A stretch of DNA of 59,141 nt, taken from NCBI GenBank assembly GCA_902512585.1, contig CABXJW010000003.1, positions 1 to 59,141 of the forward strand. The letters run 5' to 3'. The position numbers were made by a program, and so were the translations under genes. Below, piece by piece: positions 1-59,141 of the stretch. Numbering within the stretch: the first letter of the stretch is position 1; the number at the start of each line of letters is the position of its first letter. Under the pieces are notes generated by a model. It saw nothing but the letters and a program-made list of their open reading frames with translations, ran no database searches and was not told the origin of the DNA. The stretch comes from an uncultured Woeseiaceae bacterium. Its GTDB lineage: Bacteria > Pseudomonadota > Gammaproteobacteria > Steroidobacterales > Woeseiaceae.

Positions 1-126
1 ATGTATGCGAACAATACCATCTGTTACACCGATTACTGTTCCTACATCACGAGCAACAGCAGTAGTTTCGAAATTTTCAATACGCTCTTTAATCAACTGG
101 CTGATTTCTGAAGCTTTTAAAGACAT
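1..126 (-). CDS. atpA: ATP synthase F1 subunit alpha, N-terminal part (cut by window edge)
   Basis: Only the first 42 codons are present; the gene runs off the left edge. The translation begins [19 protein letters not shown] and continues through [15 protein letters not shown], the usual AtpA amino terminus, which belongs to the beta-barrel crown of the F1 alpha subunit. The start is the ATG at 126-124, 16 nt after the atpH stop, so it is the next cistron of the atp operon. The nucleotide-binding domain lies outside the window and cannot be judged. Confidence 0.93.
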
Positions 127-142
127 TTTTACTTTCCTTTTT

Positions 143-706
143 TTAAGTAGTCAGTTCGTTTGCCAAGCCGTTAAGATTGGAACGCAAAGACCCATCAATA
201 ACAATATCACCGGCACGTATAATCGCGCCGCCAATAAGTGTTTCATCTATTTCGGTTTGCATATGAATTTCTCTTGCAAAACGCTTTTTAAGTGCTGTTG
301 TGATTGCTTGTTTCTGGCTATCATTCAATGGACTCGCTGAAGTTACTGTCACATCAACGGAATTTTCTACAACCGACTTGAGTACATTAAAATGCTCAGC
401 TATTTCAGGTAATATTGAAATTCTTCCATTTTGTATGAGTAATTTAATAAAATTCGAGCCTAATTTATTCTTTCCATTAAACAATGCTGATTGTTCGCCT
501 ATAGCCGAAAAAAGCTCACACATAAAATCAAATTTTTGTTCATCTGATAACTCTGGTTTTGCTAAGAATTCGACAACAACACCATCAGCAAGCATTAATT
601 TTGCTGAATTTAATCCCTCGGCCCAAAGATCTAAATCACCATTTTCTTGTGCCAGATCAAATACTGCCTGAGCATACGGTCTTGCAATTGTATTATTATC
701 AGCCAT
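143..706 (-). CDS. atpH: ATP synthase F1 subunit delta
   Basis: 187 residues, within the normal range. The protein starts [20 protein letters not shown], where ARPYA-A-F is the conserved first helix of the delta (OSCP) subunit. It ends with a segment around [22 protein letters not shown], the conserved C-terminal motif of the family. Delta joins the alpha3-beta3 head to the peripheral stalk (b subunits) of the F1Fo ATP synthase on the cytoplasmic face of the inner membrane. It lies between atpF and atpA in the standard order, so function is not in doubt. Confidence 0.95.
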
Positions 707-731
707 CTATTAACTATCCATAAATATTGAG

Positions 732-1202
732 CTAAAGTTCTTTTGTTAATTTGCTGAGAATATCTTCATGGGCTTTCATGTCGATTTCACGCTTTAATAT
801 TTTTTCAGCTGTAACAATAGCAAGCTGAGCAACCTGTTCTCTCAATTCATCCCTCGCTTTATTGGACTCTTGTTCGATATCAGTTTTAGCCAACGATAGT
901 TGTCTTTCTGTTTCTTGCTGACCATCTTGTTTGCCATCAGAAACAATTTCATTTGCTCTCGCATTAGCTTGATCTAAAATGCCTGTTGCCTGTTTGCGAG
1001 CATCGTCCAATATCACTTGAGAATCAATATTCGCTTTATCTAGTTTTTGCTGTCCTTGCTCACCCGCAGCCAAACCGTCTGCAATTTGAGCCTGCCGCTC
1101 TTCTATTGCTTCCATTAACGGGGGCCATATGAATTTCATACAGAACCAGACAAACAGGATCATCGAGATCGATTGCCCTATAAGCGTCAAATTAATATCC
1201 AA
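732..1202 (-). CDS. atpF: ATP synthase Fo subunit b
   Basis: 156 residues, the same size as the E. coli b subunit. One hydrophobic N-terminal membrane segment (about residues 5-26, including LIGQSISMILFVWFCMKFIW) is followed by a long charged region rich in Ala, Gln, Glu and Lys, which forms the dimeric coiled coil of the peripheral stalk. It ends in the delta-binding helix. It lies between atpE and atpH. Only one b-type gene is present here (no b-prime), the arrangement usual in gammaproteobacteria. Confidence 0.95.
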   Translation of the reverse strand: MDINLTLIGQSISMILFVWFCMKFIWPPLMEAIEERQAQIADGLAAGEQGQQKLDKANIDSQVILDDARKQATGILDQANARANEIVSDGKQDGQQETERQLSLAKTDIEQESNKARDELREQVAQLAIVTAEKILKREIDMKAHEDILSKLTKEL

Positions 1203-1260
1203 AGGACACTCCTAAAATAATTTTATGAATATATTTCATATCATAATCAATTGAATAAAT

Positions 1261-1566
<306 letters not shown>

Positions 1567-1571
1567 TTATA

Positions 1572-2426
<855 letters not shown>

Positions 2427-2437
2427 TTATTTTTCTT

Positions 2438-2821
2438 CTATTTTCCGCGGAGTAATTCAATGCTTATTATAAACTGAACGATGATAAAACTTATAAATAA
2501 ATATTTAGCATCCAACGGTTTTACTACAGCAAAAACAACTCCAAACAATAAAAAAGTTAATATAACTTTTCCTGCTTCTCCGATATATGCAGCCTTCATG
2601 ACTGCCTGTGCATTTTTTGGCGAGGCGATTAACCTTGCCGCCAAAAACACATTCGGAATAACACTTATTATTCCTCCAAAAAAGGCCGAGTATGCCGCTA
2701 TTTGATCGTTAAATAACCAAGAGATTATTGATAGCACAAAAGTTGCAGCTATTTGCAAAATTATAATCCTAATAATTGCAAAACTATCAGTATTATCTGG
2801 TTTACGGCCAAATTTTTTCAT
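2438..2821 (-). CDS. atpI: ATP synthase assembly protein I
   Basis: 127 residues with four hydrophobic segments. It is the first gene of the atp operon, in its usual place between parB and atpB. AtpI proteins are small membrane proteins that help c-ring assembly or stability and diverge strongly in sequence. Assignment here rests on size, membrane character, position and segments such as FFGGIISVIPNVFLAARL that are typical of the family. The start ATG at 2821 lies about 17 nt downstream of the predicted transcription start. Confidence 0.88.
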   Translation of the reverse strand: MKKFGRKPDNTDSFAIIRIIILQIAATFVLSIISWLFNDQIAAYSAFFGGIISVIPNVFLAARLIASPKNAQAVMKAAYIGEAGKVILTFLLFGVVFAVVKPLDAKYLFISFIIVQFIISIELLRGK

Positions 2822-2844
2822 TAGTATTATCGTTCAGCAAAAGC

Positions 2845-2873
2845 ATTATAGTTATCTGGAAAGAACAAGGCAA
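2845..2873 (-). promoter_or_regulatory. Sigma70-type promoter of the atp operon
   Basis: On the minus strand a -35 element TTGCCT (2873-2868) and a perfect -10 element TATAAT (2850-2845) are separated by exactly 17 nt. They sit in the 111-nt gap between the parB stop and the atpI start, with a predicted transcription start near 2838. This would let atpIBEFHA be transcribed independently of the upstream parAB genes. Seen directly; activity is inferred. Confidence 0.72.
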
Positions 2874-2932
2874 CGCCGATCTTTTGTTATTGTAATTTTT
2901 TTTCTTTTTTCGTAAAAAATAGCTGTATCAAA

Positions 2933-3820
2933 TTATTTGATATGCTCAATGATACCCTCAAGCTCATCTAAACTATTATAGTTTATGATAATTTGACCAT
3001 TACCTTTTGTTTTGTGCTTAATTTGTAACTTAGCGCCTATCTTTTCTGCTATTGAAATCTCTAATCTATGCACATCTGGATTGAGATTTTCGGTCGAATT
3101 CTTTTTCTTGCCAGGTTTTTTTCCAATATTGCGAATGTAATTTTCTGTCGCTCTAACTGAAAGATTTTGTTTAACTACTAACATAGCCACTGCAACTTGC
3201 TGAGAGAGGTCATCCAAAGCAAGCAAGGCTCTTGCATGACCCATATCTATCTTCCGCTCAATCAATAAAGAAGCTACTTTTTCTGGTAACTCGATTAATC
3301 TTACAAGATTGCTTACCGCCGCTCTTGATCTACCGACAGCGTTGGCCGCCTCTTGGTGTGTAAGATTAAATTCCTTGATTAGTCGATTCAGTGCTAACGC
3401 TTCCTCCAATGGGTTTAAATCTTCACGTTGAATATTTTCAATTAAAGACATTGCAATTGTATCGGTATCAGAAAGAGCTCTGATTACAGTTGGCACCTCA
3501 CTCAATCCTGCTATTTGAGCGGCACGCCAACGCCTTTCGCCCGCTATTATTTCATATTTAACGCCAGCATTATTATGCTCCAATTCCCTAATCACTATTG
3601 GTTGAATAATTCCCTGAGATTTGATCGAATCAGCCAATTCTTCGAGAGATTCTTTACGCATATCAGATCTAGGTTGGTATTTTCCTCTTTGTAAATGCTC
3701 TATAGGAACATTTTTTAAGGTAGAGCCTGAGTCATGCTTGTCATCCATGGTTTTGGAGCTTGGCTTTGAAGCTCCAAGCAAAGCATCGAGCCCTCTTCCT
3801 AGTCTTTTTTTTGTAGTCAT
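2933..3820 (-). CDS. parB: Chromosome-partitioning protein ParB (CTPase, parS-binding)
   Basis: 295 residues. The N-terminus KKRLGRGLDALLG is the ParA-interacting peptide. The GERRWRA motif (about residues 94-100) belongs to the CTP-binding ParB/Srx domain. A helix-turn-helix lies at about residues 153-175 (LTHQEAANAVGRSRAAVSNL), and the C-terminal dimerisation domain follows. ParB loads at parS near the origin and, with ParA, segregates new origins. The gene follows parA by 62 nt. Candidate parS sites are inside recF, about 16 kb away (see those entries). Confidence 0.96.
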   Translation of the reverse strand: MTTKKRLGRGLDALLGASKPSSKTMDDKHDSGSTLKNVPIEHLQRGKYQPRSDMRKESLEELADSIKSQGIIQPIVIRELEHNNAGVKYEIIAGERRWRAAQIAGLSEVPTVIRALSDTDTIAMSLIENIQREDLNPLEEALALNRLIKEFNLTHQEAANAVGRSRAAVSNLVRLIELPEKVASLLIERKIDMGHARALLALDDLSQQVAVAMLVVKQNLSVRATENYIRNIGKKPGKKKNSTENLNPDVHRLEISIAEKIGAKLQIKHKTKGNGQIIINYNSLDELEGIIEHIK

Positions 3821-3882
3821 ATCATCAGTCTTTTAGTTATTTTATTAATCTTATAACCCGTTAGCGCAGAAGTATTAGATAG

Positions 3883-4668
3883 TTAGGCAATTGATTGAGC
3901 TGTATCATCCTCTCTTCGTAACATCTCGCCAGCTAATGCCAAATATGCCAGTGCTCCTCTTGATTTTCTATCATGGAAGAGTACCGGCCTGCCAAAACTC
4001 GGAGCTTCTGCCAAAGTAACATTTCTTGGCACAACGGTTCGAAATACTTTATCACCAAAATAATCTATCAATTGTTGGGAAACTTCATTAGATAAGTTGA
4101 TCCGATGATCAACCATTGTTCTTAATAGGCCATATATTTCTAATTTTGGATTAACAGTTTTATTGATCTGATCAATTGTATTGATTAAAGAAGTTAGGCC
4201 TTCTAGAGCATAATATTCGCACTGCATAGGAATTAAAACGCCATCAGCTGCAGTAAGCGCGTTTACAGTGAGCATATTAATCGACGGCGGACAGTCAATT
4301 AAAATAAAATCATATTTATCTTTTACTAGATTTATTGCTTGTTTTAAACGCATCTCGCGCCCAATCTCCTGCAAAAGCTTAACCTCAGCTAATGTTGCAT
4401 CTTCGTTTCCGGGAAGCAAGTCAAAGCCACCTTCTTCAACTCTCAAAATAACATCTTGAGCTTTCGATTCACCCAGCAATACATCACAAATGGTCAGCTC
4501 TAGATTACTTTTTTCAATACCACAGCCCATAGTTGCATTGCCTTGTGGGTCCATATCTATGAGCAAAACTTTTCTTTTTGTAGCGGCCAGAGATGCAGCC
4601 AAATTTACGCATGTTGTAGTTTTACCTACGCCACCTTTTTGATTTGCTATCGCCAAAACACTAATCAT
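3883..4668 (-). CDS. parA: Chromosome-partitioning ATPase ParA
   Basis: 261 residues. The deviant Walker A motif KGGVGKTT lies at residues 11-18, the Walker B region is LIDCPPS, and the overall length fits short chromosomal ParA/Soj proteins with no N-terminal HTH domain. ParA binds nonspecific DNA as an ATP dimer and is displaced by ParB. Its ATG overlaps the rsmG stop by 4 nt, which implies translational coupling. Confidence 0.96.
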   Translation of the reverse strand: MISVLAIANQKGGVGKTTTCVNLAASLAATKRKVLLIDMDPQGNATMGCGIEKSNLELTICDVLLGESKAQDVILRVEEGGFDLLPGNEDATLAEVKLLQEIGREMRLKQAINLVKDKYDFILIDCPPSINMLTVNALTAADGVLIPMQCEYYALEGLTSLINTIDQINKTVNPKLEIYGLLRTMVDHRINLSNEVSQQLIDYFGDKVFRTVVPRNVTLAEAPSFGRPVLFHDRKSRGALAYLALAGEMLRREDDTAQSIA

Positions 4669-5309
4669 TTTACTGGCTTTGTCAAAGAGATAATATGTCT
4701 TTCATGCGTTTCCAGGCCGGGCACTGAAACACGACAGACGGAGGCCTTCCATGCGGCAGGGATTTTTTGTATTTCTGTAATCGGCTTTTTTCCTTTTAAT
4801 GCAATTATTGAGCCTGCTTCATGCAACATATGCTCAGTTAAGCAAATTAGTCGCGGCAAATCAGTTAGTGCTCTTGCAATTACAGTATCAAAACCATTGC
4901 TCGGAACATAGTCTTCAGCGCGATTTTTTATTGCTGAAGTATTTTTTAACTCTAAAATATTGATTATATGTTTTATAAATCCTATCTTCTTACCATTACT
5001 ATCTAGCAATAGAAATTCCAGACTGGGATCGATAATTGCTAATGGTAATCCTGGAAATCCAGCACCTGTCCCAACATCGATGATTGATTTTCCCCTTAGA
5101 TGTGGCCCAACAATTAGGCTATCTAATAAATGACCGCTAACCATATCTTCGATGCTACGGATGGCTGTAAGATTTATTTTTTTGTTCCATCTTTCAAGCT
5201 CTTTAATTAGTACAAGTAATTTTTCAATTTTATTGGAATCTAATTTTAGATTTAATGTAGTCAACCCATAATTAAGCTTAGCGCTAATATTATCGTTGAT
5301 ATTAGACAC
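4665..5309 (-). CDS. rsmG: 16S rRNA (guanine527-N7)-methyltransferase RsmG
   Basis: 214 residues. The SAM-binding motif DVGTGAGFPG is at about residues 78-87, preceded by the family-typical LERWNKKINLTAIR and HLLDSL. The start is GTG (5309-5307) with no clear Shine-Dalgarno sequence, so the exact N-terminus is uncertain; the conserved fold begins well inside. It is normally adjacent to mnmG. Here a five-gene metabolic cassette lies between them. The 3' end overlaps parA by 4 nt. Confidence 0.95.
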   Translation of the reverse strand: MSNINDNISAKLNYGLTTLNLKLDSNKIEKLLVLIKELERWNKKINLTAIRSIEDMVSGHLLDSLIVGPHLRGKSIIDVGTGAGFPGLPLAIIDPSLEFLLLDSNGKKIGFIKHIINILELKNTSAIKNRAEDYVPSNGFDTVIARALTDLPRLICLTEHMLHEAGSIIALKGKKPITEIQKIPAAWKASVCRVSVPGLETHERHIISLTKPVK

Positions 5310-5322
5310 GCGAAACCAATAA

Positions 5323-6771
5323 TTAACTTACTAAAAGAGACATAAAAAAATCAACAGCTGTTTTATTAAAAAGTGAACTATCAGTGTAAATCTCTCTGAG
5401 GGTGTTCCATTGTTTTTCACGCAATTTATGCTTGACGCTATTTTCAAATTTCTTCTGCAAAACTGGTATGCCTTCTGCTCTTCTCTCGCGATGCCCTATA
5501 GGATAGTCAATACTGATACAATCTGTACAAGACCCATCCTTGAAAAACACCTGAATTGAATTTCCAATGTATCTTTTGTCAGGATTAAAATAATCGTCAG
5601 TGAATGATTTGTTTTCATTAACTGTCATTTTTTTACGAAGCTCATCAACTCTCTCATCAGCAGCTATGCTATCTTCATAATCAGCCGCAGTTAACCGTCC
5701 AAATATTAATGGAATTGCCACCATATATTGTAAACAGTGATCACGATCAGCGGGATTATCAAGAGGACCTGTTTTATCTATTATTCGAACCCCAGCTTCC
5801 TGCGTTTCAATAACTATTTTAATGATTTTATCAATTTTATTTTTTACTTCAGAATGAAGTTGCATTGCTGCTTCAACAGCGGTCTGAGCATGAAATTCTG
5901 CAGGATATGAAATTTTAAATAATATATTTTCCATAACATAGTCATTTAGCTCTCTATTAATTTTGAATTCATTTCCCTTAAAAAGAACATCGTAAAATCC
6001 CCATGTTTTAGCTGATAATGCCGACGGATAGCCCATTTCACCAGCCATAGCTATATAAGCTAATCTAGTTCCACGACTGGTTGCATCTCCTGCTGCCCAG
6101 CTCTTTCTTGAGCCAGTATTCGGTGCATGCCGATAGGTTCTTAGTGCTCCACCATCAATCCAGGAATTGGAAACTGCATTAATAATTTGCTCTTTATTTC
6201 CACCCAACATATGCGTGATTACCGCAGTTGTGGCAACTCTCACCAATAAAACATGATCTAAACCAACTCTATTAAAACTATTTTCTAGTGCCAGTACACC
6301 TTGAATTTCGTGTGCTTTTATCATGGCATTGAGCACATCTTTCATGGTCAGTGGCGGCTCATCAATCAATGAAGCTTGACGGCTCATGTAATCCGCAACA
6401 GCAAGAATTCCCCCAAGATTATCAGAGGGATGACCCCATTCTGCAGCTAACCAAGTATCGTTGAAATCAAGCCATCTAATCATTGCACCTATATTGAAAG
6501 CTGCCATGACTGGTTCTAATTCGAAGGACGTCCCTGGCACTCTTGCTCCCCCGCTAAGAGTAGCTCCTGGAACTATTGGGCCCAGCATTTTTTTACAAGC
6601 AGGATAATCTAGTGCCTGAAAGCCGCAAGCAAGAGTGTCCATCAGGCAATGGCGAGCCGTTTCATAGGCAAGATCAGAATACTCACTATCCATACAGACA
6701 TAATCAGCAATTTTTACAATTATTTCATCCGGCTCTGCTCTAAGAGCAGATCGAATATCTAACTGAGACAT
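5323..6771 (-). CDS. prpD: 2-methylcitrate dehydratase PrpD
   Basis: 482 residues, essentially the length of E. coli PrpD (MmgE/PrpD family). Typical segments include [38 protein letters not shown] and the C-terminal [15 protein letters not shown]-like region (here [15 protein letters not shown]). PrpD dehydrates 2-methylcitrate to 2-methylaconitate in the methylcitrate cycle. It is last in the run prpB-prpC-prpD, 42 nt after prpC. No AcnD/PrpF pair is present in this window; rehydration would need an aconitase encoded elsewhere. Confidence 0.94.
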
Positions 6772-6813
6772 GGTTTCTCCAAAAAATTATTATCTTATTT
6801 AAATACTCAATTA

Positions 6814-7941
6814 TTAATTCCTAACGTGCACTGGCAGCCATGACTTCAAGCTTGGTCCAGTATATTCTGCAGCTGGACGGATCAATTTATTATTCTCTCT
6901 CTGCTCCATTATATGTGCAGCCCATCCAGTAATTCTTGAACAAACAAATATTGGGGTAAATAAATAGGTAGGTATGCCCATAAAATGATAAACACTCGCT
7001 GCAAAAAAATCTGCATTCGCAAAAAGTTTTTTTTCTTTCCACATCACTGATTCTATAGCTTCTGAAACCGCATAAAGTTTTTTATCGCCTATTTCATCCG
7101 ATAAAACCTTTGACATTTTCTTATTAACGCTGTTCCTTGGATCAGATGTAGTATAAACACGATGGCCAAATCCCATAATTTTTTGTTTTTCTTTTAAAAG
7201 AGAAAGTATTCCTTGAGTAGCCTCATCAGGATTATTGAATTTTTCAATAAGCTCCATTGCTGCTTCATTAGCACCTCCATGAAGCGGCCCCCTCAAGGCG
7301 CCAATTGCCCCGGTAACTGCTGAGTACATGTCTGATAATGTTGCTGTGATAACCCGGCCAGTAAAAGTGGAGGCATTAAATTCATGCTCTGCATAAAGGA
7401 TTAATGTCGTGTCTAAAGTTTTTTGGTGCAGCTTTGATGGAGGCTTACCATGCAACATATTTAAAAAATGGCCAGCAATACTATTATCGTCAGTTTCTAC
7501 ATTAATTTTTTTTCCATCCTGATGAAAACGATGCCAATAAATTAATATAGAAGGCAAACATGCCAGTAATCGATCTGCCACTTCCTCCTGATTAAGAAAG
7601 TCTCTATCTTCTGGTTCGATATTGCCAAGAAAAGATACACCTGTCCTCATCACATCCATTGGATGAGTATCTTTAGGCGTCATTTCTAATACTATCTTTA
7701 GCTCATCAGGCAGATATCTTAACTTCTTCAAATTAGCAATATATGTATTAAGTTCATTTTGATTGGGCAACTTACCTCTCAATAACAAATATGCGACCTC
7801 TTCAAATGAGGCTTCTTGTGCAAGATCATAGATATCATAACCTCTATAAGTAAGTCCTGCGCCCTCTTTTCCTACGGTGCACAATGCTGTTTCGCCAGCA
7901 GAAATCCCTGCCAATCCACCCACTTTTTTTCCGTCAGCCAT
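6814..7941 (-). CDS. prpC: 2-methylcitrate synthase PrpC
   Basis: Citrate-synthase fold protein of the PrpC branch: GLAGISAGETALCTVGKEG at the N-terminus, [15 protein letters not shown] and GPLHGGANEAAM around the active-site His residues, and a second active-site region near NADFFAASVYH. The frame is open to an ATG at 7959 that overlaps the prpB stop, but the ATG at 7941 is preceded by AGAGGA at good spacing and gives the usual N-terminus MADGKKVGG, so I choose 7941 (375 residues). It condenses propionyl-CoA with oxaloacetate. A separate GltA is encoded at 57.6 kb. Confidence 0.93.
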   Translation of the reverse strand: MADGKKVGGLAGISAGETALCTVGKEGAGLTYRGYDIYDLAQEASFEEVAYLLLRGKLPNQNELNTYIANLKKLRYLPDELKIVLEMTPKDTHPMDVMRTGVSFLGNIEPEDRDFLNQEEVADRLLACLPSILIYWHRFHQDGKKINVETDDNSIAGHFLNMLHGKPPSKLHQKTLDTTLILYAEHEFNASTFTGRVITATLSDMYSAVTGAIGALRGPLHGGANEAAMELIEKFNNPDEATQGILSLLKEKQKIMGFGHRVYTTSDPRNSVNKKMSKVLSDEIGDKKLYAVSEAIESVMWKEKKLFANADFFAASVYHFMGIPTYLFTPIFVCSRITGWAAHIMEQRENNKLIRPAAEYTGPSLKSWLPVHVRN

Positions 7942-7955
7942 AATTAATCCTCTCT

Positions 7956-8837
7956 TCATAAATTTTTTTCATGCTTATTATCATTATATAAGCCATCTAA
8001 TTTTTCTTCGTATTCTTCATATCCGAGTGTTTCATAAAGCTCTGATCTTGTTTGCATCTTATCAATAACACCTTTTTGTGTGCCTTTGTTTTTAATTTCA
8101 CGATAGACTTTTTCTGCAGCACTCGACATGGCACGACTTGCTGACAAGGGATACAAAGCAATACGCACGCCCACGCCTGCTAATTCCTTAGCTGTGAATA
8201 AAGGTGTCATTCCAAACTCAGTTAGATTGGCCAATACAGGAACGTTTATTGATGAGGTGAATTGTTGATACTCATTTAGAGTATTTAAAGCTTCAGCAAA
8301 TACAATATCTGCGCCAACCTCAACGTAACTCTGGGCTCTCTCAATTGCAGCAGACTGGCCTTCAACACCATGAGCATCTGTACGTGCAATTATTGCAAAA
8401 GAATCGTCTTGTCTTGCATCAACTGCTGCTTTTATTCTGTCTTGCATTTCTTCTGTTGATACCAACATTTTACCTGGTCGATGACCACACCTTTTATCGG
8501 AGACTTGATCTTCGATATGACAGCCCGAAGCACCTGCGCGTGACATCTCCCGAATAGTTCTGCCAATCATAAAGGCATCTCCCCATCCGGTATCAGCATC
8601 CGCCAAAAGGGGCAGATCACATGAAAATGTAATCCGCCTAATATCTTCACAAACATCATTTAGTGTTGTCATAGCCAAATCAGGTAGCCCAAAAGAATGA
8701 TTAGCTACACCGGCGCCTGACAAGTAAATTGCCTTAAACCCAGCTTCTTTTGCCAACAAAGCAGAATAAGCATTGATTGTTCCAGCCACTTGTAATGGCT
8801 TTTCGTGCTTTAATGCATTCCAGAATTTTTTTGACAT
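7956..8837 (-). CDS. prpB: 2-methylisocitrate lyase PrpB
   Basis: 293 residues of the isocitrate lyase/PEP mutase family. The catalytic loop is KRCGHR (residues 115-120) and the metal-binding DADTGWGD is near residue 80. Length and motif fit methylisocitrate lyase rather than isocitrate lyase, which is much longer. It cleaves 2-methylisocitrate to pyruvate and succinate. A stretch of about 120 nt separates it from acuI and may carry a promoter, but I see no convincing -35/-10 pair. Confidence 0.95.
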   Translation of the reverse strand: MSKKFWNALKHEKPLQVAGTINAYSALLAKEAGFKAIYLSGAGVANHSFGLPDLAMTTLNDVCEDIRRITFSCDLPLLADADTGWGDAFMIGRTIREMSRAGASGCHIEDQVSDKRCGHRPGKMLVSTEEMQDRIKAAVDARQDDSFAIIARTDAHGVEGQSAAIERAQSYVEVGADIVFAEALNTLNEYQQFTSSINVPVLANLTEFGMTPLFTAKELAGVGVRIALYPLSASRAMSSAAEKVYREIKNKGTQKGVIDKMQTRSELYETLGYEEYEEKLDGLYNDNKHEKNL

Positions 8838-8961
8838 AAATTATTCCCTTGCTCACAAAGAAAGGACAAGAAGTCTAAACTACCTGACATCTATTTCCCA
8901 AATGTAATTAACATAAAATAAGAAACTTTTAAGTTAATAAATTTCTACTGTATCGATTGAT

Positions 8962-9951
8962 TTATTGTATTTTCACTACTACGCGGCCGCTAACATTTCC
9001 ATCAATATAAGCATCAAAAGCATTTGGCAAATCATCAAAATTTATTATTTTTGGCGCAATTAATCCAATATCTTTAGGAAAAAGATCATCACCAATTCTT
9101 TCCCACACCCTTTTTCTTAGTATTCGAGGTGTATCAACTGAGTTAATCCCTAACAGATTAATCGCACGTAATATTAATGGTATAACAGTAGTTTCTAATT
9201 TATGACTCGCGGCCAATCCGATACAAGCAATATTGCCACCATATTTTACAGTGCGAGTCAGCCAAGTTAATGTTTCACCACCGAGATTATCAATCGCTCC
9301 GCCCCAAACAGCTTTTTCTAGTGGCCTTTTACCATGGTCTAGATCATCTCTCATCAATACCTCAGTAGCGCCAATATTCTTCAAATAATCCAATTTATCT
9401 GTTTTACTTGTAAGAGCAACAACCTCGTAACCTTTTGATGCCAGCATATTTATGGCAACACTTCCTACCCCTCCTGTAGCACCTGTAACTAGTATTGGGC
9501 CTGCTTTTGGAGTTTGTCCATTATGCTCCATATTATTAATCGCTAAAGCTGCTGTATATCCCGCTGTGCCTATTTGCATAGCTTGATGAGGATTCATATT
9601 ATTTGGAATATGTATAATTGCATCCTTATGCACTCTAGCGACTTCAGTATAACCGCCATCCCGAGTCTCGCTTAGGCCGCATCCATTGACTAATACAAGA
9701 TCACCAATCTTTACTTCATTCGCTGTGCTAGCGATTACTTCTCCCGCCAGATCAATGCCACCAATCAAAGGAAATCTCCTGAGAATTTTTCCTTTTCCTG
9801 TTGCTGCTAACGCATCCTTGTAGTTTATGGTCGAATGAGTGACTTTGATGGTTACATCACCTTCGCAAAGATCACTTAGATTAAGTGCTTTAAGCGTGCC
9901 GATAATTTGATTATCTTTTTCGTCTATTTGAAATGCGCGAAACGTAGTCAT
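8962..9951 (-). CDS. acuI: Acrylyl-CoA reductase AcuI (YhdH type, NADPH)
   Basis: 329 residues, MDR superfamily. Segments such as STINYKDALAATGKGKI, FPLIGGIDLAGEV and the nucleotide-binding GATGGVGSVAINML match the YhdH/AcuI branch, and no structural-zinc Cys cluster is seen. AcuI reduces toxic acryloyl-CoA to propionyl-CoA, for example from DMSP-derived acrylate or 3-hydroxypropionate. Its position directly upstream of prpBCD supports this substrate: the product feeds straight into the methylcitrate cycle. No DMSP lyase is seen in the window. Confidence 0.88.
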   Translation of the reverse strand: MTTFRAFQIDEKDNQIIGTLKALNLSDLCEGDVTIKVTHSTINYKDALAATGKGKILRRFPLIGGIDLAGEVIASTANEVKIGDLVLVNGCGLSETRDGGYTEVARVHKDAIIHIPNNMNPHQAMQIGTAGYTAALAINNMEHNGQTPKAGPILVTGATGGVGSVAINMLASKGYEVVALTSKTDKLDYLKNIGATEVLMRDDLDHGKRPLEKAVWGGAIDNLGGETLTWLTRTVKYGGNIACIGLAASHKLETTVIPLILRAINLLGINSVDTPRILRKRVWERIGDDLFPKDIGLIAPKIINFDDLPNAFDAYIDGNVSGRVVVKIQ

Positions 9952-9969
9952 TATATCCTCTATTATTAA

Positions 9970-10893
9970 TTAGCCAGATTGATCCAGCCAGAATTCTAAT
10001 CCCATTGTATTAACTTTTATATCCACTTCTAGAAACTTAAGAATTTCCTGATCACTTAATCTAGAATCATGTGCTTTTAATGAGCCAATAAGAAATTCTG
10101 ACATAGCCAGACGAATTTCTTTCGTTCTCATAGCTGAAGATTTAAATTTTTTTGCAATTTCTACAAAATGATCTATTGCATTATGCAAATCTTCTGCAAG
10201 CCTATTTATTCCAGTAACTCCACTGTAATGGGTCAAATATATTGTACGTGGATCATAAGCTAATATTTCGTCAATTGCTTTATGAGCTTCGTGTGGATCA
10301 AACTGTGTCGGTGAGGTGGTTGGAAAAATAAATTCACCTTGTTTTGTATCTAATTCTCTGTATGAAACACCAAAACTGTCTCCCGAAAAAACTGATTTAG
10401 AAGACTCATCGTAAATACAATAGTGATGTCTCGCATGTCCTTCAGTATAAAAACATTTCAAAGGTCTATTTTGTAAATATATAATTTCCTCGTCACCAAT
10501 CACAATCATTTTTTTAGAGGGAATTGGCTCAATATCACCATAAAGATCAAAAAATACTTGTTCACCGTAGACACTCTTAGAACTAGTTACTAGTTTTGAT
10601 GGGTCCTCTAAATGTTTTGCACCTCTTGGGTGAATGACCAATTTAGCATTTGGAAGTAATTTCATTAATTTGCCAGCACCACCAGCATGATCTAAATGTA
10701 CGTGTGTAATAAAAACATACTCAACATCGCTGGCATCAAGATCATTTGGTGTTAATGAATCAAGTAAATAAGAGACGCTATGATTGGTGCCAGTATCAAC
10801 GAATGCCGCCTTTCCATTTTCTATAATTAAATGACTGGCATCAAGATATGGTCTGACAAAATTAGTGTCTATTGTAATAATACCGTGGCACAT
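9970..10893 (-). CDS. Metallo-beta-lactamase-fold hydrolase of unknown substrate
   Basis: 307 residues. The MBL metal-binding motif THVHLDHAGG is at residues 63-72, with further ligands likely in GHARHH (around 153), SGDSFG and THYSG. This pattern fits the hydroxyacylglutathione hydrolase-like branch, with a C-terminal helical region of about 80 residues after the core. The gene is 19 nt upstream of acuI and is probably co-transcribed with it, so a thioester or lactone substrate linked to acryloyl/propionyl metabolism is conceivable. That is inference; the family has many activities. Confidence 0.85.
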   Translation of the reverse strand: MCHGIITIDTNFVRPYLDASHLIIENGKAAFVDTGTNHSVSYLLDSLTPNDLDASDVEYVFITHVHLDHAGGAGKLMKLLPNAKLVIHPRGAKHLEDPSKLVTSSKSVYGEQVFFDLYGDIEPIPSKKMIVIGDEEIIYLQNRPLKCFYTEGHARHHYCIYDESSKSVFSGDSFGVSYRELDTKQGEFIFPTTSPTQFDPHEAHKAIDEILAYDPRTIYLTHYSGVTGINRLAEDLHNAIDHFVEIAKKFKSSAMRTKEIRLAMSEFLIGSLKAHDSRLSDQEILKFLEVDIKVNTMGLEFWLDQSG

Positions 10894-10931
10894 GCTCTTC
10901 TTAAATTATATTAAAATTTGATTATTTATCA

Positions 10932-12842
10932 TCATGCTGATTTGCCTAGATATCTTTTTTTCAGATGAATCAGTAATAAAGATAAAGTTGCAGGTGTTAT
11001 TCCTTCGAGTCTTGATGCTTGCCCCAGAGTATCTGGCCTGGTGTTTTCTAGACGTTGGCGTGCCTCATTAGATAACCCATGAATTTTTTCATAATCAATA
11101 TCCTCTGGTAAAGCCAATGCTTCTTGTTTTGCATGTTTAACTATTTCTCTTTCTTGCCTTTCAATGTAACCAGCATATTTTGCTCGGGTTTCAAGTTGCA
11201 ATTCAATTTGCTCAATCATCTCTTGGTTATATTCTTTATTATCCCAATTAGGCGTACCAACTGCCGACAGAGAGGTAATTAAATTATGGGTCATTATCGG
11301 TCTTTTTAAGAGATCAGCGGCTGTGGATTCCCTCTTATAATTTGGCCCTAAAATTTGTCTATCTGCTTTATTGAGTTCTAATTTTTTTACAAAAATTGAC
11401 TCTAAACGCGATTGCTCTCTCTCAACTGCAAGCATTTTGTTATTAAATATTTCCCAACGCTCATCATCAACTAAATTCATTTCTCGTCCCATTACCGTCA
11501 ATCTTACATCCGCATTATCCTCTCTTAATAATAATCTGTGTTCAGCTCGACTTGTGAACATTCTATATGGTTCACTAACGCCTCTTGTAGTCAAATCATC
11601 AACCAATACCCCCATATAAGAATTCTGACGCAGAGGATGCCAGGTGTCTTTTTCATGCGCCTTTCTCTGTGCATTCAATCCCGCAATTAAACCCTGTGCA
11701 GCCGCCTCTTCGTAACCGGTTGTGCCATTGATTTGCCCTGCAAAAAATAATCCTTTTATCTGTTTGGTCTCAAGAGTAAGTTTCAGATCGCGAGGATCTA
11801 TGTAGTCATATTCAATAGCATAACCTGGTTGAGTGATTTCAGCATTTTCAAAACCAATAATTGATCTTACAAATTCTAGCTGTATGTTTTCAGGTAGACT
11901 TGTTGAAATTCCATTAGGATAAACCTCTATTGAGTTATGCCCTTCTGGTTCCACAAAAATTTGATGAGATTTTTTATCTGCGAAACGGACAACCTTATCT
12001 TCGATCGATGGACAATATCTAGGGCCAACCCCCTTAATTAACCCACTGTACATAGGTGATTGATCAAGTGCATTTTTTATTATTTGATGAGTTTTTTCTG
12101 TTGTATGTGTTATGTGACAATTCAACTGTGAAGGATGTTCGCTACGTTTACCTATGTAGGAAAAAACTGGGCATGGATTATCGCCGGGCTGAACAGACAT
12201 AACATTGTAATTGAGACTGTCTTTATGCAAGCGTGGCGGGGTGCCTGTTTTTAATCGATCCACCCGGAATGACATATTTCTTATTTTTTTGGCCAACTTG
12301 TTTGATGGTGCGTCACCAATTCTGCCTCCTTCTTCAGAGTATTGTCCGCGAAGTATCTTACCCCCTAAAAAAGTTCCTGTTGTCAACACTACAGATTTCG
12401 AATAAATCTTGATATTGTCTTCTGTTTGCACGCCCATTATTCTATTATTTTTTACCAAGAGGTCTTCAACCCCTGCCTCGCATAATGTCAGGCTTTCTTG
12501 GTCGCATAATATCTTTTGAATTGCTTGTTTATATAGATCTCGGTCCGCTTGTGCTCTGGTAGCTCTCACTGCAGGCCCTTTGCTTGAATTGAGAATTCTA
12601 AATTGTATTCCGGAGGCGTCAATGGCTCTAGCCATCGCACCACCAAGAGCATCAATCTCTTTGGTCAGGTGGCCTTTGCCAATACCACCAATAGCTGGAT
12701 TACAACTCATTTGACCTAGAGTGGCCAGCTTGTGAGTAACCAGTAAAGTACTAGCGCCCGCCCTTGCAGAAGCGAGCGCAGCTTCAGTTCCAGCATGACC
12801 TCCACCTATGACGATTACATCAAATTTATTACTTTCAGGCAT
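10932..12842 (-). CDS. mnmG: tRNA uridine-34 carboxymethylaminomethyl modification enzyme MnmG (GidA)
   Basis: 636 residues. The FAD-binding motif [12 protein letters not shown] is at about residues 11-22, and family signatures include [26 protein letters not shown] and [21 protein letters not shown]. With MnmE it installs the (carboxymethyl)aminomethyl group at C5 of wobble U34 of several tRNAs. mnmE lies immediately upstream, 81 nt away, as in most gammaproteobacteria. Confidence 0.97.
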
Positions 12843-12923
12843 GTTACATATTCTATTTTAAATGAATGATTCTATACTTAATGTTCTATTTAGAATTTAA
12901 GTGTCCAATCAAATATACTGTTC

Positions 12924-14258
12924 TTATTTACCAATACAAAATTCAGAAAATATTCTTCCAAGTAAATCATCGCTATCAATTACACCAGTCATTTCATGAA
13001 GCGCCGCTTGGCATAACTTTATTTCTTCTGCAAAAATTTCACCAGCATGCTCATGAATTAAGGCTTTTTTACCCAAAGAAAAATGATTTATTGCATTTTT
13101 AATCGCATCCTTATGCCGCATTCTAGCAGAAAAAGCCCCATCTCCAGCACTTTCATACTTAACGGATTGTTTAATGGCATCATATAAATCTTCGAGGCCC
13201 TCTCCCGTATTGGCTGAGATGTAAATACCCTGAATATTTTTTTTAAGATTCTGGATCAGATCAATTTTATTAAAAACTTTTATTAAAGGTACATTAACCT
13301 CTAGATTCTGTTCAATTGTAGGTAGCGATGATAAGTCATGCACCCATAGAATTACGTCTGATTCTTCGATTATATTGTTAGTTCTTCTTATCCCCTCTGC
13401 CTCAATTGAATCAGGGTCATCTCTTAAACCAGCGGTATCATAAAACTCCAGACTTAATCCATCAATGTCTACTTGTGCCTTTAAAATATCTCTCGTTGTC
13501 CCTGCAATATCAGTTACTATCGCAGTCTCCTGCCCGCTAATTAAATTTATTAAGCTGGATTTACCAGCATTAGGTAACCCTATAATGGCAATCTTTAAAC
13601 CATCATTTAAGATTTGTCCATACGTTGTTTTATGAAACAAATCATTCAATGATTTTTCGCAATTATCAACCAGGTCCGATAAGCTCTTATCAGACAAAAA
13701 ATCTATCTCCTCATCGGGAAAATCGATTGCAGCTTCAACATATAAGCGTAACTTGATTAATTTTTTTTCTAATGAACTGACTGCATCTGAAAAAACCCCT
13801 GACAAAGATTGAAGCGCTGCTATTGCTGATCTTTCTGTCCCACTTGAAATTAAATCAGCTATTGCCTCGGCTTGAATAAGGTCAATCTTTCCATTTAAAT
13901 AAGCACGCTTTGAAAATTCTCCAGGTTCAGCTCGCCTTGCTCCCATATCAATAATAGAATTTATTATGTTTTTCCCAATAAACCTACCACCGTGAGCATG
14001 CAGCTCCAAAACACTCTCACCAGTAAATGAATCAGGATTTGGGTAATAAATAGCAATACCAACATCAAGAACGTTTTTTTCTTGATCATAAAATTTAGTA
14101 TGCGTTGCCACTCTTGAAGGTGGTATCTTCCCAAGAATAATTTTGATAATTTTTTCTGTATGAACTCCAGAAAGTCGAATAATATTTATTCCGCCAATAC
14201 CAGCTGCGGAAGCTGAAGCAACTATAGTGTCTTGAATATATAAATTATTTACTTTCAC
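12924..14258 (-). CDS. mnmE: tRNA modification GTPase MnmE (TrmE)
   Basis: 444 residues. The N-terminal tetrahydrofolate-binding domain is followed by a helical domain with an inserted G domain: the G1 motif GLPNAGKSS is at 227-235, DTAGLRDD is the G3 region and NKID the G4. The protein ends with the invariant CIGK (441-444), whose Cys is conserved in the family. It is the partner of MnmG. It starts 61 nt after the yidC stop. Confidence 0.97.
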   Translation of the reverse strand: MKVNNLYIQDTIVASASAAGIGGINIIRLSGVHTEKIIKIILGKIPPSRVATHTKFYDQEKNVLDVGIAIYYPNPDSFTGESVLELHAHGGRFIGKNIINSIIDMGARRAEPGEFSKRAYLNGKIDLIQAEAIADLISSGTERSAIAALQSLSGVFSDAVSSLEKKLIKLRLYVEAAIDFPDEEIDFLSDKSLSDLVDNCEKSLNDLFHKTTYGQILNDGLKIAIIGLPNAGKSSLINLISGQETAIVTDIAGTTRDILKAQVDIDGLSLEFYDTAGLRDDPDSIEAEGIRRTNNIIEESDVILWVHDLSSLPTIEQNLEVNVPLIKVFNKIDLIQNLKKNIQGIYISANTGEGLEDLYDAIKQSVKYESAGDGAFSARMRHKDAIKNAINHFSLGKKALIHEHAGEIFAEEIKLCQAALHEMTGVIDSDDLLGRIFSEFCIGK

Positions 14259-14319
14259 GATTTAAGGTCTGTGTAGTCAACATTTTGGCCGACAAATGAT
14301 CACATAAGACTCGACCCTC

Positions 14320-15993
14320 TTACCCACTAACTCCAGGCACATCCATATTCATCCCATACTTTTTATTTATTGACCATTGCTGAAGTATAGAAAGAAGGGT
14401 ATTGGTAACCCAGTAAAGAACCAGTCCTGACGGGAAAAAAGCGAACATTGCAGAAAACATTACTGGCATGATCTGCATAACTTTAGCTTGCATGGGATCT
14501 GCTGGTGGCGGGTTAAGTTTTTGCTGAAACAACATAGCAACACCCATGATCAGTGGCAAAATAAAATACGGATCTCGTGATGACAAATCAGTTAACCAAA
14601 ACATAAATGATGCTTGTCGCATTTCGACGCTCTCTAAGAGAACCCAGTAAAAGGCGAGAAAAAAGGGCATCTGGATTAACATAGGAACACAGCCAGCAAT
14701 TGGGTTAACTTTTTCCCTTTTATAAAGTTCCATGGTAGCTCTGCCTTGCTCCGCTTTGTTGTCCTTATATCGCTCTTGTATAGCTTTTAAGCGCGGTGCA
14801 ACTGCTCGCATTTTGGCCATTGAATGTCCTGATTTTTCAGTGAGCTTATAAAATAATAGTTTAATAATGGCAGTAACCGAGATAATGGCAAGACCCCAAT
14901 TTTGAACGAATGAATATACAAAGCTTAATAACCAGAATAGAGGTTGAGACAACACAGTAAGAAAACCATAGTCCACACTCAACCTTAAGTTAGGATCAAT
15001 GTCATTCATTTGTGCTTGAAGTTTTGGCCCAACGAATAGCTCTGTGGAAAATAATTTTCTTTCATTGGGGCTGATAATCTCAACTGGGCCTATCATATTT
15101 GATACCACTCGAGATTCGTTAGCGCTCAATTGATATCTTTGCTCAATTTGCTTATCTGGAATAATTGCATTGAGAAAATGATGCTCAATACTGCCAATCC
15201 ACCCATTTGAAGATACATATTCCAGCGCACCATCTTCTATGAGGTCTGAAGGATCAACTTTTTCTGCTTTTTCACCATTATAAGTAATAGGCCCATCGAA
15301 CGAAAAACTTTCAACATCAAACATTGAACGCTCTTTAGTATTAACTCTTCTTGTGAGTTGGGCATAACTTGCCCCTCTCCACTCCTGATTGGTTTCGTTA
15401 ATGACTCTGTGCTCGACATCAATTTTGTAACTTCCGTTGGTTAATTTAATTCTCTTTTCTACAGTGACCCCGTTGTCATCACTCCAATAAAAAGGCACAT
15501 TTAATTCATCGCGCCCGGTAGCCTTATATTCATATGAATCTACAGTATAGACAGCCAAATGATTCGCTTCTTTTTCTCCCGACAAAAACCTTAATCCAGT
15601 TTGAATTAGACCGAGATTATTAGAATCCACACTTAATAGTTCAACCAAATCATCTGGATTATTTTTTGATTTTGGATAGTTCAATAGTATAGCGCTTTCT
15701 ATGGAGCCACCTTTTGTATTAACTTTCAATTCAAGCACGTCAGTTGTTATGGTAACTAGTTCGGTTGATGGTTCGGGGTTGATTGCAGAAATAATATTAT
15801 TGTCATCTTTTGTTGATCTTATTGCAGGAAGATTATTATCAAGCCCGGATGAAACAACTGGCCCTGTGTCTTGCTTTTCATATATCTGCTCTGGTTTATC
15901 ATGTTTTTCCTGTATGTCAAGATTCCAAGCCTGATAGGTTAAAATGCACATGAAGCTGAAAAGCGCCCAAATAATTAGTCTTTGATTATCCAT
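14320..15993 (-). CDS. yidC: Membrane protein insertase YidC
   Basis: 557 residues, the long proteobacterial form. It has an N-terminal signal-anchor (LIIWALFSFMCILTYQAW), a large periplasmic beta-sandwich domain (about 40-340), and the C-terminal insertase core with five membrane segments, including the conserved Arg-containing cytoplasmic-side region. It starts only 6 nt after the rnpA stop; the small yidD gene that usually lies between rnpA and yidC is absent. Confidence 0.97.
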   Translation of the reverse strand: MDNQRLIIWALFSFMCILTYQAWNLDIQEKHDKPEQIYEKQDTGPVVSSGLDNNLPAIRSTKDDNNIISAINPEPSTELVTITTDVLELKVNTKGGSIESAILLNYPKSKNNPDDLVELLSVDSNNLGLIQTGLRFLSGEKEANHLAVYTVDSYEYKATGRDELNVPFYWSDDNGVTVEKRIKLTNGSYKIDVEHRVINETNQEWRGASYAQLTRRVNTKERSMFDVESFSFDGPITYNGEKAEKVDPSDLIEDGALEYVSSNGWIGSIEHHFLNAIIPDKQIEQRYQLSANESRVVSNMIGPVEIISPNERKLFSTELFVGPKLQAQMNDIDPNLRLSVDYGFLTVLSQPLFWLLSFVYSFVQNWGLAIISVTAIIKLLFYKLTEKSGHSMAKMRAVAPRLKAIQERYKDNKAEQGRATMELYKREKVNPIAGCVPMLIQMPFFLAFYWVLLESVEMRQASFMFWLTDLSSRDPYFILPLIMGVAMLFQQKLNPPPADPMQAKVMQIMPVMFSAMFAFFPSGLVLYWVTNTLLSILQQWSINKKYGMNMDVPGVSG

Positions 15994-15999
15994 ATTTTT

Positions 16000-16377
16000 T
16001 TATCTATTCTTTATCTGATGCCATTGCAACTCAATGCTTTTGAATAAAATTTTTGATGTAACATTATGTGTCGATAAAGTATTTAAAACGACCACATCAA
16101 CCCCATTTAATATATCTTTATTCTTTCTAAAAGACTCTCTTATAATTCTTTTTATTTTATTTCTTTTACTGGCCAACCTGCAATATTTTTTAGAAATTGC
16201 CAAGCCTAACCTAGGGGTGTTGTTTTGATTTTCATAGAAAATTAACAAAAAATACTTTCCTTTAATTCTCTGACCACCGCGAAAAACTTGTTTATACTCA
16301 CCCGCAACTGAAATTCGATCACAAATATTAAATCGATTATTTGTTGTCGAATTATCTGAGGAGTTGTTCGTAACTAT
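16000..16377 (-). CDS. rnpA: Ribonuclease P protein component (non-canonical start)
   Basis: The C-terminal part carries the RnpA signature: PRLGLAISKKYCRLASKRNKIKRIIRESFR, given here as PRLGLAISKK and RNKIKRIIRESFR. The only in-frame standard start is TTG at 16248-16246, which would remove the conserved N-terminal region (RFNICDRISVAGEYKQVF and the following strand) that is plainly encoded upstream. The frame stays open for 48 codons between that TTG and the rpmH stop TAG (16395-16393), with no ATG, GTG or TTG, only ATC, ATA, ACG and ATT. I set the start provisionally at ATA 16377. RnpA assists the RNase P RNA in tRNA 5' maturation. Confidence 0.8.
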   Translation of the reverse strand: MVTNNSSDNSTTNNRFNICDRISVAGEYKQVFRGGQRIKGKYFLLIFYENQNNTPRLGLAISKKYCRLASKRNKIKRIIRESFRKNKDILNGVDVVVLNTLSTHNVTSKILFKSIELQWHQIKNR

Positions 16378-16392
16378 TCGCGCAACTTTGAT

Positions 16393-16536
16393 CTAAGTGT
16401 GTGCCGGAGTAAGTTGAATGCGCCCTTTTGCACGTCGGCGTTTTATTACAAGCCTACCTGCTTTGGTGGCCATTCGCGCTCTAAAACCATGAGTTCGTGC
16501 TCTTTTTAAATTGCTTGGTTGAAATGTCCGCTTCAT
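16393..16536 (-). CDS. rpmH: 50S ribosomal protein L34
   Basis: 47 residues, [20 protein letters not shown] followed by [19 protein letters not shown], an unmistakable L34. The tail (IQLTPAHT) is slightly longer than usual. It is the first gene of the leftward rpmH-rnpA-yidC run and is divergent from dnaA. Its TAG stop is in the same frame as the downstream rnpA sequence. Confidence 0.97.
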
Positions 16537-16565
16537 TTTTTACACCTAAGCTTTGAATGCTTTTT

Positions 16566-16609
16566 TATTTTCAGCCGGCAAGGGTACTTGTCAACAATTT
16601 CTCTGTCAA
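16566..16609 (-). promoter_or_regulatory. Possible promoter(s) of rpmH-rnpA
   Basis: Two TTGACA hexamers on the minus strand (16609-16604 and 16594-16589) lie upstream of rpmH. At 17-nt spacing they face TACCCT and AAAATA respectively, so the -35 elements are perfect but the -10 elements are weak. A rightward DnaA box lies further upstream. Activity is inferred. Confidence 0.4.
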
Positions 16610-16652
16610 TAGACAATAATAATATTTTATTTTATATAATATTATCTTAACC

Positions 16653-16661
16653 TGTGGATAA
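16653..16661 (-). promoter_or_regulatory. DnaA box upstream of dnaA
   Basis: The plus strand reads TGTGGATAA, a perfect reverse-oriented TTATCCACA box, between rpmH and dnaA in an AT-rich stretch. A site here could serve dnaA autoregulation or be part of the origin. Confidence 0.75.
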
Positions 16662-16722
16662 GGTTATGTATACGTTATAGACTGGGTAAATTATAGTAAG
16701 CTTCTTGTATCTGAATTAGACA

Positions 16723-18057
16723 ATGACACCAAACACTAAATCTATTTGGGCGCACTGCCTCAACACCCTTGGTAACGAAATACCAGAGAAACAATTCAAT
16801 ACCTGGATTCGGCCAATACAGCCAATTGAAAACAATAATATCCTCAAACTCCTTGCCCCGAACGAATTTGTTGTACAGCGGCTCAAAGATCACTATTTAA
16901 CTCGTATTACTGAGCTCGTTACTGCCTTAAATCACCAAACAGAAATCCACTTAGAGGTTGGCTCCAGAGACACTGTTGATAAAACCGCAACCAGACCATA
17001 TAAATCTCCTGGTGCTTCGGAACCATTGCCAACGATTCAAAGCAGACTTAACCCAGGATTTACTTTTGATGGTTTTGTTGAAGGAAAAAGCAATCAGTTA
17101 GCCAAAGCTGCAGCTATTCAAGTGGCAGAAAATATCGGTACTTCATACAACCCACTTTTCATTTATGGGGGGGTTGGGCTCGGTAAAACACACCTTATGC
17201 AAGCTGTTGGAAACCAGCTATTAACACAAAAACCAAACGCTAGAATCAGTTATGTTCACTCTGAGCGTTTTGTTGGTGACATGGTCCGGGGCCTCCAGCA
17301 CAATACGATATCGGACTTTAAACGGTCTTATAGGTCACTGGATGCACTCCTAATAGATGATATCCAATTTTTTGCCGGCAAAGAAAGATCTCAAGAAGAG
17401 TTTTTTCATACCTTCAATGCATTATTAGAAGGTCAAAAACAAATTATATTAACTTGCGATAGATATCCTAAAGAGGTTAATGGGCTAGAAGAAAGATTAA
17501 AATCTAGGTTTGGTTGGGGGCTAACAGTGGCAATCGAACCACCAGAACTTGAAACATCGGTTGCAATTTTAATGAAAAAAGCGAGTTTTGAAAGCATAAA
17601 CCTACCCGAAGAGGTGGCTTTCTTCATCGCCAAAAGAATTAGGTCAAATGTAAGAGAGTTGGAGGGTGCGCTAAGGAGGGTAATTGCTAACTCCCAGTTT
17701 ACGGGCGCAGAAATAACCCTTGATTTTGCAAAAAACGCACTAAAAGATCTGCTTTCTATGCAAGAAAGGTTAGTTTCAATTGAAAATATCCAGAAAACAG
17801 TCGCAGATTACTTTAAACTCAGGGTTGCAGATTTGCTCTCAAAAAGAAGAAGTAGATCTGTAGCAAGACCAAGACAAATCGCTATGACACTTGCAAAAGA
17901 ACTGACAAATCATAGTTTGCCTGAAATTGGTGATGCTTTTGGTGGAAGAGATCATACAACCGTTTTACATGGTTACAGGCGAATACTGGAATTGCGAGAA
18001 ACTGAAAACAGAGTTAATGAAGACTACTTAAACCTGTTGAGAACCCTAACAGGATAA
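16723..18057 (+). CDS. dnaA: Chromosomal replication initiator DnaA
   Basis: 444 residues. An N-terminal interaction domain is followed by the AAA+ domain (Walker A GGVGLGKT at 149-156, Walker [10 protein letters not shown]) and the C-terminal DNA-binding domain with the DnaA signature [10 protein letters not shown] (408-417). It is divergent from rpmH and is followed by dnaN. DnaA boxes flank it on both sides. Confidence 0.98.
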
Positions 18058-18265
18058 TGTGGATAAGATGTTTATTAAATTGATCTAAAAAGTTATGCAC
18101 AACTTATAAACATATTTGAAGATGAATATACAAATAATTAAATGGTAATAAATTTGAACTAAGATATTGAAATATATATATAAATAAAAGTTATACACAG
18201 GGAACCTTAACCCTAATAATAATAATAAATATATATATTCCAATCTATATAAACAGGCTCATAAA
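18058..18265. other. Candidate oriC: DnaA-box cluster and AT-rich stretch between dnaA and dnaN
   Basis: This 208-nt gap holds three matches to TTATNCACA: TGTGGATAA at 18058-18066 (reverse, directly after the dnaA stop), TTATGCACA at 18093-18101 and TTATACACA at 18191-18199. Between and after them are near-pure AT tracts (18120-18185 and 18215-18250) that could serve as the unwinding element. An origin in this gap or in the rpmH-dnaA gap is common in bacteria with this gene order. The locus at 57.0-57.24 kb is a competing candidate. Confidence 0.55.
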
Positions 18266-19360
18266 ATGAAAATAACTATAAAAAGAGAAGATTTACTAGA
18301 ATCATTGCAAACAATCATTGGGGTTGTTGAACGTCGACAAACAATGCCAATTTTATCGAACATTCTTATGGTTGTTGAGAATGATGTTATGAAATTAACT
18401 GCATCCGATCTTGAGGTTGAGCTTATTTCAATGGTGAGTGTCGATAAAGCGGATGATTTAAGTATTACCATACCTGGTAGAAAACTGTTAGATATTTGTC
18501 GATCTTTGCCGTTAGATTCTATTATTGTTATTAATCACAAGGATAATAAAGTAATTTTGACTTCTGGTAAGAGTAAGTTTAGTTTGAGCTGTCTACCCGC
18601 TAATGAATTCCCTGTTATTCCCAATATAGCCGGCGACCATCAAGTATCTATTTTACAGTCTGAATTAAAGCAACTTATTGAAAAAACTCACTTTTCTATG
18701 GCTCAACAGGATGTAAGATACTACCTCAACGGTCTTCTTTTAGAGATTGAGGGCAGCACATTACGGGCCGTAGCAACCGATGGTCATAGACTAGCATTTT
18801 CTCAAAAAACATTAAATGATACCTCGGTTAACAAATCAGTTATTGTTCCTAGAAAAGGAGTGCTTGAACTACTCAGGTTGTTAGATGGGGATGGTAGTAT
18901 TACTTTGGAATTAGGTGAAAGTCATGTCCGCATTAACTTTGGTAGCATAATTTTTACTTCAAAACTGATTGATGGTAAGTTTCCAGAATATGGAAGGGTA
19001 ATTCCCAGTGATACCAGTAACCACCTTACTGCACAAAAAGAATCATTGAAAACCTCGTTACAGCGAACAGCAATTCTATCTAACGAAAAATATCGAGGTA
19101 TACGATTAGTTATTAAACAAAACGAAATGGTCCTTCAAGCACACAACCCAGAACAAGAGGAAGCGGAGGAAACCATTGATGTTACTTATTCTGGTAATGA
19201 TATTGAGGTTGGCTTTAATGTAAACTATTTAATAGAGGCCTTAGCGGCAATATCTTCAAAAGATGTCAGGTTATCTATGGTTGATGGTAATTCAAGCTGC
19301 TTAATATGTGACCCCAGTAATAATGAAACAAAGTTTGTCGTTATGCCGATGCGCTTATAA
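18266..19360 (+). CDS. dnaN: DNA polymerase III sliding clamp (beta subunit)
   Basis: 364 residues forming three clamp domains. Typical segments are the N-terminal MKITIKREDLLESLQ, VATDGHRLAFS in the middle and the C-terminal end MPMRL. The dimeric ring tethers polymerase III to DNA. It is followed by recF after 6 nt, which suggests one transcript with dnaA or its own AT-rich promoter region. Confidence 0.98.
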   Translation: MKITIKREDLLESLQTIIGVVERRQTMPILSNILMVVENDVMKLTASDLEVELISMVSVDKADDLSITIPGRKLLDICRSLPLDSIIVINHKDNKVILTSGKSKFSLSCLPANEFPVIPNIAGDHQVSILQSELKQLIEKTHFSMAQQDVRYYLNGLLLEIEGSTLRAVATDGHRLAFSQKTLNDTSVNKSVIVPRKGVLELLRLLDGDGSITLELGESHVRINFGSIIFTSKLIDGKFPEYGRVIPSDTSNHLTAQKESLKTSLQRTAILSNEKYRGIRLVIKQNEMVLQAHNPEQEEAEETIDVTYSGNDIEVGFNVNYLIEALAAISSKDVRLSMVDGNSSCLICDPSNNETKFVVMPMRL

Positions 19361-19366
19361 ATCAAA

Positions 19367-20428
19367 TTGGCATTACTGTATTTTAAAGCTGAAAATTTTC
19401 GTTTATTCGACAGTGTCGAATTTCAGCTACATCCTAGATATAACTTAATTTATGGTGATAATGCCTCAGGTAAAACAAGCGCTTTAGAGGCAATTTCATA
19501 TTTAGGAAGAGGGCGATCCTTTCGAGGTGCGCAAACAAAAAGCATTGTTAAAAATGGACAAGAAGACTTCTTGTTGTTTGGGCAAACCGTGAATGAATCA
19601 AAGCAAGATAAGCTGGGTATAACGAATGGTTCTAGTGGTTTAGCGTTAAGTTTAAATGGAGAGCACACTGGCGGGCTTGAATCTTTAGCTAGATCGCTCC
19701 CGGTTCAAGTAATTGATCCCAATATACATAATCTTGTTGCGGGCTCACCAGAAAATAGACGTAGATTTCTTGACTGGGTGGTGTTTCACGTGGAACCATC
19801 TTATCTAAAGGTTTGGAGAAAATATAAAAGATCCTTGAAACAAAGAAATCTCTTGCTTAAAAACCACAATAAAAAGGAACTTAGGAGTTGGAACAAGGGC
19901 TTTATCGCATTAGGTGAAGAAATTAACAAATTAAGATGTTCGGTTTTCGAGGTCCTCGAAAGTGCGGTATCCCAAATTAGTACATCACTCCTGGATGATG
20001 GTGTTTTGTTTCATTATGATCGTGGTTGGCCCGACAATCAAAATCTTGAAGAATCTTTAATAAAATCTGAAACTAGAGATATTCAGCTTAAAAGCACACA
20101 AATTGGTCCTCACAGGGCAGATATTTCGATAACATATGCTGCCTGTAGAGCAAAAAAGCATATTTCTCGAGGCCAGCAAAAACTCTTAGCTTGTGCCATG
20201 GTGCTGGGATCTGTCGAAATTGTACAAGAGTATATGGACAGCCCCATTCTTCTCTTGCTAGATGACCCATCGGCTGAATTGGATAATAACTCTCTTAATA
20301 AATTAATGAAGGAGGTCGTTGCTATGGGCCCTCAAATTATAGCTACGTCAATTGAAAAACATGAGAATTTTTTCCCTGATGAGTATTTTGTGTTTCACGT
20401 GGAACATGGTAAGGTTAAATTAGTGTAA
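19367..20428 (+). CDS. recF: DNA replication and repair protein RecF
   Basis: 353 residues, SMC-like ABC ATPase. Walker A is GDNASGKTS (around 30-38), the ABC signature is ISRGQQKLL and Walker B is LLLLDDPSAELD. The start is TTG (19367-19369), 6 nt after the dnaN stop; the first residues LLYFKAENFRLFDS match the family start, so an upstream start is not needed. Two parS-like palindromes lie inside the coding region and both are read as VFHVE. RecF helps load RecA at gaps. Confidence 0.95.
   Translation: MALLYFKAENFRLFDSVEFQLHPRYNLIYGDNASGKTSALEAISYLGRGRSFRGAQTKSIVKNGQEDFLLFGQTVNESKQDKLGITNGSSGLALSLNGEHTGGLESLARSLPVQVIDPNIHNLVAGSPENRRRFLDWVVFHVEPSYLKVWRKYKRSLKQRNLLLKNHNKKELRSWNKGFIALGEEINKLRCSVFEVLESAVSQISTSLLDDGVLFHYDRGWPDNQNLEESLIKSETRDIQLKSTQIGPHRADISITYAACRAKKHISRGQQKLLACAMVLGSVEIVQEYMDSPILLLLDDPSAELDNNSLNKLMKEVVAMGPQIIATSIEKHENFFPDEYFVFHVEHGKVKLV
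19782..19797. other. parS-like site 1 (inside recF)
   Basis: TGTTTCACGTGGAACC differs at the last base from the second site 20391-20406 and closely matches the bacterial parS consensus (TGTTTCACGTGAAACA and variants with GGAACA). It lies in the recF coding sequence, read as VFHVEP. Confidence 0.72.
20391..20406. other. parS-like site 2 (inside recF, 3' end)
   Basis: TGTTTCACGTGGAACA matches a standard gammaproteobacterial parS variant over all 16 bases. It is about 600 bp from site 1 and about 16 kb from parAB. Origin-proximal clusters of parS near dnaA are where chromosomal ParB normally loads. Confidence 0.8.
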
Positions 20429-20511
20429 CACCATAAAAAATATATATAAATCAATAACTTAAAATTACTGCTCTCTCACTCAGCACTTCCATGAAATCTT
20501 CATTTATTTAG

Positions 20512-23720
<3,209 letters not shown>

Positions 23721-23745
23721 CTCATGAGTATACAGATTTTATCCA

Positions 23746-25110
23746 TTAATTAGCTTCAATATTAGCAGCAAAAAATTCTGGTATATTCTCTAGCTTCAAT
23801 CTATGTTGTTGCATGGTATCTCTATTTCTTATGGTTGCTGTATTATTTTCTATAGTTTCAAAGTCAATTGTTATACAGAGAGGAGTTCCAATTTCATCGT
23901 GACGCCGATAGCTTTTACCAATATTGCCAGAATTCTCAACAACTACCCTCCCTAATTTTTTCTTTTGTAATAATGATTTTAGATCCGCAGCAAGCTTAAC
24001 TAATTGTTCATTATTTCTTTTTAATGGAATTACTGCAGCTTTTATAGGAGCCAAGTGAGGTTTAAAAGCTAACACAGTTCGTTCCTTGCCATTTTCTAGC
24101 TTTTCAACTTTGTAAGCTTCGTTTAATAAGGCAAGAACACCCCTATCAACACCAGCTGAAGGCTCTATCACATATGGTATTTTCCATTCTTTTGTCTCTC
24201 TATTTTGAACCGCAAGCTTGCTATTTGAAGATTTATTTTTTGTTACATTAGCAGTTATATTAAGTTCTGATTGTCCTTTAGAATGGGAACCTAAATCGAA
24301 ATCAGTACGATTAGCTATTCCTTCGAGCTCTTCTAAACCATGAGGAAATCTGTACATGATATCAATGGTCGCTTTGGAGTAATGTGCAAGCTCGTCTGAG
24401 GGTACATTTAAAATTTCAATGTTCTCTTTATTGACGCCTTGTTCAAACCACCATTGCAGTCTGAGGTCAGTCCATAATTTGTGCCAATGCTCATCTGTGC
24501 CTTCTTCAACGAAAAATTCAAGCTCCATTTGCTCGAATTCTCTGACCCTAAAAATAAAATTTCGTGGTGTTATTTCATTGCGAAATGCTTTACCTATTTG
24601 TGCTATTCCAAATGGAAGATGATGTGGTGTCGAGTCTAGTACATTTTTAAAATTAACAAATATCTGTTGAGCAGTCTCTGGCCTTAAATATGCAAAAGAA
24701 TTGCCATCATCTATTGGGCCCACACTGGTTTTGAACATCAGGTTAAAAGGTCTCGGGTCAGTTAGATTATCAGATTGACAAGAGGGGCATTTGCCCTCTT
24801 TTAAATGATCTGCACGCCATCTTGATTTACAATCACGACAATCTACTAAGGGATCAGAAAAAGTATCTTCGTGCCCTGATTGTTTGAGCACTTTAGGGTG
24901 AGTTAATATTGAAGCATCTATACCTTCGACATCATCCCGTTCATAAACCATGCTGCTCCACCATGCTTTTTTGAGATTATTTTTCAACTCAATTCCCAAA
25001 GGGCCATAGTCATATAAGCCTTGAAGCCCACCATATATCTCATTTGACTGAAAAATAAACCCCCTGCGCTTACATAGAGCAACTAATTCTTCCATTGTTT
25101 TTGCTGTCAT
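23746..25110 (-). CDS. glyQS: Glycyl-tRNA synthetase, single-chain (alpha2) type
   Basis: 454 residues. It starts with the GRS1-type sequence [22 protein letters not shown]. Class II motifs follow: [12 protein letters not shown] (motif 2 region) and a motif 3 region around [13 protein letters not shown]. Four Cys in [12 protein letters not shown]-...-CPSCQS form a probable zinc site. The C-terminal anticodon-binding domain begins near KAAVIPL. Most gammaproteobacteria instead carry separate glyQ and glyS subunits (alpha2beta2 type), which in Pseudomonas lie at this very locus. Confidence 0.95.
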
Positions 25111-25220
25111 ATTTTTATCACTTCGAATTTTTAGAATATTATAACTCTCATTGAGATCTTAAAATAGCAATGATATTGAGCTTCTTTTTTAAATAATTTA
25201 TTAAATTATTTAAATGTAAA

Positions 25221-25249
25221 TTGATCCTCTGATTATTTATTAGTATCAT
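25221..25249 (+). promoter_or_regulatory. Sigma70-type promoter of the glnA leader
   Basis: TTGATC (25221-25226) and TATCAT (25244-25249) are separated by 17 nt. The predicted transcription start near 25256 lies just upstream of the riboswitch-like sequence, which supports the reading of that sequence as a 5' leader. Confidence 0.6.
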
Positions 25250-25261
25250 ATCTTGGATGGT

Positions 25262-25352
25262 GTAATTCGTACAACCTGCAAAAAGTTGGTTCTAAACCAA
25301 TATTGAGACGCAAGTAAGCCGAAGCTGAAGAAACGGAGTCGTTTATCTCAAG
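25262..25352 (+). promoter_or_regulatory. Glutamine riboswitch-like element (glnA RNA type) in the glnA leader
   Basis: From 25305 the RNA reads GAGACGCAAGTAAG, then CCGAAG, then CTGAAGAAACGG, which aligns base by base with the 3' half of the glnA (glutamine) aptamer as I remember it: GACGGAAGTAGG, a short hairpin, then GAAGGAACG. P1 can form between TTCGT (25266-25270) and ACGGA (25333-25337). P3 is AGC/GCT (25317-25319 with 25324-25326) closed by CGAA. A 6-bp hairpin TTGGTT/AACCAA (25286-25300) lies in the P2 region, which is longer than usual. TTGAGA (25303-25308) can pair instead with TCTCAA (25346-25351), a plausible switch. Glutamine binding is inferred. Confidence 0.68.
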
Positions 25353-25390
25353 AGTCTATCTTCTATTGCCAGTATTAAATGAGTAATTTA

Positions 25391-25406
25391 TTCGACGTAA
25401 GTCGAA
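25391..25406 (+). promoter_or_regulatory. GTAA-capped hairpin before the leader ORF ribosome-binding site
   Basis: TTCGAC and GTCGAA form a perfect 6-bp stem closed by the GNRA-type loop GTAA. It ends 1 nt before the strong Shine-Dalgarno GAGGAG (25408-25413) of the small ORF, so it could shape ribosome access. It is one of four short hairpins in this 240-nt leader. Confidence 0.5.
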
Positions 25407-25417
25407 CGAGGAGCAAT

Positions 25418-25507
25418 ATGAATAATCTAGTAAATACTATGTTGGGTATATCCCAATCCATACCTATTATAAATTTTAATCTACTAAGGAGTGTTAATAA
25501 TGACTAA
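25418..25507 (+). CDS. 29-codon leader ORF overlapping the glnA start
   Basis: ATG at 25418 follows GAGGAG by 4 nt. The peptide begins [16 protein letters not shown] and ends LLRSVNND; its stop TAA (25505-25507) lies just past the glnA ATG (25500), so the two frames overlap by 8 nt. The coding stretch contains a hairpin TTGGG/CCCAA (25442-25456) and the glnA Shine-Dalgarno. I recognise no homologue. It may be a leader peptide that couples translation to glnA, or a functional small protein such as those found behind glutamine riboswitches in cyanobacteria. It is untested. Confidence 0.5.
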
Positions 25508-26909
25508 TGCAGAAGTTTTAGCGCTAATTAAAGATAAAGACATTAAATTTATAGATTTTCGTTTTACTGATACAAAAGGCAAAGAGCATCATGTCTCAGT
25601 GCCAGCACACACGATAAATGAAAACGCCTTTCAAGATGGAAAAATGATTGATGGATCTTCATTGGGTGGCTGGAAGCCAATTAATGAATCAGACATGATT
25701 CTTTTGCCAGATTCATCATCTGCGGTGATAGATCTTTTTGCTGAAGATGAAACATTGAACCTGAGATGTGATGTTATTGAGCCCTCTACAATGAAAGGTT
25801 ATGATCGTTGCCCAAGATCACTCGCAAAAAGAGCAGAAGCTTATTTCAAATCCACAGGAATAGGAGATGATGTTTTTTTTGGACCAGAAAATGAATTCTT
25901 CATTTTTGATGATGTGCGTTGGGACGATGGCATGAAGGGTGCATTTTATGCGATTGATTCTACGGAAGCTGTTTGGAATACTGGAAAAGAGTATGCAGAG
26001 GGTAATACAGGACATAGACCAGGTGTGAAGGGTGGTTATTATCCAGTACCTCCAGTTGATTCTTTACATGATATTCGTTCTGCTATGTGTCTGGCTTTAG
26101 ATGAAATGGGCGTGGAAACAGAAGTTCACCATCACGAGGTAGCAACTGCTGGCCAATGTGAAATTGGAGCTAAATATAGTACATTGACAAGAAAAGCTGA
26201 CGAAGTGCAAATCTTTAAATATGTGGTTCATAATGTTGCACACAGTTACGGTAAAACAGCTACGTTCATGCCAAAACCTATAGTGAACGACAACGGAAGC
26301 GGTATGCATGTGCATATGTCTATTTTCAAAGACGGTAATAATCTTTTTACTGGGGACGGTTATGGTGGCCTTTCAGAAACTGCATTACATTATATTGGAG
26401 GCGTGATAAAACATGCCAAAGCTATTAATGCTTTTACCAATCCTGCCACAAATAGTTATAAAAGATTAGTTCCTGGTTTTGAGGCACCAACTATATTGGC
26501 TTATTCTGCTCGTAATCGTTCTGCTTCCATCAGAATACCGTATGAAGCAAATGCAAAGGCGCGAAGAGTTGAGGTGCGTTTTCCTGATTCAATGGCAAAT
26601 CCGTATTTAGCGTTTTCTGCCCTGATGATGGCTGGGCTAGATGGAATTAAAAACAAAATCCATCCTGGAGAAGCAATGGACAAAGATCTTTATGATCTTC
26701 CCCCTGAAGAAGAGAAGGAATTGCAACTAGTAGCCTTTTCATTGGATGAAGCGCTTGAAGAATTGGATAAAGATCGGGAGTTTTTAAAAGCAGGCGATGT
26801 ATTTAGTGATGATATGATTGATGCTTACATTGCACTTAAAATGGAAAATGTTACACGTTTGAGGATGACAACTCATCCAGTTGAGTTTGACATGTATTAC
26901 AGTTTATAA
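25500..26909 (+). CDS. glnA: Glutamine synthetase, type I (GSI-beta)
   Basis: 469 residues from the ATG at 25500, identical in length to E. coli GlnA, with AAGGAG 8 nt upstream; an in-frame GTG 9 nt earlier is inside that site. Catalytic signatures are FFGPENEFF, the ATP-binding [16 protein letters not shown] region and the loop around [10 protein letters not shown]. The adenylylation Tyr is kept in [10 protein letters not shown] (Tyr398). So post-translational control by GlnE-type adenylylation is possible in addition to the RNA leader. It makes glutamine from glutamate, ammonia and ATP in the cytoplasm. Confidence 0.98.
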
Positions 26910-26924
26910 AACAAACTGAAATTT

Positions 26925-26955
26925 AAAAAGCCGGTTTAAAAACCGGCTTTTTTTT
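26925..26955. terminator. Bidirectional rho-independent terminator between glnA and pyrD
   Basis: AAAAGCCGGTTT and AAACCGGCTTTT form a perfect GC-cored stem with a minimal loop, flanked by an A tract on one side and a T tract on the other. It can therefore stop both rightward glnA and leftward pyrD transcripts, whose 3' ends meet here. Confidence 0.92.
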
Positions 26956-27901
26956 ATGTTTTGAGGCTGCCAACTATCTCATGAACGGATTGTATATTAT
27001 GTTTAGCCATATAACTGATAAGCTCTTCATTAATTTTTTTACATATCATTGGATCATAAAAGAGAGCAGTGCCGATTCCAACTGTAGTTGCGCCAGCTAT
27101 TAGGAACTCTAGTACATCATTTGAATTTGTTATGCCGCCTTGCCCTAAGATTGGAATCCCATGTGGCTCAGCTACTTCATAGACTTGTTTGACTTTTAGT
27201 AATGCGATTGGTTTGATAGCTGGACCTGACAATCCACCTTGTACATTTGCAATTATGGGCTCACGAGTTTCAGTATCAATAGCCATACCCATAACAGTGT
27301 TTATAACACTTAAAGCATCTGCACCTGCTTCGATGCATTGACGAGCATTTTCTTTTATATCAGTTTGGTTTGGCGAAAGTTTTGCAATTATCGGTTTACT
27401 TGTTCGCTTTCTACAAGCGTTAATAACTTTTGCAGACATCTCAGGATAGTTACCAAAAGAGACGCCACCCTCTTTTATATTTGGACATGAGATATTTATT
27501 TCAATTGCTGAAACCATTGAATCATCGAATTTCTCAGTTACTGCACCATAATCATCAATGGTTGAGCCACAAACATTAGCAATGAAGTGTGTTTCATTGG
27601 CTATAAGGTTTGGCAAAATTTTATCTATCACATGCTCACAGCCCGGATTCTGCAAACCAATAGCGTTTAACATGCCCATGGGCGTTTCATAGACACGATG
27701 ATTTTTATTGCCCAGTCGTGGTTCAAGCGTTGTCCCTTTTAAGACCACCCCACCAACATCTGTATTCGAAAAACCATCTATTCTTGTGTATTCTTCTCCA
27801 AAGCCGACACAGCCAGATAATAAAATAGTTGGCGAAGATAAAGATAAATTACAAAAATTTGTCTGGAGAGGTCTTGTGGGATTTGTTTTGTTTTTATCCA
27901 T
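26954..27901 (-). CDS. pyrD: Dihydroorotate dehydrogenase, class 1B type
   Basis: 315 residues. FMN-binding and substrate motifs are those of class 1 enzymes: EINISCPNIKEGG with the catalytic Cys, AKLSPNQTDI, and GQGGITNSNDVLEFLIAGATTVGIGTA near the end. There is no N-terminal membrane helix of the class 2 enzyme normal in gammaproteobacteria. Class 1B enzymes work with an FeS/FAD subunit PyrK; none is encoded in this window. It oxidises dihydroorotate to orotate in pyrimidine synthesis. It could also act as a related dihydropyrimidine dehydrogenase, but the length and motifs favour PyrD. Confidence 0.82.
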   Translation of the reverse strand: MDKNKTNPTRPLQTNFCNLSLSSPTILLSGCVGFGEEYTRIDGFSNTDVGGVVLKGTTLEPRLGNKNHRVYETPMGMLNAIGLQNPGCEHVIDKILPNLIANETHFIANVCGSTIDDYGAVTEKFDDSMVSAIEINISCPNIKEGGVSFGNYPEMSAKVINACRKRTSKPIIAKLSPNQTDIKENARQCIEAGADALSVINTVMGMAIDTETREPIIANVQGGLSGPAIKPIALLKVKQVYEVAEPHGIPILGQGGITNSNDVLEFLIAGATTVGIGTALFYDPMICKKINEELISYMAKHNIQSVHEIVGSLKT

Positions 27902-27983
27902 AATAAGTTTTTATTGGTATCTTCATCATTAATTATAAAGAATAATGTATTTTTCAGCGAATATAATATTTTAAGGACTTTAA

Positions 27984-28475
27984 ATGTTTAATTTGATTTT
28001 GTATGAACCTGAAATTCCACCTAATACAGGGAATATAATACGTTTATGTGCGAATACAGGTGTTAAATTACATCTTATTGAGCCACTAGGATTTGATTTA
28101 AACGAAAAAAAATTGCGCCGAGCTGGACTTGATTATCGAGAGTTCGCTGAAGTTAAAACATATGCATCTATAGAGAAATGTTTAGAATATCTTAATAATC
28201 CTCGCTTATTTGCATTCAGCACAAAAGGCAGGATTAGTCATGATGCGCCAAACTATAAAATAAATGATGCTTTTTTATTTGGCCCAGAAACACGAGGGCT
28301 ACCAAGTAGTATCTTATTAGATAAAAGAGTTAATCAAGTTATAAGAATTCCAATGCTAAAGAAAAGCAGAAGCTTGAATCTATCCAACAGCACAGCAGTG
28401 GTAATTTATGAGGCTTGGCGACAAAAAAAATATATTGGCCAATCACCTATTCTGACTGAAGCTCCCTCGACATAA
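27984..28475 (+). CDS. trmL: tRNA (cytidine/uridine-2'-O-)-methyltransferase TrmL
   Basis: 163 residues of the small SPOUT family. It begins MFNLILYEPEIPPNTGNIIRLC, with FGPETRGLP and IPM...SRSLNLSNS forming the knot that binds SAM. TrmL methylates the ribose at wobble position 34 of the tRNA-Leu isoacceptors. The 3' end overlaps the convergent gpsA by 29 bp. In E. coli trmL also lies close to gpsA and secB, with cysE between; cysE is absent here. Confidence 0.95.
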   Translation: MFNLILYEPEIPPNTGNIIRLCANTGVKLHLIEPLGFDLNEKKLRRAGLDYREFAEVKTYASIEKCLEYLNNPRLFAFSTKGRISHDAPNYKINDAFLFGPETRGLPSSILLDKRVNQVIRIPMLKKSRSLNLSNSTAVVIYEAWRQKKYIGQSPILTEAPST

Positions 28476-29433
28476 GTGCCTTAGCCGCATTTTCAGGATT
28501 CAGGCCATTAAACAGAATATTATTTATTGTTGTACATATAGGCATATCAATTTGCATTTTTTTTGATAAGTTGTGCATTGCTGCTGTGGCTGTAATGCCC
28601 TCAATCACTTGATTGATTTCTAGTTTTGCCTCGGAGATAGTTTTCCCTTTCGCTATTGCCAAGCCAAAACGACGATTTCTTGAGAGATTACTTGTACAAG
28701 TTAAAACTAAATCACCCATTCCAGCAAGACCGAGAAAAGTGTTGTTATCTGCGCCAAGGGCTACTCCAAGTCTTTGCATCTCTGCTAACCCACGATTAAT
28801 TAAGGCAATTCGCGAATTATCTCCATAATCTAATCCATCAGAAATGCCAGCCCCAATAGCTAGAATATTTTTTATTGCACCACCAATTTCGACTCCAGTA
28901 ATATCATGAGAGGTATAGGCACGAAAAGATAGATCAGAGATATTGGATGCGAGGTATTTACTAAAAGCTTTGTTTTTTGAGGCTATTGTAACGGCAGTAG
29001 GCTTATTTTGAGCCACCTCGATTGCGAATGAAGGTCCGGAGATAATGGCCATTTTTTGATTCTCATCAAATATTTCTTCACATATATTATGTGGCAATAA
29101 TCCTGTGTTTACTTCGAAGCCTTTTGACGCCCACCAAATGTCAAAGTTTTTATTTAGTGACTTCATCTTTATTAATATCTCTCTGAGATTGTCACTAGGA
29201 ACTGCTATTAAAACTTCTTTTGCATCTTTTAAAGCAGCATTAAGCTCTGAAAATATAACTATATTTTTTGGTAGAAATATATTTGGTAAGTATTGTTTGT
29301 TTTCTCGTGTTTGAATAAGGTTGGTGATATTTTCAGATTCTCTTCCCCAGAGATTCACAGTGCGATTTTTCTTTGCTAACTGCAGTGCTAATGCCGTTCC
29401 CCAGGAGCCTGCTCCAAGAACTGTAATAGGCAT
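28447..29433 (-). CDS. gpsA: Glycerol-3-phosphate dehydrogenase (NAD(P)+)
   Basis: 328 residues. The Rossmann motif LGAGSWGTALALQL opens the protein; the active-site Lys region is in VEIGGAIKNILAIGAGI, followed by the C-terminal helical domain with GLAGMGDLVLTCTS. It makes sn-glycerol 3-phosphate for phospholipids, with plsC-type acyltransferases downstream in the pathway. It lies 26 nt after secB in the conserved rhodanese-grxC-secB-gpsA order. Confidence 0.97.
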   Translation of the reverse strand: MPITVLGAGSWGTALALQLAKKNRTVNLWGRESENITNLIQTRENKQYLPNIFLPKNIVIFSELNAALKDAKEVLIAVPSDNLREILIKMKSLNKNFDIWWASKGFEVNTGLLPHNICEEIFDENQKMAIISGPSFAIEVAQNKPTAVTIASKNKAFSKYLASNISDLSFRAYTSHDITGVEIGGAIKNILAIGAGISDGLDYGDNSRIALINRGLAEMQRLGVALGADNNTFLGLAGMGDLVLTCTSNLSRNRRFGLAIAKGKTISEAKLEINQVIEGITATAAMHNLSKKMQIDMPICTTINNILFNGLNPENAAKALMSRELQSE

Positions 29434-29459
29434 TAATTCAGAAACATTATTTTTGATGC

Positions 29460-29945
29460 TCAGTGTGTTGTCTCCGTAGGAGCATCATTATTTGTTTCCT
29501 CGCCTTGAGCTGTTGCTCTTCGTTTTGATTCTTTGTATAGTGCGTCAAAATTTATAGGCTGTAATAGAAATTCTGGAAAGCCTCCCTTTGTTATAATATT
29601 CGCGATTGCTTCTCGGGCATAGGGGAATAGGGTATTTGGACAAAAAATACCAATGATTGTTTCTAGCTCTTCTTTTTCATAGCCTGTGATTTGAAATAAA
29701 CCAGCTTGTTTTAATTCTACAAGAAAAATTACATTATCTTCGTCTTTCGCCTCAACAGTAATTGTTAAGATGACTTCATGAGTATCATCTTCATGTGGAA
29801 CATGCGTGCTACTTAAATTCAAATCTGTTTTTGGATTCCACTCTGCTCCCTTGAAGACATTGGGTGTATTTGGGGATTCGAATGAAGCGTCTTTTATATA
29901 TAATTTTTGAATTATAATTTGTTTTGATGGTTCTTTATCAGACAT
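29460..29945 (-). CDS. secB: Protein-export chaperone SecB
   Basis: 161 residues. Family motifs include IQKLYIKDASFESPNTP at the N-terminus, the beta-sheet core, and the segment CPNTLFPYAREAI followed by GGFPEFLLQPINFDALY. SecB is a tetrameric cytosolic chaperone that keeps preproteins unfolded and delivers them to SecA. It is in conserved order with grxC upstream and gpsA downstream. Confidence 0.97.
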   Translation of the reverse strand: MSDKEPSKQIIIQKLYIKDASFESPNTPNVFKGAEWNPKTDLNLSSTHVPHEDDTHEVILTITVEAKDEDNVIFLVELKQAGLFQITGYEKEELETIIGIFCPNTLFPYAREAIANIITKGGFPEFLLQPINFDALYKESKRRATAQGEETNNDAPTETTH

Positions 29946-29980
29946 TTTTATTTCCTTGGGCGTATTATTAGTAAGGGCAA

Positions 29981-30241
29981 TTATTTTATTAGTTGATCTA
30001 ATTTCCCAGTCTTTTCTAGTAAAGATAGGTCATCAAAGCCACCAATAGCTTTATTTTTTATAAAAATTTGAGGCACTGTCTTGTTACCACTTAATTGTTC
30101 CATTTCTTTCCATTGGGCATCATTCTTACTTACTGGTATTTCTTTGTAAGATATTTTTTTCTCATTTAATAATGCCTTTGCCGAATCACAAAAACTGCAA
30201 TACCAAGCAGTGTAGATGATAACATTCGCAGTATTTTTCAT
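29981..30241 (-). CDS. grxC: Glutaredoxin 3 (GrxC)
   Basis: The frame can start at a TTG within the rhodanese gene, but ATG at 30241 gives 86 residues, the normal size, 1 nt after the upstream stop. The thioredoxin-fold active site is WYCSFC (Cys15 and Cys18), so the usual CPYC is changed at both inner positions while both Cys are kept. The cis-Pro region is TVPQIFI, and GG at the GSH site follows (AIGGFDDL). It is a glutathione-dependent disulfide reductase. Confidence 0.92.
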   Translation of the reverse strand: MKNTANVIIYTAWYCSFCDSAKALLNEKKISYKEIPVSKNDAQWKEMEQLSGNKTVPQIFIKNKAIGGFDDLSLLEKTGKLDQLIK

Positions 30242-30242
30242 G

Positions 30243-30671
30243 TTATTTTTTTTGTTTTGTGACAAGCGGCATATTAGCTTCAGACCAGCCAGTTAGACCA
30301 CCACTAATACCAAATACATTTTCTTTACCATCAGATCTTAGTTTATTAACAGCCTTGCTGGAAATGGAACCATCACTGCACACGATTACCATGGCTCGTT
30401 GTTTAGATTTTTTTAGCTTCTCATGACTTGTGTTTAATTGGTCAACAGTCATACTTTTTGAATTTACTATATGCCCTGTCTTAAAAGCATCAGAAGATCT
30501 TAAATCTATAACGCTAGCTCCAGAATTGATTAAATTGACCGCTTTAAAAGGATCAATATTGGCTAAATTCTGTTGTTTAGTTTTAAGTTCGTTAAAAATT
30601 AACAATAAAAAACTCAGCAACAGGCCAAAACTTAAAAAAAGATGGTTACTTATAAATTCGTATATATTCAT
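30243..30671 (-). CDS. Rhodanese-domain membrane-anchored protein (YibN-like)
   Basis: 142 residues. An N-terminal membrane segment (about residues 8-26, FLSFGLLLSFLLLIFN) is followed by a single rhodanese domain. The catalytic loop is VCSDGSISSKAV with the Cys retained. In gammaproteobacteria a protein of this kind is always found upstream of grxC and secB (yibN in E. coli). Its substrate is not known. Confidence 0.88.
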   Translation of the reverse strand: MNIYEFISNHLFLSFGLLLSFLLLIFNELKTKQQNLANIDPFKAVNLINSGASVIDLRSSDAFKTGHIVNSKSMTVDQLNTSHEKLKKSKQRAMVIVCSDGSISSKAVNKLRSDGKENVFGISGGLTGWSEANMPLVTKQKK

Positions 30672-30733
30672 TTTTTATAATTTTCTTGTTATTTTTATGA
30701 GATTATTAGTTGATGAAGTGCATTATACAGCTC

Positions 30734-30756
30734 TTTCGATTGAAAAGTGATCGAAA
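30734..30756. repeat. Short inverted repeat in the divergent promoter region
   Basis: TTTCGAT and ATCGAAA flank a 9-nt spacer between the divergent rhodanese and S41-protease genes. The size fits an operator for a dimeric repressor, but no regulator gene is nearby, and the repeat is short enough to be chance. Confidence 0.3.
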
Positions 30757-30799
30757 ATTATTTTATCTATAGAGATTACATCAAAAAGTATTATTGATT

Positions 30800-31996
30800 A
30801 TGGCTACAAAAGAACGTGTTATTTTAGTTATTACTATTGGGTTGGTATTAGGCCTGATCTTCTCTTTAAGTGAAAATTATTTGCAATTTAATCAATCAAC
30901 AGTGAGCAATGAAAATCCAATCTTATTTAATGAAATACTAAATGAAATACAATCGAAATATATCGAAAAAGTTGATTATGATGTTCTAGTAAAAAGTGCG
31001 GTTACAGGCATATTATCCGATTTAGATGAATATTCTGAGGTTTTAAGTGCAGATGATTATCAGCAAGTTAAAAACTCAACAAATGGTTTTCACGCAGGAA
31101 TTGGAATTACTATTTTCAATGATCTTAATAAAGTCACTATTAAAAGTGTTAGCAACAAATCTAATGCTTATATGGCGGGAGTTAAGTCAGGTGATGAGAT
31201 CTTGAGCATTAATGGTCAGCTCGTAAAAAACTTAACATTTGTTGAGTTGTCTAAGCTAATCGATGGCGAGGTTGGCACTGATGTCGATCTTATTATAAAA
31301 AAAGATCTTACAAATACAATTATGAGTCTAAATATAATAAGAGAAAATATTTATTCACCAAGTATAGATACAAAATTATTATTATCCCATTACTGCTATA
31401 TCAAGCTAGATAAATTTAATAATCAAACTCAATCAGAAATTGATCGCGATATGAAAAATATCTGTTTGTCTAACAAAAAAACTATAAATGAAACTAAAGG
31501 CTTAATTATCGACATAAGAAACAATCCTGGGGGCACACTAGAGGGCGCTGTAAAGGTGGCGAATCTTTTTTTAGAAAAGGGTGTTATTGTGTCAGCAAAA
31601 GGCCGAAAAAATGATTCTTTGTTTGTACATTCTGCTGATGCAAACGATATTTCAAAAGGCCTGCCTATTGCAATAATTGTAAATAAACACTCTGCTTCCG
31701 CTGCCGAGATTTTTGCTGGCGCAATGCAAGATAATAATCGCGCAATAATTGTTGGTACTTCAACTTATGGAAAAGGCTTAATACAGACTGTTATTCCATT
31801 GACGGATGGAAGTGCAATAAAATTGACTACAGCACGGTATTTTAGACCATCAGGAGCCCCAATAAATAAATCAGGAATTAGGCCTGACATTGTTGTTCAA
31901 AGCAGTGCTAACGCCAGAAGCAATGATAATAATAATTCTATTTATGACGACCTACAGTTGTCTGAAGCCATTAATATAATGAATAATCGTTTGTAG
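30800..31996 (+). CDS. Carboxy-terminal processing protease, S41 family (CtpA-like)
   Basis: 398 residues from ATG 30800; an in-frame TTG lies two codons earlier. An N-terminal signal-anchor (VILVITIGLVLGLIFS) points to periplasmic location. A PDZ domain follows (about 85-160, GIGITIFNDLNKVTIKSV...GDEILSING), then the S41 protease core with the nucleophile Ser in HSASAAEIFAGA and the Lys base in TYGKG. In Pseudomonas a CtpA-type protease occupies the same neighbourhood beside the secB region. It degrades or trims periplasmic proteins, often with a lipoprotein adaptor that is not visible here. Confidence 0.92.
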   Translation: MATKERVILVITIGLVLGLIFSLSENYLQFNQSTVSNENPILFNEILNEIQSKYIEKVDYDVLVKSAVTGILSDLDEYSEVLSADDYQQVKNSTNGFHAGIGITIFNDLNKVTIKSVSNKSNAYMAGVKSGDEILSINGQLVKNLTFVELSKLIDGEVGTDVDLIIKKDLTNTIMSLNIIRENIYSPSIDTKLLLSHYCYIKLDKFNNQTQSEIDRDMKNICLSNKKTINETKGLIIDIRNNPGGTLEGAVKVANLFLEKGVIVSAKGRKNDSLFVHSADANDISKGLPIAIIVNKHSASAAEIFAGAMQDNNRAIIVGTSTYGKGLIQTVIPLTDGSAIKLTTARYFRPSGAPINKSGIRPDIVVQSSANARSNDNNNSIYDDLQLSEAINIMNNRL

Positions 31997-32012
31997 TATA
32001 AGTTTTAATAAT

Positions 32013-32633
32013 ATGAATTATTATAATGAAAAAATTTTGCCACAGTTGATTCAAAGAGCCTGTTCTTCGAAGCCCGCCTCTAAGCAAAGGGAGAAAGTTA
32101 TTCCTTATGCGGAGGGCGTGGTGTTAGAAATAGGGGCAGGCTCGGGTTTGAATTTCGAATATTACGACACTTCAAAAGTACAAAAAATTTGGGCCTTAGA
32201 ACCATCTCTTGGCATGCAAGCGATTGCTAAGAAGACACCTGTAAGTAAAATGTTAGATATTGAATATCTATCATTACTTGCTGAAGATATTCCATTTAAA
32301 AAAAATACTATTGATACGATAGTTTGTACTTATGTTCTTTGTACAATTCCAAATGTTGAGCTGGCTCTTAAAAAAATGTATGAAGTACTGAAACCAGAGG
32401 GCAAGCTTTTATTTACTGAGCATGGCTTAGCTCCAGATAAGAAGATCAAAGTATTGCAAAATCTGGTTAATCCGATTTGGAAAAGAGTTTCTGGCGGCTG
32501 TAATTTAAATCGTAATATCTCCATGTTGTTAAAAGGGGCTGGTTTTTATACAGTAGAAGAGCAAATGTACATACCTGGATTTCGTTTTTATTCATATAAT
32601 TATTGGGGCAAAGCGGTAAAATCATCAATATGA
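32013..32633 (+). CDS. Class I SAM-dependent methyltransferase (METTL7-like)
   Basis: 206 residues. The SAM motif I LEIGAGSGLNFEYY starts at about residue 38; the post-I acidic residue is in ALEPS and the C-terminal part has GGCNLNRNIS, a hallmark of the small methyltransferase family related to METTL7. The substrate is unknown. Its TGA overlaps the ATG of the Kazal-like gene by 4 nt, so the two are likely translationally coupled, although the two products have no obvious functional link. Confidence 0.85.
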   Translation: MNYYNEKILPQLIQRACSSKPASKQREKVIPYAEGVVLEIGAGSGLNFEYYDTSKVQKIWALEPSLGMQAIAKKTPVSKMLDIEYLSLLAEDIPFKKNTIDTIVCTYVLCTIPNVELALKKMYEVLKPEGKLLFTEHGLAPDKKIKVLQNLVNPIWKRVSGGCNLNRNISMLLKGAGFYTVEEQMYIPGFRFYSYNYWGKAVKSSI

Positions 32634-33445
32634 TTAGATGTCTATTTATAATAATTTTAATACAGCTCTCTTTGAATTTAGTTGCTCAAGATTTAGATTT
32701 AAAGCAGAGTCTTTCTTGTAAAAATAACTTCGATCCTGTTTGCGGGATGGATGGAAATACCTTTGCAAACGCTTGTTTTGCTGAGGTGGCAGGAATTGAG
32801 GTTGCAAATCTTGGCGTGTGTGAAGACCCTTCATTATCATGCCCTGCTGATTATAATCCCGTGTGTGGCATAGACCAGAAGACTTATGAAAATGCATGTT
32901 TAGCAACTACGGCCGGAGTTGAGATTATCTCTTCTTCAGCATGCGATGGAGATAATGCTTGTAAAAATAACTTCGATCCTGTTTGTGGGATGGATGGCCA
33001 GACATATAAAAATAGATGTGAAGCCAATTTAAGTAATATGCTAGTTCAAAGCTCGGGCGCTTGTGATGTTAATTCCTGTCCTGAAATTATTGCTCCAGTT
33101 TGTGTTAGCAATGTTACTTATAATAATATGTGTTTAGCAGAAGCAGATGGGCATACTGAATTTCTAGAAGGGGCATGTAACGTTAGGTCTTGCACAGGAA
33201 TTTATGCCCCTGTTTGCGGCAAAAACAATCAAACTTTTTTAAATGCTTGTGTTGCTGAGCGGGCAGGCATTAATATTATTTATGCTGGTTTGTGTGAAAC
33301 ACAAGGAAATAACTGCTCAAATCAATATGCGCCAGTGTGTGGGATTGACAAGAAAACTTATGACAATCGTTGCTTTCTGGATAATGCTAAAATTCAATTA
33401 GCCTATGCGGGTGTTTGCCTGGGCGAAGCTAATCAATCTCAATAG
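32630..33445 (+). CDS. Secreted protein with six Kazal-like domains
   Basis: 271 residues from the ATG at 32630 (4-nt overlap with the upstream gene); an in-frame TTG upstream would extend it but spoil the signal peptide. Residues 1-19 (MIRCLFIIILIQLSLNLVA) form a typical signal peptide. Six repeats follow, each about 36-48 residues, with the pattern C-x(6,7)-PVCG-x(4)-T(Y/F)-x-N-x-C-x(13-16)-C; repeat 4 lacks the Gly after PVC. Kazal domains are serine-protease inhibitors, so an extracellular or periplasmic anti-protease is the simplest reading. Bacterial Kazal proteins of this size are uncommon; target unknown. Confidence 0.82.
   Translation: MIRCLFIIILIQLSLNLVAQDLDLKQSLSCKNNFDPVCGMDGNTFANACFAEVAGIEVANLGVCEDPSLSCPADYNPVCGIDQKTYENACLATTAGVEIISSSACDGDNACKNNFDPVCGMDGQTYKNRCEANLSNMLVQSSGACDVNSCPEIIAPVCVSNVTYNNMCLAEADGHTEFLEGACNVRSCTGIYAPVCGKNNQTFLNACVAERAGINIIYAGLCETQGNNCSNQYAPVCGIDKKTYDNRCFLDNAKIQLAYAGVCLGEANQSQ
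32715..32997 (+). repeat. 40-bp near-identical direct repeat within the Kazal gene
   Basis: Positions 32715-32754 and 32958-32997 are identical except for one C/T change (32743 against 32986). They encode the CKNNFDPVCGMDG segment of repeats 1 and 3. The other repeats are much more diverged in DNA, so this looks like recent duplication or gene conversion. Confidence 0.85.
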
Positions 33446-34909
33446 CTATTCAGTGCCTCTCATGCGCTTTTGTAATGGCTTGCTTAATATTAACAATATA
33501 ATCCCTGCACCTGCTGTAGTCATAACAATATCGAGGTATTGTGATGGAAAGCCAGCAATATTATTAGCATCAAATTCACCAGCAATCCGTCCAGCAATTA
33601 AATTACCTAAGGCAGAAGCGACAAACCATAAACCCATCATTTGACCAACAAAGCGTTTTGGTGCGAGTTTGGTGGTGGCAGATAATCCAACTGGTGATAG
33701 AGCCAGCTCACCGAAGGTATGAAATAAATATGTTAGTAATAGCCAAGTTGGCATTGCTTTTGAACCTGTTGTAATTACTGTGGAAGCGATAACCATCATC
33801 AAAAATCCAAGCGCAAGAAATAATAAACCAACTGCAAATTTAGTTGGTGTTGAGGGATTTAAATTTCTTTTGGCAAGCCAGATCCAAAGATAGGCAAATA
33901 TTGGCGCAAAAATAATAATAAATATAGAGTTGATAGACTGAAACCAAGAAGAATAAAGCGTAATCCAGCTAAATTCCAATTGAGTATAACGAGTTGCAAA
34001 TAAATTTAAAGAAGAGCCAGCTTGTTCAAATCCTGACCAAAACATAGACGCGCCAATAAAAAGTGCGATGAGAACCCATACACGATCGCGTTCCTTTTTG
34101 TTTAAGTTTCCCCAGATTAAAATATATACAAAAAAACTAAACGCGGTAAATAGAATAATATAAGTTGTTACTTCAGATATTTTAACAAAGCTTATTGATT
34201 TACTATAAAGTGAAATAAACCATATAAAAAAGCCTATTATTAAAAAAGCACTAATTAGGAGTTTAATTTTTTGCTTCTTATTAATTGGGTTTTCGGGCAT
34301 GCCAGCTTTACCAAGATATATTTTACTTTTATAAAACTGAATCACACCAAATAGCATACCAATTCCAGCAGCACCAAAACCATAATGCCAGCCGTAATTA
34401 TCATTTTGAGCCAAAGCACCACAAATTATTGGACCGAGCATTCCACCAATATTGATTCCCATATAAAAAATTGAAAATCCTGCATCCCTTTTGGGATCTC
34501 CTTCGCTATAAAGAGCCCCAAGAACGGCACTAATATTTGGTTTTAACAGGCCCGTCCCAATAATTACTAATAGCAGTCCAATAAAGAAAGTTTGAACCGT
34601 TGGAATCGCTAAAATAAAATGCCCGCACATAATAACGAAGCCACCAGCTAATATTGCAGATTGAGCGCCAATTACCCGATCTGCGATCCAGCCACCTGGT
34701 AATGCAACTAAATAAACAAAGGCAGTATAGATACCATATATCGCGGTCGCATCAGTATCAGTAAGCCCCATGCCACCATTAATGACCTGATCAGTCATGA
34801 ATAATACCAATAGAGCGCGCATTCCGTAATAGCTCATCCGTTCCCACATCTCAGTAAAAAAGAGGGTTATCAGGCCTTTTGGATGACCAAAAAAAGTATT
34901 ATTCATCAT
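33446..34909 (-). CDS. Proton-dependent oligopeptide transporter (POT/PTR2 family)
   Basis: About 487 residues from ATG 34909. The POT signature is at the N-terminus: TEMWERMSYYGMRALLVLFM (E-x-x-E-R motif) and GGWIADRVIGAQ. Multiple membrane helices follow throughout. It imports di- and tripeptides with protons. The frame is open further upstream inside tatC, but the family start is MMNNTFFGHPKG. It shares the tat operon direction and overlaps the tatC 3' end by 11 nt. Confidence 0.92.
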   Translation of the reverse strand: MMNNTFFGHPKGLITLFFTEMWERMSYYGMRALLVLFMTDQVINGGMGLTDTDATAIYGIYTAFVYLVALPGGWIADRVIGAQSAILAGGFVIMCGHFILAIPTVQTFFIGLLLVIIGTGLLKPNISAVLGALYSEGDPKRDAGFSIFYMGINIGGMLGPIICGALAQNDNYGWHYGFGAAGIGMLFGVIQFYKSKIYLGKAGMPENPINKKQKIKLLISAFLIIGFFIWFISLYSKSISFVKISEVTTYIILFTAFSFFVYILIWGNLNKKERDRVWVLIALFIGASMFWSGFEQAGSSLNLFATRYTQLEFSWITLYSSWFQSINSIFIIIFAPIFAYLWIWLAKRNLNPSTPTKFAVGLLFLALGFLMMVIASTVITTGSKAMPTWLLLTYLFHTFGELALSPVGLSATTKLAPKRFVGQMMGLWFVASALGNLIAGRIAGEFDANNIAGFPSQYLDIVMTTAGAGIILLILSKPLQKRMRGTE

Positions 34910-35645
34910 CGGATTTTTTGATAACAAAAACTTTGGACATGATAATGCCAAGCTCAAATAGAAGATATACCGGGACAGCTAGCAAGGTTTGACTGATTAC
35001 ATCTGGCGGTGTTAAAAACATGCCTGCAATAAAAGCCATTAAAAAAACATAAGGTCGAGCTTTTGCTAGTTTTTCTGTATCTGTTAACCCCGCCCAAACA
35101 ATTAAAACAGTTGCAACGGGCACCTCAAAGGCAATACCAAAAGCGAAAACAATCGTTGTAATGAAATCTAAGAATTGAGTGATATCAGTTTGCATCTCTA
35201 CTCCAGCAGGAGCTATCGAGACAAAAAAACCAAACATAAGTGGAAAAACAACAAAATAAGCAAAAGCAATGCCACAGTAGAACAATAGTATGCTGGTCAT
35301 TAGCAAGGGAATAGCAAAGCGCTTTTCTTTTTTATACAAACCCGGGGCTATAAAATTCCAAATTTGAAATAATACTATTGGCATCACAATAAATAGCGCA
35401 GTAAAAAAAGTTAGCTTGAATGGCGTTAGTAAAGGAGAGGCTACAGCAGTAGCAATCATTGCATTTCCTGGCAGGACTGAGCGTAATGGCTCGGAAACTA
35501 ATGTGAAAATGTCGCCAGAAAAAGGCAACAAAGCAATAAAAACAATGACGACAGCTATGGCTATTACTAAAAGCCTACTTCTCAATTCAACAAGATGAGA
35601 TAGTAGGGTGCCTTCTGCTAATTCTTCCTCTTTATTTTCTTCCAT
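34899..35645 (-). CDS. tatC: Sec-independent protein translocase TatC
   Basis: 248 residues with six membrane segments. The conserved N-terminal LVELRSRLL motif and the cytoplasmic/periplasmic loops (FWN-type region here IWNFIAPGLYKKEKR) identify TatC. TatC recognises twin-arginine signals in the inner membrane. It is last of tatA-tatB-tatC. A Tat-type lipoprotein signal is present on the nearby TRAP substrate-binding protein. Confidence 0.96.
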   Translation of the reverse strand: MEENKEEELAEGTLLSHLVELRSRLLVIAIAVVIVFIALLPFSGDIFTLVSEPLRSVLPGNAMIATAVASPLLTPFKLTFFTALFIVMPIVLFQIWNFIAPGLYKKEKRFAIPLLMTSILLFYCGIAFAYFVVFPLMFGFFVSIAPAGVEMQTDITQFLDFITTIVFAFGIAFEVPVATVLIVWAGLTDTEKLAKARPYVFLMAFIAGMFLTPPDVISQTLLAVPVYLLFELGIIMSKVFVIKKSDDE

Positions 35646-35660
35646 GACAATAAAATCTAT

Positions 35661-35984
35661 TTATTCAGTGCTTTCTTGTTTGTTATCGCTATCATCGGAA
35701 TTTGGAATTACTGGCTCTGGAGGCCTTTCATTCATATCTGAATTAGTATTAACAAATTGCGGCCTTGTAACATCATCTATAGGCGCTTCAATAGATTTTT
35801 GTTCAAGGGGATTGTTTAATTCTATCTCTTCTTCTAATTGCCTACGCATGACTCGGGTCATGCGTTTTGCTTGACCGATCCATTCGCCTAGTTGATTAGC
35901 AACTTGCGGCAATCTTTTTGGACCTAAAACAATCAGGCCAATAAGAGAGAGAATGATTAATTCCCAAAAACCAATACCAGACAT
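35661..35984 (-). CDS. tatB: Sec-independent protein translocase TatB
   Basis: 107 residues. One short N-terminal membrane helix (FWELIILSLIGLIVLGPKRLP) with the conserved E and GP is followed by an amphipathic helix and a long acidic and Pro-rich tail. The MxGIGFWEL start and the middle position between tatA and tatC favour TatB over TatA. Confidence 0.93.
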   Translation of the reverse strand: MSGIGFWELIILSLIGLIVLGPKRLPQVANQLGEWIGQAKRMTRVMRRQLEEEIELNNPLEQKSIEAPIDDVTRPQFVNTNSDMNERPPEPVIPNSDDSDNKQESTE

Positions 35985-36002
35985 AATTAACCTTTTATTG
36001 CG

Positions 36003-36236
36003 TTATGAATGGTTTGTTTCTTCGTCGTTTTGATTTGATTGTGGCGAAGAAAAATCTGTAATTTCTTTGGCTTCATCATTTTCTGGTTCTTTATCAGCTT
36101 CACTTACAGCAGTGCGAAAGCCTTTAACAGCACTTCCTAGATCTGAACCAAGCGTGCGTAAACGCTTAGTGCCGAATATAGCTAAAACAATAGCCAGAAC
36201 AATCAATAGTTGAAATGGACCGATGTTTGATAACAT
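36003..36236 (-). CDS. tatA: Sec-independent protein translocase TatA
   Basis: 77 residues with one membrane helix ([17 protein letters not shown]) containing the conserved FG-K-RL, then an amphipathic helix [16 protein letters not shown] and an acidic tail. It forms the variable-size pore element. It follows dtd by about 130 nt and starts the tatABC run. Confidence 0.94.
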
Positions 36237-36363
36237 CTTTGTTACTCCTAATTTACATGAATATTAATATTACAAAATTAAGTATAGCAATATATTTGGA
36301 TGAATGGACATACCGAACATTACAATAAAACTTTAAATAATATGATTTACATAATGTAATGAA

Positions 36364-36816
36364 TTACTTAACCTCTAACCAAAAAGTAGCAGGGCCATCA
36401 TTGACTAGCTGTATTTGCATCTTAGCGCCAAATACACCTGTTTTAATATTTGTATTTGTGTGATTAAGTTGCTCGATAAATTGATCAAATAATTCCTGAC
36501 CTACCTCCGGTTTTGCAGCTCCAGAGAAGCTTGGCCTATTCCCTGAGTTTGTATTTGCAGCAAGAGTAAATTGAGGAACAACCAGAATATCAAAATTTTT
36601 ATCAATAACACTCATATTCATTAAGCCTTTGTTATCAGAAAAAATTCGATAATTAAGAATTCGCTCAGCCAATCTAGGAGATTGTTCATAGCCATCCTGC
36701 TTAGTAAACGCAATAAACACCAGAAGACCTTCGTCTATATTTGCGGTAACTGATCCATCAATCTTAACTGAGGCGCTTTTTACCCTTTGAAGTAACGCAA
36801 TCACAATATTCTCCAT
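36364..36816 (-). CDS. dtd: D-aminoacyl-tRNA deacylase
   Basis: 150 residues. Family motifs include VALLQRVKSASVKIDG, the SFSGAAKP-type loop (RPSFSGAAKPE) and the C-terminal NDGPATFWLEVK, the substrate-specificity cross-subunit Gly-Pro motif. It hydrolyses D-aminoacyl-tRNA, and glycyl-tRNA-Ala, in the cytoplasm. Confidence 0.95.
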   Translation of the reverse strand: MENIVIALLQRVKSASVKIDGSVTANIDEGLLVFIAFTKQDGYEQSPRLAERILNYRIFSDNKGLMNMSVIDKNFDILVVPQFTLAANTNSGNRPSFSGAAKPEVGQELFDQFIEQLNHTNTNIKTGVFGAKMQIQLVNDGPATFWLEVK

Positions 36817-36924
36817 TGTTTGTCAACATTTAGGGCTATATTTTGTGCTTTTCAGCCTTATGACACAAATATTAATAATAATCATATCAAATACATATAA
36901 ATTACTTGAATTAATATTTAGACA

Positions 36925-36967
36925 ATATTTACCACTTTATAATTTATTCATATAAAGTGGTAAATAT
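36925..36967. repeat. Perfect 16-bp inverted repeat between dtd and the TRAP binding-protein gene
   Basis: ATATTTACCACTTTAT (36925-36940) and its exact complement ATAAAGTGGTAAATAT (36952-36967) are separated by 11 nt. The core GTGGTAAAT occurs again at 36998-37006. The repeat lies 121 nt upstream of the dctP start, in a 271-nt non-coding gap that otherwise holds only AT-rich sequence. It may be an operator for a regulator encoded elsewhere. Confidence 0.75.
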
Positions 36968-37087
36968 ATACTGATTTATGATTTTAAATAACGATATGTG
37001 GTAAATGATATAATTTCAAAGATTTAAGTTGCACTTATCCTTTTAGTGATTAAACTCATTAACTCTAATTTATTTTGGTGGTTATTG

Positions 37088-38194
37088 ATGAAAAGAAGAG
37101 AATTTGTGACTGGAGCAGCATTACTGGCGGGTTTAAGCGCTTGCGCACAAGAGGAATTGGAGCAGGCTAATAGTAGCTCTGGATCCACTGAAAAATTTGA
37201 ATGGAACATGGCAACATCCTGGCCGCCGCATCTTCCAGGGCTTGGTGTGGGCGCTGATAACTTGGCTAAAAATATAGAAATAGCCAGTAAAGGTAGATTA
37301 AAGATTAAAGTCTATGCTGGTGGAGAATTGGTGCCACCACTTGAAGTATTTGACGCCGTGAGCCAAGGCACGGTTCATATGGGCCATGATTCATCTTACT
37401 ATCACCGTGGGAAAATCCCATCTGCGCCCTATTTTACAACTGTTCCATTCGGATTGAATGTCAATGAAATGAATGCATGGTTATATTTTGGTGGTGGCTG
37501 GGAACTTTGGCAGAAAGCGTATATGCCGTTTAATATTCTTCCTTTCCCCGTAGGTAATACGGGCGTTCAGATGTTAGGCTGGTTCAATAAAGAAATTAAT
37601 CATATTAATGATATAAATGGCCTTAAAATAAGAATGCCGGGACTTGGTGGTGAGATTATGCAAAGGGCTGGTGCTGTTCAGGTAACTATGGCTGGTTCTG
37701 AGATATTTACATCGCTGCAAACGGGCGCCATTGATGCTGCTGAATGGGTGGGCCCATACAATGATGTGTCGCTAGGATTACACAAAGCCGCTAAATATTA
37801 TTATTATCCTGGGTTTCATGAGCCAGGCCCAAATATTGAATGCATTATTAATAAGGATGCGTGGGAAACACTGCCGCCAGATCTACAGGCAATTGTTAAA
37901 ATTGCATGTCAAAGTTCAAATCTACAAATGACATCAGAATATATGTGGGGCAATGCTGTTGCGTTAGAACAGTTAAAAGCTGATCAAAATATAAAATTAA
38001 ATCAAATACCACAGGCTGTATTTGATCAACTTAGAGAACATGCGAGGGCAGCCATTAACGATTTAATCAATGATGATGCTTTGTCTAAGAAGATTCAGGA
38101 TTCTATGTCTAGCTTCATTAATATATCATCCTCAAACCAAGAGATAACAGAGCTTGCTTATCTAAAAATGAGAATCAATTCTAGCGCATTATAA
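37088..38194 (+). CDS. TRAP transporter substrate-binding protein, DctP family (Tat lipoprotein signal)
   Basis: 368 residues from ATG 37088; the longer frame adds 14 hydrophobic residues with no role. The N-terminus is MKRREFVTGAALLAGLSACA: a twin-arginine motif followed by a lipobox ending in Cys, indicating Tat export and lipid anchoring. The mature part is TRAP-type (ATSWPPHLPGLGVGADNLAKNI, VQVTMAGSEIFTSLQTGAIDAAEW) of the 2-oxoacid/monocarboxylate type; the exact ligand is unknown. Membrane subunits are encoded convergently next to it. tatABC lies only about 1 kb away. Confidence 0.92.
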   Translation: MKRREFVTGAALLAGLSACAQEELEQANSSSGSTEKFEWNMATSWPPHLPGLGVGADNLAKNIEIASKGRLKIKVYAGGELVPPLEVFDAVSQGTVHMGHDSSYYHRGKIPSAPYFTTVPFGLNVNEMNAWLYFGGGWELWQKAYMPFNILPFPVGNTGVQMLGWFNKEINHINDINGLKIRMPGLGGEIMQRAGAVQVTMAGSEIFTSLQTGAIDAAEWVGPYNDVSLGLHKAAKYYYYPGFHEPGPNIECIINKDAWETLPPDLQAIVKIACQSSNLQMTSEYMWGNAVALEQLKADQNIKLNQIPQAVFDQLREHARAAINDLINDDALSKKIQDSMSSFINISSSNQEITELAYLKMRINSSAL

Positions 38195-38200
38195 TTTTTG

Positions 38201-38220
38201 AAATGGAAGTGTATCCATTT
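38201..38220. terminator. Weak hairpin between the convergent dctP and dctM genes
   Basis: AAATGGA and TCCATTT (loop 38208-38213) form a 7-bp AT-rich stem in the 55-nt gap where two transcripts converge. It is flanked by short T runs on both strands, so it could act as a weak bidirectional terminator. Confidence 0.4.
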
Positions 38221-38249
38221 TCATTCTTGGATGATGAATATTGAACTAA

Positions 38250-39620
38250 CTAATTATATATATAATTAGGTAACCAAGTTACAAGAGCTGGGAATATCGA
38301 GAGAATAATCAGCATTAATATCTGAATAGCAACAAATGGCATGACCCCACGGTAAATTTGCTGTGTCTTGATAGACTCAGGCGCAACTCCTCTGAGATAA
38401 AAAAGGGCAAAACCAAATGGAGGAGTTAAAAAAGATGTTTGTAAGTTTATGGCGATCATTATTCCTAACCAAATAGGATCTATATCCATCATTAAAAGAA
38501 TTGGAGCAATAATTGGCACAACGACAAAAGTGATTTCTATAAAATCTAAGACAAAGCCAAGCAGGAAAATAGCTGCCATCACCACTAAAATAGCAAAGAA
38601 TTTATCACCAGGAAGGTTTAATAAGAATTCTCGAATAATTTCGTCACCGCCAAAACCTCTGAAAACCAGAGAAAATATTGAAGCACCAATTAATATGAAA
38701 AATATCATACTTGAAATCTTAACTGTTGATTGCATCACTTCCGTCAATTTAAAATAAGTTAAGGTTCCTTTCATAGAAGAAATTATTAATGCTCCAGAGG
38801 CACCAATTCCAGCAGCTTCAGTCGGTGTTGCAAAGCCTAATAATATAGAACCAAGTACTGAGAAAATAAGAAAAAGAGGAGCAAACAAAGAAGTAAGCAT
38901 CTTCTTAATATTTTGATTTGTTGGTTTTTGTTGTGGCTTATGCGGCACCATATTGGGCTTAAATATTCCTACTACTGATATATAGAGAAGATAAAGCACG
39001 ACTAAACAAATTCCTGGTAAAAGAGCACCAGCAAATAAATCACCCACAGAAACTGTTCGTGGGGCAAAATTACCCTGAGTTAGTTGAGCGTATTGATAAG
39101 AGGATGATATGACATCCCCGAGCATAACAAGTACGATTGATGGTGGAATAATTTGACCCAGTGTTCCAGCGGCACAAATTGTGCCTGTGGATATTTCTGC
39201 TGAGTAACCTTTATTAAGCATTGTCGGTAGTGCAAGTAAGCCCATAGTTACAACAGTAGCGCCAACGATTCCTGTGCTTGCCGCAAGCAGCATGCCAATC
39301 ATTGTGACAGCGATACCTAAGCTTCCTTTAAATCGCCAAAATAGATTTGATAAGCTATCAAGCAGATCTTCGGCGATATGAGATTTTTCCAATGTAATGC
39401 CCATGAATATGAACAATGGTACGGCCAGTAAAGTGGTATTGGTCATGATTCCATAGATTCTATTGGGCAGTCCTGTCAAAAAAGCCTGCTCAAAAGAACC
39501 ACTAGCTATTCCAATGAAAGAAAAGATTAATGATATTCCGGCCAATGAAAATGCAACGGGATAACCCAGAAGCAATATCAAGATTATGCTAATAAATAAT
39601 AATATGGCCATCCATTCCAT
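38250..39620 (-). CDS. TRAP transporter large permease subunit (DctM)
   Basis: 456 residues with about a dozen membrane helices and the DctM pattern (AGTLGQIIPPSIVLVMLGD, TPTEAAGIGASGALI). The C-terminus has the conserved HxxxPPxG-like region SFLTPPFGFALFYL. It forms the Na+/substrate symport channel with DctQ. Its ATG overlaps the dctQ stop by 1 nt (TAATG). Confidence 0.94.
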   Translation of the reverse strand: MEWMAILLFISIILILLLGYPVAFSLAGISLIFSFIGIASGSFEQAFLTGLPNRIYGIMTNTTLLAVPLFIFMGITLEKSHIAEDLLDSLSNLFWRFKGSLGIAVTMIGMLLAASTGIVGATVVTMGLLALPTMLNKGYSAEISTGTICAAGTLGQIIPPSIVLVMLGDVISSSYQYAQLTQGNFAPRTVSVGDLFAGALLPGICLVVLYLLYISVVGIFKPNMVPHKPQQKPTNQNIKKMLTSLFAPLFLIFSVLGSILLGFATPTEAAGIGASGALIISSMKGTLTYFKLTEVMQSTVKISSMIFFILIGASIFSLVFRGFGGDEIIREFLLNLPGDKFFAILVVMAAIFLLGFVLDFIEITFVVVPIIAPILLMMDIDPIWLGIMIAINLQTSFLTPPFGFALFYLRGVAPESIKTQQIYRGVMPFVAIQILMLIILSIFPALVTWLPNYIYN

Positions 39621-40135
39621 TAACTTCCCTCTCTTATTTTTATAAATTCTTTACATAATATCGATATGATTTGGAAAATAATGAGTAATGGCATAATTAA
39701 TAACATGCTTTTCAAGAGTGGAATAGCTGGATATAGAAGGCCACCAGCATCTCTGGAAATTTCTTTTACCAACCAAGAAGAAGATACAAAATCACCAGTC
39801 ACTATCAGTAAGAAGATACAAACCGGTAGGGCAAAAAAAATAGCTCCAATGATATTTACCCAGGATTTTTGTTTAGGTGAAAATGATCTGTAGAAAATAT
39901 CCACACGAACGTGCTCATCTAATTTGAGCGTGTAGGCGGCACCCAACAAAAAGATTGCGCTGTGCATCCAAACTAAAGATTCTTGCATCCAGATTGAGCC
40001 AATATTAAATACATATCTTAATATTACGATCAAAAAAGTTATTACCGTCATAATGAGAGTTAGCCAAGACACTGCATTACCAACAACTTTGATAGCATGA
40101 TCAATTGCTTTCGAGATTAAATTTATTAGATTCAT
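39620..40135 (-). CDS. TRAP transporter small permease subunit (DctQ)
   Basis: About 171 residues with four membrane helices (family DctQ; the VDIFYRSFSPKQ loop is typical). A TTG further upstream in the trkH end would extend it; the ATG at 40135 gives a normal N-terminus, though no good ribosome-binding site is seen. It pairs with DctM; the substrate-binding partner lies convergently. Confidence 0.88.
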   Translation of the reverse strand: MNLINLISKAIDHAIKVVGNAVSWLTLIMTVITFLIVILRYVFNIGSIWMQESLVWMHSAIFLLGAAYTLKLDEHVRVDIFYRSFSPKQKSWVNIIGAIFFALPVCIFLLIVTGDFVSSSWLVKEISRDAGGLLYPAIPLLKSMLLIMPLLIIFQIISILCKEFIKIREGS

Positions 40136-40155
40136 GACATGAAAGCTGGGGCTGT

Positions 40156-41601
40156 TTAATGGCGCCAAAAAGTTGGCGTAAATAATACAAGCAATGTGAA
40201 GATTTCAAGTCTTCCTAATAACATGCCAATAATAGCAATCCATTTTGCTATTGCGGGCATTAACATAAAACCATTAGCTACCTCTCCAAGACCAGGGCCT
40301 AGGTTATTAAGAGTAGCTGCAACGGCAGAAAAAGCTGTAACTTGATCTAGACCTGCCATCATCATGGCAATCATCATTAATGCGAAAATTATAAAATATA
40401 TTGAAAAGAATCCCCAAACAGCATCAACAACACGATATGAGATAGCATTATTTCCTAGCTTAACTGGTATTTCAGCATTAGGATGAACTAGGCGTTGAAT
40501 TTCACGTACGCCTTGCTTATAGATAAGTAAGAATCTTATAACCTTAATTCCGCCTGCTGTTGAGCCAGCCGATCCCCCTATAAAGCTTGCCAGTATGAGG
40601 ACAACCGGAATTGCACCAGGCCAGCTAGCAAATTCTGAAGTAGTAAATCCTGTGGTTGTCGTAATTGAGACAGCTTGGAATAAACCAGTGATTATAAAAT
40701 TATTGTCTAAAAAGTTACTAAAGAACAATGTCAAAATAACAAATACTGAAATAGCTAATAATATTTTCGTATACGCTTTGAATTCTTGATCATTTAGGTA
40801 ATGCGTAAGACTTTTATTTCGCCAAGAAAAGAAATGCAATGAAAAATTCGCCCCTGCTATGAACATAAAAAAGATAGCGATTAGATCAATTTTCGAACTA
40901 TTAAAGTAACCAATACTTTGATCATGCGTGGAGAAGCCACCAATGGCAATCGTCGAAAAAGCATGCGATAGAGCATCAAAAAAGTTCATGCCTGCGAAAT
41001 AATAACTAGCCGAACACAATATAGTAAGAGTTAAGTATACATACCATAATGCTTTTGCAGTTTCAGTGATTCTGGGAGTAAGCTTATTATCTTTTATTGG
41101 TCCGGGAGCCTCAGCTCTATATAACTGCATTCCACCCACCCCTAGCATGGGCAAGACAGCGACCGCTAAAACAATAATTCCCATTCCACCCAACCATTGT
41201 AATTGTTGTCGGTAAAATAGTATTGATTTTGGTAGTAAATCAAGGCCACTAATGACTGTTGCGCCAGTAGTTGTTAGGCCCGAAATTGATTCAAAAATAG
41301 CATCAGTTAGAGACATAACTGGAAGGCTTGCAAGATACAATGGAGCAGCGCCGAAGATGCCTAATACGACCCAAAATAATGCCACAACAATGAAACCATC
41401 CCTTAACCTGAGGTCATTTCCTGACTGCCGAGTCGGCAGCCAAATCAATAACCCAGAAAAAAAAGTAATTAAGAAGCTGATTAAGAAAGGAGCCCAGTTA
41501 TTTTCATTATAAATAACACTGAAAATGACTGGCGTTAGCATGGTAATGCTAAACATCATTAATAATAGTCCAACTATGCGCTGTATTACTGACCACTTCA
41601 T
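40156..41601 (-). CDS. trkH: Trk potassium uptake channel subunit TrkH
   Basis: 481 residues, polytopic. K+-filter-like segments include SGLTTTGATV, SHAFSTIAIGGFSTHD, SITTTTGFTT and the AVAATLNNLGPGL region. With TrkA (downstream partner here 24 nt upstream in transcription order) it forms the low-affinity K+ uptake system. Order trkA-trkH is common in gammaproteobacteria. Confidence 0.95.
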   Translation of the reverse strand: MKWSVIQRIVGLLLMMFSITMLTPVIFSVIYNENNWAPFLISFLITFFSGLLIWLPTRQSGNDLRLRDGFIVVALFWVVLGIFGAAPLYLASLPVMSLTDAIFESISGLTTTGATVISGLDLLPKSILFYRQQLQWLGGMGIIVLAVAVLPMLGVGGMQLYRAEAPGPIKDNKLTPRITETAKALWYVYLTLTILCSASYYFAGMNFFDALSHAFSTIAIGGFSTHDQSIGYFNSSKIDLIAIFFMFIAGANFSLHFFSWRNKSLTHYLNDQEFKAYTKILLAISVFVILTLFFSNFLDNNFIITGLFQAVSITTTTGFTTSEFASWPGAIPVVLILASFIGGSAGSTAGGIKVIRFLLIYKQGVREIQRLVHPNAEIPVKLGNNAISYRVVDAVWGFFSIYFIIFALMMIAMMMAGLDQVTAFSAVAATLNNLGPGLGEVANGFMLMPAIAKWIAIIGMLLGRLEIFTLLVLFTPTFWRH

Positions 41602-41624
41602 TTTTTCATTATCTTATTTATTTT

Positions 41625-42995
41625 TTAATTTAAATCTTTTGCAAATAATTTTTCTAAATGAATGATATTTCTTCTGTCAGTCAAAAACAGAATAACATGA
41701 TCATCTTGCTCAATAATCGTATCATGATGCGCCATGATGACCTCTTGTTCTCTTACTATGGTTACAATATTACAACCATGAGGTAGATTGATATCTTCAA
41801 TTTTTTTACCAACCACGAGCGAAGTTTCATTAGTGCCATGAGCAACTGCTTCGATAGCTTCCGCTGCACCTCTTCTCAAGGAATGAACTTTAACTACATC
41901 ACCTCCACGCACATAGGCCAAAAGTGATCCGATAGTAATTTGTTTGGGTGATACAGCAATATCAATGGTTCCAGCTTCAACCAAGTCAGCATAAGTAGGT
42001 CGACTAATCAAAGCCATTACTTTACTGGCCCCCATTCTTTTTGCCAACATAGCTGATAATATATTTGCTTCTTCTGCATTGGTTAATGAGCAGAAAATAT
42101 CTACATCATCAATATTTTCCTCAAGTAGTAATTCTTCATCTGCTGCATCACCGACTAAAACAATAGCTTTATTGAGCTGTTCTGAAATAATTTTGGCTCT
42201 TTCTGGATTATGCTCAATAATTTTTACATGATTTGTATTTTCAAGCGCCAGAGCAAGTCGCAGTCCGATATGACCGCCACCTGCAATGAGAACCCGCCTA
42301 ACAGGACTATCAATTTTTCGCATTTCGCTCATGAAGGTGCGAATATCTTTTTTCGCAGCAATAAAAAAAACCTCATCACCAGAACGTATGATGGTATCTC
42401 CTTCAGGTTCTAGTGATTGTCCATTTCGATAGATAGCTGCAATTCTTCCTTCCGTATCTGGAATATGCTCTTTAAGTGCGGATATTTTTTGACCTACCAA
42501 AGAACCATCTTTGTTTACTTTTGCGGCAACTAATCTTACTTCTCCATTTGCAAATTTAAGTACTTGTAATGCACCTGGGTATTGAATCAATTGTTCAATA
42601 TGCTCGCAAACCAGTTGTTCCGGACTTAAGCACACGTCCACTGGAATTGCCTCTTGATTAAATAGGCCTTCTGTATGCAAATAAGAGCCAGATCTAATAC
42701 GCGCGATTTTAGTTTCGATATTAAAGATGGTTGATGCGATTTGACAAGCCAGCATATTTGTCTCATCAGAATCTGTCAGAGCAATTACAATGTCGGTATC
42801 TTCGGCACCAGCCCTTTTTAGGACATCTGGATGAGAGGCATGCCCAGAAATTGTTCTAATATCAAGACGGTCTTGCAGTTCACGTAAAACCTCAGTTTTA
42901 GAGTCGACGACAGTAACATCATTACTTTCTTCGCGTGAGAGATGTTCTGCGGCCGATGACCCCACTTGTCCTGCACCTAGAATGAGTATCTTCAT
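41625..42995 (-). CDS. trkA: Trk system potassium uptake regulator TrkA
   Basis: 456 residues, two RCK (TrkA-N/TrkA-C) repeats: LILGAGQVGSSAAEHLS starts the first (around residue 4) and LIAGGGHIGLRLALALE the second (around 235). It is a cytosolic NAD(H)/ATP-sensing gate for TrkH, whose gene starts 24 nt downstream. Confidence 0.96.
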   Translation of the reverse strand: MKILILGAGQVGSSAAEHLSREESNDVTVVDSKTEVLRELQDRLDIRTISGHASHPDVLKRAGAEDTDIVIALTDSDETNMLACQIASTIFNIETKIARIRSGSYLHTEGLFNQEAIPVDVCLSPEQLVCEHIEQLIQYPGALQVLKFANGEVRLVAAKVNKDGSLVGQKISALKEHIPDTEGRIAAIYRNGQSLEPEGDTIIRSGDEVFFIAAKKDIRTFMSEMRKIDSPVRRVLIAGGGHIGLRLALALENTNHVKIIEHNPERAKIISEQLNKAIVLVGDAADEELLLEENIDDVDIFCSLTNAEEANILSAMLAKRMGASKVMALISRPTYADLVEAGTIDIAVSPKQITIGSLLAYVRGGDVVKVHSLRRGAAEAIEAVAHGTNETSLVVGKKIEDINLPHGCNIVTIVREQEVIMAHHDTIIEQDDHVILFLTDRRNIIHLEKLFAKDLN

Positions 42996-43047
42996 ATTAT
43001 TTTCCAGATAGTTTTTTGAAAAATAAATTACACATTATCTATAAAAT

Positions 43048-45207
43048 TTACTTAAGCTCAAGGTTAGCATAACTCAGAACTAACCACTTCGTTCCAACAT
43101 TTTCAAAATTTACCTGTACGCGAGCATGGACCCCTTGGCCTTCATAAGCAAGAATTATTCCTGGCCCAAATTTTTTATGATGCGCCCTTTGCCCTAACTG
43201 AACTGGTAATTTAGCTTCTGAAGCAGGGGTTTTTTTTGTTTGGTGAATATGTGACTGATAGTGACCAGTTGCTTTTTGCCTAATTTCATCTTTTAGTTCG
43301 GATGGTATTTCAGCCATAAATCGTGAGGGCGGTGCATGATTATCTTGCCCATGCAATCTCCGCTGTTCTGCAAAGGTTAAATATAGTGTTTGCTCCGCAC
43401 GAGTAATTCCCACATAGCATAGTCTACGTTCTTCCTGGAGAGTTTTGGAATCTAGGATATTTCTTTGGTGAGGAAACAGCCCATCTTCCATCCCACACAT
43501 AAATACCAATGGAAATTCCAGCCCCTTAGCTGAATGCATGGTCATTAGTTGGACACAATCCTCCCAGGCACCAGCTTGCTCTTCACCAGATTCTAGGGCC
43601 GCGTGAGCGAGAAATGCATCCAACATTGTCATTTCATCCTCATTATCAACATCAAAACTTTTTGCCGCAGTAACTAATTCTTCTAAATTTTCTATCCTAG
43701 TTAATCCGCGCTCACCTTTTTCCTTTTGATATAAGTCTATCAATTCACTCAGATTAATAAGATGATCTATTTTATCGTGTATCTCTAGACTTTCAGTCTC
43801 TCTATCCATCCTGTTTATTAATGAAATAAAATGATTTATTTTGTTATATTTTGTTCCAGTAGGATCATTTTTAGCAAGAAAGCAAGCTGCCTTCCAAAGA
43901 GAAAGATTATTATCTTTTGCGCACTTTCGAATATTATCTAATGCTTTTGCACCAATACCTCGTGTAGGTTTATTAACTATTCTTTCAAAGGATGCGTCAT
44001 CATTTTTGTGTGATACTAATCTCAAATAAGCAAGAGCATCTTTAATTTCTGAGCGCTCAAAAAATCTCAATCCGCCATATATTCTATATGGCATAGAGGC
44101 ACTAATTAAAGCTTCTTCTAGTGCTCTTGATTGTGCATTAGAACGATAAATAATAGCTGCTTCGGTACGTTTATTACCTTGTTTTTCCCAATCTGAAATG
44201 CGATTTACTATAAAATTTGCTTCATCTCTCTCATTAAAAGCTGCATAAATTTTAATTAATTCGCCCTGCTCACCGTCTGTCCAAAGCTCTTTTGGTATCC
44301 TATCTTCATTTTTGGTGATAATAGCATTAGCTGCTTTAAGAATATTGGCTGTGGAGCGATAATTTTGTTCTAGGGTAATTATTTTAGTGGCTGGAAAATC
44401 TTTCTGAAATTGAGCTATATGCTCAACCTTCGCTCCACGCCATCTATAGATAGATTGGTCTTCATCACCCACAGCAAATAATGTACTTTTAACTCCTGTT
44501 AACAATCTTAATAATGCATATTGGATTGAATTTGTGTCTTGAAATTCATCAACCAAAAGATGTTTAAATGTACTATGATATTTTTCCAAAAGTTGCGGAT
44601 TATCTCTAAATAGTTCATATGTACTTAGCAATAATTCAGCAAAATCGACCAAGCTTCCTTGGTTACATATATCTTGATATTGTTGATATAACTTAATCAT
44701 ATGAATTAAATCCACATCGTTTTTATTATCAATTTGATCCGCGCGCAACCCCTCATCTTTTTGTTTATTTATAAAATACTGTATCTCTTTTGGGTTATGA
44801 CGATCATCATCCAAGCCAAGGCTTTTTATTAATCTTTTTATAATTCTCAGCTGATCGTCTGAATCAATTATTTGAAAGCTTTGCTCTAACCCAGCTTCTT
44901 TTGCATGCCTTCTTAAGAAACGATGTGCAATCCCATGAAACGTTCCAATCCAAAGATTATTAACTGGGATATTTAATAATTCTTCAATACGATGCCGCAT
45001 TTCTTTTGCCGCTTTGTTCGTAAATGTAACGGCCAAAAGATTATGTGGGGATATATTTTCTACATCAATCAGCCATGCAATACGATGAGTTAAAACTCTT
45101 GTTTTACCGCTTCCCGCGCCCGCAATTACAAGCATGGGTTCGGCAGGCCCAGTTACTGCTTTACGCTGGGGCTCATTTAATGAGTCAAGTATTGGTGTTA
45201 CATCCAT
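43048..45207 (-). CDS. uvrD: DNA helicase II UvrD
   Basis: 719 residues. Superfamily 1 motifs: Walker A IAGAGSGKTRV (28-38), AVTFTNKAAKEM, motif II VDEFQDTN, QNYRS, and motif VI region YVGITRAEQ. The C-terminus ends with a GQRAHHKKFGPGIILAYEG domain typical of UvrD/PcrA. It acts in nucleotide-excision and mismatch repair. It begins directly after cyoE (1 nt). Confidence 0.95.
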   Translation of the reverse strand: MDVTPILDSLNEPQRKAVTGPAEPMLVIAGAGSGKTRVLTHRIAWLIDVENISPHNLLAVTFTNKAAKEMRHRIEELLNIPVNNLWIGTFHGIAHRFLRRHAKEAGLEQSFQIIDSDDQLRIIKRLIKSLGLDDDRHNPKEIQYFINKQKDEGLRADQIDNKNDVDLIHMIKLYQQYQDICNQGSLVDFAELLLSTYELFRDNPQLLEKYHSTFKHLLVDEFQDTNSIQYALLRLLTGVKSTLFAVGDEDQSIYRWRGAKVEHIAQFQKDFPATKIITLEQNYRSTANILKAANAIITKNEDRIPKELWTDGEQGELIKIYAAFNERDEANFIVNRISDWEKQGNKRTEAAIIYRSNAQSRALEEALISASMPYRIYGGLRFFERSEIKDALAYLRLVSHKNDDASFERIVNKPTRGIGAKALDNIRKCAKDNNLSLWKAACFLAKNDPTGTKYNKINHFISLINRMDRETESLEIHDKIDHLINLSELIDLYQKEKGERGLTRIENLEELVTAAKSFDVDNEDEMTMLDAFLAHAALESGEEQAGAWEDCVQLMTMHSAKGLEFPLVFMCGMEDGLFPHQRNILDSKTLQEERRLCYVGITRAEQTLYLTFAEQRRLHGQDNHAPPSRFMAEIPSELKDEIRQKATGHYQSHIHQTKKTPASEAKLPVQLGQRAHHKKFGPGIILAYEGQGVHARVQVNFENVGTKWLVLSYANLELK

Positions 45208-46107
45208 TTATACTAAAAGGTCATTTAATCTTAATGGAATGTAATGATCGACAAGTAATGCAGTGAATAGAATAGTCAGATAGTGGATTGAAAAACGAAA
45301 GACTCGCATAGGTAATTCTACACTATCATCTTTTTTTAATTTAATGGCATACCATAAAAATGCAATGCCACTGGCGATGGCGGTGAACAAATAGATGATT
45401 CCACTCATTCCAGTCTGATAGGGTAATATGGTTATTCCAACTAACAATATCGTATAATTCAATATAAAAAGACGAGTAAATGCATTTCCATGCGTTACTG
45501 GAAGCATTGGGATATTGGCTTTTTCGTAGTCTTCTTTTTTTGCAATAGCAAGGGCCCAAAAATGTGGCGGGGTCCAAAGAAAAATAATCAAAAACAATAT
45601 TAATGCATCACTGTGAACTTCGCCAGTTACCGCTGTCCACCCTAAAACTGGTGGTGCTGCACCAGCTGCACCTCCAATTACGATATTTTGAGGAGTGGCT
45701 CTTTTTAAATAAACAGTATAGATAATTGCGTAACCTATTAGGGAGAGAAACGTTAAAATTGCAGTTAATGTATTTATTAAAAAGAAGAGCAAGAACATGG
45801 ATATTACGCATAAGACCAATGAAAAGAGTAAAGCTTTTTTCTGTGAGATTTTGCCTTGAGGTAATGGGCGATTCTTAGTTCTGGACATTCTTTCATCAAT
45901 TTGAGCATCGAGCACATGATTGATTACTGCTGCTGAGGATGCGCTCAGGCCGATACCAAGCGCACCAAATAATATTATGTTAATAGAGGGCAGTGATTCA
46001 GTGGCAAGAAACATGCCGACAATGCCGCAGAACACAATAAGAATAACAACTTTAGGCTTTGTTAGCTCATAATAATCCTGCCAAGTTGCTTGAGAGTAGC
46101 TTTGCAA
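45208..46107 (-). CDS. cyoE: Protoheme IX farnesyltransferase (heme O synthase)
   Basis: 299 residues, UbiA superfamily, about eight membrane segments. Prenyl-diphosphate-binding motif is NHVLDAQIDERMSRTKNRPLP and the second motif is around YFLLK-type region KKEDYEKANIPMLPVTHG. It makes heme O for terminal oxidases. SURF1 follows upstream, supporting a cytochrome-oxidase assembly role (ctaB in such contexts). Confidence 0.95.
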   Translation of the reverse strand: MQSYSQATWQDYYELTKPKVVILIVFCGIVGMFLATESLPSINIILFGALGIGLSASSAAVINHVLDAQIDERMSRTKNRPLPQGKISQKKALLFSLVLCVISMFLLFFLINTLTAILTFLSLIGYAIIYTVYLKRATPQNIVIGGAAGAAPPVLGWTAVTGEVHSDALILFLIIFLWTPPHFWALAIAKKEDYEKANIPMLPVTHGNAFTRLFILNYTILLVGITILPYQTGMSGIIYLFTAIASGIAFLWYAIKLKKDDSVELPMRVFRFSIHYLTILFTALLVDHYIPLRLNDLLV

Positions 46108-46191
46108 TTTTTTTTACCTTAAAAATTTTTAATTGATGGAATATCTAAGTAAATTATAACATCAAAATATGTTTGACTTTGACTTAGTAGA

Positions 46192-46899
46192 TTAATTATT
46201 TTTATTAAGTAATGTTCTTTTTAATTTTATTATCAAGAATATTATTACACCAAAACACATCAAGAACCATTGAACTGAATAGCCATAATTGGTTGCAGAA
46301 GTAGATACTCGTGGTTCCCAATTTCTAGTGAAACCATTCTTCTCATCTGGATCAAGTAATAATATGTAAGGTAATGTTTCACGCTCAAGTTGATCTTGTA
46401 TTTCTTCGATGCTGGGATATATGCCTATATTCGGCCATGTTGTAATTTCATTAAATGCCTCACCGTCACGGATCCCCACTTTAGGTAAAGAACCTGATCG
46501 CCCTTTTATATTTATAATGGAGCTATCAATTTTAATATTAGGAAAGTCATTTTCTTTTTTTATCCATCCCCTATTTACCAGCAGCAGTGGCAGGTTTTTA
46601 TTTATTTCAAAGGGGGTAATAATCATTTGTCCTAATTGGCCACCTCTAATTATATTATCAATTATAATTTGCCTATCTTTATCAAAGGCTCCAAATGCCT
46701 GTATTCTTGTGTAAGTAGCCATATCAGTTCGATCTTTTATGTTGATATGATTCTCGCCGGTTATATAAGCTTCTTGTAAAGCATCTTTTTCTTTTGCCCG
46801 ATCAAGCTGCCAAAAACCTAGTGATGCAAATGAATAGATCAATATGATGAAAAATATATAAGGAGTAGCTGCGTAAAAAATTGGTCTTAAATTATTCAT
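46192..46899 (-). CDS. SURF1 family cytochrome c oxidase assembly protein
   Basis: 235 residues with membrane helices at both ends. The N-terminal FASLGFWQLDRAKEKDAL (SURF1 signature) and the C-terminal NYGYSVQWFLMCFGVIIFLIIKL are typical. It assists heme A or subunit I maturation of the aa3-type oxidase; oxidase genes are outside the window. It overlaps the bioC-like gene by 4 nt. Confidence 0.93.
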   Translation of the reverse strand: MNNLRPIFYAATPYIFFIILIYSFASLGFWQLDRAKEKDALQEAYITGENHINIKDRTDMATYTRIQAFGAFDKDRQIIIDNIIRGGQLGQMIITPFEINKNLPLLLVNRGWIKKENDFPNIKIDSSIINIKGRSGSLPKVGIRDGEAFNEITTWPNIGIYPSIEEIQDQLERETLPYILLLDPDEKNGFTRNWEPRVSTSATNYGYSVQWFLMCFGVIIFLIIKLKRTLLNKNN

Positions 46900-47765
46900 G
46901 AGCGATTTTTCTTTTTTAGGTTAATAATTTGCGAGATATCGACCTTATATTCATTTGGATTAGAGTTTAAATTATTTCCCCAAGCGTGACCATATATAAG
47001 CTCTAATTCAATCGCTATTTGACCATCTTTTACTGTATTGTTCAGTTCATTTTCAAGCTCAATGAAGGCCGTCTTGCCAGTTAAAGAAGGGCGCCTTTCA
47101 GCAAGACAATTTCTTGCTCCGATTGAGCTAATATCCTGCATCATTGAGTCTAGTGTTGAATAGTGTAAAGTAAGCTTTTCAGTATCTAGGACCGGATCAC
47201 TGAGACCAGATTGAAGCATATTATCTCCGATAATATGCATATCCATAAAATGATTTACATGATTGAAATTATCAATCTTGGACCAGATTGAATTAAAAAT
47301 TTGAAAGCTATCTGGTCCGAGTGTTGAGAAAATAAATAGACCGTCTTTTTTTAATATTCTACTTACCTCTGAAAAAAAATGATTTGTGTTATCAATCCAG
47401 GGCATCAATAAATTGGCAAATATTAAATCCATAGAATTATTGACAAAAGGCAAGGCATTTGCGGATGCTTGAACTTCTCTAATGCGACTTATAATAGAAC
47501 GTTTTTTTCTTGATTCTATAAGTCTTGATTGAGATAAATCTACACTCATTATTTCGCATTTTTTAAAACGCTTAGATAGATACCTCGAACTCGAACCAAG
47601 GGCAGATCCTAAATCAAGGCCAATTTTAGGACTTAAATTCATAGGTTTCATTTTTTCTATCAAATCGTTTCTGCAGTGCCTATGAATGAAGTCATATTTA
47701 GAGAAAGATGTCGCTGTAGCATCGGCTCTTCGCATTACATCTTTGGTATTAATTTTGTGGGTCAT
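46896..47765 (-). CDS. bioC: BioC-like malonyl-ACP O-methyltransferase
   Basis: 289 residues. The SAM-binding region is LDLGSALGSSSRYL (about 50-63), where the usual GCGTG is changed to GSALG. C-terminal parts DMHIIGDNMLQSGLSDPVLDTEKLTL, written here as DMHIIGDNML and SDPVLDTEKL, and IYGHAWG fit BioC of gammaproteobacteria and the related NDUFAF5 group. It would start biotin synthesis; no other bio genes are in the window. Call is by motif and size only. Confidence 0.7.
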   Translation of the reverse strand: MTHKINTKDVMRRADATATSFSKYDFIHRHCRNDLIEKMKPMNLSPKIGLDLGSALGSSSRYLSKRFKKCEIMSVDLSQSRLIESRKKRSIISRIREVQASANALPFVNNSMDLIFANLLMPWIDNTNHFFSEVSRILKKDGLFIFSTLGPDSFQIFNSIWSKIDNFNHVNHFMDMHIIGDNMLQSGLSDPVLDTEKLTLHYSTLDSMMQDISSIGARNCLAERRPSLTGKTAFIELENELNNTVKDGQIAIELELIYGHAWGNNLNSNPNEYKVDISQIINLKKKNRS

Positions 47766-47770
47766 TATTT

Positions 47771-48637
47771 TTACGTGTTGTAATTCAAAAAGATGCCAAT
47801 AAAAACTATCATACCAATGTAATGATTGTGCTTAAATGCATGAAAACAAGATTTTCTATCCCTGCCTCTGGATATCCATTGGTGATAAAACATTAAAAAT
47901 AATGAAGCTACTATGGATAAGTAAACCCATATACCTAAATTGGCAATTTTAGCCATTAAGAACAACTGAAATATCATCAATATTTGAAAAACTCCAATGA
48001 ATAATAAATCATTTTCACCGAATAATATTGCAGTTGATTTAACCTTGAGATTTATATCATCATCACGATCAACCATGGCATAGAAGGTATCGTAAATTAA
48101 TGCCCAAAAAATCGCGATTGAAAAAATTAACCATCCAAGTAACGGGACAGTTCCAGTTTGAGCTGCAAATGCCATAGGGACCCCCCAACCAAATGCAAAA
48201 CCAAGAATGAGTTGAGGGGCAGACAATATTCTCTTCACAAATGGATATATGGCAGTTATGCAGGCCCCAATTAAAGCAAGAATTTGGGTTTGTCTATTTA
48301 GAAAAAAAATCAACAAAAATGCTAAAGACATTAATACGAAAAAAAGAATGAGCGCTTCCTTTTCACTAACTTTTCCAGAAGCAATGGGTCTTTCTTTAGT
48401 TCTTTTGACGTGGGGGTCAATTTCTCTGTCGGCGAAATCATTAAGAACACAACCGGCTGATCGCATAATTACAACACCCAGCATAAATATTACTAGAATT
48501 TTTATTGATACGTCACCGTTACTAGCAAGCCAGAGTGACCAAAGCATTGGCCACATTAAAAGCCATATACCAATGGGTTTATCTAGCCTCATTAATAGAA
48601 ATAAATAAGTTAGCTTTTTTGTTACTTTTGAGCTCAT
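47771..48637 (-). CDS. ubiA: 4-hydroxybenzoate polyprenyltransferase UbiA
   Basis: 288 residues, polytopic. Signature NDFADREIDPHVKRTKERP (first Asp-rich motif) and YDTFYAMVDRDDDINLKVKSTA (second motif, written here as YDTFYAM and VDRDDD). It prenylates 4-hydroxybenzoate for ubiquinone. It ends 10 nt before the recG frame and precedes the bioC-like gene. No ubiC nearby. Confidence 0.95.
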   Translation of the reverse strand: MSSKVTKKLTYLFLLMRLDKPIGIWLLMWPMLWSLWLASNGDVSIKILVIFMLGVVIMRSAGCVLNDFADREIDPHVKRTKERPIASGKVSEKEALILFFVLMSLAFLLIFFLNRQTQILALIGACITAIYPFVKRILSAPQLILGFAFGWGVPMAFAAQTGTVPLLGWLIFSIAIFWALIYDTFYAMVDRDDDINLKVKSTAILFGENDLLFIGVFQILMIFQLFLMAKIANLGIWVYLSIVASLFLMFYHQWISRGRDRKSCFHAFKHNHYIGMIVFIGIFLNYNT

Positions 48638-48646
48638 GGATTAAGA

Positions 48647-50722
48647 CTACACTTTACCGTAATCATGTTCACTGTTTGACCATCTAATTACCATTTTTTT
48701 TGTTTCTTTGGGAAAATTATTCATCATGTTGTCAGCTATTTTTTGTACTTTTGGCAATAAGTGAGCATCTCTCACTAGGTCTGCAATGCGATATTGCGGT
48801 AATCCTGTTTGTTTTGTTCCAAGTAATTCTCCAGGACCACGTAATTCCATATCTTTTTGCGCTATCTTAAAGCCATCATTAGTTTCACGTATAACTGATA
48901 ATCTTTCATGTGCTATTGCACTAAGGGGTTTTTTGTAAAGCAATATACAATAACTTTGTTTGTTGCCACGACCAACCCGACCTCTCAATTGATGAAGTTG
49001 TGAGAGCCCCATTCTTTCTGCATTTTCTATGATCATTAAACTGGCATTTGGAACATCCACGCCTACTTCAATTACTGTAGTTGCGACCAGAAGTTTAATA
49101 TGAGCGTCCTTAAATAATCGCATCATATTTTCTTTTTCAGAATTTTTTTGTCGTCCGTGGATTAAACCAACAGATAAAGGCTTAAGGATGTCTTTTAAAT
49201 GGTCGTATCGATCTGTTGCAGCATCCGCTTTTATTGTTTCAGATTCTTCAATTAATGGACAAACCCAATATGCTTGCTCACCATTGATACACGCATTCTT
49301 TACTCTATCGATAACAGATTTTCTTTTATCATTGGGTATAACTATTGTTTCGATGGATTTTCTTCCGACAGGAAGCTTATCGATTATTGATGAATCAAGG
49401 TCTGCGTAGGCCGCCATTGCCAGTGTTCTGGGTATTGGAGTTGCTGTCATAATTAGTTGATGAGGTTGTTTTTTTAATGCCTCACCTTTCTTTCGTAGCG
49501 CAACTCGTTGGTTAACCCCGAAGCGATGTTGTTCATCAATTACTATTAAGGATAAGTTTTTGAATACTACTCCATCCTGAAACAGGGCGTGTGTCCCAAT
49601 AATCAAATCAATTTTACCATTTTCAACTTGAGATAAAATTTCTTTTCGGATTGTTTTTTTTTGTCCGCCAGTAAGCTTTATTACATTAATTTTTAATGGG
49701 CCAAACCAGTGAAGAAAAGATTCCATATGCTGCTCAGCCAGCAACTCTGTTGGAGCCATAATAGCTGCCTGAGTTTTATTAGAAATTGCTTTTAAACATG
49801 CGATTGCCGCAACGATAGTTTTTCCTGAACCTACATCTCCTTGAAGCATTCGCATCATTGGACGTTTTTTGTCCAAATCATCTAAGATTTCTTTATAGGC
49901 TTTTTTCTGAGCCGGAGTTAGATTGAATTTTAACGACTGTATAAAATCAATTACTTTATTGTTTCCATCTTTGAGTGCTGTTGCTGTTGTGTTTTGTGCT
50001 AGTAATTTTAATTTTCTCAAGCGAATATAGTTTGCCAACAGCTCTTCAAAAGACAATCTTTCTCTGCATTTAACTAATGTGTCTTCAGTATTCGACCAAT
50101 CTGTTTGTGGCGGAGGTTGGTGTAGATTTATCAAGGCATTTTCTAAATTCGGAAGTTTCAAATCATTGAGAATTTTCTTAGGAAAGAGCTCTTGAGGCTT
50201 TGAAGTTTTCATTACGTTTAATGCCTGCCTAATCAGATTCTTCAATCTGCCTGTTTGAATTCCGTCAATCGCTGAATAAATAGGAGTAAGAGTTTCGTCA
50301 CCTTTAAGCTCTTTTTTTGAATTAATAAAGCGATATTCAGGATGAATCATTTCGGTTCTCTTGCTATCTGTTCTGATAGTTCCATAGCAGATAACATGAG
50401 AATTATTTTTAAATTGCTGGAATTGAGAATTAGAAAAATAAAAAAATCGTAATTTAAGTTTCTTTGTTTCATCTTCGATAGTTATCGATAAACTGCGGCG
50501 ACCATAAAAAAGAATTTTACTATCGGTGATTCTTCCAGCGATTAAAGCGCGTTCGTTATGTGGGGCATCTGCAATTGGATATAACTTGGTTCGATCTTCA
50601 TAACGATAGGGGAGCAGAAATAATAAATCTTCAATGAGATTAACGCCGCAGGCATTTAATTTTTTTTTAAGGGCTGGGCCTACTCCTTTTAGAGTCTCTA
50701 TTTCTGAATTAAGCGTAAGCAT
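48647..50722 (-). CDS. recG: ATP-dependent DNA helicase RecG
   Basis: 691 residues. The N-terminal wedge/OB domain begins LTLNSEIETLKGVGPALKKKL. Helicase motif I is MLQGDVGSGKTIVA, motif II DEQHRFG, and motif VI QLRGRVGRGNKQS. It remodels stalled replication forks and Holliday junctions. It lies between ubiA and ridA on the minus strand, in the recG-spoT region usual in gammaproteobacteria. Confidence 0.96.
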   Translation of the reverse strand: MLTLNSEIETLKGVGPALKKKLNACGVNLIEDLLFLLPYRYEDRTKLYPIADAPHNERALIAGRITDSKILFYGRRSLSITIEDETKKLKLRFFYFSNSQFQQFKNNSHVICYGTIRTDSKRTEMIHPEYRFINSKKELKGDETLTPIYSAIDGIQTGRLKNLIRQALNVMKTSKPQELFPKKILNDLKLPNLENALINLHQPPPQTDWSNTEDTLVKCRERLSFEELLANYIRLRKLKLLAQNTTATALKDGNNKVIDFIQSLKFNLTPAQKKAYKEILDDLDKKRPMMRMLQGDVGSGKTIVAAIACLKAISNKTQAAIMAPTELLAEQHMESFLHWFGPLKINVIKLTGGQKKTIRKEILSQVENGKIDLIIGTHALFQDGVVFKNLSLIVIDEQHRFGVNQRVALRKKGEALKKQPHQLIMTATPIPRTLAMAAYADLDSSIIDKLPVGRKSIETIVIPNDKRKSVIDRVKNACINGEQAYWVCPLIEESETIKADAATDRYDHLKDILKPLSVGLIHGRQKNSEKENMMRLFKDAHIKLLVATTVIEVGVDVPNASLMIIENAERMGLSQLHQLRGRVGRGNKQSYCILLYKKPLSAIAHERLSVIRETNDGFKIAQKDMELRGPGELLGTKQTGLPQYRIADLVRDAHLLPKVQKIADNMMNNFPKETKKMVIRWSNSEHDYGKV

Positions 50723-50742
50723 TATCTTGTTGGAGTAAAAAA

Positions 50743-51126
50743 TTACTTCTTAATTGCTAAAATTGCCTCAACTTCAATATCAACCTCTTTAGGTAATGAT
50801 GCTACACCAATAGCCGCTCTTGCAGGGTATGGTTCCTGAAAATATTGAGCCATTATTTCGTTTACTTCTGCAAAATTTCCGAGGTCTGTGAGAAAAATAC
50901 TTACTTTGACTGCATCATCTAAAGAGCCACCAGCAGCTTTTGCTATATTGCTAAGATTCTTAAATACTCTGTGAGCTCTGTTTTTGAAGTTGCCATCTAC
51001 TATATTCATAGTTTCTGGATCTAATGGAATTTGGCCCGATATAAATGTTAAATTTTCAATTGATACAGCCTGACTATATGTTCCGATAGCTTTAGGCGCT
51101 GTATCGGTATGTATTATTTTTTTCAT
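50743..51126 (-). CDS. ridA: RidA family reactive-intermediate deaminase
   Basis: 127 residues from ATG 51126, which has GGAG 8 nt upstream; the frame can extend to 51180 inside spoT. Motifs: APKAIGTYSQAV at the N-terminus, FISGQIPLDP and the C-terminal EVDIEVEAIA, with the Arg and Glu of the active site in AYPARAAIGVASLPKE-type region (here PARAAIGVASLP). It hydrolyses 2-aminoacrylate and similar imines. It is adjacent to spoT, as in many gammaproteobacteria. Confidence 0.95.
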   Translation of the reverse strand: MKKIIHTDTAPKAIGTYSQAVSIENLTFISGQIPLDPETMNIVDGNFKNRAHRVFKNLSNIAKAAGGSLDDAVKVSIFLTDLGNFAEVNEIMAQYFQEPYPARAAIGVASLPKEVDIEVEAILAIKK

Positions 51127-51148
51127 ATTCATGACTCCAAGTTTTACA

Positions 51149-53302
51149 TTATGTTTTATCTCTAGATATGCGATGAACATTGTTCATATTACGTATATTT
51201 CTAATGATTTGCGCTAGATGAATCCTATTCTTTACACTCAAAATAAATACTAATTCTGAGTAGTCTTCATGACTTGCTACTGTGACTGACTCAATATTTG
51301 AATCTGAATCTGCAATAGTGCTTGCTACTTCAGCTAGAACACCAGTTTTATTCTCAGTTTCAACATGAATTTGACTCGAAAACTCACGGTTTATATTTTC
51401 TTGCCAACTCACGGATAGCCATTTTTTCGGGTGCTTGCGAAAGTTTTTTAAATTACGACAACTATTTTCATGAATTACAACACCTCTGCCAGAGCTCATA
51501 TAGCCCATGACATTATCACCAGGAATTGGATAACAACAATGACCGTAAGACACAATCATACCTTCTGTTCCTTCAATCGCTAGGTTGGTTTTCGTTAGTT
51601 TTGCATTTATATCTATATGCACAGCAAGATGCCTTGCTGTTAATGGTGCGAGTCGGTCACCTAGGCCAATTTGTTGGTAAAGATCATGGAGATTTTCAAC
51701 GCCCAGCTCTTTGAATGTTTCAATTTGACGTTTTTTGCCGATTTTACGAAGCGAGGTTCCTAGATCTGTTAGTGCTGAATTAAGTAATTTCTTGCCTAGT
51801 TCATAAGCGTCACTTTTACGAATCGTTTTTAGATAAGCTTGCACATTTGATAGCGCTTTTGCTGTGATCGCATAATTAATCCAATTGGGATTTGGTCTAG
51901 CGTCCTTATCGGTAATAATATTGACCGTTTGACCATTTTCTATAACTGTTTTGAGTGGCACTAGTGACCTATCAACCTCCGCTTCGATACATTGATTACC
52001 CACATCAGTATGCACCGCGTAAGCAAAATCTATAATTGTTGCACCTTTAGGAAGTGGCATAATATCTCCCTTTGGGGTAAAAACATAGATCTTGTCTGGA
52101 AACAAATCGACTTTTACATTTTCTAAAAACTCAGCTGAGCTGGAGCTTTGCTCAATCTCTCCAATATTTTCTAACCACTTTCTGGTTCTATTATTAGTTA
52201 TTGATGGGCTCTTGTCTGTGGCTTTGTATTGCCAATGCGCTGCTACACCAGATTGTGCCACACGATTCATTTCGGAAGTTCTAATTTGAATTTCAAGTGG
52301 AAGACCATTCGGCCCAAAGAGTGTCGTATGAAGTGACTGGTACCCATTAATTCTGGGGATGGCTATATAATCTTTGAAGCGTCCTGGCATAGGCTTATAT
52401 AAGCTATGAACTAAACCGAGTAATTTATAACAATTATTAACATCATCAACAATTATTCTAAACCCATAAACATCAGCAACATCTCCTAGCGGGCGTTGTT
52501 TAAGCTTCATTTTCTTGTAAATACTATATAGCTGTTTTTCCCTACCAATAACTTCACCTTCAATTGCTTCTTCTTTCATCACTTTCAAGATTCTTGAAGA
52601 GATTTTCCTAACTATGCGTTTTTGTCCACCTTTACTTTTTTTGAGCGCTTTATTAATCACCCGATAGCGATAGGGGAAAAGATTTTGTAAACCAAGATCC
52701 TCCAACTCATTTTTAATTGTATTGATTCCCAGGCGATTAGCTATGGGCGCATATATATCCAACGTTTCTTTAGCTTTAACTTTTCTTTTCCTTTCGGGTA
52801 AATATTTAAGAGTCCGCATATTATGAAGACGATCAGTAAGCTTTATTAAGATAACGCGGATATCCTGAACCATTGCTAATATCATTTTTCTAAGAGTCTC
52901 AGCTTGGGCTTCAGCATGACTGTTAAATTTAATCTGATCTAACTTGCTGACACTATCGACTAGGGATGCTATTTCTGGATTAAAAGAATGTTCTAAGTCA
53001 GTTAAATTAATTTCTGTATCTTCAACAACATCATGCAGGAGGGCAGCACAAATAGTTTGGCCGTCCATTCTCATTTCTGCCAAAATTTGGGCTACAGATA
53101 GTGGGTGACAGATATAAGGTTCACCACTTTTTCGGCTTTGTTCTTTGTGCGCATCAGCGCCACATTTATATGCTTTTAAAACAAGCGACTGCTCAGTTTC
53201 TGATAAGTATATGGAAACGGTATCAAGTAACTGCTTGAGCAGCTTTTCTTCAATTCTTGAGCCTGAACTAACTTTTTCTTGGATGCGTTTCGCGAAATCC
53301 AT
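51149..53302 (-). CDS. spoT: Bifunctional (p)ppGpp synthetase/hydrolase SpoT
   Basis: 717 residues. The hydrolase HD motif LLHDVVEDTE is at about 89-97; the synthetase region has YGFRIIVDDVNNCY and MPGRFKDYIAIPRINGYQSLHTT (written here MPGRFKDYIAIP, NGYQSLHTT), where the RFKD charge pattern fits bifunctional enzymes rather than RelA. A TGS domain (about 400-460) and a C-terminal ACT domain follow. It sets ppGpp levels under starvation. It follows rpoZ by 62 nt. Confidence 0.96.
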   Translation of the reverse strand: MDFAKRIQEKVSSGSRIEEKLLKQLLDTVSIYLSETEQSLVLKAYKCGADAHKEQSRKSGEPYICHPLSVAQILAEMRMDGQTICAALLHDVVEDTEINLTDLEHSFNPEIASLVDSVSKLDQIKFNSHAEAQAETLRKMILAMVQDIRVILIKLTDRLHNMRTLKYLPERKRKVKAKETLDIYAPIANRLGINTIKNELEDLGLQNLFPYRYRVINKALKKSKGGQKRIVRKISSRILKVMKEEAIEGEVIGREKQLYSIYKKMKLKQRPLGDVADVYGFRIIVDDVNNCYKLLGLVHSLYKPMPGRFKDYIAIPRINGYQSLHTTLFGPNGLPLEIQIRTSEMNRVAQSGVAAHWQYKATDKSPSITNNRTRKWLENIGEIEQSSSSAEFLENVKVDLFPDKIYVFTPKGDIMPLPKGATIIDFAYAVHTDVGNQCIEAEVDRSLVPLKTVIENGQTVNIITDKDARPNPNWINYAITAKALSNVQAYLKTIRKSDAYELGKKLLNSALTDLGTSLRKIGKKRQIETFKELGVENLHDLYQQIGLGDRLAPLTARHLAVHIDINAKLTKTNLAIEGTEGMIVSYGHCCYPIPGDNVMGYMSSGRGVVIHENSCRNLKNFRKHPKKWLSVSWQENINREFSSQIHVETENKTGVLAEVASTIADSDSNIESVTVASHEDYSELVFILSVKNRIHLAQIIRNIRNMNNVHRISRDKT

Positions 53303-53364
53303 ATTAATTTATAATAATAAAGCAGGATAATGCGAAGTTGTATTTATGTGATGTTGTTAATTCG

Positions 53365-53646
53365 TTATTTTCCAATAGACAAGCTTTGAAGTGGAAGAAT
53401 TTCGTCATCTTCTTCAGTTTGAAGTAATTCTTGAGCGTCCATTAAATCCATTTCTTCGAGAATGCTCGGTGAAATTTCACCCGCAGCAATTTCTCTTAAA
53501 GCAATTACAGTTGGTTTGTCATTTTCTCTTTCAACAAGCACTTCCGCTCCATGAGCAATTTTTTTTGCTCTTTTTGCGGCCATAAGAATCATTTCAAATA
53601 TGTTATCTACTTGATGCATACAATCTTCTACAGTTATTCTGGCCAT
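53365..53646 (-). CDS. rpoZ: DNA-directed RNA polymerase subunit omega
   Basis: 93 residues. The start MARITVEDCMHQVDNIFEMILMAAKRAKKIAHGA (seen here as MARITVEDCM and FEMILMAAKRAKKI) is typical. Omega helps RNA polymerase assembly and ppGpp binding. It is in the conserved gmk-rpoZ-spoT order, consistent with a ppGpp connection. Confidence 0.96.
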   Translation of the reverse strand: MARITVEDCMHQVDNIFEMILMAAKRAKKIAHGAEVLVERENDKPTVIALREIAAGEISPSILEEMDLMDAQELLQTEEDDEILPLQSLSIGK

Positions 53647-53702
53647 TATATCTCCCGTCGTTTGACCATATAAAAATTAATTCTAACCTACTTCTGATAT
53701 TA

Positions 53703-54320
53703 CTACACCAGTATCTCGTTAATTTTTTTAATTAAATTTGGATTATCACTACGATTTGTCACGCTCTCAGCATTGAAAATCGCTTCTAATTCATCAGCAG
53801 CTGTCTCAAAATCATCATTAATTATACAATAATCGAATTCATCCCAATGCGTCATGTCCTCATAAGCTTCATTAAGGCGCTGTGCTATTATATCTTTAGT
53901 ATCGGTATCACGATGAGTTAGTCTTTCTTTAAGTGCAGCTTGTGATGGCGGTAAAATAAAAATAGATATACATCCAGGCATTGATTTTCTGACTTGTTGA
54001 GCGCCTTGCCAATCAATCTCAAGAATTGCATGATAATTATTTTCAATTATATGTTTGACTTGCGTTTTGCTGGTCGCATATAAATTGCCAAAGACGTTTG
54101 CAGATTCAATAAACTCGCCATTTTCTTCAAGTTCATTAAAAACGTTTGTTGAAACAAAAAAATAATCTTGTCCATGAGTTTCATTTTTTCTCGGGGTGCG
54201 TGTGGTATATGATATTGAATAGTGGAGCTTGTTATTTCTGTTAATGAGCTTTTTTAATAGGGATGTTTTTCCAGCACCAGAAGGTGCGGAGATAACAAAT
54301 AAATTCGTGGCATTATTCAT
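53703..54320 (-). CDS. gmk: Guanylate kinase
   Basis: 205 residues from ATG 54320. A TTG 60 nt upstream keeps the frame open but adds residues outside the family. Walker A is SAPSGAGKTS (residues 11-20); GMP-binding residues are in ISYTTRTPRKNETHGQDYFF (written ISYTTRTPR, GQDYFF). It makes GDP from GMP. It is divergent from rph. Confidence 0.94.
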   Translation of the reverse strand: MNNATNLFVISAPSGAGKTSLLKKLINRNNKLHYSISYTTRTPRKNETHGQDYFFVSTNVFNELEENGEFIESANVFGNLYATSKTQVKHIIENNYHAILEIDWQGAQQVRKSMPGCISIFILPPSQAALKERLTHRDTDTKDIIAQRLNEAYEDMTHWDEFDYCIINDDFETAADELEAIFNAESVTNRSDNPNLIKKINEILV

Positions 54321-54460
54321 ATGACTGTCATTGTATATTTCTAAATTAGATATTTTGGATATATTCCGCAGTTTCTTCAATCAATTGTTTTATTTTAATT
54401 TATTATAGTGAAATGTTCAGTAAATAAGAATGCACACAGTCGTTAAATTAGGAGTAGAAA

Positions 54461-55180
54461 ATGAGGCATGATGGCAGAAAAAATGATGAACTACGAAAAA
54501 TTAGTTTTGTAGTTGATTTTACTAAATATGCTGAGGGCGCGGTCTTAGCTATATTTGGTGAAACAAAAGTTTTATGCACGGCATCAATTGAATCGAATGT
54601 TCCACGTTGGATAAGAGGTAGTGGGTCAGGTTGGGTAACCGCTGAATATGGCATGCTTCCTCGAGCGACTCATTCTAGGTCAAATCGTGAAGCATCAAGG
54701 GGAAAGCAAAGTGGCAGAACTCAGGAAATACAACGGCTAATTGGCCGCTCCATGAGAGGCATTATGGATTTAAAGATGCTTGGCGAAAAAACAATTACTT
54801 TGGATTGTGATGTAATCCAGGCTGATGGTGGCACAAGGACTGCGGCCATTAGTGGAGCATATCTAGCATTAAAAATCGCCCTTAAAAACTTATTAGAAAA
54901 AGATTTAATCAAAAATGACCCACTTACTGGATATTTAGCTGCTATCTCCGTGGGTATTTATAATAATGAGTCTATCCTTGATTTGAATTATGTTGAGGAC
55001 AGTAACGCTGAAACTGACATGAATATTGTAATGAATGATACTGGCAAGCTCATAGAAATACAGGGAACCGCTGAAGGGAAAACGTTCAATAGGGAGGAAC
55101 TAGATTCTATGCTTGATTTAGCTGAAAATGGTATCAAAGATATAATTCAAATTCAGAAGAAAGTTTATAAGGATTATTGA
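54461..55180 (+). CDS. rph: Ribonuclease PH
   Basis: 239 residues, full length. It starts [16 protein letters not shown] after AGGAG. The phosphate-binding and catalytic region is [29 protein letters not shown] (seen as [20 protein letters not shown]), then [18 protein letters not shown]. It trims 3' tRNA ends phosphorolytically. It starts the rightward rph-rdgB-hemW run. Confidence 0.97.
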
Positions 55181-55216
55181 GATCATCAATAATAAAATGG
55201 GAATTGACTGAGTAAT

Positions 55217-55828
55217 ATGAAAAATAAAATTGTCATAGCTACAAATAATCAAGGCAAGTTGAGAGAGCTCAGATCCATTTTTAATGAATTTCGATTAGAG
55301 CTCATCACGCAAGGAGAGCTTGATATTCATGCAGCAGCTGAAACAGGGGGCAGTTTTTTAGCGAATGCTTTGCAAAAGGCTCGGCACGCCGCAAGATACA
55401 CAAAGTATCCAGTTATAGCTGATGACTCAGGATTGATGGTTGATGCTTTGAATGGTGAACCTGGGATATTTTCTGCTCGTTATGCTAAAGAAAATGCAAG
55501 TGATGAACAGAACAATTTATACCTTTTAGAAAAAATGTTTGGTATTGAGAATCGTCAAGCGAGATTTCATTGTTGTCTTGTTTATATTCGCTCATATAAG
55601 GATCCAGAACCAATTGTCATTCAGGCGGAATGGAGAGGGTTAATATGTGAATCATTATCTGGTAATAAAGGTTTTGGCTATGATCCAATATTTTTTGTGC
55701 CAGAGCTAAATCATACGGCCGCTGAACTTTCGATTGATATTAAAAATAAATTTAGTCATCGGGGGCGAGCTAATAGAATTTTGGTCAAAAAGCTACTTGA
55801 TAAAAAATTAATAGTTAAGCAAAAGTAA
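55217..55828 (+). CDS. rdgB: dITP/XTP pyrophosphatase RdgB (Ham1)
   Basis: 203 residues. The nucleotide-binding start IVIATNNQGKLREL (5-18), DDSGLMVDAL and GEPGIFSARYA, and the C-terminal GFGYDPIFF and FSHRGRA are all present. It removes inosine and xanthosine triphosphates from the nucleotide pool. It overlaps hemW by 1 nt (TAATG). Confidence 0.96.
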   Translation: MKNKIVIATNNQGKLRELRSIFNEFRLELITQGELDIHAAAETGGSFLANALQKARHAARYTKYPVIADDSGLMVDALNGEPGIFSARYAKENASDEQNNLYLLEKMFGIENRQARFHCCLVYIRSYKDPEPIVIQAEWRGLICESLSGNKGFGYDPIFFVPELNHTAAELSIDIKNKFSHRGRANRILVKKLLDKKLIVKQK

Positions 55829-56976
55829 TGGATGCGATGCCGTCTCCTTCATCTTTATATGTTCATCTGCCATGGTGTTTAAAAAAGTGCCCGTATTGTG
55901 ATTTTAATTCACATGAAGATGCGATTTTAAAAGATAAGAAAAAATATATTGCTGCACTCAAAAAAGATATTGCCATGGAGGGTCATCGATTTTCTGGTGC
56001 AATTTTAAAGACTATATTTATCGGGGGTGGAACACCCAATTTATTTACACCTGAGGAGATAAATGAACTTATAAATGAAATAAAGTTTTATTTTAAATTT
56101 AATAAACATAAAGAAATTACAATGGAGGTAAATCCAGGCTCACTGGAAAAAAAGAAATTATCCGATTATAAGCTTGCTGGTATAAATAGGCTCTCTATTG
56201 GTGCTCAGAGTTTTAATCCTCAATTATTAAAACTTTTAGGTAGGACTCATAATGTTGAGGATATTTTTTCAACGATTGAAAATGCACGACTAGCCGATTT
56301 CAAAAATATTAATTTAGATTTAATGTTTGGGCTTCCTAGTCAAACGATGAAGTTGGCTCAAAAGGATCTCAGGGAGGCAATCAATTTAAATCCAGAACAT
56401 ATCTCATATTATCAACTGACCGTAGAGCCAAATACAATTTTTTATAAAAAAAGACCAAAAAATTTACCTTCAAGCGATAGGCTCTACAATATGCATGAAA
56501 GTGGATTAGAGATATTAGAAGCAGCTAATTATTCAAGGTACGAGATATCTGCTTTCGCAAAACCTCAGGAAGAATGCCAGCATAATCTTAATTACTGGAT
56601 ATTTGGTGACTATATAGCTGTTGGTGCGGGTGCTCATGGAAAATATACTATTAATAATGATGTTTACCGTTATCAAAAACCATCATTACCGAGAGCATAT
56701 GTAAATACTAACTTTGAAAAAAATGATTTTAAATTAAAAAAACTCAAGCAGTCTGAAATTATCTTTGACTATATGTTAAATAATTTACGACTTATATCTG
56801 GATTTAAGGAAACTCATTTTGAAGATTTCACCAATATCTCTTTTAATATTATTGAACAAAAATTAGTCAAATTAAAACGATTGGGATTGATGCAAAATGA
56901 TGGAGAACATTGCTGGCAGCTAACTGCGCTTGGACTTCGTTTTCTTGATGATGCACAAGCAGAATTTTTGCCATAG
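55828..56976 (+). CDS. hemW: Radical SAM heme chaperone HemW
   Basis: 382 residues. The radical SAM iron-sulfur motif CLKKCPYC (Cys17, Cys21, Cys24) is followed by DFNSH; the family segment FIGGGTPNLFTPEEI and GLPSQT are also present. HemW is the HemN-like protein next to rdgB in gammaproteobacteria; it is thought to transfer heme rather than oxidise coproporphyrinogen. It starts directly after rdgB. Confidence 0.93.
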   Translation: MDAMPSPSSLYVHLPWCLKKCPYCDFNSHEDAILKDKKKYIAALKKDIAMEGHRFSGAILKTIFIGGGTPNLFTPEEINELINEIKFYFKFNKHKEITMEVNPGSLEKKKLSDYKLAGINRLSIGAQSFNPQLLKLLGRTHNVEDIFSTIENARLADFKNINLDLMFGLPSQTMKLAQKDLREAINLNPEHISYYQLTVEPNTIFYKKRPKNLPSSDRLYNMHESGLEILEAANYSRYEISAFAKPQEECQHNLNYWIFGDYIAVGAGAHGKYTINNDVYRYQKPSLPRAYVNTNFEKNDFKLKKLKQSEIIFDYMLNNLRLISGFKETHFEDFTNISFNIIEQKLVKLKRLGLMQNDGEHCWQLTALGLRFLDDAQAEFLP

Positions 56977-57028
56977 TAGATTTTATTTTTTTAGAATTAT
57001 TATAAAAAATATCAATTTTTGAAAATCT

Positions 57029-57241
57029 TTATACACAAAATTGAGGGTTCACTATATTTTACTTGTAAAAGCATCCTTAATTCATATTTATATCAATATA
57101 TGTGTTATAAATTATTGAAATATATGTACTTTTTTAAAGTGTATATAATTTAATCATTTTGATAAAAATCCTTTAACAATGCTGATTTAGATCGTTCACT
57201 CTATTTCCTTCCACAGGTTTATCCACAGCTTCTGTGGATAA
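57029..57241. other. DnaA-box locus in the hemW-rpmE gap
   Basis: The 360-nt gap 56977-57336 is strongly AT-rich up to about 57180 and holds three TTATNCACA-type boxes: TTATACACA at 57029-57037, and two perfect boxes at 57219-57227 (forward) and 57233-57241 (reverse). The last two form an inverted repeat with 10-bp arms (TTATCCACAG, CTGTGGATAA) and a 3-nt spacer. It is just upstream of the rpmE promoter. It may be a DnaA titration or reactivation site, a DnaA-regulated promoter, or a part of an origin. Confidence 0.7.
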
Positions 57242-57261
57242 ATTGAATATCAAAAAATACC

Positions 57262-57290
57262 TTGAAAAAACATTGGTTTACAGCTATTCT
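57262..57290 (+). promoter_or_regulatory. Sigma70-type promoter of rpmE
   Basis: TTGAAA (57262-57267) and TATTCT (57285-57290) are separated by 17 nt, 46 nt before the chosen rpmE start. The -35 hexamer coincides with the start of the longer open frame, which is why that start is not chosen. The DnaA boxes lie immediately upstream. Confidence 0.55.
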
Positions 57291-57336
57291 ACGCGCCCAT
57301 TTAATAACACCTTATTGCTTACTGGATATTAATATT

Positions 57337-57540
57337 ATGAAAGCTGAGATACATCCTAATTATAATGAAATAAATGTAAAATGTAGTTGCGGCAATACCT
57401 TTGCTACACGCTCCACTCTTAATGATGATTTGACTATCGAAGTTTGTTCAGCCTGCCATCCTTTTTATACCGGAAAACAGAAGATCGTTGATTCTGGCGG
57501 TCGAGTTGATAAATTCCGAAGAAAATATGGCAAGAGTTAA
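57337..57540 (+). CDS. rpmE: 50S ribosomal protein L31
   Basis: 67 residues from ATG 57337, beginning [20 protein letters not shown]. It keeps four Cys (residues 16, 18, 37, 40) of the zinc-binding form, and the C-terminal [13 protein letters not shown] is typical. A longer frame upstream is promoter DNA. In E. coli the gene lies next to priA; here it sits between hemW and gltA. Confidence 0.96.
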
Positions 57541-57573
57541 GCCGGTAATTGTTTTTGTGGTCGGAATAATAGA

Positions 57574-58872
57574 ATGACAAAGAGTGTCTTTACATTAAAT
57601 TCAGGAGATAACGCTGATTCAATTGAGCTGCCTGTTGAAAAAGGCGTGCTTGGTCCTGATGTTCTTGATATAAGTAAATTATATAAAGACAAAAATATTT
57701 TTACTTATGATCCTGGGTTTGTTTCAACAGCTAGTTGCCATAGTAAAATAACCTTTATTGATGGCGATGATGGCATCTTACTTTATCGTGGTTATCCAGT
57801 TGAGCAATTAGCGAAATCGTCACATTTTATCGAAGTCGCATATTTGCTCCTTTATGGTGATCTGCCCAGTAAAAATTTATTGGATGATTTTTCAGCGTCA
57901 ATCACTCATCACACCATGCTTAATGAAGGCATGTTGCGTTTTTTTAATGGGTTTCGTTATGATGCTCATCCGATGGCCATGCTTTCAGCGATTGTAGGGT
58001 CTATGTCTGCTTACTACCATGACACCATGGATATCAATAATTCTCATGCTCGTGAGATTTTTGCACATCGTATTATTGCAAAGTTACCAACTATTGCAGC
58101 TGCAGCCTATAAGCATTCAGTGGGTCAACCATTCGTTTACCCAAGAAATGATTTAGGCTATTGCGAAAATCTACTGCATATGTTTTTTTCTGTTCCGGCT
58201 GAAAATAAAGAAATAGATCCAATAGCTAGTGAAGCTCTAGATCTATTATTTATACTGCATGCAGATCATGAGCAAAATTGCTCAACATCCACCGTTCGAA
58301 TGGCAGGAAGTTCGGGTGCAAATCCATATTCAGCAATAGCAGCAGGTATATCTGCACTATGGGGGCCAGCTCATGGAGGGGCGAATGAGGCAGTTCTGAG
58401 GATGTTGGAAGATATCGGTAGCAAAAAGAACATACAAAAATATATTGCTAAAGCAAAAGATAAAAATGATCCGTTTCGGTTAATGGGATTCGGACACCGC
58501 GTTTATAAGAATTATGATCCAAGAGCAAAAATTATCCGTAAGATGTGCCATAAAGTCCTTAATCAGAGCGGTAAAAATAATTCACCATTGTTAGAATTAG
58601 CTGTTGAACTTGAAGAGGTGGCTTTGAGCGATCCATATTTTATTGAAAAAAATCTTTATCCAAATGTAGATTTTTATTCAGGAATTATATACCAAGCGTT
58701 GGGCATACCAACTTCAATGTTTACGGTAATGTTTGCTATTGGCAGAACAGTTGGGTGGGTTGCCCACTGGCGTGAGATGATTACCGATCCAGATGGAAAA
58801 ATTAGTAGGCCTCGCCAACTATATACCGGAAAATCACAAAGAGACTACACTCAGTTAAATGCCCGATCATAG
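57574..58872 (+). CDS. gltA: Citrate synthase GltA
   Basis: 432 residues, full length for the hexameric type II enzyme. Active-site regions are [14 protein letters not shown] (first His), [25 protein letters not shown] and the Asp in PNVDFYSG. The N-terminal region of about 50 residues is typical of type II. It opens the TCA cycle. It is distinct from PrpC at 6.8-7.9 kb, so two citrate-synthase-fold enzymes are encoded here. It is 33 nt after rpmE. Confidence 0.96.
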
Positions 58873-59141
58873 CTGAATTTGCTTTTTTAGAGCGCTCAAT
58901 TTTACCCTTACCATGGGTTTGTTATTAATCCGACTAATTGGAGCGTGTTTTTTTTCTGTGTGAGAAAAAATAGTCAGATCGATATTAGTATCTTCATAAA
59001 TAAAGCATAAGCCATTGAAAACTTTTGTATTAAAGTTATTCATTTTCAATTTTTTATCAATTAGTTTAAAAGTAATATTTTTTGATTCTAATAAAATTAT
59101 CACATCTTCCATATTTTCAGCAGTAAGATGGATATTGACAT
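58867..59141 (-). CDS. Unidentified gene, C-terminal part only (cut by window edge)
   Basis: The minus-strand frame is open from the right edge to the stop TGA at 58869-58867, which overlaps the convergent gltA by 6 bp. The ATG at 59112 is internal: upstream codons read VNIHLTAEN in frame, so the gene begins outside the window. The visible 91 codons have an alternating strand-helix pattern ([17 protein letters not shown], then an [10 protein letters not shown] strand and a polar C-terminal helix). A nucleotidyltransferase-like fold is possible from the VNIHL and DLTIF strands, but I cannot name a family. Confidence 0.55.

Follow-up and report, generated by a model that had tools for sequence, protein, structure and literature searches.

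The window, that is, the whole stretch of DNA analysed, is an entire 59-kb contig (59,141 nucleotides) from G000, a gammaproteobacterium with a small genome (assembly of 1.1 Mb with a completeness of 66%), whose glnA has its nearest sequences in named Woeseiaceae assemblies. A short open reading frame (ORF) lies there between glyS (name assigned by sequence), in divergent orientation, and glnA. The following features were assigned:

25221-25249, + strand: sigma-70-type promoter TTGATC-17-TATCAT (alignment read by eye)
25256-25375, + strand: conserved core of the leader RNA (alignment and covariance model CM R1)
25291-25330, + strand: sub-threshold match to the glutamine riboswitch aptamer RF01739 (20.1 bits against a cutoff of 35, relaxed search)
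25327-25331, + strand: GAAGA, invariant in 11 aligned leaders; might pair with UCUUC at 25359-25363
25359-25363, + strand: UCUUC, invariant in 11 aligned leaders; could pair with GAAGA or with GAGGA of the Shine-Dalgarno sequence (25408-25412), a putative switch
25391-25406, + strand: hairpin immediately 5' of the Shine-Dalgarno sequence (compensatory changes among G000, G001 and G003)
25408-25413, + strand: Shine-Dalgarno sequence GAGGAG, at the site of the GSII Shine-Dalgarno sequence of relatives
25418-25507, + strand: 29-codon ORF (ATG 25418-25420, TAA 25505-25507)
25421-25472, + strand: probable decayed 5' coding sequence of a GSII gene (nucleotide-profile comparison)
25486-25491, + strand: glnA's own Shine-Dalgarno sequence AAGGAG, inside the ORF
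25500-26909, + strand: glnA, type I glutamine synthetase (GSI), ATG at 25500; vertical by tree

The ORF described in the original prediction was confirmed with its 29 codons, its ATG at 25418 and its TAA at 25505-25507; its stop overlaps the glnA start as ATGACTAA, the arrangement of ppe2-type coupling, and the overlap measures 8 nt. Its ribosome-binding site, GAGGAG, was rightly called stronger than usual for the window: by a rough counting rule, a 5-nt Shine-Dalgarno match was present in 4, a 4-nt match in 7 and none in 37 of the 48 window ORFs of at least 150 aa. The ORF also contains the glnA Shine-Dalgarno sequence, as had been claimed; this AAGGAG is comparable to the CGGAG of the relatives G004 and G007, and from about 25472 on the sequence is glnA's own 5' end. 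The frame is open further 5' to an ATG at 25379, before which no Shine-Dalgarno sequence was seen by eye. A second assembly of the same species (G119) differed at one of 450 aligned bases, outside the ORF, so that an assembly fault is unlikely.

By using 280 nt of the leader as query, 119 relatives were searched; besides G000 itself, matches were obtained in G001 (86%) and G003 (82%), both of the same genus. Both carry the same promoter, leader of about 120 nt, Shine-Dalgarno sequence and ATG beside glyS, and there the ATG opens a GSII gene. The G001 product (322 aa) contains both glutamine synthetase Pfam domains, and its best NCBIfam match is GlnII with 356.8 bits, below the family cutoff of 500; family scans covered G001, plus Pfam for G490. 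A covariance model built from the three leaders (CM R1) identified 16 places in 10 of the 396 genomes of the order, namely in four of the nine genomes of the genus and in six of the 11 of another small-genome family (f13). Six of the 12 places in f13 precede GSII (four genomes) and six precede a TonB-dependent receptor gene, identified by Pfam in G490 and by eye in the remaining ones. Among the ten leader-bearing genomes found, GSI follows the leader in the window's species alone (two assemblies); judged from these genes, the leader's usual glutamine synthetase partner is GSII, and GSI appears to be the exception of this species. With stricter filters, CM R1 matched only G000 among 369 genomes sampled across the class. 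The leader was found neither in phages nor, as an exact 28-base pattern, in IMG/VR. It was likewise not found before the GSII genes of G399/G293 (72-73% identical), either by a short pattern (18 loci) or by Rfam at E<=1, for which the input was nine of those 18 loci together with L032 and L033.

Some features of the leader's surroundings were recorded in passing. Tandem copies of the leader core precede GSII in two f13 genomes (L187/L189 in G495, L184/L188 in G496), and tandem RF01739 aptamers likewise occur in G149. The f13 places before a TonB-dependent receptor gene are spread over six genomes (L165, L182, L183, L185, L186 and L190); in G490 this gene is divergent from a glyS-like gene.

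Conservation of the region was uneven. The hexamers and spacing of the promoter are kept in G001 and G003, except for one -10 base in G001; the promoter assignment rests on this conservation, because the number of promoter-like sites in the region (four, against a shuffle mean of 3.0) is close to the shuffle level. The core at 25256-25375 is identical to that of G001 at 113 of 120 aligned bases and to that of G003 at 112 of 120 (a 4-nt gap left out), while four-fold degenerate sites are only 33-38% identical between G000 and G001 (three genes); this difference shows that the leader is still under selection, now together with GSI. Shine-Dalgarno sequence, spacer and ATG share 14 of 16 bases with G001 (counted by eye), and in the hairpin at 25391-25406 two of the five predicted pairs each have one sequence in which both bases are replaced. 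Global measures of structure were less informative: the folding energy of the leader was no better than that of shuffles, so simple folding was not taken as support for the RNA, and the whole-structure counts of the alignment were reached by 53 of 500 shuffles and are thus not clearly above them. GUUGGU and ACCAAC could form a long-range helix, paired in 86% of cells, in which both bases are altered at one pair; it was set aside.

A riboswitch had been assumed upstream of the ORF. Searched at the Rfam gathering cutoff, the window leader gave no match; in the relaxed search RF01739 was the top family. The RF01739 scores, taken over all 53 model positions, were 24.9 bits for the leader of G001 and 23.7 for that of G003; these two and the window leader alike fell short of the cutoff of 35 bits. 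Scores of this size were also reached elsewhere: ten genomes of the 369-genome class sample matched RF01739 at E<=0.1; in six of them besides G000 there was one match each, at 20.3-22.5 bits, and RF01739 was also matched in two archaeal controls. A lone score of 20 bits is noise level, and the window's score was therefore not used alone, because 20-22 bits occur in unrelated genomes. The case for kinship is that the match falls at the same site in three genomes, that the core motif is present and that a glutamine synthetase gene follows. As in the type I glutamine riboswitch (glnA motif, RF01739), the core consists of GACGNAAGUA, a 3-bp P3 hairpin and GAAG, before a glutamine synthetase gene; across 11 leaders, GACGCAAGUA and GAAG are invariant and P3 is 100% paired. 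The leader differs from that family in scoring below the Rfam cutoff (by about 15 bits in the window and by 10-11 bits in the sisters), in a weak P1 and in long conserved flanks. In the sub-cutoff match of G001, two of five pairs in P1 and one of five in P2 are nonstandard; in the 20.1-bit match of the window, P1 lies outside the match and P2 has one nonstandard pair of five. The riboswitch assignment thus stands in part: strong conservation, the weak match at one place in three genomes and the downstream glutamine synthetase speak for it, and membership of the Rfam family (20.1 against 35 bits) does not hold. The leader is probably a diverged RNA related to the glutamine riboswitch, with glutamine as its putative ligand.

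Above the cutoff, RF01739 was matched in two of the 369 class genomes, G149 and G403, both small gammaproteobacterial genomes, in which it precedes GSI, small ORFs and GOGAT-like genes (names by eye). The matches at L176/L178 (G149) and L167/L177 (G403), with 57.6-71.1 bits, lie before GSI glnA and putative glutamate synthase subunit genes.

For the origin of the ORF, a nucleotide profile of the sequence after the start codon was derived from six leader-borne GSII genes, and every ATG of the window was scored on both strands. None of the 2313 window ATGs scored above the ORF start at 45, 60 or 75 nt; at 30 nt, one or none of 2314 did, depending on the gap cost, and one of 4000 dinucleotide shuffles equalled the ORF's score. 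The alignment spans 52 nt with three indels (one 2-nt insertion and two 1-nt gaps); 30 to 33 of 50 aligned bases are equal to each GSII gene, 32 of 50 in the case of G001, in contrast to 113 of 120 in the adjoining leader core. Weaker results were obtained with the two genes of G001 and G003: local alignments were not above shuffles, of 1000 shuffles, 63 and 14 did as well as the anchored alignments, and 8, 4 and 10 of about 2313 window ATGs were as good at 40, 60 and 72 nt. With six genes the similarity to GSII behind the same leader is beyond chance. Derivation of the ORF body from the GSI 5' regions of G004 and G007 was rejected, since local alignments were not above shuffles; these regions reached GSII-profile scores of at best 8.2 and 12.4, whereas the ORF scored 18.3. 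We regard it as well supported, and as highly probable, that the 5' half of the ORF represents the decayed start of a displaced GSII gene, whose start codon the ORF most likely still uses.

Gene content at the locus fits into a simple history. GSI was not found at E<=1e-100 in G001 and G003 (81% and 86% complete), and a GSII query gave only weak matches in G000, G119, G007 and G004 (E 4.1e-9, 4.4e-9, 6.7e-8 and 3.1e-7), all within GSI. Neither of the two enzymes nor glyS was matched in G002, G005 and G006, perhaps because their assemblies are incomplete; a GSII elsewhere in the window's species is possible at completeness values of 66% (G000) and 52% (G119). In a tree of 11 neighbouring proteins, part of which are present in outgroups, G000, G004 and G007 formed one group (local support 1.0) that excluded G001 and G003; the GSI tree agrees with it, so GSI looks vertically inherited. 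On the simplest account of the order of events, an ancestor would have carried a leader-GSII unit upstream of GSI, beside glyS; GSI would have been lost in G001/G003, the leader-GSII unit in G004/G007, and the GSII body alone in G000. The window's species would retain the promoter, the leader, the Shine-Dalgarno sequence and the start codon, followed by some 17 decayed codons that now adjoin the original 5' end of the GSI gene. No tandem GSII-GSI intermediate was seen. Four-fold sites between G000 and G004/G007 are 33-39% identical, near saturation, while the relic is still 64% identical, which would place the loss of GSII well after this divergence. Downstream, a dihydroorotate dehydrogenase gene (window 26954-27901) is common to G007 and the outgroups G009, G012 and G019; around the locus of G003 and G004 none was found, and the only match in G001 is one of 25%.

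As to function, the leader would probably control whether ribosomes reach the former GSII start codon. With the core bound by ligand, UCUUC would be freed and hide the Shine-Dalgarno sequence, a proposed OFF logic. If the leader gates the sequence at 25408-25413, glnA is reachable only by translation of the ORF (or by protection of the mRNA): ribosomes finishing the relic frame at 25507 would re-initiate at the glnA ATG at 25500, and control would pass to GSI. The ATGACTAA overlap suits termination-reinitiation. Such translational coupling, one of the two roles offered in the original prediction, is plausible and is the mechanism we favour. UCUUC and GAGGA are paired in the predicted fold of the window from 25359 on, and other leaders fold differently near the Shine-Dalgarno sequence; the alternative switch helices are invariant across leaders, hence no covariation signal exists for or against them. 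Glutamine as the ligand, the switching and the translation of the ORF are all putative, read from the sequence. Whether the ORF is functionally coupled to glnA seems to us evenly balanced. We hold the account as a whole, in which a GSII relic start is controlled by the inherited riboswitch-like leader and re-initiation passes this control to GSI glnA, to be rather more probable than an even chance.

The strongest alternative is that the ORF is an inert relic, glnA initiating at its own Shine-Dalgarno sequence and the leader acting otherwise, on the level or stability of the mRNA. The AAGGAG of glnA is well spaced, so that glnA may do without the ORF, and the body of the ORF has accumulated changes, indels among them. 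The overlap of stop and start is by itself not rare: when bodies were shuffled and read in random frame, 17.5% gave a stop within -20 to +15 of the glnA ATG. Against these points, the Shine-Dalgarno sequence, spacer and ATG have been kept far better than the relic that follows them (14/16 by eye against 32/50, both relative to G001), and the frame remains open up to the glnA start. No terminator-like site was detected on the + strand in 25111-25600, which speaks for translational control; a terminator-type switch was rejected on this ground. On balance an inert relic appears somewhat unlikely.

A second alternative, compatible with coupling, concerns descent: a relative resembling G001 might have passed leader and GSII start to the G000 lineage through recombination, in place of inheritance from the genus ancestor. 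G004 and G007, closer to G000 by the tree, have neither leader nor GSII, as recombination would allow; however, judged by eye, G000 and G001 have diverged in the promoter flanks and the linker, as expected of an old split, and the glyS adjoining the leader resembles that of G004/G007 (83% against 77-78%). Inheritance from the ancestor is preferred, and recombination is considered unlikely.

The original prediction had also offered a peptide that binds or inactivates glutamine synthetase, like cyanobacterial IF7/IF17, and a small ORF adjoining glnA behind a glutamine-riboswitch-like leader gives this reading its appeal. The peptide matched neither Pfam (E<=1) nor NCBIfam (E<=0.001), and by these scans it has no sequence match to the inactivators IF7/IF17 or DUF4278; the GSII relic with its indels accounts for the sequence. 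The eight other leader-bearing genomes have a GSII or receptor gene in place of the peptide, relatives thus keeping the leader RNA but in effect not the frame, and the reading was given up as very improbable. Attenuation of transcription by a leader peptide, which a short ORF in the leader of an amino-acid synthesis gene might suggest, is scarcely credible given a peptide with one Gln codon and no terminator-like site on the + strand.

Two small ORFs behind RF01739-like RNAs were encountered elsewhere. One, of 52 aa with repeated YRGV stretches, lies in the 1.2-Mb gammaproteobacterial genome G293 (L168:1698-1856) downstream of an RF01739 match that scores 34.2 bits (cutoff 35) and contains a long insert; the ORF itself reached 25.1 bits against DUF4278 (E 2.4e-5, cutoff 25.3). 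The other, very basic and of 43 aa, follows two tandem RF01739 riboswitches on the minus strand of the 0.9-Mb genome G149 (L179:1350-1481); it had no Pfam match and is a candidate for a protein like the glutamine synthetase inactivating factors outside cyanobacteria.

Several known systems resemble parts of this arrangement. Passages of PMC6316151 describe glutamine riboswitches as restricted to cyanobacteria, with links to glutamine synthetase genes limited to environmental sequences, and DUF4278 behind them for cyanobacteria; a glutamine riboswitch is also reported from marine phages in part of PMC9004378. In cyanobacteria, glutamine binding is reported to raise expression, whereas the leader here is proposed to switch OFF (PMC6316151, in part). 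IF7/IF17 share with the present case a small ORF tied to a glutamine riboswitch and to regulation of glutamine synthetase; the ORF here differs in having no family match and in overlapping glnA in cis (same source, in part). For ppe2 of M. tuberculosis, control of an upstream ORF by a B12 riboswitch and termination-reinitiation are shown in the portion of PMC11260477 used here. A riboswitch, a leader ORF overlapping the next start and (here proposed) coupling are common to both; ligand and RNA are different, the ORF described here would be the relic of a displaced gene, glnA has its own Shine-Dalgarno sequence, and in our case translation of the ORF is putative. In the open-access literature, most subscription papers being outside this scope, no title on riboswitches and gene displacement or on Woeseiaceae and glutamine synthetase covered the combination.

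In small-genome Gammaproteobacteria, these results show that genes for GSII and for TonB-dependent receptors can be preceded by a divergent RNA resembling the glutamine riboswitch. For the window's species we tentatively propose, at slightly less than even confidence, that a riboswitch outlived its enzyme gene: the GSII leader and start, kept by selection, may relay glutamine control to GSI via the relic frame, which would serve as a landing pad for ribosomes. If true, this would be a natural hand-over of a riboswitch between enzyme classes at one locus, with the start of a dead gene as the adapter.
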